Below the pieces are notes generated by a model. That model was not told the origin of the DNA and ran no database searches. It saw only the letters and a program-made list of their open reading frames with translations. Position numbers and translations under genes: made by a program. From positions 1,128,587 through 1,192,586 of the forward strand of contig NZ_CP054051.1 of NCBI RefSeq assembly GCF_013372265.1: a stretch of 64,000 nucleotides of DNA, read 5' to 3'. This document shows positions 1 through 64,000 of the stretch, one piece after another. The stretch's first letter is position 1. Each line of letters opens with the position of its first letter. Origin of the DNA: Aliarcobacter cibarius (GTDB lineage: Bacteria > Campylobacterota > Campylobacteria > Campylobacterales > Arcobacteraceae).

Positions 1-775
1 TCTTAAATGCAGTTGCAAGATTAAAAGTCATTAAATCTGTTTCATCATCAGATTTAGCTGTCTCTTTTGTTTGAAATTTTAACCACTCTTTTTTTGCTTT
101 TTCTAAATTCTTAAATGCTTCAATAATAGTTTGGGCTCTTTTATCTAGTTTTTTTTGTTTCGCACCAGATAATTTTTTCTCTTCATCTTCTGCATCGTAT
201 TCTTCTTCATCTTCAAATTCATCAAGATCTTCTTCTTCCTCTTCTTCATTTTCATCGTCGAAGTTCTTGAATAGTTCTTTTACTTTTCTCTCTCGATTAA
301 CTAGGGGTTCTCTATACTCTAAAATGAAATCTATTAGATAAGGAACATAACAAATTGCATCAAGAATTATGTCTTCACCAGTTTCAATTCTTTTTGATAT
401 CTCTATCTCTTCATCTTTTGTTAAAAGTGGAATTTGTCCCATTTCTCTTAAATACATTCTTACAGGTGAATCTGATCTTGACCACTCGAGAAGTTCTTTA
501 TTTTTTAATAAGTCAAACTCATCGTCTTCACTTTCGATTAATTTTTCACGTTGTTCTCTTCTTTTTTTAGCTTCTTCATCATTTAGTAGCTTTGCTTGTT
601 CTTGAGAACTAATAACTGTTACATTATATAGTTGAACAAGCGCAAGAATTTTCTTAATAGTAGCTCCTGTTGGTGCTTTTGGGAAAATCTTGATAATTTT
701 TTCGTATGTTAGAACTGAGTCTTTATACTCTTTTATAAGCTGTTCAATTACTTTATTTATATCTTTTGTACTCAT
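1..775 (-). CDS. rpoD: RNA polymerase sigma-70 factor RpoD (5' part only)
   Basis: This is the primary sigma factor, which directs core RNA polymerase to housekeeping promoters. The reading frame runs off the left edge, so only about 258 N-terminal residues are seen. They contain a region 1.1-like start (MSTKDINKVIEQLIKEYKDS), then the region 1.2 signature with RMYLREMGQIPLLTKDEE, and a long acidic insert rich in Glu/Asp, as in the non-conserved region of group 1 sigma factors. The DNA-binding regions 2-4 lie outside the window. The ATG at 773-775 follows an AAGGAGG-like ribosome binding site with a longish gap of about 13 bases. The gene is divergent from leuD. Confidence 0.95.
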   Translation of the reverse strand, partial: MSTKDINKVIEQLIKEYKDSVLTYEKIIKIFPKAPTGATIKKILALVQLYNVTVISSQEQAKLLNDEEAKKRREQREKLIESEDDEFDLLKNKELLEWSRSDSPVRMYLREMGQIPLLTKDEEIEISKRIETGEDIILDAICYVPYLIDFILEYREPLVNRERKVKELFKNFDDENEEEEEEDLDEFEDEEEYDAEDEEKKLSGAKQKKLDKRAQTIIEAFKNLEKAKKEWLKFQTKETAKSDDETDLMTFNLATAFK

Positions 776-925
776 TGATTTAGGAAATCCTCCTTTTTAA
801 ATAGTGGTATATTATACCCAAATAGTTTAAATAAGAGTTTAAAATACTTTATTTAAACAAAGTTTACTAAATTATTAGATAAAATCATCCCTTAATTATT
901 GTCTAAAAAATATTAAGGATAGAAT

Positions 926-1429
926 ATGAGTAAAATTACAGGTAAAGTTTGGAATTTTGGAGCTAATATTGATACAGATGTTATTATTGCTGCAAGATAT
1001 TTAAATAGTTCAGATCCAGACCACTTAGCAAAATATGTTATGGAAGATGCAGATCCTGATTTTCCAAAAAAATTAAAAAAAGGTGATATTATAGTTGCTG
1101 GTGAAAATTTTGGATGCGGAAGTAGTAGAGAACATGCTCCAATAGCTTTGAAAGCAGCTGGAATTGCGGCTGTTGTTGCTCCAAGTTTTGCAAGAATTTT
1201 CTATAGAAATGCTTTCAATATGGGACTTCCTATTTTTGAACTTCCTGAATCTTTAGAGATTAAAGAAGGTGAAGAAATTAGTATTGATTTAGATAATGGA
1301 GAAATTACAAATAACACTACAAATAAAACTTATAAATTTATAGCAATTCCTCCTTTCATGCAAGAATTAATTGCTAGTGGTGGATTAATAAATTATGCAA
1401 AAGATGAAATGAAAAAGGCTAACCAATGA
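926..1429 (+). CDS. leuD: 3-isopropylmalate dehydratase small subunit LeuD
   Basis: This is the small subunit of the leucine-pathway isomerase that converts 2-isopropylmalate to 3-isopropylmalate in the cytoplasm, working with the iron-sulfur large subunit LeuC. At 167 residues it has the usual length of the short bacterial/archaeal-type LeuD. The N-terminal [15 protein letters not shown] and the swivel-domain signature [11 protein letters not shown] (residues 61-71) are diagnostic. The AGGA of TTAAGGATAGAAT precedes the ATG. Its stop overlaps the leuB start (ATGA), so the two are translationally coupled. leuC is not in this window. Confidence 0.96.
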
Positions 1430-2493
1430 GAAACTATAATATATCAATAATAAAAGGTGATGGGATAGGTCCTGAGATAGTTGATGAGGCAATAAAAGTA
1501 CTTAATGCTGTTGCTAAAAAATGTGATTTTACACTTAGCTATAAAGAATATCTAATGGGTGGTATTGCTATTGATACAACAGGTGTTCCACTTCCAGATG
1601 AAACAGTTGAAGGTGTTTTAAACTCTGATGCATGTTTATTTGGAGCAATCGGTGGAGAGAAATGGGATACACTTCCAAGAGAATTAAGACCAGAAACTGG
1701 ACTTTTAAAATTCAGAGAAAAAATGGGTGTTTACGCAAATTTAAGACCAGCTATTGTTTATGATGAATTAGTTAATGCTTCAACTTTAAAACCAGAAGTT
1801 ATCAAAGGCTGTGATATTATGGTTGTAAGAGAACTTATTGGTGGTATTTACTTTGGACAGCCAAGAGAAAATGATGGATTTAAAGCATTTAATACAATGG
1901 TTTATACAAAACCAGAAATTGTAAGAATTGGTAAAACAGCTTTTGAACTTGCAAGAAAAAGAAGTAAAAGAGTTTGCTCTGTAGATAAAGCAAATGTTCT
2001 TGAAGTGTCTCAACTTTGGAGAGATACAATGAATGAATTATCTAAAGATTACCCTGATGTTGAATTAAGTCATATGTATGTAGATAATGCTGCTATGCAA
2101 CTTGTAAGAAATCCAAAACAATTTGATGTTATTGTTACAGGAAATATCTTTGGTGATATTCTTTCTGATACAGCTTCAATGGTTGTTGGTTCAATTGGAT
2201 TACTTCCTTCAGCTTCAACAGGTGATAAAACTGCAATATATGAACCAATACATGGATCAGCTCCTGATATTGCAGGACTAGGAATTGCAAATCCAATAGC
2301 AACTATTTTAAGTGCTGCTATGATGCTAAAATATACACTAAATGAAGAGAAAGCATCAGATTTAATAGAACAAGCAATAAAAGATGCATTAAAAGATGGA
2401 TATAGAACAAAAGATTTAGCAGCATTTGATGCAAAAGAAGTATTAAATTGTGTTGCCATGGGTGATAAAATAGTTGAGTATATCAATAAATAA
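1426..2493 (+). CDS. leuB: 3-isopropylmalate dehydrogenase LeuB
   Basis: This enzyme oxidises and decarboxylates 3-isopropylmalate to 2-oxoisocaproate using NAD+, the third step of leucine synthesis. The 355-residue protein starts with the family hallmark [15 protein letters not shown], has the substrate loop with [14 protein letters not shown] and [12 protein letters not shown], and the metal/NAD-binding segment around [14 protein letters not shown] and [12 protein letters not shown]. Lengths and motifs are complete. It overlaps leuD by four bases and is followed after nine bases by the DHH protein gene, so the three may be one transcript. Confidence 0.97.
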
Positions 2494-2502
2494 GGTATAA
2501 AA

Positions 2503-3432
2503 ATGAGTGAAAAAAAGTATAGATTAGTTACTAGAAGTGATATGGATGGACTTGTATGTGGTACTTTGCTAAAATATTTGAATATCATTGATGACATTAG
2601 TTTTGTACATCCAAAAGATATGCAAGACGGAAAAATAACAATAACACAAAATGATATTACAACAAATCTTCCTTACGTAAGTGGAGTATATCTAGCTTTT
2701 GATCACCATTTTTCTGAAACTATCAGAAATGAGAAATATGAAAATCATATAATTGATCCAAATGCTCCAAGTGCAGCTCAAGTTGTTTATGATTATTATG
2801 GAGGGGATGAAGTTTTTCCTTCTTTTTTCAAAGATATGATGTATGGGGCAAATAAGGCTGATAGTGCTGATTTTACAATTGATGATATTTTAAATCCAAA
2901 AGGTTGGGCATTACTTAGTTTTTTAATGGACTCTAGAACAGGACTTGGAAGATTTAGAGAATTTAGAATTTCTAATTATGCTTTAATGATGGATTTAATT
3001 GATCATTGTGTAAAACTTAGCATAGAAGAAATTTTAGAGTTACCTGACGTAAAAGAGCGAATAGACTTATATAATAAGTATTCTAAAGAGTTTAAAGAAC
3101 AACTTTTAAGATGCACTAGAATTCAAAAAAATCTTCTCATAATAAATTATAAAGATGAAGAGATTATATATCCTGGTAATAGATTTTTAGTTTATGCTTT
3201 ATTTCCTGAACAAAATATATCTATTCATGTTGTTTGGGGAAAAGATAAACAAAATGTTGTATTTAGTACTGGAAAATCAATTATTAATAAAACATCAAAT
3301 ACAAATGTTGGTGAATTGATGCTTAAATATAATGGTGGTGGTCATACAGCTGCAGGTGGTTGTCAAATTGATACACAAGATTTTTCTAGAGTTTTGGAAG
3401 AGTTAATTACTAAAATAAATCAAGATGGATAA
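2503..3432 (+). CDS. DHH/DHHA1-family phosphoesterase
   Basis: This 309-residue protein has the layout of DHH-superfamily phosphoesterases (relatives of RecJ, NrnA and exopolyphosphatase-like proteins). Visible motifs are the N-terminal Asp pair in RSDMDGLVCG (residues 11-20), the DHH signature in AFDHHFSET (about residues 65-75), and the C-terminal DHHA1 substrate loop GGGHTAAGGC near residue 280. Motif I has only two aspartates, so the exact metal site differs from NrnA. It probably hydrolyses short oligonucleotides, cyclic dinucleotide products or polyphosphate; the sequence does not decide which. It lies directly behind leuDB and converges on the HIT gene. Confidence 0.8.
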   Translation: MSEKKYRLVTRSDMDGLVCGTLLKYLNIIDDISFVHPKDMQDGKITITQNDITTNLPYVSGVYLAFDHHFSETIRNEKYENHIIDPNAPSAAQVVYDYYGGDEVFPSFFKDMMYGANKADSADFTIDDILNPKGWALLSFLMDSRTGLGRFREFRISNYALMMDLIDHCVKLSIEEILELPDVKERIDLYNKYSKEFKEQLLRCTRIQKNLLIINYKDEEIIYPGNRFLVYALFPEQNISIHVVWGKDKQNVVFSTGKSIINKTSNTNVGELMLKYNGGGHTAAGGCQIDTQDFSRVLEELITKINQDG

Positions 3433-3439
3433 ATTTTAA

Positions 3440-3470
3440 TATAAAAAAGAGTTAAAATCTCTTTTTTATA
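3440..3470. terminator. Bidirectional terminator between DHH and HIT genes
   Basis: A 12-bp perfect stem (arms 3440-3451 and 3459-3470, core AAAAAAGAG/CTCTTTTTT) with a 7-base loop lies between two convergent genes. A-runs and T-runs are built into the arms, so it can work in both directions. It overlaps the HIT stop codon. Confidence 0.8.
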
Positions 3471-3811
3471 TTTTCATAAAATTTTTCAAAAGAGGGCAGA
3501 TCTAAATTTGCATCTCTTTGTTTTTTACCCCACATAGGCTCTGGAAAATAACTATCTTCTTTAAATCTTGCCATTATATGAAAGTGTACATGAGGAACGT
3601 AATTCCCAAATGAAGCAATATTTATTTTTTCAGGTTTAAAATAAGAAATCATCTCTTTTTCTATAATATCAAGATATTTCCAAATTTCATTTTTTGTTTC
3701 AAGATTACATTGTGAAAATTCTTTTATATTATCTATAGTAAATATTTTAAGCCAAGGAATTTCACTTTTCTCAACTTCGATTTTTATTAAATTATTTCTA
3801 AATAATTCCAT
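3452..3811 (-). CDS. HIT-family nucleotide hydrolase/transferase
   Basis: This 119-residue cytoplasmic protein carries the histidine triad HVHFHIM (residues 74-80) that defines the HIT fold. The middle His is the nucleotide-accepting catalytic residue in known members such as HINT and Ap4A-type hydrolases. The substrate cannot be told from sequence. It is convergent with the DHH gene. A GGAGATAAG ribosome binding site precedes the ATG. The region behind it (3812-4063) is AT-rich and holds the divergent promoters. Confidence 0.85.
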   Translation of the reverse strand: MELFRNNLIKIEVEKSEIPWLKIFTIDNIKEFSQCNLETKNEIWKYLDIIEKEMISYFKPEKINIASFGNYVPHVHFHIMARFKEDSYFPEPMWGKKQRDANLDLPSFEKFYENIKKRF

Positions 3812-4063
3812 CTTATCTCCAAAATTTATTTTGTAATAATACTATAATATATTCTAAAATAATATATAATAATTTCAACAAGAATTAAGCAATTTTTAAA
3901 TATACTCCAGTTCCATTTTTTAACCCATAGAAGAAGTTTTTATAAAATAGATTGATATTTTATAAAGAGTTGGTAAAAGCTTAAAAATAAAAATACTATT
4001 TTTTAAGGCTTTTTCCTGTTGAAATTGGAAATTAAAACACAAATGATAAGAAGGACGAGACTT
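3812..4063. promoter_or_regulatory. Divergent AT-rich intergenic region before rpmJ
   Basis: This 252-base gap separates the HIT gene from the ribosomal protein operon. It contains several TATAAT-like hexamers on both strands and T-tracts of the kind seen upstream of Campylobacterota promoters, so it must hold the operon promoter, but no single start can be chosen by eye. The AAGGACGAGACTT segment directly before rpmJ contains its ribosome binding site. No RNA gene or short conserved ORF was seen here; infA is not next to rpmJ. Confidence 0.4.
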
Positions 4064-4177
4064 ATGAAAGTAAGAGCTTCAGTTAAAAAAATGTGTGATA
4101 AATGTAAAGTTATCAAAAGAAGAGGTATCGTAAGAGTAATCTGCGAAAACAAAAAACATAAACAAAGACAAGGATAA
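4064..4177 (+). CDS. rpmJ: 50S ribosomal protein L36
   Basis: This very short gene encodes the 37-residue zinc-ribbon ribosomal protein bL36. It begins [20 protein letters not shown] and shows the C-x2-C ... C-x4-H zinc ligands, with the last two in the CENKKH segment. An AAGGACGAG ribosome binding site lies about 7 bases before the ATG. It opens the operon that continues with rpsM five bases downstream. Confidence 0.97.
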
Positions 4178-4182
4178 GACAC

Positions 4183-4551
4183 ATGGCAAGAATCGCGGGT
4201 GTTGATTTACCAAATAAAAAAAGAATGGAGTATGCTTTAACATACATCTTTGGAATTGGATTACACAATTCAAGACTTATTTTAGATGCAACAGGTATTG
4301 ATTATAATAAAAGAGCATTTGAATTAACTGAAGATGAGGCTGCTTTAATTAGAAAAGAGATCCAAGAAAACTATATGGTTGAAGGGGATTTAAGAAAAAA
4401 AGTTGCGATGGATATTAAAGCTTTAATGGATTTAGGTTCATATAGAGGGTTAAGACATAGAAAAGGTTTACCTTGTAGAGGGCAAAAGACTAAAACTAAT
4501 GCTAGAACAAGAAAAGGTAAAAAGAAAACTATCGGTGCAGCGACTAAATAA
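4183..4551 (+). CDS. rpsM: 30S ribosomal protein S13
   Basis: S13 sits in the head of the small subunit and contacts the P-site tRNA and the large subunit. The 122-residue protein has the usual start [20 protein letters not shown], the helix-hairpin-helix IFGIG segment, and the basic C-terminal tail with [20 protein letters not shown]. It is second in the rpmJ-rpsM-rpsK-rpsD-rpoA-rplQ operon. Confidence 0.98.
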
Positions 4552-4560
4552 GGATAGATA

Positions 4561-4953
4561 ATGGCAAAAAGAAAAGTTACTAGAAAAAAAATTGTAAGAA
4601 AAAATATTGCTGATGGAATCATCCATATTGCTGCAAGTTTTAACAATACGTTAGTTACAGTTACAGATAATGCAGGGAATGTTATTGCATGGTCAAGTGC
4701 TGGAAACTTAGGGTTTAAAGGTTCTAAAAAATCAACTCCATTTGCTGCACAAGCTGCTGTTGAAGATGCAATGTCAAAAGCAATGGAACATGGTATTAAG
4801 AATGTAGGAATTAAAATTCAAGGACCAGGTTCTGGAAGAGATACTGCTGTTAAATCAGTTGGTGCTATAAACGGAGTTAGAGTTACTTGGTTAAAAGATG
4901 TTACACCATTGCCACACAATGGTTGTAGACCTCCTAAAAGAAGAAGAGTGTAA
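4561..4953 (+). CDS. rpsK: 30S ribosomal protein S11
   Basis: S11 is a platform protein of the small subunit. The 130-residue product contains the family signature [16 protein letters not shown] and the C-terminal [13 protein letters not shown]-like end (here [14 protein letters not shown]). Nine bases separate it from rpsM and ten from rpsD, consistent with one transcript. Confidence 0.98.
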
Positions 4954-4963
4954 GGAGTAAAAT

Positions 4964-5590
4964 ATGGCAAGATATAGAGGACCAGTAGAAAAAATCGAAA
5001 GAAGACTTGAAGCAGACCTTGGATTAAAAGGTGAGAGAAGACTTTCAGGTAAAAGTGCTTTAGAAAAAAGACCATTTGCTCCAGGACAACATGGACAAAG
5101 AAGAGCTAAAATTTCTGAGTATGGATTACAATTAAGAGAAAAACAAAAAGTTAAATTTATGTATGGTGTTTCAGAAAAACAATTCAGCAACTACTTTAAA
5201 GAAGCAGTAAGAAGAGAAGGAAACACTGGATCTATTCTTATTTCATTAATTGAACAAAGATTAGACAATGTTATTTATAGAATGGGATTTGCAACAACAA
5301 GAGCGTTTGCTAGACAAATAACAACTCATGGACATGTTTTAGTTGATGGTAAAAAAGTTGATATTCCTTCATACATAGTAAAAGCTGGACAAAAAATTGA
5401 GATTAAAGAAAAATCAAAAAATAATCCACAAATTAAAAGAGCAATTGAATTAACAAATCAAACTGGAATGGTTGATTGGGTTAATGTTGACAAAGATAAA
5501 GTATTTGGAATTTTCACAAGAATACCTGCTAGAGAAGAGATAGTTATTCCTGTTGAAGAGAGATTAATCGTAGAGTTATATTCTAAATAA
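4964..5590 (+). CDS. rpsD: 30S ribosomal protein S4
   Basis: S4 is a primary 16S rRNA-binding protein that nucleates small-subunit assembly. In other bacteria it is also the translational repressor of this operon. The 208-residue sequence starts [20 protein letters not shown], has the [10 protein letters not shown] region, and carries an S4 RNA-binding domain from about residue 95 ([20 protein letters not shown]). The N-terminal zinc-type cysteines found in some S4 proteins are absent, which marks it as the zinc-free form. Confidence 0.98.
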
Positions 5591-5607
5591 TAAATAAAAG
5601 GTAGCTA

Positions 5608-6606
5608 ATGAAAAAATTTGCAGAAACTCCATTTTTACCAACTGAAGTTGAGATAGAAGCTATCAGCGAAAATGAGGCTAAAATATCAGCATACCCATTT
5701 GAAGATGGTTTTGCAATTACTTTGGCACACCCTTTAAGAAGACTTCTTTTAAGTTCATCTGTTGGATATGCTCCAATTGCTGTAAAAATAGAGGGTGCTA
5801 CTCATGAGTTTGACTCATTAAGGGGTATGTTAGAAGATGTAGCTATTTTTGTTATTAATTTAAAAAACATTAAGTTTAAAATTAATGGTGATAAAAAACA
5901 AGTTGTTGTTGAATATACATTCAATGGGCCAAGAGATATTAAGGGTGAAGATTTAATTAACTCTGAAGTAGATGTTGTTTCAAAAGATGCGCATTTAGCG
6001 ACAATTAATAGCGATTGTAACTTAACATTCTCTGTTATTATTCAAAAAGGTATAGGTTATATGCCTTCTGAAGATATTAGAGATATTGTTGGGCCTGATT
6101 ATATACCAATTGATGCATTCTTCACACCAGTTAAGAAGGTAGTTTACGATATTGAAAAAATGTTAGTTGAAGATAATCCTAACTTTGAAAAAGCTGTATT
6201 TAGAGTATTAACAAATGGACAAATTACACCAATAGCTGCATTTAAAGAAGCAGTTAGTGTTATGTATTCACAAATGTCAGTATTTAATAAGGTATTTGAT
6301 TTATCTGAAGTAACTGTAAGCGATTCTGGTGAAGAGTCTGTTGAGATTAAAGAGTTAGTTCAAAGAATAGAAGAACTAAATTTGAGTGCTAGAAGTTTTA
6401 ACTCTTTAGATAGAGCAGGACTTAAATACTTAGGTGAACTAGTACTTATGAGTGAAGTTGAAGTTAAAAATATCAAAAATCTTGGGAAAAAATCTTATGA
6501 CGAAATAGCTGAAAAACTAGAGTCTTTAGGTTACCCAGTTGAAAATACACTTCCAGAGAATGTTGCTTCTGTATTAAGAAGAAAATTAGAGCAACTTAAA
6601 GCATAA
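5608..6606 (+). CDS. rpoA: DNA-directed RNA polymerase alpha subunit
   Basis: RpoA dimerises to scaffold core RNA polymerase and contacts UP elements and activators through its C-terminal domain. The 332-residue protein has the N-terminal assembly domain (GFAITLAHPLRRLLLSSS near residue 35) and the alpha-CTD with its helix-hairpin-helix (SLDRAGLKYLGELVLMSEVE, about residues 265-285, then NLGKKSYDEI). Length and domain order are normal. Confidence 0.98.
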   Translation: MKKFAETPFLPTEVEIEAISENEAKISAYPFEDGFAITLAHPLRRLLLSSSVGYAPIAVKIEGATHEFDSLRGMLEDVAIFVINLKNIKFKINGDKKQVVVEYTFNGPRDIKGEDLINSEVDVVSKDAHLATINSDCNLTFSVIIQKGIGYMPSEDIRDIVGPDYIPIDAFFTPVKKVVYDIEKMLVEDNPNFEKAVFRVLTNGQITPIAAFKEAVSVMYSQMSVFNKVFDLSEVTVSDSGEESVEIKELVQRIEELNLSARSFNSLDRAGLKYLGELVLMSEVEVKNIKNLGKKSYDEIAEKLESLGYPVENTLPENVASVLRRKLEQLKA

Positions 6607-6620
6607 ATTAAGGGTTTAAT

Positions 6621-6971
6621 ATGAGACATAAGCACGGATATAGAAAGTTAAATAGAACTTCTGCTCATAGAAAAGCATTGTTAAAAAATTTAGCAATTGC
6701 TATTATTGAAAGAGAGAAAATCGAAACAACTGTTCCAAAAGCAAAAGAATTAAAAAGATTTATCGAAAAATTAGTAACATCTGCAAGAAATGCTGATTTA
6801 AATACACACAGATATGTATTTGCAGCTTTACAATGTAAAGAGGCTACTAAAAAATTAATAAATGAAATTGCACCAAAATACGAAGGTAGAAATGGTGGAT
6901 ATACTTCAATTATTAAAACTAGAGTTAGAAAAGGTGATGCTACTCCTATGGCATTTATCTCTTTTATCTAA
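6621..6971 (+). CDS. rplQ: 50S ribosomal protein L17
   Basis: L17 binds 23S rRNA near the exit tunnel. The 116-residue product begins [20 protein letters not shown], the standard start, and ends with the [14 protein letters not shown]-type tail. It closes the ribosomal operon; a strong terminator follows ten bases after its stop. Confidence 0.98.
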
Positions 6972-6981
6972 TAAGAGCTTC

Positions 6982-7009
6982 AAGGGACAGTAAAATGTCC
7001 CTTTTTTTA
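6982..7009 (+). terminator. Rho-independent terminator of the rplQ operon
   Basis: The stem AAGGGACA/TGTCCCTT (6982-6989 with 6996-7003) closes a six-base loop and runs into a T-tract. It ends the rpmJ-rplQ transcript. Confidence 0.9.
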
Positions 7010-7084
7010 TTCAAAAAATTCAACTAAATACAATTAACTTCATTCCTTCTTACTCGCTTACACTTTTTTTAAATAACTTTTTGA

Positions 7085-7090
7085 TATAAT
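7085..7090 (+). promoter_or_regulatory. -10 element of the gatA-guaB promoter
   Basis: A perfect TATAAT hexamer, preceded by T-rich DNA (7064-7083) but no clear -35 box, lies 42 bases before the gatA start. This fits the weak -35, T-rich promoters typical of Campylobacterota sigma-70. Confidence 0.6.
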
Positions 7091-7131
7091 CAGCCGTTTA
7101 CTACACCTACAAAACATAGGAGAACTAATTT

Positions 7132-8490
7132 ATGACTCTAAAAGAAGCACTAAACTTAAATAGTGAAGATATACAAAAATTAAGAGAAGATTTAAAAATA
7201 AAGATTAAAAATAGCAATATTGGTGCTTATATTGAGCAGTTAGAGAACAAAGATATAAATAGTTGTGGAAATGGTATTCCAATAGCTATAAAAAATAATA
7301 TTAATGTAGAAAATTGGGAACTTACTTGTTCTAGTAATATTTTAAAAGGTTATATAGCACCGTTTAATGCAACGGTTATTGAAAAATTGAAAAATGCTGG
7401 TTTAAGTCCATTTGGATTAACAAATATGGATGAATTTGCTATGGGAAGCTCGACTGAGTCTTCTTGCCATGGTAAAACACTAAATCCGGTTGATACTTCA
7501 AGAATTCCTGGTGGAAGTAGTGGAGGAAGTGCTGCCGCTGTTGCTGCAGGTCTTGCAATTGCTGCATTAGGAACAGATACAGGTGGAAGTATAAGACAAC
7601 CTGCTGCATATTGTGGATGTGTTGGAATGAAACCAACTTATGGAAGAGTTTCTAGATATGGTATTGCAGCTTACTCCTCTTCACTTGATCAATGTGGACC
7701 AATTACACAAAATGTTGAAGATGCTGCTATTTTATATGATATTTTAGCTGGATATGATGAAAAAGATTCAACAAGTGCAAATATTGAATATACAAAAGTG
7801 ACTCCAAATTTAAATAGTGATAAAAAATTTACAATAGCCGTTATTGACAATTTTATAGATGAAGCAAGTGATGAAATTAAAACAGCATTTAATAATACAG
7901 TTAAAATTTTAGAAGAACAAGGTCATAAAATTGTACATACAAATATGATTGATTCAAGTAAAATAATTTCAACATATTATATTATTTCAGCAGCAGAAGC
8001 TAGTGCAAATTTAGCTAGATATGATGGTGTAAGATATGGATATAGAGCAACAAGTAGTAATCTAAAAGATATGTATGTTGATACAAAAACTCAAGGATTT
8101 GGTTACGAAGTTAAAAAAAGAATCATGGTTGGATCTTTTGTATTAAGTTCAGGTTATTATGATGCTTATTATATAAAAGCTCAAAAAGTTAGATCAATTA
8201 TCAAATCAGAATTTGATAAAATTTTTGAAAGTGCTGATTTAATTTTAAGTCCAGTTGCTCCAACAACAGCACCTAAATTCGGTTCATACTCAACAGCTTT
8301 AGAAATGTATCTAGCTGATTTATATACTATTTCAATAAATCTTGCAGGGTTGCCTGCTATTAGTTTACCAGTTGCGAAGGATAGCTTAGGACTTCCAATA
8401 GGACTTCAGTTGATTGCAAACTCTTTTGAAGAACAAACTTTATTTGATGGTGCTTTATCTATGGAAAAAGCTGTAAAATATACAAAATAA
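7132..8490 (+). CDS. gatA: Glutamyl/aspartyl-tRNA amidotransferase subunit A
   Basis: GatA is the amidase subunit of GatCAB. It frees ammonia from glutamine for the transamidation of Glu-tRNA(Gln) and/or Asp-tRNA(Asn). The 452-residue protein shows the amidase-signature catalytic triad: Lys54 in IAIKNNIN, Ser129 in the [10 protein letters not shown] loop, and Ser153 in GTDTGGSIR. Length is normal. It is followed after 16 bases by guaB, the same neighbour order as in Campylobacter. gatB and gatC are elsewhere. Confidence 0.96.
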
Positions 8491-8497
8491 TTAATAG

Positions 8498-9952
<1,455 letters not shown>

Positions 9953-9960
9953 GAAAAACT

Positions 9961-9988
9961 AGAAAACGGAAATTAAATCCGTTTTCTT
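9961..9988. terminator. Bidirectional terminator behind guaB (left copy)
   Basis: The 10-bp stem AGAAAACGGA/TCCGTTTTCT (9961-9970 with 9978-9987) has a seven-base loop. It originally served guaB and the convergent chemoreceptor gene. The identical copy at 11955-11981 now serves the chemoreceptor gene. Confidence 0.85.
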
Positions 9989-9996
9989 ACTAAAGA

Positions 9997-10133
9997 TTAA
10001 AAACTCTCCCATTCATCATCATTTTGACTACTACCTTTAATTGAAGAATTTTCTTTTGTTGAGATTTTATTTGAATTAGTTTTTGTAGTTTTTAAACTAT
10101 TATCAAATTTTTTTGAATTTTGCTCTATAGTTT
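9997..10133 (-). pseudogene. Duplicated 3' tail of the chemoreceptor gene
   Basis: This 137-base fragment encodes the C-terminal tail of the chemoreceptor at 11991-13997, including the DDEWESF end, but no upstream part. It exists only because the insertion duplicated its target, and it should not be expressed as a protein. Confidence 0.9.
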
Positions 10134-10319
10134 CCTGACTTCATCAATGGGTCACCCAAGTTCAATATCGATAATATTTTGTATTTTTAGTTGAATTTCG
10201 TTTAGTTGTAGAATTTCAAATTTTTTCTTATTTGTAATTGGATTAGTATATTCTAGTCCATAAATTGTTTTTATCTCTTCTAGTGCTTTTTGCACTGACA
10301 AATTTTTATCATTAATTTT

Positions 10320-11383
10320 GGCTTAATTAAAAAAAATGGGGTCCGAATTATTCTTTTTTCTTATAGCTAACTAAGTAATCATCAACAATCTTTAACTTCA
10401 AACTTTTACTCAAACCTCTATGTATTTTTATTAATATTTTCAATGGAGAAAATACTCCACCCTCAATTAAATTTGTTGTATTTGAAAGATTTAATTTCTT
10501 ATAATTTTTATAGGTAAAAAGATATGGTAAATTATTTCTAATACTACGATAAGCAGCTACAAGTTTTTTATGAGTATATGAACTTTTTTGACTATCAGGA
10601 TGAATAGTAATTTCATCTAAAAAAGATTTATATTTTATATACCAAATATCCAATGCTTTTGTAAATCTATTCTCATCACTATATTTTAATCTAGTCATAA
10701 TTTTCTTTAACTCTTGGCTAGCTTCTAGTTTTGGATGTAATGTTATATATCTTTGAATAATACGTTTCTGATGGAAATGACACATTTGTACTGGATAATC
10801 TTTAAATACGCTGTTAACACCTCTCTTACCATATATTGTTACAGATAAAATTGTATATCCTAGATTCAATAATTCAACAAGTAAGTATTTATAATCATCT
10901 ACTCTTTCTGTTTGTATATGTTTCCAAATTAATATCTCATGAGTGATACTATCCATAAAAACTAAAGTACCCAACTTATCTTTTCTCTTACCATAGAAAG
11001 TTGCATCACATATTAAATTTACTGCTCTTGGATTATGTACCTTTGCAATAGGAAGATATTCTTTAATTTTATAATGAACCCATTGGATAGATTTATTGTA
11101 TTTAGTAGCTAAATCTTGTAAAGTTTGTCTATGATAAACATACTCTTTGAAAAGAGAATTTTCTAGTTTTTCAGGTCTTCTTTTTGATTGAAATTTTTTA
11201 CCACAATTATTACATTGATAACGTTGAATTTCATTTCTTTTACCAATCTTTTTTGTGTTTTTTGATAAGCATTTTGGACATATTTTACTATTTTTTTACA
11301 GACATCTGTAGATAATCCTTTTTAAACAACCATAGTATCGAAGCTAGCTTAACTTTTCAGACCCCATTTTTTTTAATTAAGCC
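10320..11383 (-). mobile_element. Nested IS256-like element (variant zinc-binding type)
   Basis: This element of about 1.06 kb is bounded by near-perfect 24-27 bp inverted repeats: GGCTTAATTAAAAAAAATGG at 10320 and the complementary sequence ending at 11383, continuing GGTC(C/T)GAA. It encodes one transposase on the minus strand. Outside the repeats the flanks differ (left ...TAATTTTG, right CTCTTTTT...), so the 8-9 bp duplication expected for this family is absent. Confidence 0.82.
10348..11305 (-). pseudogene. IS256-like transposase with zinc ribbon, frameshifted
   Basis: Reading from the ATG at 11305 (behind AAAAGGATT) gives MSVKK and then a stop. Dropping one base from the seven-base A run (11291-11297 on the plus strand) restores a frame of 318 residues. 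That frame holds a zinc ribbon (KICPKC...CNNCGKKF), a first catalytic Asp (CDATFYGK), the FKDYPVQMCHFHQK segment and the C-terminal NLIEGGVFSPLK with its Glu. As I recall this family, a CDG motif should carry the second Asp; here the equivalent reads IYGKRG, so that Asp appears replaced by Tyr. A frameshift plus a lost acidic residue suggest a dead copy. Confidence 0.78.
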
Positions 11384-11888
11384 TCTTTTTAGGTATTCAA
11401 TAACTTTTAATTTACTACCAGGGTTTATAAGTCTTGTGATTACTAAATGTTTTAATATTTCATCTTTTGTTATTTTACTAAATCCAATATAATCAAATAT
11501 TTTCCCAATAAATAGTTCTGGTCCAATACATAAAACACTATTTGTTGAAAGATTTTTTACAAATGTATCAAAAATATTCTCACTATTCTCGCTTGGAAAA
11601 AGATCTAATATTGGTTGATTTGTTAGTTCCGGAATTAATTTTAAAGCTTCCTCATAGAATAATTCAATCTCATTTTTATCTTTTGAAGAACCTACTGTTT
11701 TAATAAGTATATTTCTACGATTAACTTTTTCTAAGATTTGAATACTAACACTGCCGCTTGAATTTCTTTTTTTACGTATAAACATATAAAATTATATCGT
11801 GGGTCACCCAACTTTAAAATTAGAAACCCATATATATGAGCTTTTAAGAGTGTTCTTTTCATGATTTTAAAAAAGTGATGAAGTCAGG

Positions 11889-12127
11889 AGAATCTCATGT
11901 ACATGATGTAACAATTACAAATGAAGCTCCAAACTATCACGTATAAGAAAAACTAGAAAACGGAAATTAAATCCGTTTTCTTACTAAAGATTAAAAACTC
12001 TCCCATTCATCATCATTTTGACTACTACCTTTAATTGAAGAATTTTCTTTTGTTGAGATTTTATTTGAATTAGTTTTTGTAGTTTTTAAACTATTATCAA
12101 ATTTTTTTGAATTTTGCTCTATAGTTT
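11889..12127. repeat. 239-bp target-site duplication, right copy
   Basis: This is the second copy of 9895-10133. It holds a 58-base remnant of the guaB 3' end (11889-11946), the terminator copy (11955-11981) and the true 3' end of the chemoreceptor gene (from 11991). Because each convergent gene retains one complete end, the insertion is harmless to both. Confidence 0.93.
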
Positions 12128-13997
12128 TTGCAACAATATCATTTTTACCATGGAATTCTTTTTTATTAGCATCTTCAACTATTAATTTTGCAATTTTATC
12201 TGAAGTTATTGCTATATCATTTGTTTGTGTTGATATTGCAGCATTTTGTTGTGTTTGTTGATCTAACTGATTTACTGCATCATTTATTTGTTCGATTCCA
12301 GATAATTGTTCTTTACTTGACATTTCCACATCCGAAATTAAATTTATCGTTGAGTTTATTGAATCATTTAGACTTTTATATCCTTGAATCATCTCATTTG
12401 CAATATCTTTACCTTCATTTGCTTTTTTTGTAGCTTCTTCAACTATAGATTTAATCTCTTTTGCCGCTTCTGCACTTCTACTTGCTAGATTTCGCACTTC
12501 TTGAGCAACAACAGCAAATCCTTTTCCAGCTTCTCCAGCAGTTGCAGCTTCAACAGCAGCATTTAAAGATAAAATATTTGTTTGAAATGCTATTTGATCA
12601 ATAACTGAAATAGCTTCATTTACAAGATTTACTTTATTATTTATTTCATCCATTGCTAAAGTTGTTTTATTAGCAAGTTTCTCTCCATCTGCTGATGCTT
12701 TTGTAATTTCACCTGAATATTTAGCCATTTTTGCAATATTTTCTGTATTGTTTCTAATATTGCTTGTTATCTCTTCAAGTGCTGCTGCTGTCTCCTCTAA
12801 AGAAGCTGCTGCTTCATTTGAACTTAAATTTAGTTTATCAACATTTGCAAGAAGTACGCTAGAACTTTGTTCTAATGTTAATCCATTTGATTTATTTTGT
12901 ACTAGCATACTAGTTATTGAATCACCAAGTGTATTAACCCCATTTGCAAGCTTTAATAAATGTTCTTTTAAACCTTTTTGATCTATTTTATTTAGATAGT
13001 TATAATTTGAATATTGTTCTAAAACTTTTAAAATATTATCTATATTCGTTTCTAAAACACTTCCCATATTGTTTATAACTCTTTTTAATTCTACTAAAGC
13101 AGGATTTTCAACATCTAAATTTAATCTTTGACATAAATCTCCTTGCTCAAATTCTCCTAAAACAGCAATAGTTTCATTTATTAATTTTCTATCTTCTTCA
13201 ATACCTTTTTGAGTTCTTAAAATATTTTCATTTACAACTTTTGCCATTTCTCCAAATTCATCTTTTGAAGAGTCTTCTAAAAGTTTTGAGTCATTTGATT
13301 CTCTATTTAAATAAGCAAAGAATCCTAATAGACCATTCTTGAAATTTGTTATTTTGTTTGTCATATCTGAAATTATTAAAAAAGATATAAATATCAATAA
13401 TATGAAAGCTACTATAACAGTAATAATAGTTTGAATTATAGTACTATCATAATCTTTAGTTGCTTGATTATTTATTTCTGCGGCAGCTTTTAATTGATGA
13501 TCCATTAATTGTGCAATATTATTAGAAACAGGTTCTATTGTTTCATATAAACTGTTTATAATTATTGAAGTGATTTTTTCTGAATCTTTATTTGTACATG
13601 CCTGTTGTATAGCATCTGTAGTATTGTTTGCTGTAGAAAGAATATTTTTTATATTTTCTACTATTATTTTTTCTTTTTCATCCAGATTTGTGGCTAAATA
13701 TTCATTCCAATTTTTATTAATAATGTCTTTAGCTTCAGAAATATTTGTAACACATTTCTCAAAAGAGATTTTATTATTTCTCAATTTTACAGCTGTATCG
13801 ACAACATTAACAGCATATGCTTCAGAAATATTTTTTAATTCTACTAAAGGTAGTACTCTATCATTGTAAACTCTTTTTAAACCTTCATTTGTTTCTTCTA
13901 ACTTAGATATGCTAGTAATACCTAAGAATAGTACTATAACTAGTGAAACAAAAGATAAAACAATTAGTTTTGCTCTAATTTTTAAGTTTTTAATCAT
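11991..13997 (-). CDS. Methyl-accepting chemotaxis protein (EWESF tail), paralogue 1
   Basis: This transmembrane chemoreceptor signals to CheA/CheW. The 668-residue protein has TM1 at about residues 9-28, a periplasmic four-helix-bundle-like sensor, and TM2 at about 190-212 ([17 protein letters not shown]). HAMP-like linker helices follow, then the signalling domain with the conserved tip ([20 protein letters not shown]). The C-terminal pentapeptide EWESF resembles the NWETF tail that tethers CheR/CheB in enteric receptors. The start has a GAGGAG ribosome binding site. It is a close paralogue of the receptor at 16205-18163. Its 3' end lies in the duplicated target of the IS1634-type element. 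Confidence 0.93.
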
Positions 13998-14019
13998 CTT
14001 TACTCCTCGTAAATGAAAC

Positions 14020-14040
14020 AGATTTTAAAATTTAAAATCT
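14020..14040. promoter_or_regulatory. Perfect palindrome in the chemoreceptor leader
   Basis: AGATTTTAAA and TTTAAAATCT are 10-base perfect arms around one central A. They lie 23 bases before the chemoreceptor start, between the presumed promoter and the ribosome binding site. It could be an operator or a weak leader hairpin; function unknown. Confidence 0.4.
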
Positions 14041-14129
14041 TATTTTTGATGGTTGTAAATTATATTACTCCTATTGATTCTATTTTTCAGCAGAATAATA
14101 TATTATTTATACTTAAAAAAATTACTTAT

Positions 14130-16094
<1,965 letters not shown>

Positions 16095-16204
16095 TCATTT
16101 TTGCAGATTATACTTAAAAGTGACATAAATATTAGAAATTTTAATCTAATTTTATTTTAGTAACTGCTAGAATCCGACATTTTAATAAAAAAGGATACAA
16201 ATAA

Positions 16205-18163
16205 ATGTTAAATAATTTTAACACAAGAACAAAATTATTTCTTTTTCCAATGTTATTTATAATAATAATAGTAATTTCAGGTTCAATTTATAACTATTTT
16301 ACAGGATATGCAAATGATAGACAAAAAATAGTTTCTCATACAAGAGATTTTGTTGAACATCTTTTGGAAGGAAGAATAGCTGTTTATCAATTTTTTAGAA
16401 ATGCAAATGAAGAAACAAAACAAAATGTTATTTCTAAATTTCAAGACTTAGAAACAGAGGTGAGAAATTTAAAACCTACATTAATTAGTGAGAAAAACAT
16501 ACAACTTACAGATGAAATTTTAAAAATTTCAAAAGAGTATCTTGACAATTTTCATGATGTTTCTAAGGCAAAAATTGATGAAACAAAAAATGGTGAAACT
16601 GAGTTAGAACTTACAAAACAAAAAGTTTCAGATATGTCTAAAATAGGATTAAAACTTGAAGATAAAATTTTAGAAATAAATCAAAGTGCAATTACTTTAA
16701 GAGATGAAGCAAATGACTCTTTGAGTAGAAATTTAATAATTTTAGTAGTAGTTTCTATACTTATATTTGTAATAGTTTCATATTTAATTTCAAATAATAT
16801 TACAAATTCTCTTGAGAGATTTAAAGAAGGATTTTTATCATTTTTTGCATATTTAAATAGAGAACAAAATAGTGTAAAAACTCTTGATGAGAGTGCAAAA
16901 GATGAATTTGGACAAATGTCAAAAATAGTAAATGAAAATATTCTAAGAACTCAAAAAGGAATAGAAGAAGATAGAGCAATTATTGATGAAACAATTACTG
17001 TTTTAGGAGAGTTCGAACAAGGTGCAATGCAAAAAAGAATAACTTTAAATGTTTCAAATCCTTCTTTAATGCAATTAAAATCTGTTTTAAATAATATGGG
17101 TGATATTCTAGAATCAAACATAAATAATATTTTAAAAGTTCTTGAAGAATATGCAAATTATGATTATAGAAATAGTGTAAATGCTAATGGGTTAAGAGAA
17201 CATCTTTTAAGACTTGCTAATGGAGTGAATCAATTAGGAGAGTCTGTAACTAATATGTTAATAGAGAATAAATCAAATGGTATGACTCTTGATAATAGTT
17301 CTAAAATACTTTTAGCAAATGTTGATAAATTAAATTTAAGTTCAAATGAAGCAGCAGCTTCTTTAGAAGAGACAGCAGCAGCACTTGAAGAGATAACAAG
17401 CAATATTAGAAATAATACTGAGAGTATTTCACAAATGTCTAGATTATCTGAAGGTGTTACAAAATCAGTAAATCATGGTGAAGAGTTAGCAAATCAAACA
17501 ACAGTTGCAATGGATGAGATAAATATTCAAGTTAATTTAGTAAATGAAGCTATTTCAGTGATTGACCAAATTGCTTTCCAAACAAATATTTTATCTTTAA
17601 ATGCCGCTGTTGAAGCTGCAACTGCTGGAGAAGCTGGAAAAGGATTTGCAGTTGTTGCACAAGAGGTAAGAAATCTTGCAAGTAGAAGTGCAGAAGCTGC
17701 AAAAGAGATTAAAAATATAGTTGAACAAGCTACAATCAAAGCAAATGAAGGTAAAAATATTGCTTCAACAATGATAGATGGCTATAAAGAATTAAATCAA
17801 AATATTTCTCAAACAATCAATCTAATATCAGATATTCAAAATGCTTCAAAAGAACAACTTTTAGGAATAGAGCAAATTAATGATGCAGTAAATCAGTTAG
17901 ATCAACAAACACAACAAAATGCAATGGTTGCTACACAATCACACGATATTGCGTTAAGTACAGATAATATTGCAAAATTAATCGTTGAAGATGCGAATAA
18001 AAAAGAGTTTAATGGTAAGAATGATGTTAAACCAAAAATTGAATCAAATCAAAAAGAAAAGACTCACTTAAGAAATGAAATAAGTCAACAACCAGTTTCT
18101 CAAAATAAAAAAACTACACAGATAAAAGATAGTTCAAAAGATGATGAATGGGAGAGCTTTTAA
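16205..18163 (+). CDS. Methyl-accepting chemotaxis protein (EWESF tail), paralogue 2
   Basis: This 652-residue chemoreceptor has TM1 at about residues 13-32 and a periplasmic helical sensor that differs from paralogue 1. TM2 lies near residue 185 ([19 protein letters not shown]). The cytoplasmic part, from the [12 protein letters not shown] linker onward, is very similar to paralogue 1, and the two share identical stretches such as [18 protein letters not shown]. It too ends DDEWESF. It starts behind AAAAAGGATAC; an extended -10-like TGCTAGAAT lies about 30 bases upstream. The gene converges on the glutathionylspermidine-synthase-like gene. Confidence 0.93.
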
Positions 18164-18191
18164 TAAGAAAACGGAAAATCCGTTTCTTATT
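18162..18191. terminator. Bidirectional terminator behind chemoreceptor 2
   Basis: The upper stem ACGGA/TCCGT around an AAA loop is extended by AATAAGAAA/TTCTTATT with one bulged A. It separates two convergent genes and overlaps both stop codons. Its core resembles the AAAACGGA terminator behind guaB. Confidence 0.8.
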
Positions 18192-19368
18192 ATTTAATAA
18201 TATGTCCTACAAATTTTGACATGTTGTTTAAAATTTTTCCGCCTCTTCTAAATCCTAAAGCACAAGCTTCATAAGCATAGAAAACTCCAGCTTGATAGAA
18301 ATTTCCATTTTCATCTTTTGGAAACTCTACATACTCTTGATAAATAGCCTTGTGACCTTCATACTCACCAGAAGTTTGAGTATCAATCGAACCATCAGCA
18401 TTTACAATTTTTGTATTAGCACCTTCTCTACCAAAAGCTCTTTTTTCAACATATTTTTTACCAACTAAAGGCTCAAATGAAGTTTCAAGAAGTAGGGGAT
18501 GATTTGGATATAAATCCCATAAAATTTTCATGAATGCTTTTGATTGAAAAATTAAAGTGTAAGCAGGATTAAAAATAATTGCTTTTTTATTTCTTATAAT
18601 TTCAGTTAGAATAAGAGCTAATTCACTCTCTTCAATTCCAATATTTTCCCAAGGAATAAGTTTGAACCAAAATTCAAATAGTTCATCATCTTTAAAGATT
18701 CCTTCATCACTGAATTGTACATTTTCAATAAATTCAAAATCTGTATTAAAACCTGCTTCACTAGCGATATGCTGTAAAAGTTTTGTAGTATTAATATCTT
18801 CACTAGAACTAGAGATTGATGAAAATAAAATTTTCCAACCTAAATTAGAATAGTACTCTTCAAATTTTTCAATATCACTATCTAAAGTTATAATTCTTTT
18901 GAAATTATCTTTTAGTGCATCATAAAGATTATTGAATTGACTCATTTCATCTAGGTTATTTTTTTTCAACATAGCCCATTGTATTATTGCCGTTTCAAAA
19001 AGTGAAGTTGGCGTATCAGCATTAAATTCAATTAATTTTATAGGTTTTCCATCTATTCCACCTGCTAAATCAAATCTTGAATATAAGTGCCAATGAACAT
19101 CATTTTCCCAAGATTCTTTGATTACTTCAATAAGATTAAAAGGAATATTTAGCTCATGAAATAAATCATTATCAATTACATATTGCCCAGCCTCAGCAAA
19201 CATATCGTAAAGTTCATTAACAGCCTCATAGTAAGCATTTGCTTCATCTTCATTTATAACTACTAATTCATTACTAATATAAGAGCTATTATCGCTATCT
19301 GTGTGCCAAACAAATCCTATTGATTCTAAATATTCATCTGCAAGTGGAGCTACTTTTTCTAATCTCAT
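18190..19368 (-). CDS. Glutathionylspermidine synthase family protein (ATP-grasp)
   Basis: Proteins of this family (the synthetase half of Gss, and YgiC/YjfC) are ATP-grasp ligases that join a carboxyl group to an amine such as spermidine. The ~392-residue protein shows family-like segments HLYSRFDLAGG, IEFNADTPTSLFETA (near residue 135) and a C-terminal KRAFGREGANTKI loop. There is no amidase domain. I chose the ATG at 19368 because AGGAGG lies six bases ahead of it; the TTG six bases earlier has no room for a ribosome binding site. It is the last gene of the operon that begins with sugE. The true substrate is unknown. Confidence 0.85.
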   Translation of the reverse strand: MRLEKVAPLADEYLESIGFVWHTDSDNSSYISNELVVINEDEANAYYEAVNELYDMFAEAGQYVIDNDLFHELNIPFNLIEVIKESWENDVHWHLYSRFDLAGGIDGKPIKLIEFNADTPTSLFETAIIQWAMLKKNNLDEMSQFNNLYDALKDNFKRIITLDSDIEKFEEYYSNLGWKILFSSISSSSEDINTTKLLQHIASEAGFNTDFEFIENVQFSDEGIFKDDELFEFWFKLIPWENIGIEESELALILTEIIRNKKAIIFNPAYTLIFQSKAFMKILWDLYPNHPLLLETSFEPLVGKKYVEKRAFGREGANTKIVNADGSIDTQTSGEYEGHKAIYQEYVEFPKDENGNFYQAGVFYAYEACALGFRRGGKILNNMSKFVGHIIK

Positions 19369-19370
19369 AA

Positions 19371-20039
19371 TCAACCTCCTGTGCTAGTTGTTGGTGAAGA
19401 GAAAGATGAAGATTTTGAAGTAGAGCTTGTAGTAGATGAGCTCGTATTGTTACCTCCAAAGAATCCACTTTTCTTTTGAGTTGATGTATTTGAAGCAGTT
19501 CCTGCTTGATTTCCAAAAGAGCTTTGAGATTTACTAAATGTTTGTGGGGATTTATACTGAGCTGCTTTTTGGTTTTGGAAATTTTGATTATTAAATAGTT
19601 TATTTCCAAGCCATGAACCTATCATAGCTCCAGCAATCGAAGATAATAAAACTCCACCAAGTCCCATAGCTCCATCACTTAATTGAGGATTTGTAAGAGG
19701 AGAAGTTCCTGCATCAATTTTTGCTTCTTCTTCTTTTACTAGTTTATCAATTTCCTCTTGAGATAAAATCTTTTCAGTTCCATCAGGACTTCTTAAAACA
19801 ATAGTAGTTTTAGAAGCAGGAAATTCATCTGCAATTTTATAACTACCATCAGCTGCTTGTTCAATCACAACAAATGCACCTTCTTGTTTTGTTGCTTCTG
19901 TTATTGTTGTGTTTTTAGCTTGAGTTTGGTTTTGACTTGAACTATCATTACAAGCTGTTAAACCCAAAATTAAAAATGAAGTAAGACCACCAATTTTGGC
20001 AAAATCACTTATTTTTTTAATATGAATATTTTTTTTCAA
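19371..20039 (-). CDS. UPF0323-family lipoprotein
   Basis: This 222-residue envelope protein has a lipoprotein-type signal peptide with lipobox LGLTAC (Cys30). A conserved middle follows, and then a low-complexity tail of Ser/Thr/Gly with FFGG motifs. A glycine-rich hydrophobic patch (GGVLLSSIAGAMIGSWLG) near residue 130 may insert in or lie on a membrane. It starts with TTG behind AAAAGGATTAAG. It matches the Campylobacter Cj0371-type protein, which is likewise next to a glutathionylspermidine-synthase-like gene. The molecular function is unknown. Confidence 0.82.
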   Translation of the reverse strand: MKKNIHIKKISDFAKIGGLTSFLILGLTACNDSSSQNQTQAKNTTITEATKQEGAFVVIEQAADGSYKIADEFPASKTTIVLRSPDGTEKILSQEEIDKLVKEEEAKIDAGTSPLTNPQLSDGAMGLGGVLLSSIAGAMIGSWLGNKLFNNQNFQNQKAAQYKSPQTFSKSQSSFGNQAGTASNTSTQKKSGFFGGNNTSSSTTSSTSKSSSFSSPTTSTGG

Positions 20040-20080
20040 AACTTAATCCTTTTTATATATTTTATAAAAACTCATATATT

Positions 20081-20914
20081 CTACAAAATTTCTTCTATGA
20101 AATATCTTTCATTCTTTTTTTTAATTGAGATTTTTGTGTCAAAAATTTCACTCAAGTTTTCACTTGTTAGGATTTCATCCTTTTTACCACTTTTATAAAT
20201 TGTTTTGTTGTAAATTAAAGCAACATTGTCAATTTCTTCAAAAATTTCTTCAAGATGATGAGTTACTAGGATTATGGAAGTAGTTTTTGATAATTTTTTT
20301 AACATTTTAATAAAATTTATTTGCGATTTTATATCAAGCCCAACTGTTGGTTCATCTAAAATAAAAGCTTTTGGTGTATGAATTAAAGCTCTTGCAATTA
20401 AGCATTTTCTTAATTCTCCTGTACTCATAGCAGATACTTTTTTATCTTTTAAGTTAATAATATCTAGAAAATTCATAACTTCAAAAACTTTTGATATTTG
20501 AGAAGATGTAAAATCTTGGTGTGTGAAAATACCAATAGAACTATAATATCCACTTAAGACAACTTCAAATCCACTCATATATGAGGCATTTTGTAAAAAA
20601 TAGTTGTGTAAATCATTTGTGATTACACCTAAATATTTTTTAAGTTCAAAAATAGAGTATCTTTTTAATCCCATAATCTCTTTTTTAAACTCTTTTGTCG
20701 CTCTTGGATGAATTTCAGAAAGTATTAACTTTAAAAGTGTTGATTTTCCACTTCCATTTGCGCCTAAAATTGCCCAATGAGAGCCTTCTTCAATTTTTAG
20801 ATTAATATCTTTTAAAACAATATTTTCTTTATAATTACTGTCAATATCTCTATCTTTATAACTATCTATATTGTCATAAGCAACATCAATATTTTCAAAG
20901 TCTATTATGTACAT
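20081..20914 (-). CDS. ABC transporter ATP-binding protein (orphan)
   Basis: This 277-residue ATPase has Walker A GANGSGKST (about residues 55-63), the signature STGELRKCLIARAL, Walker B AFILDEPTVGLD and an H-loop (VTHHLEE). No permease or binding-protein gene is adjacent. In that respect it resembles stand-alone ModF-like ATPases, but the substrate is not apparent. It starts 12 bases after the sugE stop, so it is probably in the guanidine-riboswitch transcript. Confidence 0.88.
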   Translation of the reverse strand: MYIIDFENIDVAYDNIDSYKDRDIDSNYKENIVLKDINLKIEEGSHWAILGANGSGKSTLLKLILSEIHPRATKEFKKEIMGLKRYSIFELKKYLGVITNDLHNYFLQNASYMSGFEVVLSGYYSSIGIFTHQDFTSSQISKVFEVMNFLDIINLKDKKVSAMSTGELRKCLIARALIHTPKAFILDEPTVGLDIKSQINFIKMLKKLSKTTSIILVTHHLEEIFEEIDNVALIYNKTIYKSGKKDEILTSENLSEIFDTKISIKKKNERYFIEEIL

Positions 20915-20926
20915 ATTTTTTCTTTC

Positions 20927-21244
20927 CTAATTTGTAGTAAATTTAAGTCCAATGATTCCTATTAATATAAATAAAATACTTACAACTCTAATCAAGCTAG
21001 TAGATTCTCCAAAGAGTATTATTCCTGCAATAACTGTTCCAATTGTTCCAATTCCAACCCAAACAGCATAAGCTGTACCAATAGGTAAAGTTTTTAAAGC
21101 TAAACTTAGAAGATAAAAACTTATAATCATAGTAATAAGAGTGAAAATGCTTGGGATTAGTTTTGTAAATCCATCACTATATTTTAAACCAATTGCCCAA
21201 AATATTTCAAAAATTCCAGCTAGAAATAGTATTCCCCAACTCAT
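20927..21244 (-). CDS. sugE: SMR-family guanidinium exporter (SugE/Gdx type)
   Basis: This small multidrug resistance protein of 105 residues has four membrane helices. It begins MSWGILFLAGIFEIFWAIGL, with the key Glu13 in the first helix, and contains the GTAYAVWVGIGTIG motif of the SugE/Gdx subgroup. That subgroup exports guanidinium in exchange for protons. The ATG at 21244 is chosen because it follows AAAAGGATTTTTTT and matches family length; a longer frame would read through the riboswitch. The riboswitch upstream supports the guanidinium role independently. Confidence 0.93.
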   Translation of the reverse strand: MSWGILFLAGIFEIFWAIGLKYSDGFTKLIPSIFTLITMIISFYLLSLALKTLPIGTAYAVWVGIGTIGTVIAGIILFGESTSLIRVVSILFILIGIIGLKFTTN

Positions 21245-21274
21245 AAAAAAATCCTTTTTTTTGATTTTGATATT

Positions 21275-21315
21275 GAGGCCGTCCTCGGTGAGTAAAGAGG
21301 CTGGGTCGTCCCAGC
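21275..21315 (-). ncRNA. Guanidine-II (mini-ykkC) riboswitch
   Basis: On the minus strand, two short hairpins with ACGR loops lie before sugE. P1 is GCUGGG-ACGA-CCCAGC (21300-21315) and P2 is GAGG-ACGG-CCUC (21275-21286), joined by a 13-base linker. Twin stem-loops with ACGR tetraloops define mini-ykkC, the guanidine-II aptamer. An A-rich stretch and the AAGGA ribosome binding site follow, so control is likely at translation initiation. The gene downstream is exactly the expected regulon member. Confidence 0.93.
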
Positions 21316-21547
21316 TTTTATAATTTATCATAACTAGATTAAACTATAAATAAAATTAAAGTACATAGATATTATTTAATTTCAAATATAATTTTTAGTT
21401 AATTAATTATTAAAATAATTTTCATTGTTTTTAATAAAATATTTCCTAAATAATTTTTTATAAAAAGCCTATTTATGGTGTATAAATTTTATAATAACAT
21501 AAGTTTTAAAGTGTAATAATCCTGAAAGAGTAATAATTATTCTTTAT
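21316..21547. promoter_or_regulatory. Divergent intergenic region: sugE promoter and displaced flp promoter region
   Basis: This AT-rich segment lies between the riboswitch and the IS1380 element. A TATGAT hexamer near 21330 on the minus strand could be the -10 for sugE. The right part (about 21470-21540, with TATAAT-like hexamers) probably held the original promoter of the Tad locus, now cut off from flp by the insertion. No gene was seen in it. Confidence 0.4.
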
Positions 21548-23008
21548 CCCGGATTTTGCAATAGGATATTCTTGGTATAAATTAATCTTATAATAATTAC
21601 TAAATTTCTGGCACAAATAATCTAAAATATCTTATTTATATTTATATGGCTTGGTGACTTGTTTTATATTTTCAAATAATCCATCCATCCAAGATCTTCT
21701 TTTCCTTGGAAGTGATATATTTAGTACTTTTTCATTCGCATGATTTGTCATCCAAGATCCTAATGCAAAGCAATAGGATCTTAATGTTGAAAGTTGCATA
21801 TTTGTTTGTAAAATTTGATGTTTAAAAAGTGCCATAATATTGTATGCCACCAGCATAAATCTATGAGCAGCTTCAGTTGCATAGAATTTATCAAGTGCAA
21901 AATTATCTAATCCAAAATCATATTTTAATTCTTTGATTCTATTTTCTGCATCTGCTCTTGTATTATAAATATTATATACTTGATCAAGAGGAAGAGTAAG
22001 ATTAGTAACATAAGCACTATATCTATATGTAGGTTCATCAAATAGTAATTTACCTCCACTATTTGGATAGTTTTCAACTTTTTTTCTAACTAAAATATAT
22101 CTTCTTGTATTATTAGTATTATTTGGTTTGAAATATAGTTCTGCTACATCTAAACCTTTAGTAATAGATGACCAATCTTCAATTGAGCCTATTTCATATT
22201 TAAAATTTTCATAGAACTTTACTGCTATTACATAATTTAGATCTCTTTTTTCAAACCAAGATAAAAATTTATCACTATAAAATCCACTATCAGCTCTTAC
22301 TAGTCCAACAGATTTATTTTTTAATACTACATCAAATGTCTCTTCCAAAAATGCTTTATAATTATTTGTATCTGAAGTATTACCTGCTCTTAGCCATGCA
22401 TTTGCAACCATCTTTGTTTGATCTACAAATGCCATTAAAGGATGATGAGATTTTCTTCCTTTTTTCTTTGGATTATATCCAATAGCACTTCCTTCTTGAT
22501 TTCCATATCTTGTAATAACTGTTGAATCTAAATCTATTGTTAGCTTTCCAACTTTAAACTGATCCATAAACCATTGTTGTAATTGTGGAAATATTTGTGA
22601 GTTTTTCTCAATATCAAATTTATAGAAAAATCTATTGTATGTACTACTTGAAGGAAGTTTATCTAGTTCAAATATTGATTGCAGTGTTGTATCATAACGA
22701 AGCCAATCTGTGTGAGAAAATCTATTACCACCTGTAATAATACTAAGCCAAAAACCTAATATTAAAATAGTTGGATCATATCCTCTATTTGAATTTGGTT
22801 GAGGAATATTTAGTTCATTTAAATAAGGTAATATTTGTAAGTGATCTATAAAATCTTTTAATAATTTCATACCTCCCAAAGGAGTTACTTTTTTATCTGA
22901 ATAAGCAATTTTTAACTCACCCATTTGGTGATCCTTATAAATGAAGTTGTAGAGACTATTATATGCCAGTTTGTTTTAGATTATCATTTCTCTATTGAAA
23001 AATTTGGG
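21548..23008 (-). mobile_element. IS1380-family insertion sequence
   Basis: This 1461-bp element has imperfect inverted ends: CCCGGATTTTGCAATAG on the left and CCCAAATTTTTCAATAG read inward from the right. It is flanked by a 5-bp direct repeat TTTAT (21543-21547 and 23009-23013). It sits 45 bases before the flp start and so separates the pilin gene from its upstream DNA. Confidence 0.9.
21632..22924 (-). CDS. IS1380-family transposase
   Basis: This 430-residue DDE transposase has the family-typical segment LTIDLDSTVITRYGNQEGS (first catalytic Asp, near residue 130), followed by GYNPKKKGRKSHHPL. A second acidic site lies in VRADSGFYSD, and the C-terminal YNTRADAENRIKELKYDFGL supplies the Glu. 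The frame is intact from ATG to stop, so the element may still be active. Confidence 0.92.
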   Translation of the reverse strand: MGELKIAYSDKKVTPLGGMKLLKDFIDHLQILPYLNELNIPQPNSNRGYDPTILILGFWLSIITGGNRFSHTDWLRYDTTLQSIFELDKLPSSSTYNRFFYKFDIEKNSQIFPQLQQWFMDQFKVGKLTIDLDSTVITRYGNQEGSAIGYNPKKKGRKSHHPLMAFVDQTKMVANAWLRAGNTSDTNNYKAFLEETFDVVLKNKSVGLVRADSGFYSDKFLSWFEKRDLNYVIAVKFYENFKYEIGSIEDWSSITKGLDVAELYFKPNNTNNTRRYILVRKKVENYPNSGGKLLFDEPTYRYSAYVTNLTLPLDQVYNIYNTRADAENRIKELKYDFGLDNFALDKFYATEAAHRFMLVAYNIMALFKHQILQTNMQLSTLRSYCFALGSWMTNHANEKVLNISLPRKRRSWMDGLFENIKQVTKPYKYK

Positions 23009-23053
23009 TTTATATGTTGGAAGACTTATAAACTTATCTTTGAGGAGTATAAA

Positions 23054-23242
23054 ATGTTAGATTTTTTAAAAAGAAGATTAAAAAATGAAAAGGGTGCTAT
23101 GGATAAAATTCTAGTAACTTTATTACTTGTTATTATTGGAGTAGGTGCAGTTGTTGGTTTAGGTAAGTGGATGACTGATAATGTTACAGATATCAAAACT
23201 GATGCTCAAACACAAATTGATAATGCAAAACCTGCACAATAA
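23054..23242 (+). CDS. flp: Flp-type pilin (Tad locus)
   Basis: This small prepilin of 62 residues has a short basic leader MLDFLKRRLKNEKG, then AMDKILVTLLLVIIGVGAVV as the hydrophobic pilin helix and a short polar tail. It lacks the Glu-Tyr pair after the cleavage site that is common in Flp proteins. It shares a KGxMDK/KAxIDQ-like motif with the two other pseudopilin-like proteins of this locus. The ATG at 23054 is set by GAGGAG six bases upstream; longer frames begin inside the IS1380 element. Being first in a tad locus and next to the prepilin peptidase supports the call. Confidence 0.75.
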   Translation: MLDFLKRRLKNEKGAMDKILVTLLLVIIGVGAVVGLGKWMTDNVTDIKTDAQTQIDNAKPAQ

Positions 23243-23243
23243 G

Positions 23244-23269
23244 TAAGAAGTAGCGTTAGCTGCTTCTTA
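23244..23269 (+). terminator. Attenuator-like hairpin between flp and the peptidase gene
   Basis: An 11-bp stem TAAGAAGTAGC/GCTGCTTCTTA (one G-T pair) with a GTTA loop starts two bases after the flp stop. No T-run follows, so it is more likely a partial terminator or an mRNA 3'-end stabiliser that lets pilin mRNA exceed that of the assembly genes. Confidence 0.6.
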
Positions 23270-23284
23270 TTCAAAGGATTTGTA

Positions 23285-23722
23285 ATATTTACAATAGTCT
23301 TTTATATATTTTCTCTTTTCTTGTCTTATACAGATTTTAAAAAATTTCTTGTTCCAAATAATTTGATAATGACTATGAGTTTGATGCTTTTGGTTTTTGG
23401 ATTTTTTGAGTCGAAAATATATATAAGCTCTATTATATTGGCGTTTGTCATCCTACTTTTTTTTATCATTGTTATGTTGTTGAATAGACAACTTATAATT
23501 GGTGGTGGTGACATAAAATATATGATGTTAGTTGGGCTTTATCTAGGGGTTAGTTCTTTTGCTCTTTTTTTAATAATTACAGGAATTTTACAAACTTTTG
23601 CTTTACTTTATATGCAAAAGATTGAAAAAAGAAAAGTTGCACCAATGGTTCCATTGATGTTTATATCAGTTTTTATTGTAGAGTTATTAGTTAAATTTGA
23701 TATTTATACAGTTAAATTTTAG
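23285..23722 (+). CDS. tadV: Prepilin peptidase, A24 family (TadV/CpaA type)
   Basis: This is the membrane aspartyl protease that would cleave the leader peptides of Flp and the pseudopilins. The two catalytic Asp residues are visible: SYTDFKKFLVPNN and the GxGD motif GGGDIKYM. No ATG or GTG exists between the in-frame stop at 23240 and the first Asp; the only usual start is a TTG at 23321, which would delete the first membrane helix. The helix FVIFTIVFYIFSLFL is encoded in frame just upstream, and AAAGGA (23273-23278) sits six bases before an ATA codon at 23285. I infer that translation starts there. The start remains the uncertain part. Confidence 0.7.
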   Translation: MFTIVFYIFSLFLSYTDFKKFLVPNNLIMTMSLMLLVFGFFESKIYISSIILAFVILLFFIIVMLLNRQLIIGGGDIKYMMLVGLYLGVSSFALFLIITGILQTFALLYMQKIEKRKVAPMVPLMFISVFIVELLVKFDIYTVKF

Positions 23723-23729
23723 GAAAAAT

Positions 23730-24773
23730 ATGAAGAAAGCCTTTATTGATCAGGTATTTTTAGGACTTTTTTTATTTGTTACTCTTATGGGAATTGGCGC
23801 AACTATTAGTGATAATATGGAAGCTAGAGATAAGTATTATAATTTAAAAAAAATTACGGATAATGCTGTTTTAACTTTAGCAAAATACTATGTAAATGTG
23901 GAAGAAAATAGTTTAGCTGCTGAGAATGTTCATCAAGATATGTTAAGTGAAACACCTTTAGGAAATGAAGTTAAAGGTAAAATAGTTTATAAATGGGATT
24001 TTACAAGTAAGCCAAATAGTGTTACTGCAACTATTTCAAATTATAAGCAAGAGACTTTTTGGTTTAAATTTTTTGGATTAGCTTCATTTGATTTAAATGC
24101 AGAATCAAAAGCTACTATAACTTCAGTTGATACAAATAAACCAACTTCAACTTATTCAGGAGGAATTGCTCCTTTTGCTGTAAATGACCAAGCTTTTAAG
24201 ATAGGTAATACTTTTGATATAACTTACAATTTAAGTGCAAATTTAAAGTATAGTGATAAAAATAGTTTTTATCCTGTTGTTACAAATTGTGATTGTGATT
24301 GTTCGTTTATTTTAAGTAGTAAATTTGATTTTTCAACTTTAGGCTACGATACTAAAAGTTGTAATAGTACATCTGCAGGTTGTACAACACATGGAGAGAG
24401 TGAATTTGGTAATTATTCAAAACTTATAGATGACGTATATTATTCAAATCATAGTATAAATTTCGAAAATGGTACATCTGATACTCCAATTTGCTTATTG
24501 GGTACATATTTAGGAAATACAACTTCAACATGGGGAACACAAATAAATCATTTATCAAGTGGGCTTTATGAATTAATAGGAACAACGGGAGAAAAACTTC
24601 CAATAGAAATGGATATTATCACACTTGATTCAAATGCAAAAGCGAATGGTATTGTAAGAGTAAAAGTTACAGGATATGATTTTGTAACAGTAAGTAATCC
24701 TGATAATAGATATATTACTTTAAATACAGTAATTGTTCCTGCGAAAACAAAACAGATAGAATTAGTATATTAG
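23730..24773 (+). CDS. TadG/TadE-like pseudopilin-domain protein
   Basis: This 347-residue protein has an N-terminal pilin-like segment, MKKAFIDQVFLGLFLFVTLM, and then a TadG-like helix (ARDKYYNLKKITDNAVLTLAKYYV). A long extracytoplasmic part contains a cysteine-rich patch (NCDCDC near residue 190, further Cys in SCNSTSAGC). The ATG at 23730 follows AGGAAAAAT. Its place directly after the prepilin peptidase suggests processing by it and a role as a minor pilin or tip protein. Confidence 0.65.
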   Translation: MKKAFIDQVFLGLFLFVTLMGIGATISDNMEARDKYYNLKKITDNAVLTLAKYYVNVEENSLAAENVHQDMLSETPLGNEVKGKIVYKWDFTSKPNSVTATISNYKQETFWFKFFGLASFDLNAESKATITSVDTNKPTSTYSGGIAPFAVNDQAFKIGNTFDITYNLSANLKYSDKNSFYPVVTNCDCDCSFILSSKFDFSTLGYDTKSCNSTSAGCTTHGESEFGNYSKLIDDVYYSNHSINFENGTSDTPICLLGTYLGNTTSTWGTQINHLSSGLYELIGTTGEKLPIEMDIITLDSNAKANGIVRVKVTGYDFVTVSNPDNRYITLNTVIVPAKTKQIELVY

Positions 24774-24782
24774 GAGATAATA

Positions 24783-26372
24783 ATGCAATTAAGTGAATAT
24801 CAAGAAAAGCTAAAGTTATCTTACGAAAACAACTTTATAAATGAAAGTATATATGAGTTAGTAGAGTTATTTTATGATTTAACAAATCTAAATACTATTT
24901 CATATTATAAATATGAATATGAATACAATGACTATTTTCATAAATTTGACATATCTTCTAATTCTTCAAATAATGCTACTAATAGCAAGAGAAATTTTAA
25001 AATTATTCTAAAAGATAAAAAGACAATTTATGGTTATTTGTTAATAAATCAAAGAATTAAATCAAATCCAGTTTTAAAAAAATTATTAAATAAAATAAAA
25101 AAATATTTAAAAAAAGAGAAAGATGTACAAAAAAAACTTTTCGGAAATGAAATTCCTTTTAATATTTATTTATTTCATGATGAAGATTTAGAGTTATTAG
25201 CACAAAATTTAAAATCTGGACTAGAAGGTTTATTTAATGTTGATGTTACAAGAGATATTTCAATTGAAAAATATTTTGACATTTTAAGAGTAAAAGATAC
25301 AAAACATATAATTATTTTTTTAGTCAATGATGAAAAAATGATTTCAAAAATTGAAGAAAAAATAAAAGTATTGAATGAGTTAATCATTGTAATTGGACCA
25401 AATAGCCATCATACTTCAATGTATTGTGGAAAAATTGGAATAGAAGATTATATTTCAATAAATGAATTTAGAGCTGAAAATTTAAAAAGTATTATTTTAA
25501 ATAAGAAAAATACTTTGTTTAATAAAAATAAATCTGGTAATAAAATCATTGCAGTAGGTGGAATTTCAGGAGGGATTGGTTCTACAACAATTTCTATGAA
25601 TATAGCAGATTTAATCAGTAATAATCTTCCTGATAAAAATGTTTTATATATAGATTTATCCACTACAAAAGCTGTTAGTAATCTTTTTTTAGAGAATAAT
25701 CCTCTTCCTCAAAAATCAATAATTGATTTAATAAATTCAAATGAGTTTAACATTGAAAATAATCTTGAAAATGGGCTTATTAAAAAAAGAGAAAATTTCT
25801 ATTGTATTACAGGTATCCAAAAGCATATAGATAAAGAGTTTTTGGAAAAAGATGTTTTTATAGAAAAATTATTGGATTATATATCTTCTTCTAGCAATTA
25901 TTTCAATTTTATTATTATTGATACAGGAGCGGCAAATGCTTCTAATTTAAAATCGACTATTTATGATATTGTAAATGAATTTTGGTTAATTACTGAGATG
26001 ACATTACCACATATTTCGAAGTTAAAAACTTTCTATTCTTTGATGAAAAGAGCAGGGTTAAAAGATAAGATTTCATTTATTGTAAATAGATATGATTCAA
26101 AAAATGCAATATCAGTTACAGATGTTACTTCTATTTTAAATATTAACAGTGAAGATAAAATCCAATTTGAAAGTTTTAAAATTCCTAATGATTATAATGT
26201 TTTAGGAAAATGTTGGAATTACTGTGAACTTGCTTCAAAAAATTATCCAGATTCATTATTTATAAGAAAACTTGACTCTATTTTGCAAGAAAAAAATTTT
26301 TATAAAAAAGAACAAAAAAAAGAGAGTAAAAAAAGTTTATTTTCATCTTTTTTTTCAAAGGATAAAAATTGA
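24783..26372 (+). CDS. tadZ: TadZ/CpaE-type MinD-like ATPase
   Basis: This 529-residue protein combines an N-terminal receiver-like region with a MinD/ParA-like ATPase domain. The deviant Walker A reads GGISGGIGSTTISMN (about residues 258-272) and lacks the usual Lys. ADLISNNLPDKNVLYIDLS follows, and then a second Asp in FIIIDTG. TadZ proteins mark the cell site where the Tad secretion machine assembles. Its stop overlaps the start of the next gene. Confidence 0.85.
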   Translation: MQLSEYQEKLKLSYENNFINESIYELVELFYDLTNLNTISYYKYEYEYNDYFHKFDISSNSSNNATNSKRNFKIILKDKKTIYGYLLINQRIKSNPVLKKLLNKIKKYLKKEKDVQKKLFGNEIPFNIYLFHDEDLELLAQNLKSGLEGLFNVDVTRDISIEKYFDILRVKDTKHIIIFLVNDEKMISKIEEKIKVLNELIIVIGPNSHHTSMYCGKIGIEDYISINEFRAENLKSIILNKKNTLFNKNKSGNKIIAVGGISGGIGSTTISMNIADLISNNLPDKNVLYIDLSTTKAVSNLFLENNPLPQKSIIDLINSNEFNIENNLENGLIKKRENFYCITGIQKHIDKEFLEKDVFIEKLLDYISSSSNYFNFIIIDTGAANASNLKSTIYDIVNEFWLITEMTLPHISKLKTFYSLMKRAGLKDKISFIVNRYDSKNAISVTDVTSILNINSEDKIQFESFKIPNDYNVLGKCWNYCELASKNYPDSLFIRKLDSILQEKNFYKKEQKKESKKSLFSSFFSKDKN

Positions 26373-27970
26373 GAAGTTTGAGAACATTAATCGAAGATCA
26401 AGAACAAAAAGAGGTTGTTCATAAAAAGGTTGATGAAAAAGAAGAATTGATTCAAGATGTTGATATTTCTAAGGAAAAAATAGAGAAATATAAACAGTAT
26501 ATATCTCATTCTGAGTTGGTTTTTCCAGAACTTTATTTAAATAAAGAGTTATATGATTTAGCACTTAAAATAAATGATAGTTTTTTATTGAAATTAAAAT
26601 CTGACCAAAAAATAACAAAAGAGAGCTTAGAAGAAGTTCTTCCTGAATATATATTATCTTTTAAAGAAGCTAGACTTTTAAAAAGAGAAATTTTAGATGA
26701 TATAAAAAATATGATTGTAAATAATATTATAGGTTTTGGTCATATCTCTACTATTTTTAATATAACTAAAGATGGATTAAATGACGTAATTATAAACACA
26801 AAAGATTATATAGATATTATTTATAAAGGTAAAACTGTACAAACTCCATTTACTTTTAGAAGTGAAGAAGAGTTAAGAAAAATAATAGATAAAATGCTTG
26901 CTGAAAATAATAGAAAAATCGATGAGGCACATCCAATAATTTCAAGTAAGTTAAATGATGGTTCAAGAGTAGAAGTTCAAATTCCTCCAATTGCCGCAAA
27001 TGATGGAAGTTGTGTAACTATTAGAAAGTTTAATGAAATGCCTTTGCTTCTTGAAATGCTTATTGATTCTGGGCAAATGGATTATAAAATGGCGTATTTT
27101 TTGGTAAAAGCTGCTAAAGGAAAGTGTAATATTATTGTTTCAGGTGGAACATCTAGTGGAAAGACTACTTTTTTAAATGCAGTTACTAGATTTATCGATG
27201 AGAATGAACAGTTGATGGTTATTGAAGATACAAGAGAGATGCAACCTCAAATGCCTTGTCACTCAATTCGTCAATATGAAGCAAGAATGGCAAATGAAGA
27301 GGGTAAGGGAGCTATTACTCTTGATTTCTTACTACGTTCAGCTTTAAGATCAAGTCCAAGAAGAATTATTGTTGGTGAGTGTAGGGGACCTGAAATTGTT
27401 GTTATGTTAAATGCTATGAATACTGGTCATCCAGGTTCTATGACAACAGTTCATGCTGATAATACAAAGGAAGCTCTTGTTAGAATTGAAAACATGTATC
27501 TAGAAGCTAGACCAACTGCAAATATCAATTTTATTAGAACACAAATTGTGTCAGCAGTTGATTTAATTATTCAACTTGTAAGATTTCCTGATGGAACGAG
27601 AAAAGTTATTACAGTTTCTGAAATAGAAAAAAGAATAGAAGATAATGGAGTTGTTTCTTTAAATAATATTTTTCAATTTAAAAGAGATACTACAGATTTG
27701 AAAAGAACAAAAGGAGAATTCCAAGTTTTATCAACTCCATCAAGAACTATTGACCAAATGAATATGTTTGGAGTAGATATTGATAAAAGAGTTTTTGACC
27801 CAAAATTTGAAATGCCTAAATCTATGTTAATTGAAGCTTTAGAAGATGATTTACCCTCTGTTATGTGTGGATGGAAAGACTCTTTTATGGATTATTTTGT
27901 GAAAAAAGATCCTCAATTATTTCATAAATGGCCACATTTCCAAAAAATAAAGAAGATTGAAAATGGATGA
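26369..27970 (+). CDS. tadA: Tad pilus assembly ATPase TadA/CpaF
   Basis: This is the hexameric secretion ATPase that powers Flp pilus assembly. The 533-residue protein has Walker A GGTSSGKTTFLNAV (about residue 257), an Asp box with MVIEDTREMQ, Walker B RIIVGECRGPE and the His box TTVHADN. It starts with TTG (AAAGGATAAAAATTG), sharing bases with the tadZ stop. A C-terminal extension of about 100 residues beyond the ATPase core is present. Confidence 0.94.
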   Translation: MRSLRTLIEDQEQKEVVHKKVDEKEELIQDVDISKEKIEKYKQYISHSELVFPELYLNKELYDLALKINDSFLLKLKSDQKITKESLEEVLPEYILSFKEARLLKREILDDIKNMIVNNIIGFGHISTIFNITKDGLNDVIINTKDYIDIIYKGKTVQTPFTFRSEEELRKIIDKMLAENNRKIDEAHPIISSKLNDGSRVEVQIPPIAANDGSCVTIRKFNEMPLLLEMLIDSGQMDYKMAYFLVKAAKGKCNIIVSGGTSSGKTTFLNAVTRFIDENEQLMVIEDTREMQPQMPCHSIRQYEARMANEEGKGAITLDFLLRSALRSSPRRIIVGECRGPEIVVMLNAMNTGHPGSMTTVHADNTKEALVRIENMYLEARPTANINFIRTQIVSAVDLIIQLVRFPDGTRKVITVSEIEKRIEDNGVVSLNNIFQFKRDTTDLKRTKGEFQVLSTPSRTIDQMNMFGVDIDKRVFDPKFEMPKSMLIEALEDDLPSVMCGWKDSFMDYFVKKDPQLFHKWPHFQKIKKIENG

Positions 27971-28892
27971 TAATTTATTTTTATTTTTTATAATTACTAT
28001 TCCATTGTTACTTGTGATTTTTTTAGTAACTCTTTATGCTTATTATTCAAAAATGAAGTTAAAAAGAGTAATAATAAATACACTTTCAAGTACGCATAGT
28101 AAAATTATTGATAAAAATAAAACTGAAAATGTCTCTTTAAAAAATAGTAGCTGGTTAGGTAAAAAGCTTAAATATGCAGGTTTTAATGCTAAAGGTGCAG
28201 AATTTATGTTTATTTTAATAAGTATTGTTTTTGGATTTTTATTTAGCTTTTTTATATTTTTTATTTCTAACTCTAAGGTTATTTTTGTTTTTACATTTTT
28301 AATATTTTCTTTTTTCCCTTATCTATTCTTAGTTAAATTAATTAAGGCTAGAGAAGAAGAGTTTAATACAAATTTAAAAGGAATGATAGATAAAGTTACA
28401 AGTATGATGAAAAGTGGAGTTGGTTTTGAACAGGCTTTAAAAAAATCTATTCTTACTTGTAAATCAAAATTAACTCAAGATGTTTTTAATATTTATATAA
28501 ATGAAAAAGCAATTATTGGTGAAGATAAATGTTTTGAAAAAATGTTTGAAATTATTGAATCAAAAGAGTTGAGAATTTTTTATCTAACAATTTCAATTGG
28601 AAGAAAATCTGGAGGAAAATTTTCTAATACTCTTGAGACATTAAGAAAAACTTTGCAAGATCAAGGTGAAATAAAACAAGAGATTACATCTTCTACAAAA
28701 GAGATAAGAGTAGGTACTTATATGATAATAGGTTTAATAGTTTTCACATATATGATGATGAATAATGCTTTAGGAAACTCTTTAAATGCTCATTTTTTTG
28801 GTAGTGATATTGGAAAAGTTCAAATGTTTTTTATATGTCTTTGGGTTGCTTTTGGAATATTTATAAATAATTTATTGACAAAGATAAAATGA
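27963..28892 (+). CDS. tadB: Tad inner-membrane protein TadB
   Basis: This T2SSF-domain membrane protein of about 309 residues has an N-terminal helix (LFLFFIITIPLLLVIFLVTL) and a hydrophobic pair near residues 75-125. The cytoplasmic T2SSF domain contains KVTSMMKSGVGFEQALKKSI, and a C-terminal membrane pair follows. TadB and TadC form the inner-membrane platform for TadA. The ATG at 27963 follows AGAAGA; a TTG at 27957 is also possible. The stop overlaps the tadC start (ATGA). Confidence 0.88.
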   Translation: MDDNLFLFFIITIPLLLVIFLVTLYAYYSKMKLKRVIINTLSSTHSKIIDKNKTENVSLKNSSWLGKKLKYAGFNAKGAEFMFILISIVFGFLFSFFIFFISNSKVIFVFTFLIFSFFPYLFLVKLIKAREEEFNTNLKGMIDKVTSMMKSGVGFEQALKKSILTCKSKLTQDVFNIYINEKAIIGEDKCFEKMFEIIESKELRIFYLTISIGRKSGGKFSNTLETLRKTLQDQGEIKQEITSSTKEIRVGTYMIIGLIVFTYMMMNNALGNSLNAHFFGSDIGKVQMFFICLWVAFGIFINNLLTKIK

Positions 28893-28963
28893 TGAATGAA
28901 TTAATGGTTTATATTTTCACACCAATCTTAGTAGCTATTTTAATTTTGGCTATTTTATTATTT

Positions 28964-30509
28964 AGTCACTCCTGAAGAACACTACAAATACCTTAATTAA
29001 GGCATTTGTCACTACTTTTTTGCTATAATTTCGACCAATTATATATGAAATATGACTAAATTATTGGTCGAAATTTGGAGAAATAAGTGCAGAAAAATCT
29101 CTTTTATGGTTCATTAATGGATATGTTAGATTCAAAAGATCCTTTAGTTGTTTTAGCAGATACAATTAAGTGGTCGAAATTTGAAGATGAATTTGCACAA
29201 TATTACTCTAAAGAGGGAAGACCAGCTAAACCAATTCGTTTAATGGTTGGATTACTATTACTAAAACAGTTAGAAAATCTTAGTGATGAAAATGTAGTTA
29301 TTGCTTGGAAAAGAAATCCATACTTTCAATATTTCTGTGGATTTAGTGATTTCCAAACAGCATTACCATGTCATAGTACTGATTTAGTTTATTTTAGAAA
29401 TAGAATAGGTAAAAAAGGATTTGAATTTATTTTTAAACATAGTATTGAAATTCATAGTAATGAAAATCTAAATGAATCACAAGTAATAGCTGATACAACT
29501 ATTCAAGAGAGTAATTTAACCTACCCAACAGATGGTAAACTAGCAATTAAAATAATTAACCATTTGCATAAAATAGTAAAAGTTGAAAATATTAAACTAA
29601 GAAGAAGCTATATCAAAGAGATAAAACAACATAGAATAAATTTAAGATTCTTTAGACATCCAAAAAAGATTATAAAAGCAAAAGCTTCTATGAAAAGACT
29701 CAGAACAATTGCAAAAACAATTCTTAGAGATATTGATAGAAAATTTGGTGATAATCTTGAACTTCATAATAAATATGCTACTAAATTTTACTTGTACATA
29801 AGAGTACTTTTACAAGAGAAAAATACAAAGAATAAAATTTACTCTTTACATGAAATAGATGCATATGCAGTAAATAAAGGTAAAGACCATAAAGGTTATG
29901 AATATGGTACAAAAGCTTCTGTTGTAACAACTAAAAATTCAGGAATTATTGTTGGAGTTTCTGCACATAGAGAAAATGAACATGATAGTAAAACTCTAAA
30001 GTTAGCATTAGAAAATACAATTTCAAATTTAGGATCTAAAACTATAAATGAAGTTATTTGTGATAGAGGATATAGAGGAAGTAAACAAATAATAATCAAT
30101 AATGAAACTGTTATTGATATCTCAATACCAAGTAATTTACAAAAGAAAGATACAACTAAACAAATTAATATCAAAAAAGAGAAATTTAGAAGAAGAGCAG
30201 CAATAGAACCTATTATTGGACACTTAAAATCTGATCATAGAATGCAAAGAAATTATCTTAAAGGATTTCTTGGCGACCAGATTAATCTTTTACTAGCAGC
30301 AACAGCATTTAATCTAAAAAAGTGGATGAATATCTACTTTTATGCATTTTTTACAGGAAATTTATCTTTATTAAAAGAAGCTTATCAACAATTGCAACAC
30401 CAAAAAGAACTGATTATGTTCTTATTGCAACTAAAAATCACCATGAAATTTTCAAATTTGGATTATTAAAAAAAATTAAACTCCAAAAGTGTGTTTTTCA
30501 GGACTGACT
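28964..30509 (+). mobile_element. IS5-family insertion sequence in tadC
   Basis: This 1546-bp element has inverted ends AGTCA(C/G)TCCTGAA(G/A)AACAC. It is flanked by a 4-bp duplication ATTT (28960-28963 and 30510-30513). It carries a single transposase gene in the same direction as the tad genes. Confidence 0.92.
29087..30469 (+). CDS. IS5-family transposase
   Basis: This 460-residue DDE transposase has an N-terminal DUF772-type domain (RPAKPIRLMVGLLLLKQLEN), the first Asp in VIADTTIQESNLTYPTDGK, the second in EVICDRGYRGSK, and the Glu in RRRAAIEPIIGHLKSDH. This layout matches the IS1478-like branch of IS5; IS1182 is the nearest alternative. It starts with GTG behind GGAGAAATAA. The reading frame is intact. 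Confidence 0.88.
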   Translation: MQKNLFYGSLMDMLDSKDPLVVLADTIKWSKFEDEFAQYYSKEGRPAKPIRLMVGLLLLKQLENLSDENVVIAWKRNPYFQYFCGFSDFQTALPCHSTDLVYFRNRIGKKGFEFIFKHSIEIHSNENLNESQVIADTTIQESNLTYPTDGKLAIKIINHLHKIVKVENIKLRRSYIKEIKQHRINLRFFRHPKKIIKAKASMKRLRTIAKTILRDIDRKFGDNLELHNKYATKFYLYIRVLLQEKNTKNKIYSLHEIDAYAVNKGKDHKGYEYGTKASVVTTKNSGIIVGVSAHRENEHDSKTLKLALENTISNLGSKTINEVICDRGYRGSKQIIINNETVIDISIPSNLQKKDTTKQINIKKEKFRRRAAIEPIIGHLKSDHRMQRNYLKGFLGDQINLLLAATAFNLKKWMNIYFYAFFTGNLSLLKEAYQQLQHQKELIMFLLQLKITMKFSNLDY

Positions 30510-31296
30510 ATTTATACAAAGAAGAGAACAACAAAAAAATATTATTTTGCTATCTCAACTTGATAATAAAAATATAATTGAACAGCAAAAAAATAAAAAA
30601 AGTCATGATAATAACTTTACAATGAAACTAATTCAAGCAGGAATTACTTATAAGGAGTATACAGAAGCTAGATTACTTTTTGCTCTTATTGGAATAATAA
30701 TTATGTCTGTATTACCATTTTTCTTCTCTTTAATTGTAGGAGTTATTTCAGTTATTGTTGGTGTTTTAGCAATAATTTTTGGAGGAGAGATCTATTTATA
30801 TATTGCAAAATCAGAAAGAGTTGATAAGATAAATAGAGATTTGGGAGTTTTTCTTGATTTAGTTAATGTTATTTTAGAATCAGGAGGAAGCTTAAAAAAT
30901 GCATTTTTTGAAGTTTCAAAAAGAAGTGCAGGAATTATTGATCCAGAACTTATAAAAGAGATTTCTATTTTAGAGTACGAAATGACAAACTATTCAACAA
31001 AAGTAGCTTATGAAAATTTGAAAACAAGAGTTGATAGTAGAGACATTGATAAAATTGTAGATTTTTTGATTCTTAGTGAAGAGACAGGAATAGGAGTTAA
31101 AAATATTTTTACAATGCAATCAGAAGAGATGAGAAAAGAGAGATTTTATCAAATAAAAGGGAAAGTAAATACTTTAAATATGTATTTAATGTTAATTATT
31201 TTTCTTTTCGTTTTACCAGCTTTAGGAGCTTTTATAGTTTTTCCAATTATGGCTGGAAAAATAACTATGGGAATATAAATTTAAAAAGGATAAATT

Positions 31297-32496
31297 ATGC
31301 AAATAAATAAGCAGTTGATTGCTATCATCGTTTTAGCTTCTTTATTATTTTCTGCAATTGGGGCAGCTTTGTTTTTTTTCAAAAAAAATCAACAAACCCA
31401 AAAAGCAAAAAGTGAGTTAGTTACAGTTTATATAGCTAAAGATGATATTCCAAGAGATACTCTTTTGACTATTGAACATTTAGCTCAAACAAAAATATCA
31501 AAAGAGTTTATTTTAAATCCACCTTTATTAAAAGAAGAGATAATAGGTAAATTTACAAATGAGAAAATATATAAAAATGAAATTTTCTTAAAACAAAAAC
31601 TAGATACTCAACTTGTAAAAGAGGAGAAGAAGATTATAGATTTTGAAAAAAGTTCATACAATATGAAATTTGAACTTTTCAAAAATCCAAATTATGCTCT
31701 AGTTCAAGGTGAATATATAAATATTATTTCAGTTTATCCTGAAGGGGAACCAGATTCAAAAGGAAGATATCCTGAATTTGCTGTTGAATTTATTGCAGAA
31801 AATTTAAAAGTTCTGGGATTTATTAGAAATGGGCATCATGAATCACAAAGCATTACTCAGCAAACAGTTAAGAAAACAGTTGAAAAGAAAGTTGTTGAAG
31901 TAGTTGAAGAAGTTAAATCTGATGAAATAATTCTTGATATAGATTTGGATGTATTATTAAGATTAACTGAAAACTACAACAAGGGAAATCAACTTTGGAT
32001 GGTTAAAACAGCTTATAGAGATAAAAGTAATGATGAAGATGATAATATAAAAAATGATGAAAAAGAAAAAGAATCAACACCTGTTCAAACTAGAAATTTA
32101 GATACAAAATCACAAATCAATGAGATAAAACATAAATATAGAATGTATACATCAAACACTTCAGTTTTAACTCAAAGTGCAACAATAGATTACTCAAATG
32201 ATAAAAATAAAGAGAAATCAAAAATGAAAAATGTTGAAATTTTTGTCAATTCAAATGAAACTTGTTCTTCAATCAAAGATAAGTTTATAGTTGGAAATGT
32301 TAACAGCTTTTTTATTAGAACATCTCCATCAAAAGATTCTGAAAATAAAACAATTTTATATAAAAATATAATTATTCCATATGTAGAGAAACAAAATGAG
32401 TGGTATAAAACGTGTGATGGTAAATATGTTCATGAAACAGTTGTAAGAGAAGTTGATGCACCATTTATAAGTGAAAAATTAGGTAAGTATGAATAA
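31297..32496 (+). CDS. rcpC: CpaB/RcpC-like pilus assembly protein with SAF domain
   Basis: This 399-residue protein has an N-terminal membrane anchor (LIAIIVLASLLFSAIGAALFFF) and a SAF/CpaB region (VYIAKDDIPRDTLLTIEHL, about residues 45-65). A charged linker follows, and then an SH3-like C-terminal domain (FIRTSPSKDSENKT ... WYKTCDGKYVHETVV). RcpC/CpaB proteins act in the periplasm with the secretin. The SH3-like tail may bind peptidoglycan and is not part of the usual RcpC layout. Confidence 0.82.
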   Translation: MQINKQLIAIIVLASLLFSAIGAALFFFKKNQQTQKAKSELVTVYIAKDDIPRDTLLTIEHLAQTKISKEFILNPPLLKEEIIGKFTNEKIYKNEIFLKQKLDTQLVKEEKKIIDFEKSSYNMKFELFKNPNYALVQGEYINIISVYPEGEPDSKGRYPEFAVEFIAENLKVLGFIRNGHHESQSITQQTVKKTVEKKVVEVVEEVKSDEIILDIDLDVLLRLTENYNKGNQLWMVKTAYRDKSNDEDDNIKNDEKEKESTPVQTRNLDTKSQINEIKHKYRMYTSNTSVLTQSATIDYSNDKNKEKSKMKNVEIFVNSNETCSSIKDKFIVGNVNSFFIRTSPSKDSENKTILYKNIIIPYVEKQNEWYKTCDGKYVHETVVREVDAPFISEKLGKYE

Positions 32497-32911
32497 AAAT
32501 ATGAAAAAAGCTGTAATTGACCAAATAATGTTGTGGATTGTATTATTTACAATATTTGTAGGTTTTTTATTTTTTATAATAGATTATTCAAATGTTATGA
32601 AAGTAAAAGATAATACAGATGCTATTGCTGATTATATAGGTAGAATGGTGGCACTTAATAAAAATGAAGCTGATATCATAGAGGGTATAAATAAGGTAAA
32701 AGATGATTATTTTGCACCAGTAGATGCAACAAATTTATTATGTAATGTAAATAATTCAATTTCAAATTACCAAGTTATAGTAAATGTAAAGACTACATTA
32801 GCAAATAGCTTTTTACCAATTGTAGAAAATAATATTCATTCAAAAACTGTAGTTTTTAATGAAAATAATGAATTTGAAAAAGAGTGTTTTTTAACACTCT
32901 CATTTAACTAG
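32489..32911 (+). CDS. TadE/TadF-like pseudopilin
   Basis: This 140-residue protein has an N-terminal pilin-like helix with MKKAVIDQIMLWIVLFTIFV and a short extracytoplasmic domain with two Cys. Its start shares the KAxIDQ pattern with the TadG-like protein at 23730. It overlaps rcpC by eight bases and is followed after nine by the secretin gene. The ATG at 32489 has AGGT just before it; another ATG lies at 32501. Confidence 0.7.
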   Translation: MNKNMKKAVIDQIMLWIVLFTIFVGFLFFIIDYSNVMKVKDNTDAIADYIGRMVALNKNEADIIEGINKVKDDYFAPVDATNLLCNVNNSISNYQVIVNVKTTLANSFLPIVENNIHSKTVVFNENNEFEKECFLTLSFN

Positions 32912-32920
32912 GAGATTTAT

Positions 32921-34474
32921 ATGGGTTCAATTAAAATATTGTTTGCTTTTTTCTTAATGTTCAGTTTTTCTTTTTCTATGGAATTAATTCAAAAAGATTT
33001 AAATGATAAAAGTTTTTCTTTGAGCAAAGGTTCTTTTGAAGTTTTAGAGTTTGAGAAAATGGTTAAAAACATAAAAGTTAGTAATGAAGAAAATATAGAA
33101 ATAGATTTTGTTGATGACAATGCTAAGCCTTTAAGAGCAATTAAAATATTTGCAAAAGAGATAGGAACGGGTAATATTTTAGTTACTTTTGTAGACTCAT
33201 CAACAATGCATGTAAATATAAATATAGTTGAAAATCTTATTGATATAATCAAAGTTGCTAAACAAGTAGCCCCTGATTTAGAAACTATTCAAAGTAATGG
33301 AAAAGTAATTTTAAAAGGAAAAATTGAAGATCAAAAAACTAAAAATGTTATTATTGATCTATTTAAAAAAGCAAATGTTGAAGTAGAAAAAGATTTAATT
33401 GATTTAATAAGTGTAGAAAATCCAGAAAAAATGATAAGAATTAAACTTTATGCTGCTGAAATAAATAATAATAAAGGTTTAACACTAAAAAATAATTGGT
33501 ATGTTTCTAGTAAAAATTATATGGAAGTAAAAAATCCAGATGGCACTTATTCCAATAAACCATTAAATTCATATCCTGCAGATTACCAAGTGAAAGATTA
33601 TAAACAAATTACAGATAAAGATGGAAAAACAAGTATGGTTCCAAATACTTGGAATAATGTAAATAGTGATAAAATGAGCTTAGTTAATAATCAAAGAAAT
33701 ACTTTAGTAAATGGTGCAATAGATCAAATTATGTCAAATGCTGTTTCTCTAACTGGTGGATTAACAGGTGCAGCAAATTACTTAGGTAAACATTTTAATG
33801 CAGGATTAACATTAAATTATTTAGCTAGTGAAGGTGTTGCTTCTATTTTAGATGAAACTACCTTATTGACTTTAGAAAAACAAGATGCAACTTTTCTTGC
33901 TGGTGGTACAATTTATTTAAAAATAGCTACAACTACAAATCAAGGAGTTCCAACAACAGAAGTTAGAAACATTAACTATGGATTACAGCTAGATATAAAA
34001 GCTGAAAATATTATAAATGATAACTTTGTTAATTTAAGTATCAATACAAAATCAACACAAATTGATTGGGTTAATACAGTAGATGGAATACCTAGTTTTA
34101 CAGAAAAATCTATAAAAACTAATGTTGTAGTTAGTGACTCTTCTACAATCGTTCTTGGTGGTTTAATTACAAGTAATAATTCAAAAGATATAGAGAAAAT
34201 ACCACTTTTAGGAGATATTCCAATTATTGGTATGCTTTTTACAAGTAAAGCATTCAGACAAGGGCAAAGTGAATTAGTATTTTTTATTACTCCAGAAATA
34301 GTTGATTCAAGAAATAATAATCAATTAGAAGAGTTACAAAGAGTAACTGAGTTTAATAGAACTCTAGAAAATAAACCAGTTTTAGATGAAAAAAGTGTTG
34401 AAGTTTCAGAAAAAAAGAAAAATGATATACAGACAAAAACTTTAGAGGATAAAATAAAAGAGTTAGGTAATTGA
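32921..34474 (+). CDS. rcpA: Tad outer-membrane secretin (RcpA/CpaC)
   Basis: This is the outer-membrane channel for the Flp pilus. The 517-residue protein has a signal peptide (ILFAFFLMFSFSFS), an N-terminal CpaC-type domain, a BON-like stretch (VAPDLETIQSNGKVILKGKI), and the secretin core with VVVSDSSTIVLGGLI and the signature IPLLGDIPIIGMLF near the C-terminus. No RcpB or pilotin gene is adjacent, so the locus is reduced compared with Aggregatibacter. Confidence 0.92.
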   Translation: MGSIKILFAFFLMFSFSFSMELIQKDLNDKSFSLSKGSFEVLEFEKMVKNIKVSNEENIEIDFVDDNAKPLRAIKIFAKEIGTGNILVTFVDSSTMHVNINIVENLIDIIKVAKQVAPDLETIQSNGKVILKGKIEDQKTKNVIIDLFKKANVEVEKDLIDLISVENPEKMIRIKLYAAEINNNKGLTLKNNWYVSSKNYMEVKNPDGTYSNKPLNSYPADYQVKDYKQITDKDGKTSMVPNTWNNVNSDKMSLVNNQRNTLVNGAIDQIMSNAVSLTGGLTGAANYLGKHFNAGLTLNYLASEGVASILDETTLLTLEKQDATFLAGGTIYLKIATTTNQGVPTTEVRNINYGLQLDIKAENIINDNFVNLSINTKSTQIDWVNTVDGIPSFTEKSIKTNVVVSDSSTIVLGGLITSNNSKDIEKIPLLGDIPIIGMLFTSKAFRQGQSELVFFITPEIVDSRNNNQLEELQRVTEFNRTLENKPVLDEKSVEVSEKKKNDIQTKTLEDKIKELGN

Positions 34475-34971
34475 TAGTAAATAAAAGAATTGAATTATTT
34501 ACTGATTCTAGTGTAAACCCTCAAACAAAAATAGGGTTTGCAGCTTATTTACAAAGAGATGATAAATCTATCTCTTTAGAAGCTTTAAGAAATATTATAA
34601 AAATTAAAAAATTTGAGAATAGTAGTTCTACGAAATTAGAATTACAATCTTTTTTATGGGCATTAGATGAAATAAAAGAACAAAAAAAAGATATTTTAGA
34701 CTATGAGATAGTAGTATATACAGACTGTCAAAATATAATTTCCTTAAAAACTAGAAAAGAAAGATTAGAAAAAAATAACTATCACTCTTCAACTGGAAAA
34801 CTAATAAGTAATTATGATTTATATATTAAATTTTATGAGGAAATTGATAAATTAGATATAAGTTTTGTAAAAGTAAAAGGACACAAGAAAACAATTCTTA
34901 AAGACGAAATTGATAATATTTTTAATCTTGTAGATAAAGCTTCAAGAAACGCACTAAGAGTTTATAAATAA
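34471..34971 (+). CDS. Ribonuclease HI-like protein
   Basis: This 166-residue RNase H fold protein has acidic residues at the expected places: FTDSSVNP (Asp11), STKLELQSFLWAL (Glu near 58), VVYTDCQN (Asp near 83), and a C-terminal Asp in NLVDKASRNA. VKVKGHKK resembles the basic handle segment. It likely degrades RNA in RNA-DNA hybrids. It starts with TTG overlapping the secretin stop, so it is carried in the tad transcript although it has no obvious pilus role. Confidence 0.78.
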   Translation: MIVNKRIELFTDSSVNPQTKIGFAAYLQRDDKSISLEALRNIIKIKKFENSSSTKLELQSFLWALDEIKEQKKDILDYEIVVYTDCQNIISLKTRKERLEKNNYHSSTGKLISNYDLYIKFYEEIDKLDISFVKVKGHKKTILKDEIDNIFNLVDKASRNALRVYK

Positions 34972-35019
34972 TTTGATAGAATCAAAATAGATTCAATATA
35001 TTATTTTAAAGGATTTATT

Positions 35020-35901
35020 TTGAATGAAATTATAAAAGCACATATTTTAGCAATTATAGCAATAGTACTTGTAGCGGGTTCTTTTTTAGCTTCTTTAAAA
35101 ATATCAGGAGTGATTGATCCAATTTCACTAACTCTATTTAGATTTTTACTAGCATTCTTAATTCTTTCACCTTTAATTATTTTCAATAAGAAAAAAATTT
35201 TAGAAGTTTTTAGAGTATTTCCAAAGGCTATGATAGTAAGTCTTGTTTATACACTTTATTTTATAGGAATATTAAAAGCTCTAGAATACACAACTGTTTT
35301 AAATACAGGAAGTATTTATACTTTGGTTCCTTTAATGACAGCGATTTTATGTATATTCTTTTTTAAAGAGAAAATACCTTTAAAGCAACTGTTTGTATAT
35401 ATTTTAGGAATAGTTTCTACTTGTATAGTTGTCTTTGATGCAGATATAAATTTATTTTTATCACTGCAAATAAATAAAGGTGATATTATTTTTGTAATTG
35501 CCTCTTTTTGTATGGCTTTGTATCCAATATTTATAAAAATTTTGTATACACAAAAGGATGATCCTTTAGTTTTAGCATTTACAACAATTTTTGGTGGAAT
35601 TATATGGATGATTCTTACAATGGAGATTTTAGGTATTTCTTATGAATGGAATAAAATAGAGGTAAATCATCTGTATGCATTACTTTATTTGGTTATTGGT
35701 GCTACTATTATTACTCTTTTTTTGTATCAAAAAGCAACTTTAGTATTAGGTGCAAAGAAAATCATGGCATATATTTATTTAAATCCAGCAATCGTTGCAA
35801 TTCTTATGTTTTTATTTGAAGGACAAACTATATCTTATGGAGTTTTAATAGGAATATTACTGTCAGTTTTTGCAACAGTTATAATATTAAAAGAAAAATA
35901 G
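35020..35901 (+). CDS. EamA/DMT-family transporter
   Basis: This membrane protein of 293 residues has ten predicted helices in two EamA repeats, the first starting near residue 8 (ILAIIAIVLVAGSFLASLKI) and the second near residue 150. Members export amino acids, purines or other metabolites; the substrate is not evident. It starts with TTG, with AAAGGA seven bases ahead. Confidence 0.88.
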   Translation: MNEIIKAHILAIIAIVLVAGSFLASLKISGVIDPISLTLFRFLLAFLILSPLIIFNKKKILEVFRVFPKAMIVSLVYTLYFIGILKALEYTTVLNTGSIYTLVPLMTAILCIFFFKEKIPLKQLFVYILGIVSTCIVVFDADINLFLSLQINKGDIIFVIASFCMALYPIFIKILYTQKDDPLVLAFTTIFGGIIWMILTMEILGISYEWNKIEVNHLYALLYLVIGATIITLFLYQKATLVLGAKKIMAYIYLNPAIVAILMFLFEGQTISYGVLIGILLSVFATVIILKEK

Positions 35902-35978
35902 TTTATAAAAAAAGTATATTTAAATAATTTTTATATAAAAATATTTTATTATTATTCAAAATTATAAAGGATTATAAA

Positions 35979-36506
35979 ATGAAAGTTTTAATTAATGTAG
36001 TACATCCAAATTTAGAAAGTAGCTCAAGGGTAAATAAAAGTTTATTAAATATAATAAAAAATCAGCCAAGTATAACTATAAATAATCTTTATGAAAAGTA
36101 TCCAGATTTTAAAATAGATGTAAAAAAAGAGCAAGAATTATTATTAAATCATGATGTAATAATTTTTCAATTTCCAATGTACTGGTTAAGTTCACCAGCT
36201 CTTTTAAAAGAGTGGTTTGATGTAGTTTTAGAGTATAATTTTGCATATGGCGAGAATTATAAATTAGAGAATAAAATTTTTTCTATTTGTACAACAGCTG
36301 GAGGAAGCTTAAAAGAATATAGTGAACATGGTGGAAATAAATATAGTGTTGAAGATTTTTTAAAACCATTTGAAGGAACTGCTAGTTATACAAAAATGAA
36401 TTATAAAAAACCATTTATTGTTTATGAAACTTTTGCAATTAATGACGATAATTTAGATAAAGAGGCTAAAAATTATCTTAGTTATATAAATGATTTAATA
36501 AAATAA
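35979..36506 (+). CDS. NAD(P)H:quinone oxidoreductase, flavodoxin-like fold (YwrO/KefF type)
   Basis: This 175-residue flavoprotein starts MKVLINVVHPNLESSSRVN (FMN/FAD phosphate loop) and has the family motif FQFPMYWLSSPALLKEWFD near residue 67 and a CTTAGG loop near residue 105. It reduces quinones and related electrophiles using NAD(P)H. It lies upstream of the PEBP gene. Confidence 0.88.
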   Translation: MKVLINVVHPNLESSSRVNKSLLNIIKNQPSITINNLYEKYPDFKIDVKKEQELLLNHDVIIFQFPMYWLSSPALLKEWFDVVLEYNFAYGENYKLENKIFSICTTAGGSLKEYSEHGGNKYSVEDFLKPFEGTASYTKMNYKKPFIVYETFAINDDNLDKEAKNYLSYINDLIK

Positions 36507-36531
36507 TTAAAAATTGGGCATAGGAGAAAAT

Positions 36532-37056
36532 ATGAAAAAAGTATTATTTAGTTTTGCATGTTGTGCAAGTTTTTTATTTGCAGATAATTTTACATTAAGT
36601 AGTTCAGATTTAAAAGGACAGCTTACAAAAAAGCAAGAGTTTAGTGGTTTTGGATGTAGTGGAGAAAATATTTCACCACAATTATCTTGGCAAAATGCTC
36701 CAAAAGAGACTAAATCATTCGCAATTACTGTATATGATCCAGATGCACCAACAGGTTCAGGATGGTGGCATTGGGTTGTTTTTGATATTTCCAAAGATAA
36801 AACAACTCTACCTTCAGGTTTTGGAAATAATGAGTCAAAAGATGCTATTCAAAGTATAACTGATTATGGAAAAAGTGGTTTTGGTGGTGCTTGTCCTCCA
36901 TTAGGAGACAAAGCTCATAGATATATTTTTACAGTTCATGCACTTGATGTTGAAACTTTAGGTTTGGATAAAAATGCAAATCCAGCAACAGTTGGATATT
37001 ATTTAAATTCACATACAATTTCTAAAGCTTCAATAATTTCTTATTATAAAAGATAA
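36532..37056 (+). CDS. YbhB/YbcL-type PEBP-like protein, exported
   Basis: This 174-residue protein has a signal peptide (MKKVLFSFACCASFLFA) and the phosphatidylethanolamine-binding-protein fold. Motifs are VYDPDAPTGSGWWHWVVFDI, with the conserved D-x-D-A-P and W-H, and GFGGACPPLGDKAHRY. Its periplasmic function is unknown. The ATG at 36532 behind AGGAG is preferred to an ATG 18 bases earlier, because it puts the signal peptide at the N-terminus. Confidence 0.88.
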   Translation: MKKVLFSFACCASFLFADNFTLSSSDLKGQLTKKQEFSGFGCSGENISPQLSWQNAPKETKSFAITVYDPDAPTGSGWWHWVVFDISKDKTTLPSGFGNNESKDAIQSITDYGKSGFGGACPPLGDKAHRYIFTVHALDVETLGLDKNANPATVGYYLNSHTISKASIISYYKR

Positions 37057-37057
37057 A

Positions 37058-37927
37058 CTAATGAAACCTATTTTTTAGAAATTCTATAAAAGTTTCAAAA
37101 AGTAGGTTTTTAGACTTTTTTTTGTGATAAATTACATAAAATTCTCTTTTAAAGTCTAAATTTTTTAGTTTTATTTGAAAAAGTTTTTCTTCTTCTAATT
37201 CTTTTTTTACAGCTACTTTTGAAATAGCAGTTACAGTGTTTGAATTATTTAGAATTATTGTTTTTATCTCTTCAAAATCTTGAAGTTGCATAAAAATATC
37301 TAAATCTTCTGATATTGCACCTATTTTATTTATAAAAATTTCTCTAGTACCGCTTCCAATCTCTCTTAAAATCCATTTCTTTTTTATACTATCTATAAAA
37401 GCAGTTTTCTCTTGTTTTTTATCGCTTGTTACAACAATAAGCTCATCATCACATAATTTTTCTTTTATTATATTACTATTCTCAAAATTAACTTCAATAA
37501 GTCCAATATCAAGCTTTGATTTTAAAATCAAATCTAATATTTTACTTGAATTTATAGTTAAAATATCTAGTTTTACATCTTTATATTTTGTTAAAAAATC
37601 AAAATAAATATTTGGCATTATGTAGTTAGAAATAGTTTTACTTGATGCTACTTTTATATTTCCAACAAGTCTATTTTCCAAAAAAATATTTTGAGTATCA
37701 ATAAGTTTTAAATAATGTGGAAAAGTTTTTTCTTTAAAGTATTTACCTTTTTCATTTAGTATTAATTTTTTACCAATTCTGTCAAAAAGTTGTTCATTTA
37801 AACTATTTTCTAAAGATTTAATAGCTAGTGAAATAGCTGATTGACTGATATTTAACTCATTTGCAACTTGAGTAACTTGAGGATTTTCACTTAGTTTATA
37901 GAAAAAGTTTAATTCTTTTAAAGTCAT
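37058..37927 (-). CDS. LysR-family regulator (YeiE-like position)
   Basis: This 289-residue LysR regulator has an N-terminal winged helix-turn-helix (VANELNISQSAISLAIKSLE, residues 19-38) and a periplasmic-binding-like effector domain. It is divergent from the YeiH-like gene, the same arrangement as yeiE-yeiH in enteric bacteria, so it probably controls that gene. The 100-base gap between them is AT-rich and has dyads such as TATTAT-N7-ATAATA that could be LysR boxes. Confidence 0.88.
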   Translation of the reverse strand: MTLKELNFFYKLSENPQVTQVANELNISQSAISLAIKSLENSLNEQLFDRIGKKLILNEKGKYFKEKTFPHYLKLIDTQNIFLENRLVGNIKVASSKTISNYIMPNIYFDFLTKYKDVKLDILTINSSKILDLILKSKLDIGLIEVNFENSNIIKEKLCDDELIVVTSDKKQEKTAFIDSIKKKWILREIGSGTREIFINKIGAISEDLDIFMQLQDFEEIKTIILNNSNTVTAISKVAVKKELEEEKLFQIKLKNLDFKREFYVIYHKKKSKNLLFETFIEFLKNRFH

Positions 37928-38027
37928 AAATTTCCTTATTAAAAATATTTATTATTATATTAAAAATAATATATTTTACAAATTATAAAAATAGGATTAT
38001 ACTTCCAATAATAAAAGGAGATATATT

Positions 38028-39050
38028 ATGAAAACTAATAATAAAATTATTATTAATACTTTTATTGGAATTATATTTGTTGGAATTATTGCATATCTAT
38101 CTACAATAATTTCAAAATTTCAATTTTTTGATGAATTAGGGATTAGTCCATTAATCGTTGGAATATTTTTAGGAATGATTTATGCAAATACAATAAGATT
38201 AAAATTTCCAAGTTATTTTAAAGAAGGAATAATCTTTGCTACGAAATATATTTTAAGATTAGGAATTATACTTTACGGTTTTAGATTAACTTTTCAAAAT
38301 CTTGAGGAAATTGGGATTAATGGAATTCTACTAGCTTTTTGTATAGTATTCTTTACTTTTATATTTGGTTATATAGTTGGAGTTAAATTATTAAAAATGG
38401 ATAAAGAATTAGCCATTTTATGTAGTGCAGGTAGTTCTATTTGTGGAGCTGCTGCTGTTATGGCTACTCAAAGTGTTTTAAGAAATGAATCCTATAAAAG
38501 TGCTGTTGCTGTATCTTTTGTAGTAATTTTTGGAACAATTGGAATGTTTTTATTTCCACTTCTAGATAGATTAAATATTTTTGGTTTTACTAGTAATGAA
38601 ATTGGACTTTACTTGGGAGCAATATTACACGAAGTAGCTCACGTTGTAGGTGCAAGTAATGCTTTGGGTACAGTTGTTGCAAATAATGCCATAATTGAAA
38701 AAATGATAAGAGTTATATTCTTAGTTCCATTTTTGATAGTATTATCATTTTGGTTGATTAAAACAGGATTTCACACTAAAAAGGAAAAATCAAAAGTTGT
38801 TATTCCATGGTTTGCACTATTTTTTATAGTTGCAATAGGATTTAATTCTTTAGAATTATTAGAAAAAAGCACTATTGATACTATAAATTTTATAGATAAC
38901 TTTGCTTTAACTATGGCTATGTGTGCTTTAGGAATGGAAACAAGTTTTGATAAGTTCAAAAATAGTGGAATGAAACCTTTTTATCTATCTTTGATTTTGT
39001 TTATTTGGCTAATTATATTAGGATATATTTTAGTTAAATTATTTTTTTAG
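38028..39050 (+). CDS. YeiH/UPF0324-family membrane protein
   Basis: This 340-residue polytopic protein of the putative sulfate exporter family has about ten membrane helices. Family segments include GISPLIVGIFLGMIYAN, LCSAGSSICGAAAVMA and LGAILHEVAHVVGAS. The transported substrate has not been settled in the family. It is under likely control of the divergent LysR gene. Confidence 0.9.
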   Translation: MKTNNKIIINTFIGIIFVGIIAYLSTIISKFQFFDELGISPLIVGIFLGMIYANTIRLKFPSYFKEGIIFATKYILRLGIILYGFRLTFQNLEEIGINGILLAFCIVFFTFIFGYIVGVKLLKMDKELAILCSAGSSICGAAAVMATQSVLRNESYKSAVAVSFVVIFGTIGMFLFPLLDRLNIFGFTSNEIGLYLGAILHEVAHVVGASNALGTVVANNAIIEKMIRVIFLVPFLIVLSFWLIKTGFHTKKEKSKVVIPWFALFFIVAIGFNSLELLEKSTIDTINFIDNFALTMAMCALGMETSFDKFKNSGMKPFYLSLILFIWLIILGYILVKLFF

Positions 39051-39074
39051 GAAGTATCTAAATATAGATACTTC
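39051..39074. terminator. Bidirectional terminator between the yeiH-like and DsbC-like genes
   Basis: A 10-bp perfect stem GAAGTATCTA/TAGATACTTC with an AATA loop is followed by TTTTATT on the plus strand. It lies between convergent genes, immediately after the yeiH-like stop. Confidence 0.82.
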
Positions 39075-39076
39075 TT

Positions 39077-39817
39077 TTATTCTTTAAACTCAATTCCATA
39101 TTTTTGAAGCATATCTATCCAAACAATACTATTTCCATCTTTATCAAATAATGTTGGAGTGCTTTGAATATCTAGACCAATTCCTAATTCAATATGTTCA
39201 TTTAGCTTTTTTTCTAATTTATCTAGTTCATTTTTTGAGTATTTTAGATTTTTAATTTTACTTAAATCATCTCCAATATTAAATTCAAACATCGCATCAA
39301 TTTTTTGATTATTTGTTTTTTGCCCCATTATATAAAAAGATAAGTCTTTAGCATTTTCATGAAAATCTAGAGGAAAGAAAAATATTTTTATTTTTACTTT
39401 GTCTTTTAATAAAGGAAAGTAAGACTCAAATTTTTTACAGTAACTGCACTCTGGATCTGTAAAAAGTACATATTCATCTTTTCCATTTCCATAAATTAAA
39501 GCTTCTTTATTTTTCAAATTTGATAAATCAACTGGTGCTGAAATTTGAGACCCTGTTTTTACATCAACAACTACACCAGAAATTAGATAGTTTTTATCTT
39601 TTGTTAAAAAAACTTCATCATTATTTCCTTTAACGTTGATATTTAACATATATAAACTTCCTATATCAAAAGCTTTATTTATTTTTATATTGTTTTTTTT
39701 AAGAAGTTCAAGTTTTTCTAATTTTAATATTTCAGTTTTAGGAAGCTCTTTTAGGGAAGCAAAGCTTGAACTTACTATTAGAAAAGTAAGAAATATTAAT
39801 TTTAAAATATAAGACAT
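39077..39817 (-). CDS. DsbC/DsbG-like periplasmic thiol:disulfide protein
   Basis: This 246-residue protein has a signal peptide (LIFLTFLIVSSSFA), a short N-terminal domain and a thioredoxin fold with the redox motif FTDPECSYCKKFE (CSYC, near residue 125). The cis-Pro loop is QSTPTLFD near residue 225. It is likely a periplasmic disulfide isomerase or reductase partner. It stands alone, convergent with the yeiH-like gene. Confidence 0.86.
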   Translation of the reverse strand: MSYILKLIFLTFLIVSSSFASLKELPKTEILKLEKLELLKKNNIKINKAFDIGSLYMLNINVKGNNDEVFLTKDKNYLISGVVVDVKTGSQISAPVDLSNLKNKEALIYGNGKDEYVLFTDPECSYCKKFESYFPLLKDKVKIKIFFFPLDFHENAKDLSFYIMGQKTNNQKIDAMFEFNIGDDLSKIKNLKYSKNELDKLEKKLNEHIELGIGLDIQSTPTLFDKDGNSIVWIDMLQKYGIEFKE

Positions 39818-40305
39818 AATTATCCTTAATTAAATTTTTGCGCGTATTGTATCTAGATAATATTTAGAGTATGTAAATTACTCTAAATAATAAATGTTTT
39901 AAGTATATATGTAGTTACAAAAGAGAATAAAATTCCATATCCAACAATAGCAGAACTAAGTCTTGGAGCAAGTCCAGCCATAGCTGCAATTGCACCTGCT
40001 GTTATCATTGGAGCCATAGCAGCTTCCAAAATTGATACAGTTGCAGCTAAACCAGTCCATCCAAATATTTTGCAAACAATAATAGCAACTATTGGAGCAA
40101 AAATAAGTTTTACAATTAATGCCACACTAAAACCATCCTATAAAGAATAGCTTAAACGACTAGGCTATTTTTTAAGGCGTGCTTTATGGTTTGATTTTTT
40201 GAGCATTTTTTGAAATGTTCAAATGATCAAATTTAAAAATAATAATACATTTTGGTCAAAGTTCTATGAAAACTCATTGTTCTCACAAGTGTTAAACTAA
40301 CAAGT

Positions 40306-41523
40306 TTACTTTTTATGTTGGATTAGTACTCTATATGGATTATATGCTTGGTTATATTTAAAAAGAGAATAGATAATAGATGCTAATTTTTTAGCAATAA
40401 TTATCAATGCTTCTTTTTTGGATTTACCAGATGATACTTTGTCTCTAAAAAGTTTATGAAGTTCGTTATTATGTCTAACAGCTGATACTGCTGCCATATA
40501 AAGAGCATGTTTAGCTATGGGTATTCCTCTTTTAGCTAAAGTTCCAGTTGATAAAGATTTACCTGATTGATATAAAGTTGGATATAGACCTAAAAAACCT
40601 ATGAAAGCTTTAGCTGATTCAAATCTTCTAAGGTCTCCACATTCTCCTAATATTGCTGTAACAGTTTTATTAGATACTCCAGGAATTGATTTAAGATTTT
40701 CAATATTACTTGAATCATCATCAAGTTGATTGTCTATAAGAATTTGAATTTGTTCTTCAACTTCATCTCTTTCTTGAATATAAAGCTCTAATATCTTAAT
40801 ATTAGTCTTGATCATTAAAGCTCTAGATTCATTTGCACGACCTGTATAAATAGAAGATTTAGCAAGTTCTATAAGATATTTTGCTTTTTCAAGATTAAAG
40901 CTATTACCTTTGATATGTCGAAAAATCTTAGTTAGCTTTTCTGGCGTAGCTTTTGAAATATCCATTGCGGTTGGGTAAGATTTAATGATCGCTATTGCAG
41001 TTTTGGTAAAGATATTTGGAAATACTTTTTCAATCTCTGGATTAACAGTAGCAACAACAGTTGTTATCTCTCTTTTAATAGTTTTTATTTTATCATCTAA
41101 TGATTTTTTTAATCGATTTAAAACTTTTAAATTGTGATAATCTTCATTGCTAATATAACTAGCTTTGTATTTACCACTAGCAAGTAATTCAGCAATAACA
41201 TAAGCATCTATTGAATCATTTTTAATCTTTTTAAGAGTAGAGAAATCTCTATACTTAGAAGTTTGATAAGAATTTAAAAGTATTACTTTATAATCTGCAT
41301 CAGTAATATAACTATAGAAATTTTCACTAAATGCTCCAGTTGATTCTATACCAATAATAAAGTCATTCATATCTAATGATAGTTCAGCTAATCGTTTGAG
41401 TAGTTCTCTTAATCCTAATATATCACTATAAATCCAAAAAGGTTTGCAAGCTAACTCTTTTGCATCATCTAAAATACAAACATAGTGTTTGTCTTTAGCA
41501 ATATCAACTCCAACATAATACAT
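40306..41523 (-). CDS. IS110-family DEDD transposase
   Basis: This 405-residue recombinase has the RuvC-like acidic residues in GVDIAKDKHYV (Asp7), GIESTGAFSENF (Glu near 63) and KNDSIDAYVIAELL (Asp pair near 103-106). The C-terminal Tnp_IS116/IS110 domain contains SIPGVSNKTVTAILGECGD and the serine region LYQSGKS. The frame is complete. IS110 recombinases use an RNA from the element's own non-coding end to choose target and donor. Confidence 0.94.
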   Translation of the reverse strand: MYYVGVDIAKDKHYVCILDDAKELACKPFWIYSDILGLRELLKRLAELSLDMNDFIIGIESTGAFSENFYSYITDADYKVILLNSYQTSKYRDFSTLKKIKNDSIDAYVIAELLASGKYKASYISNEDYHNLKVLNRLKKSLDDKIKTIKREITTVVATVNPEIEKVFPNIFTKTAIAIIKSYPTAMDISKATPEKLTKIFRHIKGNSFNLEKAKYLIELAKSSIYTGRANESRALMIKTNIKILELYIQERDEVEEQIQILIDNQLDDDSSNIENLKSIPGVSNKTVTAILGECGDLRRFESAKAFIGFLGLYPTLYQSGKSLSTGTLAKRGIPIAKHALYMAAVSAVRHNNELHKLFRDKVSSGKSKKEALIIIAKKLASIIYSLFKYNQAYNPYRVLIQHKK

Positions 41524-41763
41524 AATAATCCTCCATAATGTGATAGTTTAAAATCTCATAGCTTCGTGTTATAACAGGTAGAAAATATTTTTCTCCCGAG
41601 CATCCTATAGATGATTTAATAAAGCTAACACAAGACGTTTTATATGTAGGTATTTAAATCCTAAAAGGAAAAAAACTTGTTTATTATTAGCCTTTGTGAG
41701 AGCTATGAGTTTCATAGAACTTCAATCAATATTTTAAACTTTGATTGATAAATGTATTATACG
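41524..41763 (-). ncRNA. Candidate IS110 bridge RNA region
   Basis: This is the non-coding end upstream of the transposase, where IS110-group elements encode their bridge RNA. It contains several hairpins: ATCAATCAA/TTGATTGA, CTATGA/TCATAG and GTGTTA/TAACAC. In the last large loop the minus strand reads TATAGGATG (41601-41609), nine bases identical to the element's own right terminus next to the core (40134-40142). That is what a donor-guide should look like. Exact RNA ends cannot be set by eye. Confidence 0.5.
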
Positions 41764-42421
41764 AAGGTTTAATATCTTCTTTTGGAAGTATGAGTTGTAG
41801 TTGTAACCCTGCTGCAACAAGGGCTACAGGAACAGTAGTAATTGCAAAAATTTCTAAAACTTTAGCAATAGTTGGATGAAATTCTACCCCTACAAAAAAT
41901 AGAGCAATAATCAAACATAAAAATGGAGGGAAAGTAAGCACTTTTATAGTTATCAATTTAAATGTAACTTTTGTTTTACTAGTATAAATTGATACAATAA
42001 ATGTACCATATACCGCAAAAGCTAAGAAAGTTCCAAATTGGTCATATATTAGTAAATAAGGCATAAAATCTTGGCCTACTAAATAAGTGCTAAGCATAGG
42101 AATACCTAAAAATGAGCTATTTGTTAAAATAGCAACAAGCATTAAAGCTCCCGTTACTTCTTTACTAAAGTTAAATAACTTTGATAAAAAAAGTATTAAA
42201 AATGCACTTAGAGTCATTACAATCCAAGCAATAATCGCAGGAATCATAAGTTCTAAGGAAAAGTTAATTTTTGGAGTTTGTAAAAGTACAATTGCAGGAA
42301 AAGAAACATACAATACAAATTTATTTAAAGCTATTGCACCATCTTTTTGTATTATTCTAAAACGGTTTAAAATATATCCTAAAAAAAGTGAAAATAAAAC
42401 TAAAACTATATTTTCCATATT

Positions 42422-42793
42422 TTACTCGCAAATTTTATTTTCACACGAATTTTCAGAAGTTATCTCACCAAACTCTTTTACATAATCTATACCCCATTTA
42501 TGCATCTCTTCTAGTACAGGTTTTAAATTTTTTCCACAAGAAGTTAAACTATAAACAACTTTTGGTGGAATTTGTGGAAACACTTCTCTATGAATGATAT
42601 TTTTCTCTTCTAACTCTTTTAATTTTATAGTTAAAGTTTTTTGTGTTATTTCATTTATTATTTCATGAAGTTCTTTAAATCTCTTTTCACCATCAAGGAG
42701 ATGCCAAATAATTGCTAATTTCCATCTATCATTGAAAATATCAAGAGTTACAGCTACGCTACATCGGTACTCTTTATCATTTATATAATACAT
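42422..42793 (-). CDS. HxlR-family redox-type regulator
   Basis: This 123-residue winged-helix regulator has Cys11 in EYRCSVAVTLDIFNDRWK, the position of the sensing cysteine in quinone- and diamide-responsive HxlR proteins. The HTH region is RFKELHEIINEITQKTLTIKL. Additional Cys residues lie near the C-terminus. It is divergent from mdaB, and its stop lies three bases before the AEC permease start, so it is probably co-transcribed with that gene. Confidence 0.88.
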   Translation of the reverse strand: MYYINDKEYRCSVAVTLDIFNDRWKLAIIWHLLDGEKRFKELHEIINEITQKTLTIKLKELEEKNIIHREVFPQIPPKVVYSLTSCGKNLKPVLEEMHKWGIDYVKEFGEITSENSCENKICE

Positions 42794-42820
42794 AATTTAT
42801 TCCTTAAATTTTGAAAAAAT

Positions 42821-42826
42821 ATTATA
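42821..42826 (-). promoter_or_regulatory. -10 element of the hxlR promoter
   Basis: A TATAAT hexamer on the minus strand lies 27 bases before the hxlR start. Its expected -35 zone (about 42844-42849) touches the palindrome at 42848-42866. Confidence 0.55.
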
Positions 42827-42847
42827 ACAAAAAGAATATTAATTTCT

Positions 42848-42866
42848 TTTACTTACCTAAAGTAAA
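42848..42866. promoter_or_regulatory. Likely HxlR operator
   Basis: TTTACTTACCTAAAGTAAA is a perfect inverted repeat with 7-bp arms around ACCTA. It contains TACT-N7-AGTA, the spacing I recall for YodB-type HxlR operators. It lies between the hxlR -10 (42821-42826) and the mdaB -10 (42894-42899), so one dimer could repress both directions. Confidence 0.6.
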
Positions 42867-42893
42867 GCAAGGGGAAATTAAGTTTATGAAATA

Positions 42894-42899
42894 TATAAT
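42894..42899 (+). promoter_or_regulatory. -10 element of the mdaB promoter
   Basis: A TATAAT hexamer lies 26 bases before the mdaB start, with the TACTAGGAG ribosome binding site in between. No clear -35 box is seen; the palindrome lies just upstream. Confidence 0.55.
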
Positions 42900-42925
42900 T
42901 TTCTAATATTTTACTAGGAGCTATA

Positions 42926-43513
42926 ATGAAAAAAGTTTTAATAATTAATGGTCACCAATATTATGATGTAGTAGCAAAAGGGGAATTAACTCGAAGCTAT
43001 ATAGATAGAGCAACAAAATTCTTTTTAGAAAATGGTTTTGAAGTAAAACACACAGAGATTGAAAAAGGTTATAACATAGAAGAAGAGTGTCAAAAATTTG
43101 AGTGGGCTGATGCAGTTTTACTTCAATATCCAGTATATTGGATGGGAGTTCCTTGGATTACAAAAAAATATTTTGATGAAACTTTTACTCAAGGAAGACA
43201 TTATGAAAGCGATGGAAGAAGTAGAAGTGATGTTTCTAAAACTTACGGAAGTGGAGGACTTTTAAAAGGTAAAAAATATATGTTAAGTATAACTTACAAT
43301 TGTCCAACAACAGAATTTAGTAATCCTAAAAGTTTTTTTGATGGACTATCTTTAGATGAGGCAAATGTTGCTACTCATAAAACTTTCCAATTTGTTGGTT
43401 TTGAACCTTTAAAAACTTATTCAGTTCATGATATTTTCAAAGGAGATTTAGATTTAACTAAAGAGTTAGAAAAATTTGAGAATACTTTAAAAGAAAATTT
43501 TTTACAAAAATAA
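42926..43513 (+). CDS. mdaB: MdaB-type NADPH:quinone reductase
   Basis: This 195-residue flavodoxin-fold enzyme has the start KKVLIINGHQYYDVVAKGEL and the MdaB segments LQYPVYWMGVPWITKKYFDE and GLLKGKKYMLSITYNCPTTEF. It reduces quinones by two electrons and so avoids semiquinone radicals. It is first in an operon with the old yellow enzyme and the nitroreductase, behind the HxlR-controlled promoter. Confidence 0.92.
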   Translation: MKKVLIINGHQYYDVVAKGELTRSYIDRATKFFLENGFEVKHTEIEKGYNIEEECQKFEWADAVLLQYPVYWMGVPWITKKYFDETFTQGRHYESDGRSRSDVSKTYGSGGLLKGKKYMLSITYNCPTTEFSNPKSFFDGLSLDEANVATHKTFQFVGFEPLKTYSVHDIFKGDLDLTKELEKFENTLKENFLQK

Positions 43514-43544
43514 TATAAATATTAGTATATAAAAGGAAGTAAAA

Positions 43545-44573
43545 ATGAGCTTATTATTACAAAGTGGTAAAATAGGGAATTTAGATCTAAAAAATAGAGT
43601 TGTAATGCCTCCTATGTGTATGTATAAAAGTGATAATAGTGGAGAATTAAAAGATTTTCATTATTTTCATTATATTTCAAGAGCAGCTTCTGATGTTGGT
43701 TTAGTTATTGTTGAAGCAACAGCGGTTGAACCAAAAGGAAGAATTTCAAATTTTGATTTAGGACTTTGGGATGACTCTTTAATTGAAAATCATAAAAAAA
43801 TGAATCAGAAGTTACACTTATTTGGTGCAAAAAGCGCAATTCAAATTGCTCATGCAGGAAGAAAATCAGAAGTAAATGATGATATTTGTATTGCTCCAAG
43901 TTCAATTGCTTTTAGTCAATTGGCTCCTTACAAAACGCCAATAGAGTTAACACTTGAAGAGATAAAAAATGTAAAAGAGTTGTTTGTAAATGCTGCAATT
44001 AGGGCTCAAAAAGCAGATTATGATTCGGTAGAACTTCATGCTGCTCATGGATACTTATTATGCGAATTTTTATCACCACTAACAAACCATAGAACAGATA
44101 TTTATGGTGGAAGTTTAGAAAATAGATGTAAATTAGTTATTGAAATTGCACAAGAGATAAAAAATAGGGTAAAATTACCTCTTATTGTTAGAATTAGTGC
44201 TGATGAGTGGATGCAAAATGGTTGGAATGTAAATGATTCTATCTATTTAAGTAAAGAGTTAGAAAAGGTTGGTGTTGATTCAATTCATGTTTCAAGTGGT
44301 GGAAATATGGAAAAAATAGATAAAGCTCCAAAAATAGAACCTTTTTATCAAGCAAACTGGGCTAAAGCGATTAAAAAATCTGTTAATATTCCTGTGATTG
44401 CAGTTGGGTTAATAACTACTGGAAAAGATGGTGAATATCTACTTGAAAATGAATTTTGTGATTTTGTAGCTTATGGAAGAGAGTTACTTAAAAATCCAAA
44501 TCTTGTTTTTTATGCAGCAAATGAATTAAATGAAAAAGACAAGATAAATAGCTCATATATAAGAGCATTTTAA
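43545..44573 (+). CDS. Old yellow enzyme family NADPH dehydrogenase (NamA/YqjM-like)
   Basis: This 342-residue TIM-barrel flavoprotein reduces activated double bonds in enals, enones and similar electrophiles. It shows the YqjM-type residues: Cys in VVMPPMCMYKSD (flavin-tuning Cys near residue 25), QIAHAGRKSE (His), HAAHGYLLCEFLSPLTNHRTD (His pair) and FVAYGRELLKNPNLVF near the C-terminus. It is the second gene of the mdaB operon. Confidence 0.93.
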   Translation: MSLLLQSGKIGNLDLKNRVVMPPMCMYKSDNSGELKDFHYFHYISRAASDVGLVIVEATAVEPKGRISNFDLGLWDDSLIENHKKMNQKLHLFGAKSAIQIAHAGRKSEVNDDICIAPSSIAFSQLAPYKTPIELTLEEIKNVKELFVNAAIRAQKADYDSVELHAAHGYLLCEFLSPLTNHRTDIYGGSLENRCKLVIEIAQEIKNRVKLPLIVRISADEWMQNGWNVNDSIYLSKELEKVGVDSIHVSSGGNMEKIDKAPKIEPFYQANWAKAIKKSVNIPVIAVGLITTGKDGEYLLENEFCDFVAYGRELLKNPNLVFYAANELNEKDKINSSYIRAF

Positions 44574-44607
44574 AATAAAAAATTAATTAATAAATAAGGA
44601 GAAGATT

Positions 44608-45243
44608 ATGGAAAAAACATTTATTGAAGCTATGGATTTTAGACACGCTTGTAAAGTATTTGATGATACAAAAAAAATTAGCGAAGAAGATATGAAGTAT
44701 ATTTTAGAGGTTGGAAGAAAATCTCCTAGCTCTTTTGGGCAAGAACCGTGGAAGTTTTTAGTTATTACAAATGAAGAATTAAAAGCTAAAATTAGACCAT
44801 TTTGCTGGGATCAAGTACAAGTTACTTCATGTTCTCATTTAGTTGTTATTTTAGCGGCAATTGAGAGTGTTAAACCAGAGAGTGGAGTTCCTGCAAAAAG
44901 ATTTGCGAGAAGAGAAATGCCTCAAGATAAAAAAGATTTTTATAATAATTTATATAAAAACCATTTAACAGTAACAAATGTTTTACAAAATGATGAACAA
45001 GTTTTTGCATGGACTGCTAGACAGACATATATTCCAATGGCAAATATGATGACAGCAGCTGCTATTAGAGGAATTGATTCTTGTCCAATTGAAGGTTTTG
45101 AAAGAGAAAATGTAGAAAAAGTTTTAAACTTAGATACATCAAAATATAGATTAAGTGTTGTTGTTCCTTTTGGATATAGAATAAATCCACAATCTACTCA
45201 AATGAGATTACCATTTGATGAAGTAGTTGAATATATCAAATAA
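44608..45243 (+). CDS. NfsB-like nitroreductase family protein
   Basis: This 211-residue FMN-dependent reductase has the start FIEAMDFRHACKVFDDTKKI and the FMN-binding segments RKSPSSFGQEPWKFLVI and ARQTYIPMANMMTAAAIRGI. GFERENVEKVL follows. Its likely substrates are nitroaromatics or quinones. It is third in the mdaB operon; no clear terminator follows in the 121-base gap before the repeat protein. Confidence 0.92.
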   Translation: MEKTFIEAMDFRHACKVFDDTKKISEEDMKYILEVGRKSPSSFGQEPWKFLVITNEELKAKIRPFCWDQVQVTSCSHLVVILAAIESVKPESGVPAKRFARREMPQDKKDFYNNLYKNHLTVTNVLQNDEQVFAWTARQTYIPMANMMTAAAIRGIDSCPIEGFERENVEKVLNLDTSKYRLSVVVPFGYRINPQSTQMRLPFDEVVEYIK

Positions 45244-45364
45244 CATAAGATAAAAATTATTTTTTGATAAAAAATTAATAATATAGAGTATTTAAAAGGT
45301 TATAAAAATATAAGAAAAATTGTGATATTATCGGGAATATATAATTTGAAAAAGGTCAACGAAG

Positions 45365-46858
45365 ATGAATCTTGGAGAAATTGAAGCTTGGTTAAAAGAG
45401 CACTCAATAAATAACTATATAATTTCTGATGATTATCAAGTCTCTGTACAAGGAAATGTTAACTTAAATGATAAGTTAAAGGGACAAAATTTACCTATAG
45501 TTTTTGATAGAATTGAAGGATATTTTGATATTAGTAACAATAACTTAACATCTCTAGTGGGTTGTCCAAAAGTTGTTGCAAGAGATTTCAACTGCTCAAA
45601 AAACAAACTTACTTCACTTTTTGACTGTCCAGTTGAAGTAGGGGAGTTTGATTGCTCACATAACTTATTAAAAAATTTATCTTATGGACCTAAAGAGGTA
45701 AAAGGTAATTATAATTGTTCATTTAATGAGTTAACTTCTATAAAAGCAAGCCCTAGAACTGTTAAGGGCTTTTTTAAATGTAATGATAATAAATTAGTTT
45801 CTTTAGATGGTGGACCAAAAAATATTGATGATAATTTTGATTGTTCACATAACTTTATAGAAAGATTAACTGGTGGGCCAATTACTGTAAAAGGTGATTA
45901 CCTTTGTCATGGAAATAAACTTAGTGACTTAGATGGTATTGCTGATGAGATTATGGGAGATTTGGTTACTGATGTTAAGTTAAATAATCTTTCGTCTAAA
46001 TTCAATGAAGAAGATCAAAGTTTAAGGTATAAAGGTAGTGCAGTTATTGCACATATTTATAAACCAGTTGTATCTTTAGTAAACAATGAAGATATAATAA
46101 CTTGGTTAAATAGATACGATATCAAAAATTATACGATTTTAAGTGATGGTTCCGTTGATGTTTCTGGAGATGTAAGACTTTCTGGAAGATTACCAAATTT
46201 ATATAAACTGCCTTTAAAATTCAATGTTATTGATGGAGATTTTGATATTAGTGAAAATGAGTTAGTTTCTCTTGAAGGTAGTCCTGTAAAAGTAAATGGA
46301 AGTTTTCTAGCACATAAAAATGAGTTAAATTCTCTTAGAGGTGGACCAAAAGAGGTAAAAGGAAGTTTTATTATTTTACATAACAATATTACATCTTTAC
46401 AAAATTCTCCTACAACTGTAAAAGGTGATTTTATTTGCTCTCATAATCCATTAAGATCTTTAGAAGGTATAAACACAGTTTTTGGATATGTATTCACTGG
46501 AGTTTATATAGCTAGACTAAAATGTCAAAAATATAATTATAAAGGTGTAACAACTTACAAATATCCAGGTGATTCTGTTATGAAGTATCTTGATGAAGAG
46601 TATATATCTTTAACAGAAGAAGAAAAAGCATTTGAAGCTACTAAAAAGAACTTAGAAAAAGTTATTAAAAAAATGTTGAATGCAAATACTTTGACAAAAG
46701 AGATGGTTACAGACCAACTTATAAAAAATCTTACGAAATATCAACTAGATCAATTAAAAACTAAAGTTTTATGGATAAAAAATCCACCAAATGAAGAGAA
46801 TAGTGACGGTATAAGCGAAGATGAGATTATGAAATTAGCTTTTGAAAAAGAGTTATAA
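45365..46858 (+). CDS. Repeat protein with two leucine-rich-like modules
   Basis: This 497-residue protein of unknown function has no signal peptide. It consists of two homologous modules. Each begins with about 50 residues of the pattern WL-x-I-NY-x-I-x-D-x-V-x-V-x-G-x-V (residues 9 and about 247). Short repeats of about 20 residues follow, of the form FxCSxNxLxSLxGGPxxVxG: some seven in the first module and four in the second. The last 90 residues are helical and charged. The repeats would form a solenoid suited to protein binding. It appears to be cytoplasmic and monocistronic. Confidence 0.75.
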   Translation: MNLGEIEAWLKEHSINNYIISDDYQVSVQGNVNLNDKLKGQNLPIVFDRIEGYFDISNNNLTSLVGCPKVVARDFNCSKNKLTSLFDCPVEVGEFDCSHNLLKNLSYGPKEVKGNYNCSFNELTSIKASPRTVKGFFKCNDNKLVSLDGGPKNIDDNFDCSHNFIERLTGGPITVKGDYLCHGNKLSDLDGIADEIMGDLVTDVKLNNLSSKFNEEDQSLRYKGSAVIAHIYKPVVSLVNNEDIITWLNRYDIKNYTILSDGSVDVSGDVRLSGRLPNLYKLPLKFNVIDGDFDISENELVSLEGSPVKVNGSFLAHKNELNSLRGGPKEVKGSFIILHNNITSLQNSPTTVKGDFICSHNPLRSLEGINTVFGYVFTGVYIARLKCQKYNYKGVTTYKYPGDSVMKYLDEEYISLTEEEKAFEATKKNLEKVIKKMLNANTLTKEMVTDQLIKNLTKYQLDQLKTKVLWIKNPPNEENSDGISEDEIMKLAFEKEL

Positions 46859-46953
46859 TTTCACTCTTAAGATAGAAAAACTTTTTTTTGGATATAATCC
46901 TTAAAATTTTAAAAATCAATCAAAAAATAATATAAATATGGAGTTGTTATAAG

Positions 46954-48546
46954 ATGGTTCAAACAGTTAATTTAAAAAAAGCATTTGGTGCAAGAGTACT
47001 TTTCTCTGAAATTAATTTAAAGCTCGATTCTGGAAAAAGATATGGTTTAATCGGGGCAAATGGAGCTGGAAAAACTACTTTTTTAAAAATTCTTTCAGGA
47101 CAAGAAGAAGCTACTGAAGGTGAAGTGCAAATTCAAAATGGAAAAAAAGTAGGAGTTTTATCTCAAAATCAATTTGCATATGAGAATTTTACTATCTTTG
47201 ATGCAGTTTTGATTGGAAATAAAAGATTATATGATACAGTAAAAGAAAAAGAAGAGCTTTATATGAGCCCTGAATTTACTGATGAAGTTAATAATAGATT
47301 AGCAGAATTAGAGATTATTTGTTGTGAAGAAGATCCAACTTATGAATACGATATTAAAATTACAAAAATTCTTGAAGATTTAGGATTTCCATCTTCAACT
47401 CACCAAAATTTAATGAGTACTTTAACAGGTGGTGATAAAGTTAAAGTTCTTTTAGCACAAGTTCTTTTCCCAAGACCTGATATTTTATTCCTAGATGAGC
47501 CTACGAACAATCTTGATATAGATACTATTGGTTGGTTAGAAAATCAACTTCAACATCATGATGGAACGATGGTAGTTATCTCTCACGATAGACACTTCTT
47601 AAATGCAGTTTGTACAAATATTTTAGATGTTGATTTCAAAAAAATTAGAGAGTTTAGTGGAACATATGATGATTGGTATATTGCTTCTACATTAATTGCA
47701 AAACAACAACAAGCTGATGTTAATAAAAAACAAAAAGAGAAAGAAGAACTTGAGAAATTTATTGCTAGATTTAGTGCAAATGCTTCGAAAGCAAAACAAG
47801 CAACTTCAAGACAAAAACAGTTAGATAAATTAGATATTCAAGCAATTGAAGTATCAAGTAGAAGAGATCCTTCTATTATTTTCAGACAAAAAAGAGAAGT
47901 AGGAAAAGAGTTATTAAGTGTAAAAAACATTTGTAAATCTTACGGAGATAAAGTTGTATTAAAAGATGTTTCATTTACATTAGAAAAAGGTGATAAAATT
48001 GCTCTAATAGGACCAAATGGAGTTGGAAAAACAACACTTTGTGAAATTTTAATGGATAATTTAAAAGCTGATAGTGGAGAAGTTTTATGGGGTGCAACTA
48101 TTCAAAACTCTTATTTCCCACAAAATACAACAGACATTATAAATGGTGATTTTACTTTATATGACTGGTTAAGAGGTTTTGATAGAGAAGCTGATATTGG
48201 TGAAATTAGAAATTGTTTAGGAAGAATGCTATTCAACGGTCAAGAACAAGAAAAAAAAGTAGATTCTTGTTCAGGAGGAGAAAAGCATAGAATGATGTTA
48301 TCTAAAATCATGCTAGAACAAGGAAACTTCTTAGTTTTAGATGAACCTACAAACCATCTTGATTTAGAGGCTATTATTGCATTAGGAGAAGGATTACATC
48401 AATATGCAGGTTCTGTTATTTGTGTATCTCACGATAGAGAGTTACTAGATGCTTATGCAAATAGAATAATAGAAATTCAACCAGATGGAACTATCATTGA
48501 CTTTAAAGGTAGTTATGAGGAGTTTATGGAGACAAAAGTTTCATAA
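46954..48546 (+). CDS. ABC-F family ATPase (YbiT-like)
   Basis: This 530-residue protein has two ABC domains and no membrane segments. Walker A motifs are GANGAGKTT (near residue 38) and GPNGVGKTT (near residue 355), with the signatures LTGGDKVKVLLAQ and CSGGEKHRMMLSK. An arm/linker is rich in Lys and Gln (residues 250-290). ABC-F proteins act on ribosomes or stalled translation. The opening MVQTVNLKKAFGARVLF is typical of the YbiT branch. Confidence 0.93.
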   Translation: MVQTVNLKKAFGARVLFSEINLKLDSGKRYGLIGANGAGKTTFLKILSGQEEATEGEVQIQNGKKVGVLSQNQFAYENFTIFDAVLIGNKRLYDTVKEKEELYMSPEFTDEVNNRLAELEIICCEEDPTYEYDIKITKILEDLGFPSSTHQNLMSTLTGGDKVKVLLAQVLFPRPDILFLDEPTNNLDIDTIGWLENQLQHHDGTMVVISHDRHFLNAVCTNILDVDFKKIREFSGTYDDWYIASTLIAKQQQADVNKKQKEKEELEKFIARFSANASKAKQATSRQKQLDKLDIQAIEVSSRRDPSIIFRQKREVGKELLSVKNICKSYGDKVVLKDVSFTLEKGDKIALIGPNGVGKTTLCEILMDNLKADSGEVLWGATIQNSYFPQNTTDIINGDFTLYDWLRGFDREADIGEIRNCLGRMLFNGQEQEKKVDSCSGGEKHRMMLSKIMLEQGNFLVLDEPTNHLDLEAIIALGEGLHQYAGSVICVSHDRELLDAYANRIIEIQPDGTIIDFKGSYEEFMETKVS

Positions 48547-48556
48547 ACTCTTAATA

Positions 48557-48586
48557 TATAAAGTAAGTTTTAAAACTTACTTTATA
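48557..48586. terminator. Bidirectional terminator between the ABC-F gene and argC
   Basis: A perfect 30-base palindrome, with arms TATAAAGTAAGTTTT (48557-48571) and AAAACTTACTTTATA (48572-48586), lies in the 43-base gap between convergent genes. Confidence 0.8.
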
Positions 48587-48589
48587 AAA

Positions 48590-49546
48590 TCAGTTTTTTG
48601 CTATATTTAGACCTTTTCTCTCTTCAAGTCCTAACATAATATTCATACATTGAATAGCAGCACCACTAGCACCTTTTCCTAGATTATCAAGTCTTGATAT
48701 TATTACTAAGTCAGTTTCATTTTCATAAATTGAAATTTCTAAACTGTTTGTATTGTTACATTTCATTGGATTTAAAAAACCATTATCTAGGTATTCATCA
48801 TTATTTTCTATTATTTTAATAAATAGTTCGTTGTTATAATAATCTTTATATAATTTTAGTAAATCATCTTTTGATACATTTTTTTTCTTTAAATTTTCTT
48901 TTTCTAAGTAAGAAATTACTAGCATACCTTGTTTGAAATTTCCAACACTAGGTGTAAATATAGGAGCTTTTTTTAGTTTTAAAACATGTTTCATTTCAGG
49001 AAGATGTTTATGATTTAAATTTAAAGCATAAGGTCTTTGTCCTCCAATAATTTCAAAATCTCCATTTTCATAATCACTTATCATTGAACTACCACCACCA
49101 CTAAATCCAGTAATTGAGTGACAAATTAGTTTGTGTTTTTTGCTAATTATTTTATTTTTTACTAAAGGTTTCATCGCAACTATTAAACCACTTGCATGAC
49201 AACCAGGAACACACACTCTTTTTGAATTCTTTATTTTATCTCTTTGTTTAGATGTTAGTTCAGGTATTCCATATACCCAATTTTTATCTGTTCTAAAAGC
49301 AGTACTTGCATCAATTACTTTTACATTCTCATTTTCAATTAGGCTAACTGACTCTTTTGATGCAACATCAGGAAGGCATAAAAATACTAAATCAGCGCTA
49401 TTTAAAAGCTCTTTTCTTTTTTTTATATTCTTTTTGTCTTTTTCAGCTATTGTTAAAAGTTCTATTTCATCTCTATTTTCAAGCATCTCATGGATTTTTA
49501 AACCTGTTGTTCCATGTTGCCCATCTACAAATACTTTAAATTTCAT
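48590..49546 (-). CDS. argC: N-acetyl-gamma-glutamyl-phosphate reductase, type 2
   Basis: This arginine-pathway enzyme reduces N-acetylglutamyl phosphate to the semialdehyde with NADPH. The 318-residue protein is of the short type 2 form. It starts MKFKVFVDGQHGTTGLKIHE and has the catalytic Cys in VCVPGCHASGLIVAM (near residue 117) and the GFSGGGSSMISDYE loop. No other arg genes are adjacent. Confidence 0.94.
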   Translation of the reverse strand: MKFKVFVDGQHGTTGLKIHEMLENRDEIELLTIAEKDKKNIKKRKELLNSADLVFLCLPDVASKESVSLIENENVKVIDASTAFRTDKNWVYGIPELTSKQRDKIKNSKRVCVPGCHASGLIVAMKPLVKNKIISKKHKLICHSITGFSGGGSSMISDYENGDFEIIGGQRPYALNLNHKHLPEMKHVLKLKKAPIFTPSVGNFKQGMLVISYLEKENLKKKNVSKDDLLKLYKDYYNNELFIKIIENNDEYLDNGFLNPMKCNNTNSLEISIYENETDLVIISRLDNLGKGASGAAIQCMNIMLGLEERKGLNIAKN

Positions 49547-49612
49547 ATTGTATCCCCAAATTATTATTTATATTTTGTATATAGTGTATCCAAAAGGTTC
49601 TTTATTTTATTT

Positions 49613-51037
49613 TTATGAAGTAATGTTTTTAGCCTTTTTTACAATACTTTTTATCATATTATTAAATATAAAATAGTGTAAAGGAACTAAAGAATACCAA
49701 TATAATCTTCCAAAAACTCCTCTTGGATAAAAATATGCAGATTGGATTAGTTTGTTATCTTTGATTTTAAATTCAAGCCAAGCTTCTCCTGGAAGTTTCA
49801 TTTGAGCATAAAGTAAAAGTCTTTCATTCTCTTTTAAATCAACAACTTTCCAAAAATCCAAACAATCACTAATTCTTAAATCACATTGGCTTCTTCTTCC
49901 TCTTTTTAATCCAACTCCACCAACTAATTTATCAATAATTCCTCTTATCTCCCATAAAAAGTCAAAATCAAACCAACCATTTTCACCACCAATACTTATA
50001 AATGATTGATAAACTTTTGAAGTATCTAAATTTGAAATATCTAATTCTCTTCTATCTATAAAAATAGCTTTTGATATCTCATTTTGAGGATTTTTTTCCC
50101 AAACTCCATCTCCTTTGTCATTCCATCTACTAATTACTTGATTATTTTCTATCTCTTTGATAGCATTTTTTACAGCATCTTCATAGGAAATTGGAATAGT
50201 ATTTGGGAAATATTTTTTTGCATTATCATTTTGAATAATTACTTCTGATTTAAGACCTTCAATTAAAGCTTTTGCAACTTTAAAATTTACAGGTGTAAAA
50301 AGATTTAACCAATAAGAAGAGAGATTTATACTCATAAATGGAAAAGTAATCAAATATCTTTTTAAACCTAGTACTTTTGCAGTTTTTAACATCATATTTT
50401 TATAGCTTAATTGTTCACTTCCAACATCAACAATTAAACTTCTTTCTGCATCTAGATATAAAGAGTTATGAAGATAAGATAAAACATCATTTACAGATAT
50501 TGGTTGAGCTTTTGTGTCTACCCATTTTGGAGTTGTCATAATAGGAAGTTTTTCAACTAAATTTCTAATAATTTCGAAGCTAGCACTTCCTGAACCAATA
50601 ATTACCCCAGCTCTAAGCCAAATTGTTTGAATATTTTTATTTGAACTTAAAATTTCTCCAGTTTCAATACGACTTAACAAGTGTTCACTTGTATTTTCGT
50701 TTTTTACACCTAATTCACCTAAATAGATGATTCTTTTAACGCCACATTCATTTGCGATTTCTAAAAAATTTTGAGCTGAAATTTTGTCTAGATCTTTGTA
50801 GTTTTCGTTACTTAAAGAGTGAATTAAATAATACGCGATTTCTATGTTTTTCAGAGCTTCTCTTAGAGAATCTTTATTAAAAGTATCACCTTCAATGATT
50901 TTTATATTTTTATTTAAAGAAGATACACTTTTTTTATTTCTAACTAAAAGAGATAGCTCTATATTTTCATCATTTAGTAGTTTTTGTTTTAATCTTCTAC
51001 CAATATATCCTGTTGAACCTGTAAGTAATACTTTCAT
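49613..51037 (-). CDS. SDR/NmrA-like NAD(P)-binding protein with DUF2867-type C-terminus
   Basis: This protein of about 474 residues has an extended-SDR N-terminus with the GSTGYIGRRL nucleotide loop and a LIHSLS segment. The C-terminal region of about 150 residues (GGENGWFDFDFLWEIRGIID ... GEAWLEFKI) matches the DUF2867 pattern of YbjT-like proteins. The ATG at 51037 is chosen because AAAGG precedes it and it places the glycine loop at the N-terminus. Function is unknown. Confidence 0.85.
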   Translation of the reverse strand: MKVLLTGSTGYIGRRLKQKLLNDENIELSLLVRNKKSVSSLNKNIKIIEGDTFNKDSLREALKNIEIAYYLIHSLSNENYKDLDKISAQNFLEIANECGVKRIIYLGELGVKNENTSEHLLSRIETGEILSSNKNIQTIWLRAGVIIGSGSASFEIIRNLVEKLPIMTTPKWVDTKAQPISVNDVLSYLHNSLYLDAERSLIVDVGSEQLSYKNMMLKTAKVLGLKRYLITFPFMSINLSSYWLNLFTPVNFKVAKALIEGLKSEVIIQNDNAKKYFPNTIPISYEDAVKNAIKEIENNQVISRWNDKGDGVWEKNPQNEISKAIFIDRRELDISNLDTSKVYQSFISIGGENGWFDFDFLWEIRGIIDKLVGGVGLKRGRRSQCDLRISDCLDFWKVVDLKENERLLLYAQMKLPGEAWLEFKIKDNKLIQSAYFYPRGVFGRLYWYSLVPLHYFIFNNMIKSIVKKAKNITS

Positions 51038-51104
51038 TTTAAGCCTTTGATTAAACAAATATATTTTATTTAATTAGAAGATTATAACACTATTTATAAA
51101 TATT

Positions 51105-51746
51105 TTATAACTCTGAATTAATAAGCTTTTTAAGATTTTCTAATCCAAATTCTTGTAATGGTTTTCCATTTACAAAATAAGATGGAGTTTTATTTGCTCC
51201 TAATGCTTTTGCATCTTCTAAATCTTGTTTAATGATTGAATCAGCTTTTTTAGTATCTATAAACTCTTTTATTTTTTGCATATCAAGACCTTTTACATTT
51301 GGTAAGATATCCCATAAATCTTTTATATTAACTTTGTGATGTTTTACCCAATAATCTTGAGTATCAAACATAAAATCTAATACATCTAAAAATAATCCTT
51401 GTTCTCTTGCTGCTTCTAAAATCATTACTGCATAATCTGAATTTTCATGAAAAGGCGCGTATCTAAGAACTAACTTAATTTTTTCATCATTGTTTTTTAA
51501 TATCTCTTTTACATGAGGATGAAATAATGCACACGTTTCACAAGCTGGATCAAAAAATTCAACTAATTGAACTTTTGCATCTTTATTTCCTACTACAAAT
51601 GAGTAATCTCTTTGAAAAAGTGTTGATTGTTCTTTTGATAAATTAATATATTTTTCTGACTCTTTGTTTTGGTAGATATAAATTCCAACAAAAAATATTG
51701 CCAAAATTATAATTGTTGATAGCAAAACTAGCTTTTTATTTTGCAT
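51105..51746 (-). CDS. DsbA-family periplasmic thiol oxidoreductase
   Basis: This 213-residue protein has an N-terminal membrane anchor (LVLLSTIIILAIFFVGIYIY) and a DsbA-like thioredoxin fold. The motif FFDPACETCALFHPHVKE carries CETC near residues 70-73, and the cis-Pro loop is NKTPSYFVNGKPL. It is last in the efflux operon, 89 bases behind the TlpA/ScsD-like gene. Confidence 0.88.
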   Translation of the reverse strand: MQNKKLVLLSTIIILAIFFVGIYIYQNKESEKYINLSKEQSTLFQRDYSFVVGNKDAKVQLVEFFDPACETCALFHPHVKEILKNNDEKIKLVLRYAPFHENSDYAVMILEAAREQGLFLDVLDFMFDTQDYWVKHHKVNIKDLWDILPNVKGLDMQKIKEFIDTKKADSIIKQDLEDAKALGANKTPSYFVNGKPLQEFGLENLKKLINSEL

Positions 51747-51835
51747 AAATACTCCTAAAATTTATATTTCGAGCGATTCTATCATAAACTTTGTGTAGTT
51801 TATGTCAATACTTCTTATTTGCTTGAAAATAGATT

Positions 51836-52333
51836 TTAGAAGTTACTAAATTTCATTCTTAAATATAATCCAATATATGAGCTATAACCAACTTCACTGA
51901 ATTTTAGATTCAAATTTTTGTCATAAATAAAAGTAGTTGGATAAGCTTTTATATTGAATCTTTGTCCTAAAGAGCCATCTTCATCATTTATAACTCTAAA
52001 TGTAAGATTGTTTTTCTTTAAATACTCTTTTATTTCTTGATTACTTCCCGATTGTGTGGCAATAGTTATTACTTGAAAATCTTTAGAGATTTTTTCAATA
52101 CTTGCTTCTTCTAGTTTACAAACTGGGCACCAAGTTGCCCAAAAGTTTATTAAAATAGGCTTTTCGTTTTCTAATAAATATTCACTGCCATCTAATAAAG
52201 TAAAACTTTTAATATCAAATTTTTCTTTGTTTAAATCAAGAGAATTGTAGTAGCTAACAATATTTAAAGCAATTATGATTACTACAGTGTATTTTATAAG
52301 TTCTCTAAGAATTTTTTTTATTTTTTCATTCAT
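51836..52333 (-). CDS. TlpA/ScsD-like membrane-anchored thioredoxin
   Basis: This 165-residue protein has an N-terminal anchor (VVIIIALNIVSYYN) and a thioredoxin domain with WATWCPVCKLEEASIE (CPVC, near residues 68-71). The cis-Pro is in IKAYPTTFIYD. ScsD-type proteins pass electrons or disulfides in the periplasm. The ATG at 52333 overlaps the end of the pump gene by eight bases, so the two are translationally coupled. Confidence 0.87.
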   Translation of the reverse strand: MNEKIKKILRELIKYTVVIIIALNIVSYYNSLDLNKEKFDIKSFTLLDGSEYLLENEKPILINFWATWCPVCKLEEASIEKISKDFQVITIATQSGSNQEIKEYLKKNNLTFRVINDEDGSLGQRFNIKAYPTTFIYDKNLNLKFSEVGYSSYIGLYLRMKFSNF

Positions 52334-53987
52334 TGACAATCTTTCTTAAACTATTTTTTATAACAACAGGTACAAAAAACATAGAAACCACATAAGAGAT
52401 TAATGTTCCTCCAATAAGTGCAACTCCAAGTCCACCAAAAACTGCATCATTTGCTATAAGACTACTTGCAAAAACTAAAACTAAAACAGTTAAAATTATT
52501 GGTTTTGATCTTGTTGCTGCTGCTCTTGCAATAGCTTGATTAACCTCAAGTTTCTCTTCAATAACTAACTGTTTTGCAAAATCAATAATCAAAGTTGAGT
52601 TTCTAGAGTTTATTCCAATCAATGCTATAAATCCAATAAGTGATGTTGCTGTAAGATAAAAGATATCTTTTGTAAAAATATCCATAATGATATGAGCAAA
52701 AATCACTCCAATAATTGAAATAAAACTTGAAAGAACTATTGCACCACTTAAAGCAAAATTTTTATAATACATAACCATAAGTAAAAAAATTAAGATTAAG
52801 GCTACTATAAAAGCTGTACCTAAATCAATGAAAGTGTCAATAGTAACTTGTAATTCTCCATCAAAAACTAAATCAAATCTCTCTTTTGTATCTTTATGTA
52901 CAAATGAAAGGTTTAGCATATTGGTTTTTATAATTTCATATTTATTTGAGAATTTTTCAATCATCTCTTCTCTTGAATTTAAAAGAGGGTAGATTTGGCT
53001 ATCATTTGAAGTTTCTGCTATTACATTTATTAAAGGCTTTAAATTCTTTGATGTAACAACTGGTTCTTTGATACTTTCTTTAATAGAAACTAGTTCTGAA
53101 ATACTAATCATTTGTCCCATATTATTTATAATTTTTAGACTGTTTAATTTTAAGTTTAAAGCTTCTTTTGAATTATCGTTTAATTTTTTGCTATCATCAA
53201 GTCTTAAAAATATTGGGATTTGGCTTTGTGCATCCTTATCGTTTACAACAGCTATCTCCATACCTTCAAATGCAAGATATAAAGTTGATTTTAAATGTTC
53301 TAAATCGATACCACTCATAATTGCTTTACTGCTATTTATATTTAAAATATAAGTTTTAAAATCTTCACTTGTAAGAATATCAATATCTACTAAAGTATTT
53401 TGATTTTTAAATATGTTTGCAACTTCTATTGTAAAATCTCTTCTAGAATTAAAGCTATTTCCTCCATAAATTTCAGCAACAAGTGAAGATAAAACAGGAG
53501 GACCTGCTGGAAGTTGAATAAATTTTATTATTGTTTCATCTTTTTGACAACTATTTTGAACTTTTTCTCTAAGAATGTTTACTAAGTTATAACTTGTAAT
53601 ATCTCTATCTTTAAATCTTTTAATATTTATCATAAGTTCAGCTTGAGATTCTTTATCTTTTAGTGAACTTTGTTTAACCATTCCTGCAAAATCTATAGGT
53701 TGACCTTGAGATAAAAAAGCTGAAATATTTAAAATATTCTCTTCATTTTCAAGATTTTTTATAACACAATCAACTACTTTTTTTGTATCATATTTGCTAG
53801 AACCATCTTTTAAATCAATATAGATTGAGAAACTATCAGAATCTTTATCTGGAAGCATTTTTGCTTTTAAAATATTTGTTGGAAAAGATAAAATTGCTAA
53901 TACAAAGAGAACTAAAGTGATAAAATAAACTAAAAATATCTTCTTTTTGCTATTTAAAATATCTAAAACTATTTTTTCTAGACTCAT
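52326..53987 (-). CDS. RND efflux permease, C-terminal half
   Basis: This 553-residue protein equals the second repeat of an RND pump: TM7 near residues 17-36 (IFLVYFITLVLFVLAILSFP), the large periplasmic porter loop, then TM8-12 with IGFIALIGINSRNSTLIIDF and a final VALIGGTLISYVVSMFFVPV. It starts with ATG inside the stop of the N-terminal half (ATGA overlap), with AGGTGG ahead as a ribosome binding site. It may assemble with its partner, or it may result from loss of one A in a six-A run of a once single gene. Confidence 0.88.
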   Translation of the reverse strand: MSLEKIVLDILNSKKKIFLVYFITLVLFVLAILSFPTNILKAKMLPDKDSDSFSIYIDLKDGSSKYDTKKVVDCVIKNLENEENILNISAFLSQGQPIDFAGMVKQSSLKDKESQAELMINIKRFKDRDITSYNLVNILREKVQNSCQKDETIIKFIQLPAGPPVLSSLVAEIYGGNSFNSRRDFTIEVANIFKNQNTLVDIDILTSEDFKTYILNINSSKAIMSGIDLEHLKSTLYLAFEGMEIAVVNDKDAQSQIPIFLRLDDSKKLNDNSKEALNLKLNSLKIINNMGQMISISELVSIKESIKEPVVTSKNLKPLINVIAETSNDSQIYPLLNSREEMIEKFSNKYEIIKTNMLNLSFVHKDTKERFDLVFDGELQVTIDTFIDLGTAFIVALILIFLLMVMYYKNFALSGAIVLSSFISIIGVIFAHIIMDIFTKDIFYLTATSLIGFIALIGINSRNSTLIIDFAKQLVIEEKLEVNQAIARAAATRSKPIILTVLVLVFASSLIANDAVFGGLGVALIGGTLISYVVSMFFVPVVIKNSLRKIVNE

Positions 53988-55555
53988 TTTTTACCACCTA
54001 AAAACTTATTTACAAAATATGGAGTAAATGCGTATGCAATAAATAGCGAAACAGCTAAAGAAATTGATACAAAAACAGGAAGAGGGTGCATGAATTCTCC
54101 CATCATACCACCAACGAAGAACATAGGTATAAATACCATAATAATAGCTATTGTTGCTATATTTGTAGGATTTCCTATTTCATTTGTAGCATTTATACTA
54201 ATTATTCTTATATCTAAACTAGGATTTTCTTTTTTATGCCTATGAATATTTTCAATTACTATAATTGCAGCATCAACAAGCATTCCAAGAGATACTATAA
54301 GTGCAAAAAGTGTTATTCTATTTACAGTTTCACCAAGTAAAAATCCAATAAACAGAGTTAAAGATAAAATCATAGGAACAGTTAAAGAAACTATCATGGC
54401 TTCTTTAAATCCAAGAGTAAATATAAGTAAAATTGAGATTATTACAATTGAGATTAAAAGGTCTTTTACCAAAGCATTTACAGCATTATTTGCTGTATAT
54501 CCATCATCTCTTGTAATTGTAAACTTAACATTTTTTTGTGCTAAATCTTCTTTTTTACTATCTAAATACTGAAAAATTTCTTCATTTATTGTTACCGAAT
54601 TTGAACCTTTTAATTTTGAAGCCATAAGCGTAATTTGATTGTTTTCTTCAAATTTTCCTGATTTATTTTTTGTATAAATGTAAGCATCTTTTTTATTTTG
54701 GATGTTATATGATTTTTCTATTTTTGCAATATCTTTTAGATATATTGGAGTTTGAAAATTATATGAAATTATTAGATTTTCTAAATCTTTTATCGTTTCA
54801 ATTCCTTTTTCAATTGAAAAAATAGTAAATTCACCATTTTTTGTATAGTTTGAAATATTTGGAGTATTGAAATTTAAAGCCTCAATTTGTTTTGCTATAA
54901 AAGCCATAGATAAGTTATATGAGCTTAGTTTATTTATATCAACTAAAATATTAAATTGTTCTTTTTTTTCACCTTTTAACTCTACTAAAGCTACATTATC
55001 TATTCTATTAATCTCTTTCGTTAAAGGATTTACAATATTATAAAGTTCTGTTTGACTTAAGATGTCAGAACCCTCTTTTTTTGCACTATAAAATGCAACT
55101 GTTGCTATTGGAATTGCTGTATCTATATCCATAGTTTTTATTATTGGTTGCATTGCTTTTTTTGGCATTAAATCCATATTCCTCATAACTTGGTCATAAA
55201 GTTTAAGATTTGATTGTTCTTTGTCTTCTCCAATATAAAACTGTACTTGAACGATTCCTACGCTATCTTTTGCAAAAGAGTAGATATGTTCAACTCCTTT
55301 AATCTCTCTTATTTTCTTCTCTAGAGGCTCTATTATTATCTTTTGGACTTCACTAGCTTTTGCATCTGGAAGTGCTACAATAACAACTCCTCCACTTACT
55401 TTTATTTGTGGATTTTCTTCTTTTGGCATAATTTGTAGAGAAAAAACTCCCAAAATTAAAATAAAAACTCCCAATATTAGAGTTAATGGATGTTCGATAA
55501 AATTTTTTGCAATTTTTCCAGCAATATTTAGATTATTACTATTTTTTTCATTCAT
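53984..55555 (-). CDS. RND efflux permease, N-terminal half
   Basis: This 523-residue protein equals the first repeat of an RND pump: TM1 (LTLILGVFILILGVFSLQIM), the porter loop, and TM2-6. The TM4 segment ALIVSLGMLVDAAIIVIENI carries the Asp used in proton relay. It ends after TM6 with LGGKK and a stop. The start overlaps the adaptor gene by eight bases. The sequence is closest in style to metabolite/solvent-type RND pumps with IMPKEENP after TM1. The substrate is unknown. Confidence 0.88.
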   Translation of the reverse strand: MNEKNSNNLNIAGKIAKNFIEHPLTLILGVFILILGVFSLQIMPKEENPQIKVSGGVVIVALPDAKASEVQKIIIEPLEKKIREIKGVEHIYSFAKDSVGIVQVQFYIGEDKEQSNLKLYDQVMRNMDLMPKKAMQPIIKTMDIDTAIPIATVAFYSAKKEGSDILSQTELYNIVNPLTKEINRIDNVALVELKGEKKEQFNILVDINKLSSYNLSMAFIAKQIEALNFNTPNISNYTKNGEFTIFSIEKGIETIKDLENLIISYNFQTPIYLKDIAKIEKSYNIQNKKDAYIYTKNKSGKFEENNQITLMASKLKGSNSVTINEEIFQYLDSKKEDLAQKNVKFTITRDDGYTANNAVNALVKDLLISIVIISILLIFTLGFKEAMIVSLTVPMILSLTLFIGFLLGETVNRITLFALIVSLGMLVDAAIIVIENIHRHKKENPSLDIRIISINATNEIGNPTNIATIAIIMVFIPMFFVGGMMGEFMHPLPVFVSISLAVSLFIAYAFTPYFVNKFLGGKK

Positions 55556-56270
55556 CTTTTTTATCCAAATTTATAGATATTTTTGAATACATTGATGGAT
55601 AGATTTGGAAATCTTTTTTATCAAAATCTATTTTTATTACAAATGAGTGAGCATTTGCTACAGTATTTGGGTAAATTGCAACTATTTTCCCTTTTGTTTT
55701 AAATTCTAAAGATGGTATTTCTATATCCACTTCTTGATTTAATTTAATATTTTTTAGATTTGATTCAGCAATATTTGCTTTTATTATTAGTGAATTTAAA
55801 TCAGTTAAAATAAGATGAGGCATTCCTGGCATTGCCATTTCACCTTCTTTAATAGATTTTTTAATTACTAAAGCATCATTAGGAGCTTTTACTTTTAGAT
55901 AGCTAAAGTTTGCATTTAATTCATTTAGTTTCGTTCTTGCTGTAAGTAAATTTAATTCTAACTGTTCATATTCATATTTTGAAACTAAATCTTGGTCTAA
56001 TAAATTTTTATATCTTTTTAGATTAAGTTCAAGAGTTTTAACTTGACTTTTTAAAATATCACTATCATGTGTAATTCCTGTTGAATCAATTTCGTATAAA
56101 ATATCTCCTTTTTTTACACTATCCCCTTCATTTACATTTACTTTTGTAATGTATCCCATCATTTTACTAGAGATTATTTTTTCATTTTGAGATTCAGTTA
56201 CTCCATCTAGTTCTATAATATTTGCGAAAATATTTGTTATTAAAAGTGCTAAAACTATAAATTTTTTCAT
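55548..56270 (-). CDS. RND periplasmic adaptor (membrane fusion protein)
   Basis: This 240-residue adaptor has a signal-like N-terminus (FIVLALLITNIFA), a biotinyl-lipoyl-like domain (GYITKVNVNEGDSVKKGDIL), a short coiled-coil hairpin (about residues 75-120) and a beta-barrel domain. It is shorter than most adaptors, lacking a long membrane-proximal domain. It overlaps the TolC gene start by four bases and the pump gene by eight. Confidence 0.9.
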   Translation of the reverse strand: MKKFIVLALLITNIFANIIELDGVTESQNEKIISSKMMGYITKVNVNEGDSVKKGDILYEIDSTGITHDSDILKSQVKTLELNLKRYKNLLDQDLVSKYEYEQLELNLLTARTKLNELNANFSYLKVKAPNDALVIKKSIKEGEMAMPGMPHLILTDLNSLIIKANIAESNLKNIKLNQEVDIEIPSLEFKTKGKIVAIYPNTVANAHSFVIKIDFDKKDFQIYPSMYSKISINLDKKDE

Positions 56271-57619
56271 TTTTCTTCTCCTGTTTTAATATTCTTACCT
56301 AAAACTAAATTCAAATTTGCAAGTGCCAAAGAATTCTCATAAATGGCTTCTAAAAGCATAGTTTGACTTTTTTCATAGTTTGTCTCTTGATTAATCAAAG
56401 TAGTCATTGAGATTAATCTATTTTTATATTGAAGTTTAGCTTGATTTAAAACTTCATTTGCAAGCTCTTTTGCTTCTATTTTTTCTTTTAGTATTGCTTG
56501 TTTTGCTTTATAATTAAGCATTGCTTTTTCAAGTTCTAATTTAATACCATCTTTTAATTTTTCATAATCTAGCTTTGATTTTAACTCTTCTAATTTAGCT
56601 TTTTCAACTAATGCATTTCTTGAACCATCAAAAATAATTAAGCTAATTCCTAAAAGTGCCATATAGTAATCTTTATCTTGATCAGATGTAAATCTATTAT
56701 CATTCACACCATATTCTAAATGAGTGAAAACTTGTGGATAATATGAACTTTTTTGTATATCAATGTTTTTATTATTTGCATCAATTGAAATTTTCTGTAA
56801 AGATACTTCATCTCTTTTTTCAAGAGCTTTTTTATATAGCTCTTCTTCATTTTCAAAATCAAAGTAGATATTTTGAATTCCTTCTACATCACTGATTAAT
56901 TCATTTGATGTAAGAAATTTTAGATATGCTAGTGATAAATTAAAGTTATTTTCTGCTTCCACTAGTTTTGAATTTACATTTAACATATATACTTTTGCTT
57001 CATTTACATCAATTTTTGTCACAAGACCATTTTTATGAAATTCTAGTGCACTGTTGTGAATGAACTCAATATTTTTTTGAGCATTTTTCATAGTTTTTAG
57101 ATAGTCTTTACTTAATACAGCACCATTGTAAGCTTTAAGTACTTCAAATTCTAAATTTTTTTTGTCTAAATTATATAAAATTTCATTTGCTTTCTCTTGT
57201 AATTTTGAAATATCTTTATAGTTTTCTAGTTTAAATCCTGTAAAAAGAGGTAAATCATAGCTTACAAAGTTATTTATAGCTGTTCTATCACCTGGATAAT
57301 TTAAATCTTTTGGAGTTGTATTTATTCCTTCATTCATTTGAGAAAACCCAAAATCTTTAAAAGTAGCTTCTCTACTAGATAATTTCCCCATAAAAACATA
57401 TCCAGCATGGTTTGTACGGCTAATATTTGAGTTCAGAGATAAAACTCCATAGTTTGAGGCAGTAATACTATTTGTATCTTCTTTTGATATTTGTATATTA
57501 AGTTCTTGCTTTTTTAAATCTTTACTATTTCCTAATGATTGTTTTAAAGCTTCTGAAAAATTTATAGTTTGTGCAAAACAAAAATGAGAAATTAATAAGC
57601 TTAGATAAATTTTCTTCAT
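56267..57619 (-). CDS. TolC-family outer-membrane efflux protein
   Basis: This 450-residue protein has a signal peptide (KKIYLSLLISHFCFA) and two OEP repeats rich in long helices, including the typical KRDEVSLQKISIDANNKNI segment near residue 250. It is the outer-membrane duct for the RND pump encoded downstream and the first gene of the operon. Confidence 0.92.
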   Translation of the reverse strand: MKKIYLSLLISHFCFAQTINFSEALKQSLGNSKDLKKQELNIQISKEDTNSITASNYGVLSLNSNISRTNHAGYVFMGKLSSREATFKDFGFSQMNEGINTTPKDLNYPGDRTAINNFVSYDLPLFTGFKLENYKDISKLQEKANEILYNLDKKNLEFEVLKAYNGAVLSKDYLKTMKNAQKNIEFIHNSALEFHKNGLVTKIDVNEAKVYMLNVNSKLVEAENNFNLSLAYLKFLTSNELISDVEGIQNIYFDFENEEELYKKALEKRDEVSLQKISIDANNKNIDIQKSSYYPQVFTHLEYGVNDNRFTSDQDKDYYMALLGISLIIFDGSRNALVEKAKLEELKSKLDYEKLKDGIKLELEKAMLNYKAKQAILKEKIEAKELANEVLNQAKLQYKNRLISMTTLINQETNYEKSQTMLLEAIYENSLALANLNLVLGKNIKTGEEK

Positions 57620-57656
57620 ATATTTTCCTATATAAAATAATTCTATAATTATACCT

Positions 57657-57677
57657 AAAAAAAGAGCTTTTTAGCTC
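57657..57677 (-). terminator. Rho-independent terminator behind the HD-GYP gene
   Basis: On the minus strand GAGCT-AAAA-AGCTC is followed by seven T. It lies 63 bases past the HD-GYP stop and insulates the efflux operon. Confidence 0.85.
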
Positions 57678-57739
57678 CTTAATTATAAATAAAAATTATA
57701 TTATAAGATATCGTTTTTATTAATATAAGAAATGTTTAT

Positions 57740-59686
57740 TTAATTTTTATCTTGATATTTTTCTTTGATTTCTAATATTGTATCTATATTTTTGAAAAAG
57801 AGGTCAACTAAAACTGGATCAAAATATGTTCCTTCTTCTTTTTTAATATACTCTAAAATATCATCAATATGCCAAGCTTTTTTATAACATCTATCTTGAG
57901 AAAGAGCATCAAAAACATCTGCAATTGCAGTAATTCTTCCATATAATGGAATATTTTCACCTTTTAACCCTAAAGGGTATCCAGTACCATCATATTTCTC
58001 ATGATGTGAGTAAGCAATAGTAGCAGCCATCTTTAAAAGTGGTCGCGATGAAACACTTAACATTTCATACCCTTTTTGAGTATGAGTTTTAATTATTTCA
58101 AATTCTTCAAAAGTTAGCCGTGTTGGTTTATTTAAAATACCATCAGATATTGCAATTTTACCAATATCATGCATTGGACTAGCAAGCTCAATCATTGAAG
58201 CTTCAGTTTCATCTAAACCATAAGCAAGTGCTAAAATTTTTGAATATTTTGCTACTCTTTTTATATGTTCACCAGTCTCTTTTGATTTAAATTCTGCAAT
58301 AGAACCCATTGTAAAAATGATATCTCTTTGTACTTCTTCTAATTCTTTACTAGCTGTAATATCTTCTCTAATAGCAAAATATCCAATATGTTTTCCATTT
58401 TTATCATATTCTGGTCCAATATCAGCAAGAACCCAATAAGGACTACCTTCTTTTCTTAAATTCTTTATTTCGAAAGTTACTGTTTCTTCTTTTGGAATCT
58501 TTTCCCACATCTTCTTAAAAATATCTTTTGGCATGTCAGGATGTCTAACTATATTATGTGGTTTTCCTATTAATTCTTCTTTTGAAAAACCACTAATTTT
58601 ACAAAAAGCTTCACTCGCATGTGTAATAAAACCTTTTAAGTCTGTTTTAGAAAAAATTACATTTTTATCATAAATTTGTAGTAGTGATTCAAGTTTTGAT
58701 TTTTGTTCATTTATAACTGCTGTTTTTCTTCTAACTTCTAGATTTAATTTTTTTGTATAATTTCTGTTTAAAAAATATAAAATAATTAAAATATAAATAA
58801 TTGAAAATATTGCAATTTCTATTAAATATTGATTTTCAAATTCTGTAAGTGCTGATTTGTCCAAATTATTTTGATCAAAAAACAGAATAAAAAATCCCAT
58901 CTCTCCACCATGAATATCTTTTATTTCATCTGTTGTAACTAAATAATTCTCAAATAGAATATAATTTTTTATATATAAAAATTTTTTAATTCCGTTTTTT
59001 TCAACTTTTTTTATTAGTTCTTCTGATGCATTAACATTTGCAACATAGTTATTTCCTATAAAAAGATTTGAAAAGGGTTTTATAAAATTAGATGTATAGT
59101 TTTCATGAGCAATCATCAGTGGTTCAATATTTTGGTTTTTAAGAGTACTTGCTATTGAGTTAAATTTAGAAACCATTTCTATTAAACCTATATATTCACC
59201 ATTGTGAAATAGGGGAAACATTGTTTTGAAAGTTAAATCAAATCTTCCAACACTTATACCTTTTAAAGGTCTTGGATTTTTCATCATTTCAGCAACATCT
59301 AATCTACCAGAAGCTACATAATCTCCTACTTCATTAGTCCAACTTCTATAAAAACTATAACCATTTTTGTCAATAATTTGTATCCAAAGATTTCTAAAAT
59401 CAGTTAGTTTTTCTATTTGTTTTAAAGTATTTTCATAGTTTAGTAAAGAAGAATTTTTTTTTATAAGAGCTTCAACTATTTTTTTATCTTCGCTTAGCAT
59501 ATATGTAAGAACATCTGTTTTCCCATATTTTTTTTTAACTTCTTCACGAAATAACTCTTTCATTTTTTCACTTTTGTCTAAGTAAATCTTACTAGATATA
59601 TCTTTATTTGTTGGAATGAAATAAAAAAAGTATGATATTAATAAAATAGTTACGAAAACTATAGATGTAAAGAATATTTTTTTCAT
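57740..59686 (-). CDS. Membrane sensor with PAS and HD-GYP domains
   Basis: This 648-residue protein has two membrane helices (about residues 5-22 and 290-310) enclosing a periplasmic Cache-like sensor. A PAS domain follows (FCKISGFSKEELIGKPHNIV, about residues 365-385), and then a C-terminal HD-GYP domain. The HD motif is in ASPMHDIGKIAISDGI, and YSHHEKYDGTGYPLGLKGE carries the HHE and GYP residues. HD-GYP proteins hydrolyse cyclic di-GMP, so this is a likely signal-dependent phosphodiesterase. It follows fliP by seven bases. Confidence 0.92.
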   Translation of the reverse strand: MKKIFFTSIVFVTILLISYFFYFIPTNKDISSKIYLDKSEKMKELFREEVKKKYGKTDVLTYMLSEDKKIVEALIKKNSSLLNYENTLKQIEKLTDFRNLWIQIIDKNGYSFYRSWTNEVGDYVASGRLDVAEMMKNPRPLKGISVGRFDLTFKTMFPLFHNGEYIGLIEMVSKFNSIASTLKNQNIEPLMIAHENYTSNFIKPFSNLFIGNNYVANVNASEELIKKVEKNGIKKFLYIKNYILFENYLVTTDEIKDIHGGEMGFFILFFDQNNLDKSALTEFENQYLIEIAIFSIIYILIILYFLNRNYTKKLNLEVRRKTAVINEQKSKLESLLQIYDKNVIFSKTDLKGFITHASEAFCKISGFSKEELIGKPHNIVRHPDMPKDIFKKMWEKIPKEETVTFEIKNLRKEGSPYWVLADIGPEYDKNGKHIGYFAIREDITASKELEEVQRDIIFTMGSIAEFKSKETGEHIKRVAKYSKILALAYGLDETEASMIELASPMHDIGKIAISDGILNKPTRLTFEEFEIIKTHTQKGYEMLSVSSRPLLKMAATIAYSHHEKYDGTGYPLGLKGENIPLYGRITAIADVFDALSQDRCYKKAWHIDDILEYIKKEEGTYFDPVLVDLFFKNIDTILEIKEKYQDKN

Positions 59687-59693
59687 AGATTAA

Positions 59694-60419
59694 TTACTTG
59701 AAAGATTGTGCTAAATTCCCAATAATTAGCTGCCAACCATCAATTGTTATAAAAAAGATAATTTTTATAGGTAAGGATATCATAACTGGTGGTAACATCA
59801 TCATACCAAGGCTCATTAGAATAGATGCAACAATGATATCAATAACCAAGAAAGGTAAAAATATTAAAAAACCTATTTCAAATGCTGTTCTTAACTCTGA
59901 AACTATAAATGCTGGCATTAAAATTGTAATAGATACATCTTCTATTTTCTTTGGGTTTTCTTCTTTTTTGATTCTATAAAATAATGCTAAATCTGATTCT
60001 CTAGTGTTTTTTAGCATAAATTCTTTAAAAGGTTGTATCCCTTTTTCTATTGCCACATCATAACCTATCTTTTCATCCATATATGGAGAAATAGCAGTTT
60101 CCCAAGATTTCTTTGCATAAGGTTCCATTATAAAAATAGTCATAATCAAAGCAAGAGAGATAATAACTTGTGATGGCGGTGTTTGTTGAAGTCCTAAAGC
60201 TTGTCTTAAAAGTGAAAAAACAATGATAAATCTTGTAAAAGATGTCACCATTAAAAGTAAAGTAGGGGCTAGAACTAAAAGGGCTAGGAATATTGCAATA
60301 TTAATAGTTTTAACAAATTGTGCAGGTTCTTCTATAGCAGCTACAGACAAGTTTACCATAGGTGCAGTTTCTGCTGAAGTGAAGCTAAAGAAAAATAATA
60401 AAACTAAAAATATTCTCAA
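59694..60419 (-). CDS. fliP: Flagellar export apparatus protein FliP
   Basis: FliP is a core component of the flagellar type III export gate. The 241-residue protein has a cleavable signal peptide (LVLLFFFSFTSA). It contains the FliP signatures VTSFTRFIIVFSLLRQALGL with QTPPSQVIISLAL, and the C-terminal LMLPP-like SLGMMMLPPVMISLPIKIIF. It starts with TTG behind AGGATTTTAT; its ribosome binding site lies in a possible hairpin with the DNA upstream. Confidence 0.96.
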   Translation of the reverse strand: MRIFLVLLFFFSFTSAETAPMVNLSVAAIEEPAQFVKTINIAIFLALLVLAPTLLLMVTSFTRFIIVFSLLRQALGLQQTPPSQVIISLALIMTIFIMEPYAKKSWETAISPYMDEKIGYDVAIEKGIQPFKEFMLKNTRESDLALFYRIKKEENPKKIEDVSITILMPAFIVSELRTAFEIGFLIFLPFLVIDIIVASILMSLGMMMLPPVMISLPIKIIFFITIDGWQLIIGNLAQSFK

Positions 60420-60421
60420 AT

Positions 60422-60451
60422 AAAATCCTATAATATAAAGTCTAGGATTTT
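60422..60451 (-). promoter_or_regulatory. Hairpin covering the fliP ribosome binding site
   Basis: The arms AAAATCCTA/TAGGATTTT (60443-60451 and 60422-60430) enclose a 12-base loop. On the minus strand the 3' arm contains the AGGA of fliP. It may terminate mrdA transcription weakly or mask fliP translation. Confidence 0.45.
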
Positions 60452-60464
60452 ATCTAAAATCTTA

Positions 60465-62243
60465 TTAATTCTCCAAAGTGATGTAGCCAAGGTCTAGAAG
60501 CTTATTATAAATTTTACTTAAAACTTCACCAGTGGCACTTCCTCCACCACCTCCATGTTCTTGTAAAATAGTAACAACATATTTAGGATTTTTATATGGT
60601 CCATAGCTAGTAATCCAAGCGTGAGATCTTTGGTAGTACTCCATTTCACTCTCTTTCATTCTTACTTTTTCAGATTGAGGAATACTTACAACTTGTGCTG
60701 TTCCTGTTTTTGTAGCAATTGGAACTTTAGAACTTAAATATTTTCTAGCAGTTCCTTTATCTCCATAAGATACATCATACATACCTTTTCTCATAGTTTC
60801 TAAATATTTTTCTGGAATATCAAGTTCTTTTGGCTCTTCAAAATGTAATTTATTAAAATGTGGTTTTGAAAGCTTTCCAGTTGCTATATATCCAGTATAT
60901 CTTGCTATTTGAAGAGGAGTTGTAAGCATATTTCCTTGACCAATTGATGTAATAACCGTTTCTCCTACATACCAAGGTTGTTTTAATTTGCTCTCTTTCC
61001 ACTCTTTATTTGGGTTTATTCCTGCAAATTCATTGTTTAAATCAACACCTGTTATTTTCCCTATTCCTAATTTATCAAGTGTTTGAGAAATTTTATTTAT
61101 TCCTAATTTTAAACTACCTTTATAGTAAAAATCATCACAACTTTGTTCTAGAGAGCTTCTGAAGTCAATATGTCCATGACCAGTAGTTTTCCAACATCTA
61201 AAATTTCTATTTCCAATAGGTAAAGAACCTGTACAATTTACAGAAAAGTTTTCACTTATACCATGCTCTAAAAAAGCAAGTGCAACACCCATTTTAATAA
61301 CAGAACCAGGAGGGTATAATCCATTTGTAATTTTATTTGTGAATGGATGATTAAAATCATTTTTCATCTTATCCCAATCTTCTTGAGAAATTCCTCTTGC
61401 AAAAAGATTACTATCATATTCAGGAAAAGAGGCTGCTGCTAAAATCTCTCCATTTGTAGCATCCATGATTACTATTGAACCACTTTTACCCACAAAAATT
61501 TCTTTTAAATATTGTTGAAGTTTAATATCAATAGATATTTTTATATTATTATCTGTTGAAGGTTCTTTTTCTTCTAAAACTTCAATTTCTTTATTATAGG
61601 CATTTACTTTTACATCTTTGTAACCAAGTTCACCTTGAAGTTTATTGTTGTAATATTTTTCTATTCCATTTTTACCAACAGTTCCAGTAAACTTGGCAAT
61701 TTCATTGTTTAAAATATCTTTTGTAGATGCTCTTCCTGTATATCCAATTACGTGAGAAGCAGCATCTCTAAATGGATAAAATCTTTTTGTTGAAGAATCG
61801 ATTTTTATATCTTCATGTGATGCTAAAATTGTATATTTTGAGAAAAATTCATCATAAGGAACATAATCAACAACATTTATAAAGTTATGATTATATGCAG
61901 AATCTTCTTTCAAATAAGTTTTAATTAGTTTTTCTTTATCTAAATTAGGGAGTTGTTTTACTATTAAATCTACAATTCTTTCTAGTTCAGCTCTTTTCTT
62001 AGCACTTCTTAAATGAGGTTTTATAGATATAGAAAATCCCATTTCATTTATAGCTATTTTTTCACCATTTCTATCTTCAATAATTCCTCTAACAGGAACT
62101 TTATTTACTCTACTAATGTAGTTATTTTTTGATAATTCTTCATAATAAGTATTTGATTTAATAGAAAGAAAATATACTCTAGATAGTAAAGTTATAATTA
62201 TTGCTATAATAAATATATAGATTAAATTTAGTCGTAAATTCAA
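60465..62243 (-). CDS. mrdA: Penicillin-binding protein 2 (MrdA)
   Basis: This is the elongasome transpeptidase that builds lateral wall peptidoglycan. The 592-residue protein has an N-terminal anchor, a pedestal domain, and the transpeptidase motifs SxxK in GSVIKMGVALAF (near residue 300), SCDDFY as the SxN region, and KTGTAQV near residue 520. The GGGGSATGEVLSKIY tail is typical. It overlaps mreD by four bases. Confidence 0.95.
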   Translation of the reverse strand: MNLRLNLIYIFIIAIIITLLSRVYFLSIKSNTYYEELSKNNYISRVNKVPVRGIIEDRNGEKIAINEMGFSISIKPHLRSAKKRAELERIVDLIVKQLPNLDKEKLIKTYLKEDSAYNHNFINVVDYVPYDEFFSKYTILASHEDIKIDSSTKRFYPFRDAASHVIGYTGRASTKDILNNEIAKFTGTVGKNGIEKYYNNKLQGELGYKDVKVNAYNKEIEVLEEKEPSTDNNIKISIDIKLQQYLKEIFVGKSGSIVIMDATNGEILAAASFPEYDSNLFARGISQEDWDKMKNDFNHPFTNKITNGLYPPGSVIKMGVALAFLEHGISENFSVNCTGSLPIGNRNFRCWKTTGHGHIDFRSSLEQSCDDFYYKGSLKLGINKISQTLDKLGIGKITGVDLNNEFAGINPNKEWKESKLKQPWYVGETVITSIGQGNMLTTPLQIARYTGYIATGKLSKPHFNKLHFEEPKELDIPEKYLETMRKGMYDVSYGDKGTARKYLSSKVPIATKTGTAQVVSIPQSEKVRMKESEMEYYQRSHAWITSYGPYKNPKYVVTILQEHGGGGGSATGEVLSKIYNKLLDLGYITLEN

Positions 62244-62680
62244 AGAAATACTCCAAAAAATATAAAGTCAAATAGTATATTTAAAAGTAGGGCAAAAAAT
62301 ATTTTTTCATCCATTCCGTAAAATAGTGACCACATTATGATAAGACCAACATAAAAAAATAGCATATAAACATAGCTATTTGCTAAATCATACGAACCAT
62401 AAGAATCTGACTTTGGAATAATAAAAATATAAATAAATAAAGATAGTAAGGTTAGTGAAAAAGGCTTTAGTCCGGAATTTATCTCAATAAATAAAAAAGC
62501 AATAACTACAAATATTAAAGAATAAAGATATCTTTTCTTTAAAAAAATATAAAAAGCAGTGAATAATACTCCTGAAAACATTATTAGAAAAAAATTAATT
62601 GATGCAATAAGGTTTATAGAGATAATTACAAGTAGAACAAAAAAAAGAATAATCGGATTTTCAAGTCGGTTTCTAATCAT
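62240..62680 (-). CDS. mreD: MreD-like membrane protein
   Basis: This 146-residue protein of five or six membrane helices lies directly upstream of mrdA with an ATGA overlap, the usual place of mreD. Sequence motifs are weak, as is normal for MreD, so the call rests on length, topology and context. mreB and mreC are not adjacent. Confidence 0.65.
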   Translation of the reverse strand: MIRNRLENPIILFFVLLVIISINLIASINFFLIMFSGVLFTAFYIFLKKRYLYSLIFVVIAFLFIEINSGLKPFSLTLLSLFIYIFIIPKSDSYGSYDLANSYVYMLFFYVGLIIMWSLFYGMDEKIFFALLLNILFDFIFFGVFL

Positions 62681-62745
62681 ATTTTAAAAAATCTCTGTAA
62701 ATTGAAGTATTAGATTATATTATATAATCTCTTAAAAATATCAAA

Positions 62746-63024
62746 TTATTTTTTTTTGGATAGATCATAAATGAAGGAAAAAATTTCTGCAACAGCTTTG
62801 TACATAGAATTTGGTATCTCTTTATCAATATCTATTTTTGATAAAAGTTCAACTAAATCTTCATCTTTTTGAATAGGTATATTATTGTCTTTGGCTATTT
62901 TAATAATATTTGAAGCTGTTACACCTTGTCCTTTTGCTGTAATTAGAGGAGCATTGTCTTTTTCTAAATCATATTGTAAGGCTACGGCTTTTTGAATAAA
63001 GTTTTCTTCTATTTTTTTAGCCAT
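62746..63024 (-). CDS. FlhB C-terminal-domain paralogue (FlhX type)
   Basis: This 92-residue soluble protein resembles the cytoplasmic C-terminal part of FlhB after the autocleavage site: AVALQYDLEKDNAPLITAKG and then IIKIAKDNNIPIQKDEDLVE. The NPTH cleavage motif itself is absent, so it mimics the cleaved fragment. In Campylobacter a similar protein can partly replace that fragment in substrate switching. It lies two bases behind the FliK-like gene. Confidence 0.88.
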   Translation of the reverse strand: MAKKIEENFIQKAVALQYDLEKDNAPLITAKGQGVTASNIIKIAKDNNIPIQKDEDLVELLSKIDIDKEIPNSMYKAVAEIFSFIYDLSKKK

Positions 63025-63026
63025 TT

Positions 63027-64000
63027 TTAAACCTTAATATCTATTCCAGAATTAATACTTTGGTTATAACTATTATTTAAATAGTTGCTAGTTGGAGTAT
63101 CTTCTTCCAAATTTTCTTTCATATCTAGTAGTTTTATGTTAACAGGAATAATATCAACATTATTCAAAGCCAGTTTTAAATCTTTTATGTTTTCTTTAAT
63201 CGCAGTTTTAAAATGATCTCTTTGTGCATATATTGTTAAATCCATTTTATTTTTATCGTATAAACCAAGCATTAAATCAACTTTTCCAAAATCTTTTAAT
63301 GTAAGATTTATTTGACAGTAAAACTTGTCTTCTTCGGTTTTTTTGATATTTATTGAACCATCTTCTAGCATTTCCCAAAAGAAAGGAACATAGACATGAT
63401 TTGAATTTAAGATTAAAGAGTTTAATTGATAGAAATCTATTTGAGTTAATATTTTATCAACTTGTTTTAAAATTTCGCTAGATTTTGCATCCGTTTTTGT
63501 ACTTAATTCTTCTTTTAGTTCTAGTAAAAGAGTTTTCATATCGTCTTTAGAAGATATTTTATTCTCTTTTTCAATTTCAGTGTTTGAGATTATATGTTCT
63601 ATTCTATTTATAGTTTTTGTTAAATGAGTTTGAATATTTGATATATTTGGATTTGTTAAATTATTTAAACTTTCTTTTAAATTGTTTAAAAGAGGGGATA
63701 AATTAGATGCAAAATTATTTGAAAATGTACTTAGATTATTTTGACTCAAAGCCTGATTTAACTGTTTCATATCTGTTAAATTTTGTAGAGTTTCATTCTT
63801 TACGAACAAATTTTCCATTTTTAATAAATTGTCAATAATTGGTAAAATATTTTTATTTTGAACAATATTTGGATTTTTTACTATTTCATCTTTTATTTGA
63901 ACTAAAAGTTGCTTTGTTTCATTTGTAATTTGCTCTTTAAATGCAATTTCTTCAGTAGATTGATTTAGAATTTGAGGTTGATTTATTTGTAAATTTGATT
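63027..64000 (-). CDS. fliK: FliK-like flagellar hook-length control protein (5' end outside window)
   Basis: The frame is open to the right edge, so the first Met seen at 63818 is internal and the gene is partial. The ~324 visible residues comprise an Asn/Gln/Lys-rich, low-complexity N-terminal region and a compact domain (VPFFWEMLEDGSINIKKTEE ... FGKVDLMLGLYDKNKMDLTI). The domain resembles the FliK C-terminal substrate-switch domain. Position next to the FlhB-like gene supports a role in hook-length control. The symbol is tentative. Confidence 0.68.
   Translation of the reverse strand, partial: SNLQINQPQILNQSTEEIAFKEQITNETKQLLVQIKDEIVKNPNIVQNKNILPIIDNLLKMENLFVKNETLQNLTDMKQLNQALSQNNLSTFSNNFASNLSPLLNNLKESLNNLTNPNISNIQTHLTKTINRIEHIISNTEIEKENKISSKDDMKTLLLELKEELSTKTDAKSSEILKQVDKILTQIDFYQLNSLILNSNHVYVPFFWEMLEDGSINIKKTEEDKFYCQINLTLKDFGKVDLMLGLYDKNKMDLTIYAQRDHFKTAIKENIKDLKLALNNVDIIPVNIKLLDMKENLEEDTPTSNYLNNSYNQSINSGIDIKV

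Follow-up and report, generated by a model that had tools for sequence, protein, structure and literature searches.

An RND efflux permease encoded by two adjacent half-genes is conserved across Campylobacterota

In Aliarcobacter cibarius, the permease of a predicted tripartite RND efflux pump is encoded by two adjacent half-genes, RND-N and RND-C, and we propose that this is very probably a permanently divided permease whose co-translated N and C chains pair as one protomer. The usual description of RND drug and metal pumps is of a single chain with 12 transmembrane (TM) helices that originated in an internal duplication; by sequence comparison, the two-piece pump is a real, conserved structural variant of this known class, and an old one rather than a broken gene. 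The locus lies in the window, i.e., the whole stretch of 64,000 nucleotides that was analyzed, and comprises the following features:

51836..52333, (-): TlpA/ResA-like thiol oxidoreductase gene overlapping the end of RND-C (profile search and gene-neighborhood comparison)
52326..53987, (-): RND-C, second RND repeat, TM7-12 and second periplasmic loop, 553 aa (ORF, translation, ACR_tran match, model)
52488..52511, (-): Arg493 and Thr500 of RND-C in TM11, at the AcrB R971 and T978 positions (alignment)
52602..52604, (-): Arg462 of RND-C in TM10, matching K940 of AcrB; every split and fused row has Arg here, as do the plasmid relatives
53547..53768, (-): Cys74 to Cys147 of RND-C; both present in 60/62 and neither in 2/62 Campylobacterota homologues
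53984..53987, (-): ATGA stop/start overlap of RND-N and RND-C (sequence); a -4 overlap recurs in 34/80 distinct junctions
53987..53992, (-): run of six A (A6), conserved in near relatives only (sequence and junction survey)
53994..53999, (-): AGGTGG, ribosome-binding-like site for RND-C, six bases 5' of its ATG (sequence)
53984..55555, (-): RND-N, first RND repeat, TM1-6 and first periplasmic loop, 523 aa (ORF, translation, ACR_tran match, model)
54272..54274, (-): Asp428 of RND-N in TM4, at the AcrB D407 position; every split, fused, and outgroup row has it
55548..56270, (-): periplasmic adaptor (membrane fusion protein), 240 aa (HlyD_D23; TIGR01730 over its cutoff)
56267..57619, (-): TolC-family outer-membrane channel, 450 aa (Pfam OEP, E 2e-44)

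The Pfam ACR_tran profile (PF00873; cutoff 28 bits) is matched by RND-N over profile positions 2-491 (E 2e-74, 251 bits) and by RND-C over positions 518-1016 (E 1e-39, 137 bits). The match to the RND permease family thus runs across both repeats, no portion of the profile is missing from the two chains combined, and the break falls in the cytoplasmic TM6-TM7 linker, just as an earlier note made from the sequence had it in placing the end of the first gene after TM6 and the start of the second before TM7. A single-chain tripartite permease of the HAE/HME type has both repeats on one polypeptide; here, they lie on two ORFs, and that arrangement is conserved. In single-chain models of medium confidence (pLDDT 72-73, pTM 0.47-0.55), each half has six TM-type helices and a single large periplasmic loop (residues ~43-350 in N and ~34-377 in C); the two together make twelve TM helices, the loops following TM1 and TM7. 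Foldseek searches with these half models matched CmeB, AcrB, AcrD, and OqxB.

The 3' end of RND-N reads GGT AAA AAA TGA, with the ATG of RND-C sitting inside the ATGA. The four-base overlap, the AGGTGG motif, and the A6 run that the earlier note described are all present in the sequence, and its estimate of about 1077 codons for a fusion agrees with the 523 + 553 = 1076 aa of the two products (1077 codons including the stop). As neighboring genes of the operon overlap too (channel and adaptor by 4 bases, adaptor and RND-N by 8, RND-C and the TlpA-like gene by 8), an ATGA junction is nothing unusual between coupled genes at this locus. Among the relatives, the gene order channel-adaptor-N-C is conserved, with N and C invariably adjacent and N first; the linked adaptor and TolC-family channel genes of a tripartite efflux system accompany the permease. 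In several families, the operon is placed between rpsA-serA and efp; such a housekeeping location speaks for vertical descent. A plasmid of Sulfuricurvum kujiense carries an additional copy, which adjoins TetR and MarR regulators. Two different split pumps coexist in some genomes (L035 and L049 in G051; L040 and L057 in G042), the second lying outside the conserved rpsA-serA/efp position.

The split is widespread. In a first sample, in which a search of 60 relatives was followed by junction analysis, it occurs at the identical domain boundary in 30/30 genomes of the same genus and in 15 further genera. For a sample of the phylum, the C half was used as the query against 298 evenly drawn Campylobacterota genomes (E 1e-40 or better); it matched 97 of them, 90 with a separate C-half ORF and eight with a fused copy, one genome having both. 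A break recurring at one domain boundary in so many genomes goes beyond chance. The separate ORFs (open frames of 551-676 codons) come from 28 genera, and the fused copies show 35-37% identity to the C half. The earlier note had asked whether relatives have the same split, and these two samples answer that they do. In a sample of the family Arcobacteraceae, the N half was found in 87/104 genomes and in none of them within a stop-free fused frame, the apparent long frames all being interrupted by a stop between the halves (cf. L018). In both Sulfuricurvum kujiense and Sulfurovum mangrovi, RefSeq likewise annotates a pair of neighboring genes as “efflux RND transporter permease subunit”. Outside Campylobacterota, no split was seen among the nine plasmid-borne relatives inspected (L124-L132, from Pseudomonadota, Cyanobacteriota, and Bacteroidota), all of which are single genes of ~1060-1119 aa; a one-protein contig scan reached close relatives only.

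A tree of 74 sequences places the 53 split pumps in one clade (SH-aLRT 100); nine fused Campylobacterota pumps lie next to it, and other RND proteins fall outside. The clade reappears in trees of the N halves and of the C halves alone (support 99 and 100, respectively) and persists when the plasmid relatives are included; the fused homologues form a sister clade of their own, with identities of ~45% for the N half and ~35% for the C half. In one family, these fused homologues carry an N-terminal extension of ~100 aa, charged and coiled-coil-like, which may be a start-site artifact (L052:5194-8709). The simplest history suggested by the trees would be one split without re-fusion; repeated splitting or re-fusion was set aside, as a single change is enough. 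Between species, dN/dS is ~0.08-0.18 for RND-N and RND-C alike, and both are, as judged from their sequences, under purifying selection. Pairwise distances of the N and C halves correlate with an r of 0.97, a value that fits permanent co-inheritance and would be expected from that alone, hence no proof of contact.

The junction itself bears on an alternative raised by the A6 run, namely that programmed or stochastic frameshifting or stop readthrough yields a full-length pump, alone or beside the halves, as a switch or as dosage control. The run abuts the TGA, and in a survey of 80 distinct N/C junctions, graded by identity to the A. cibarius pump, it is retained before the stop in 14/16 of the nearest homologues (77% identity or more), where the -4 overlap is present in 16/16. 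Away from these it is lost, being found in 4/37 junctions at 60-77% identity, in 1/27 below 60%, and thus in 19/80 overall. The C half lies in the -1 frame at 61/80 junctions, which, against a reading in which the halves are only ever made separately, would also suit -1 frameshifting; however, such an excess is what the two commonest overlap types, ATGA and TAATG, yield in any case, and all three relative frames are present (61, 12, and 7). The N-to-C spacing spans -14 to +12 bases, the N-half stops are TGA in 40, TAG in 20, and TAA in 20, and every C half has its own start, preceded by an SD-like motif at 79/80 junctions (loose motif set). The survey shows no conserved slippery sequence of the kind expected of a programmed-frameshift gene, and the slip-prone on/off site suggested by the earlier note finds no support as a conserved feature. 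At some junctions, readthrough of the stop alone would suffice to join the halves; at L018, L020, and L034, they share one frame, with a stop codon and 9 bases between them. An occasional or rare slipped fusion product may arise in A. cibarius, and stop readthrough is conceivable at the same-frame junctions of some relatives; frameshifting or readthrough that makes a full-length pump as a switch or as dosage control is very unlikely.

A second alternative is that the halves are independent, forming separate homo-oligomers with different roles and no shared protomer. Separate chains are free to act alone, and half-size RND proteins do occur elsewhere in the RND superfamily; nevertheless, N and C are constantly adjacent in a fixed order with the adaptor and channel, and their evolutionary distances follow one another. 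Further, the proton-relay residues of a single protomer are split over the two chains and yet all retained. Of the relay positions known from AcrB (D407/D408, K940, R971, and T978), the first is represented by Asp428 on RND-N and the last three by Arg462, Arg493, and Thr500 on RND-C, all four being conserved among the split sequences in the alignment; the D408 position holds Ala, Asp, or Ser, and that of K940 holds Arg. In AcrB, these residues interact within one protomer, so the two chains would need to pair within a protomer to energize the pump. Taking these observations together, we consider independent halves very unlikely. As for a sequencing error or a recent frameshift that inactivated an ordinary single-chain RND gene, to which the single base in an error-prone homopolymer separating the two frames might point, it has next to no probability, being ruled out by the conservation of the split, which is present in all close relatives and phylum-wide with differing junction sequences, stops, and frames and with both halves under purifying selection; no close relative shows the single fused gene with A7 that the earlier note named as the mark of such an error. 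Of that note's two options, it is thus the true split pump built from half-subunits that is strongly supported, by its conservation, its single clade, the selection on its halves, its operon, and its relay residues, all at the level of sequence, and the conserved slip site that falls away.

For the permanently divided permease, we infer a physical pairing in the membrane of RND-N (TM1-6) with RND-C (TM7-12), which would form one pseudo-twofold RND protomer; this obligate N+C heterodimer would then take the place of the RND protomer in a tripartite pump. By analogy with AcrB, three such pairs (3N+3C) may form an AcrB-like trimer, which would carry out transport with the adaptor and TolC-type channel from its own operon, its proton drive coming through a relay formed by the Asp on RND-N and the Arg/Arg/Thr on RND-C. 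We regard it as likely that the Campylobacterota clade as a whole represents such an obligate heterohexamer, with a two-chain protomer and with proton coupling that reaches from one chain to the other.

Among known systems, the AcrB/AcrD/AcrF family (PF00873; CmeB, AcrB, MdtB, MexK, TriC) shares with the split pump the full ACR_tran profile, a total of 12 TM helices, the TM4 Asp and TM11 Arg/Thr of the relay, and an operon that also encodes an adaptor and a TolC partner; the split pump differs in having two chains and an Arg at the AcrB K940 position. The fused Campylobacterota pumps (L050-L055, L107-L109) and the plasmid relatives (L124-L132) belong to a common subfamily with it in the tree and have the same TM10 Arg, but unlike the split pump they are single genes of ~1060-1170 aa. 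RND-N and RND-C score far under every NCBIfam permease cutoff, for which the half length of each chain is partly responsible. This caveat applies to the HAE-1 models TIGR00915/NF033617 (150/236 bits for N and 94/95 for C, against cutoffs of 940/1250) and to the CusA/CzcA model TIGR00914 (128 bits against 701, a cutoff that a half-length chain can hardly reach). The TM4 motif VDAAI is common to CusA and the split pump, and the His-rich tails of its distant relatives are a further likeness to the CusA/CzcA pumps, but CusA and the split pump group apart in the tree, which is better evidence than the TIGR00914 score. With neither the CusA/CzcA nor the HAE-1 cutoffs reached, both assignments were rejected and the subfamily is left unnamed. 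A precedent for RND-superfamily repeats carried by two six-TM chains is SecD/SecF (PMC8277102), an accessory of protein translocation that has no adaptor or channel; RND-N matches SecD_SecF_C weakly (E 9e-5) and falls short of the curated SecF family TIGR00966 (23 bits against 160). Two genes likewise supply the heterotrimeric RND pump MdtB/MdtC (PMC8277102). Each of its chains is, however, a full-length one with 12 TM helices, so that the mixing is between protomers, whereas the split pump would divide one protomer. The tested Aliarcobacter pumps are AreABC, AreDEF, and AreGHI (PMC8300790); the text of that report holds no usable locus coordinates, and identity of the split pump with any of the three was not established. 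The A. cibarius genome also encodes two full-length RND genes (G000:C1:124694-127675 and G000:C1:243913-246894), ~119 kb apart and each scoring 864.8 bits against ACR_tran, which from this looks like a recent duplication. Within the open-access literature, to which the search was confined (subscription papers and preprints being beyond its scope), no description of a split, half-size, or two-gene tripartite RND pump was found; we claim no priority.

Cys74 and Cys147 lie ~73 residues apart in the first periplasmic segment of RND-C and, in many homologues, are the sole two cysteines of the entire pump. The pair is shared by 8/9 fused Campylobacterota pumps; both residues are missing in L101 and L051, and the nine plasmid relatives lack the pair. 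Such joint retention or loss is what a disulfide would predict, and we consider a periplasmic Cys74-Cys147 disulfide probable. A His-rich tail (e.g., MHHHHHHFQK) is found at the C terminus of RND-N in 15/80 distinct split pumps, including L036, L038, L040, and L106, all distant from the A. cibarius pump, which has none; the linkers of fused relatives contain His. Genes for TlpA/ResA-like and DsbA-like thiol oxidoreductases lie 3' of the pump (51105-52333), the TlpA-like neighbor being linked to it only in some Arcobacteraceae. Five of the distant fused relatives (L124, L128, L129, L130, and L131) adjoin genes for ArsR regulators, DUF2892, FAD/NAD(P) oxidoreductases, a TIGR01244 sulfur transferase, rhodanese, or DsbA. 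These neighborhoods hint that the wider subfamily has a sulfur or thiol-stress role; taken with the His tails and the thiol-oxidoreductase neighbors, they hint at metals or thiol/sulfur stress for the split pump.

The retention of a natural split in many genera indicates that these pumps can do without the TM6-TM7 link. Such a split provides a ready-made system in which half-by-half assembly, proton coupling over a chain boundary, and the separate regulation or exchange of halves can be approached; if the two-chain protomer holds true, halves might in principle be swapped in genomes that have two copies. For annotation, half-length RND genes of Campylobacterota should not be labeled as truncated or as pseudogenes, and an efflux inventory based on counts of permease genes may overlook or double-count the split pump.
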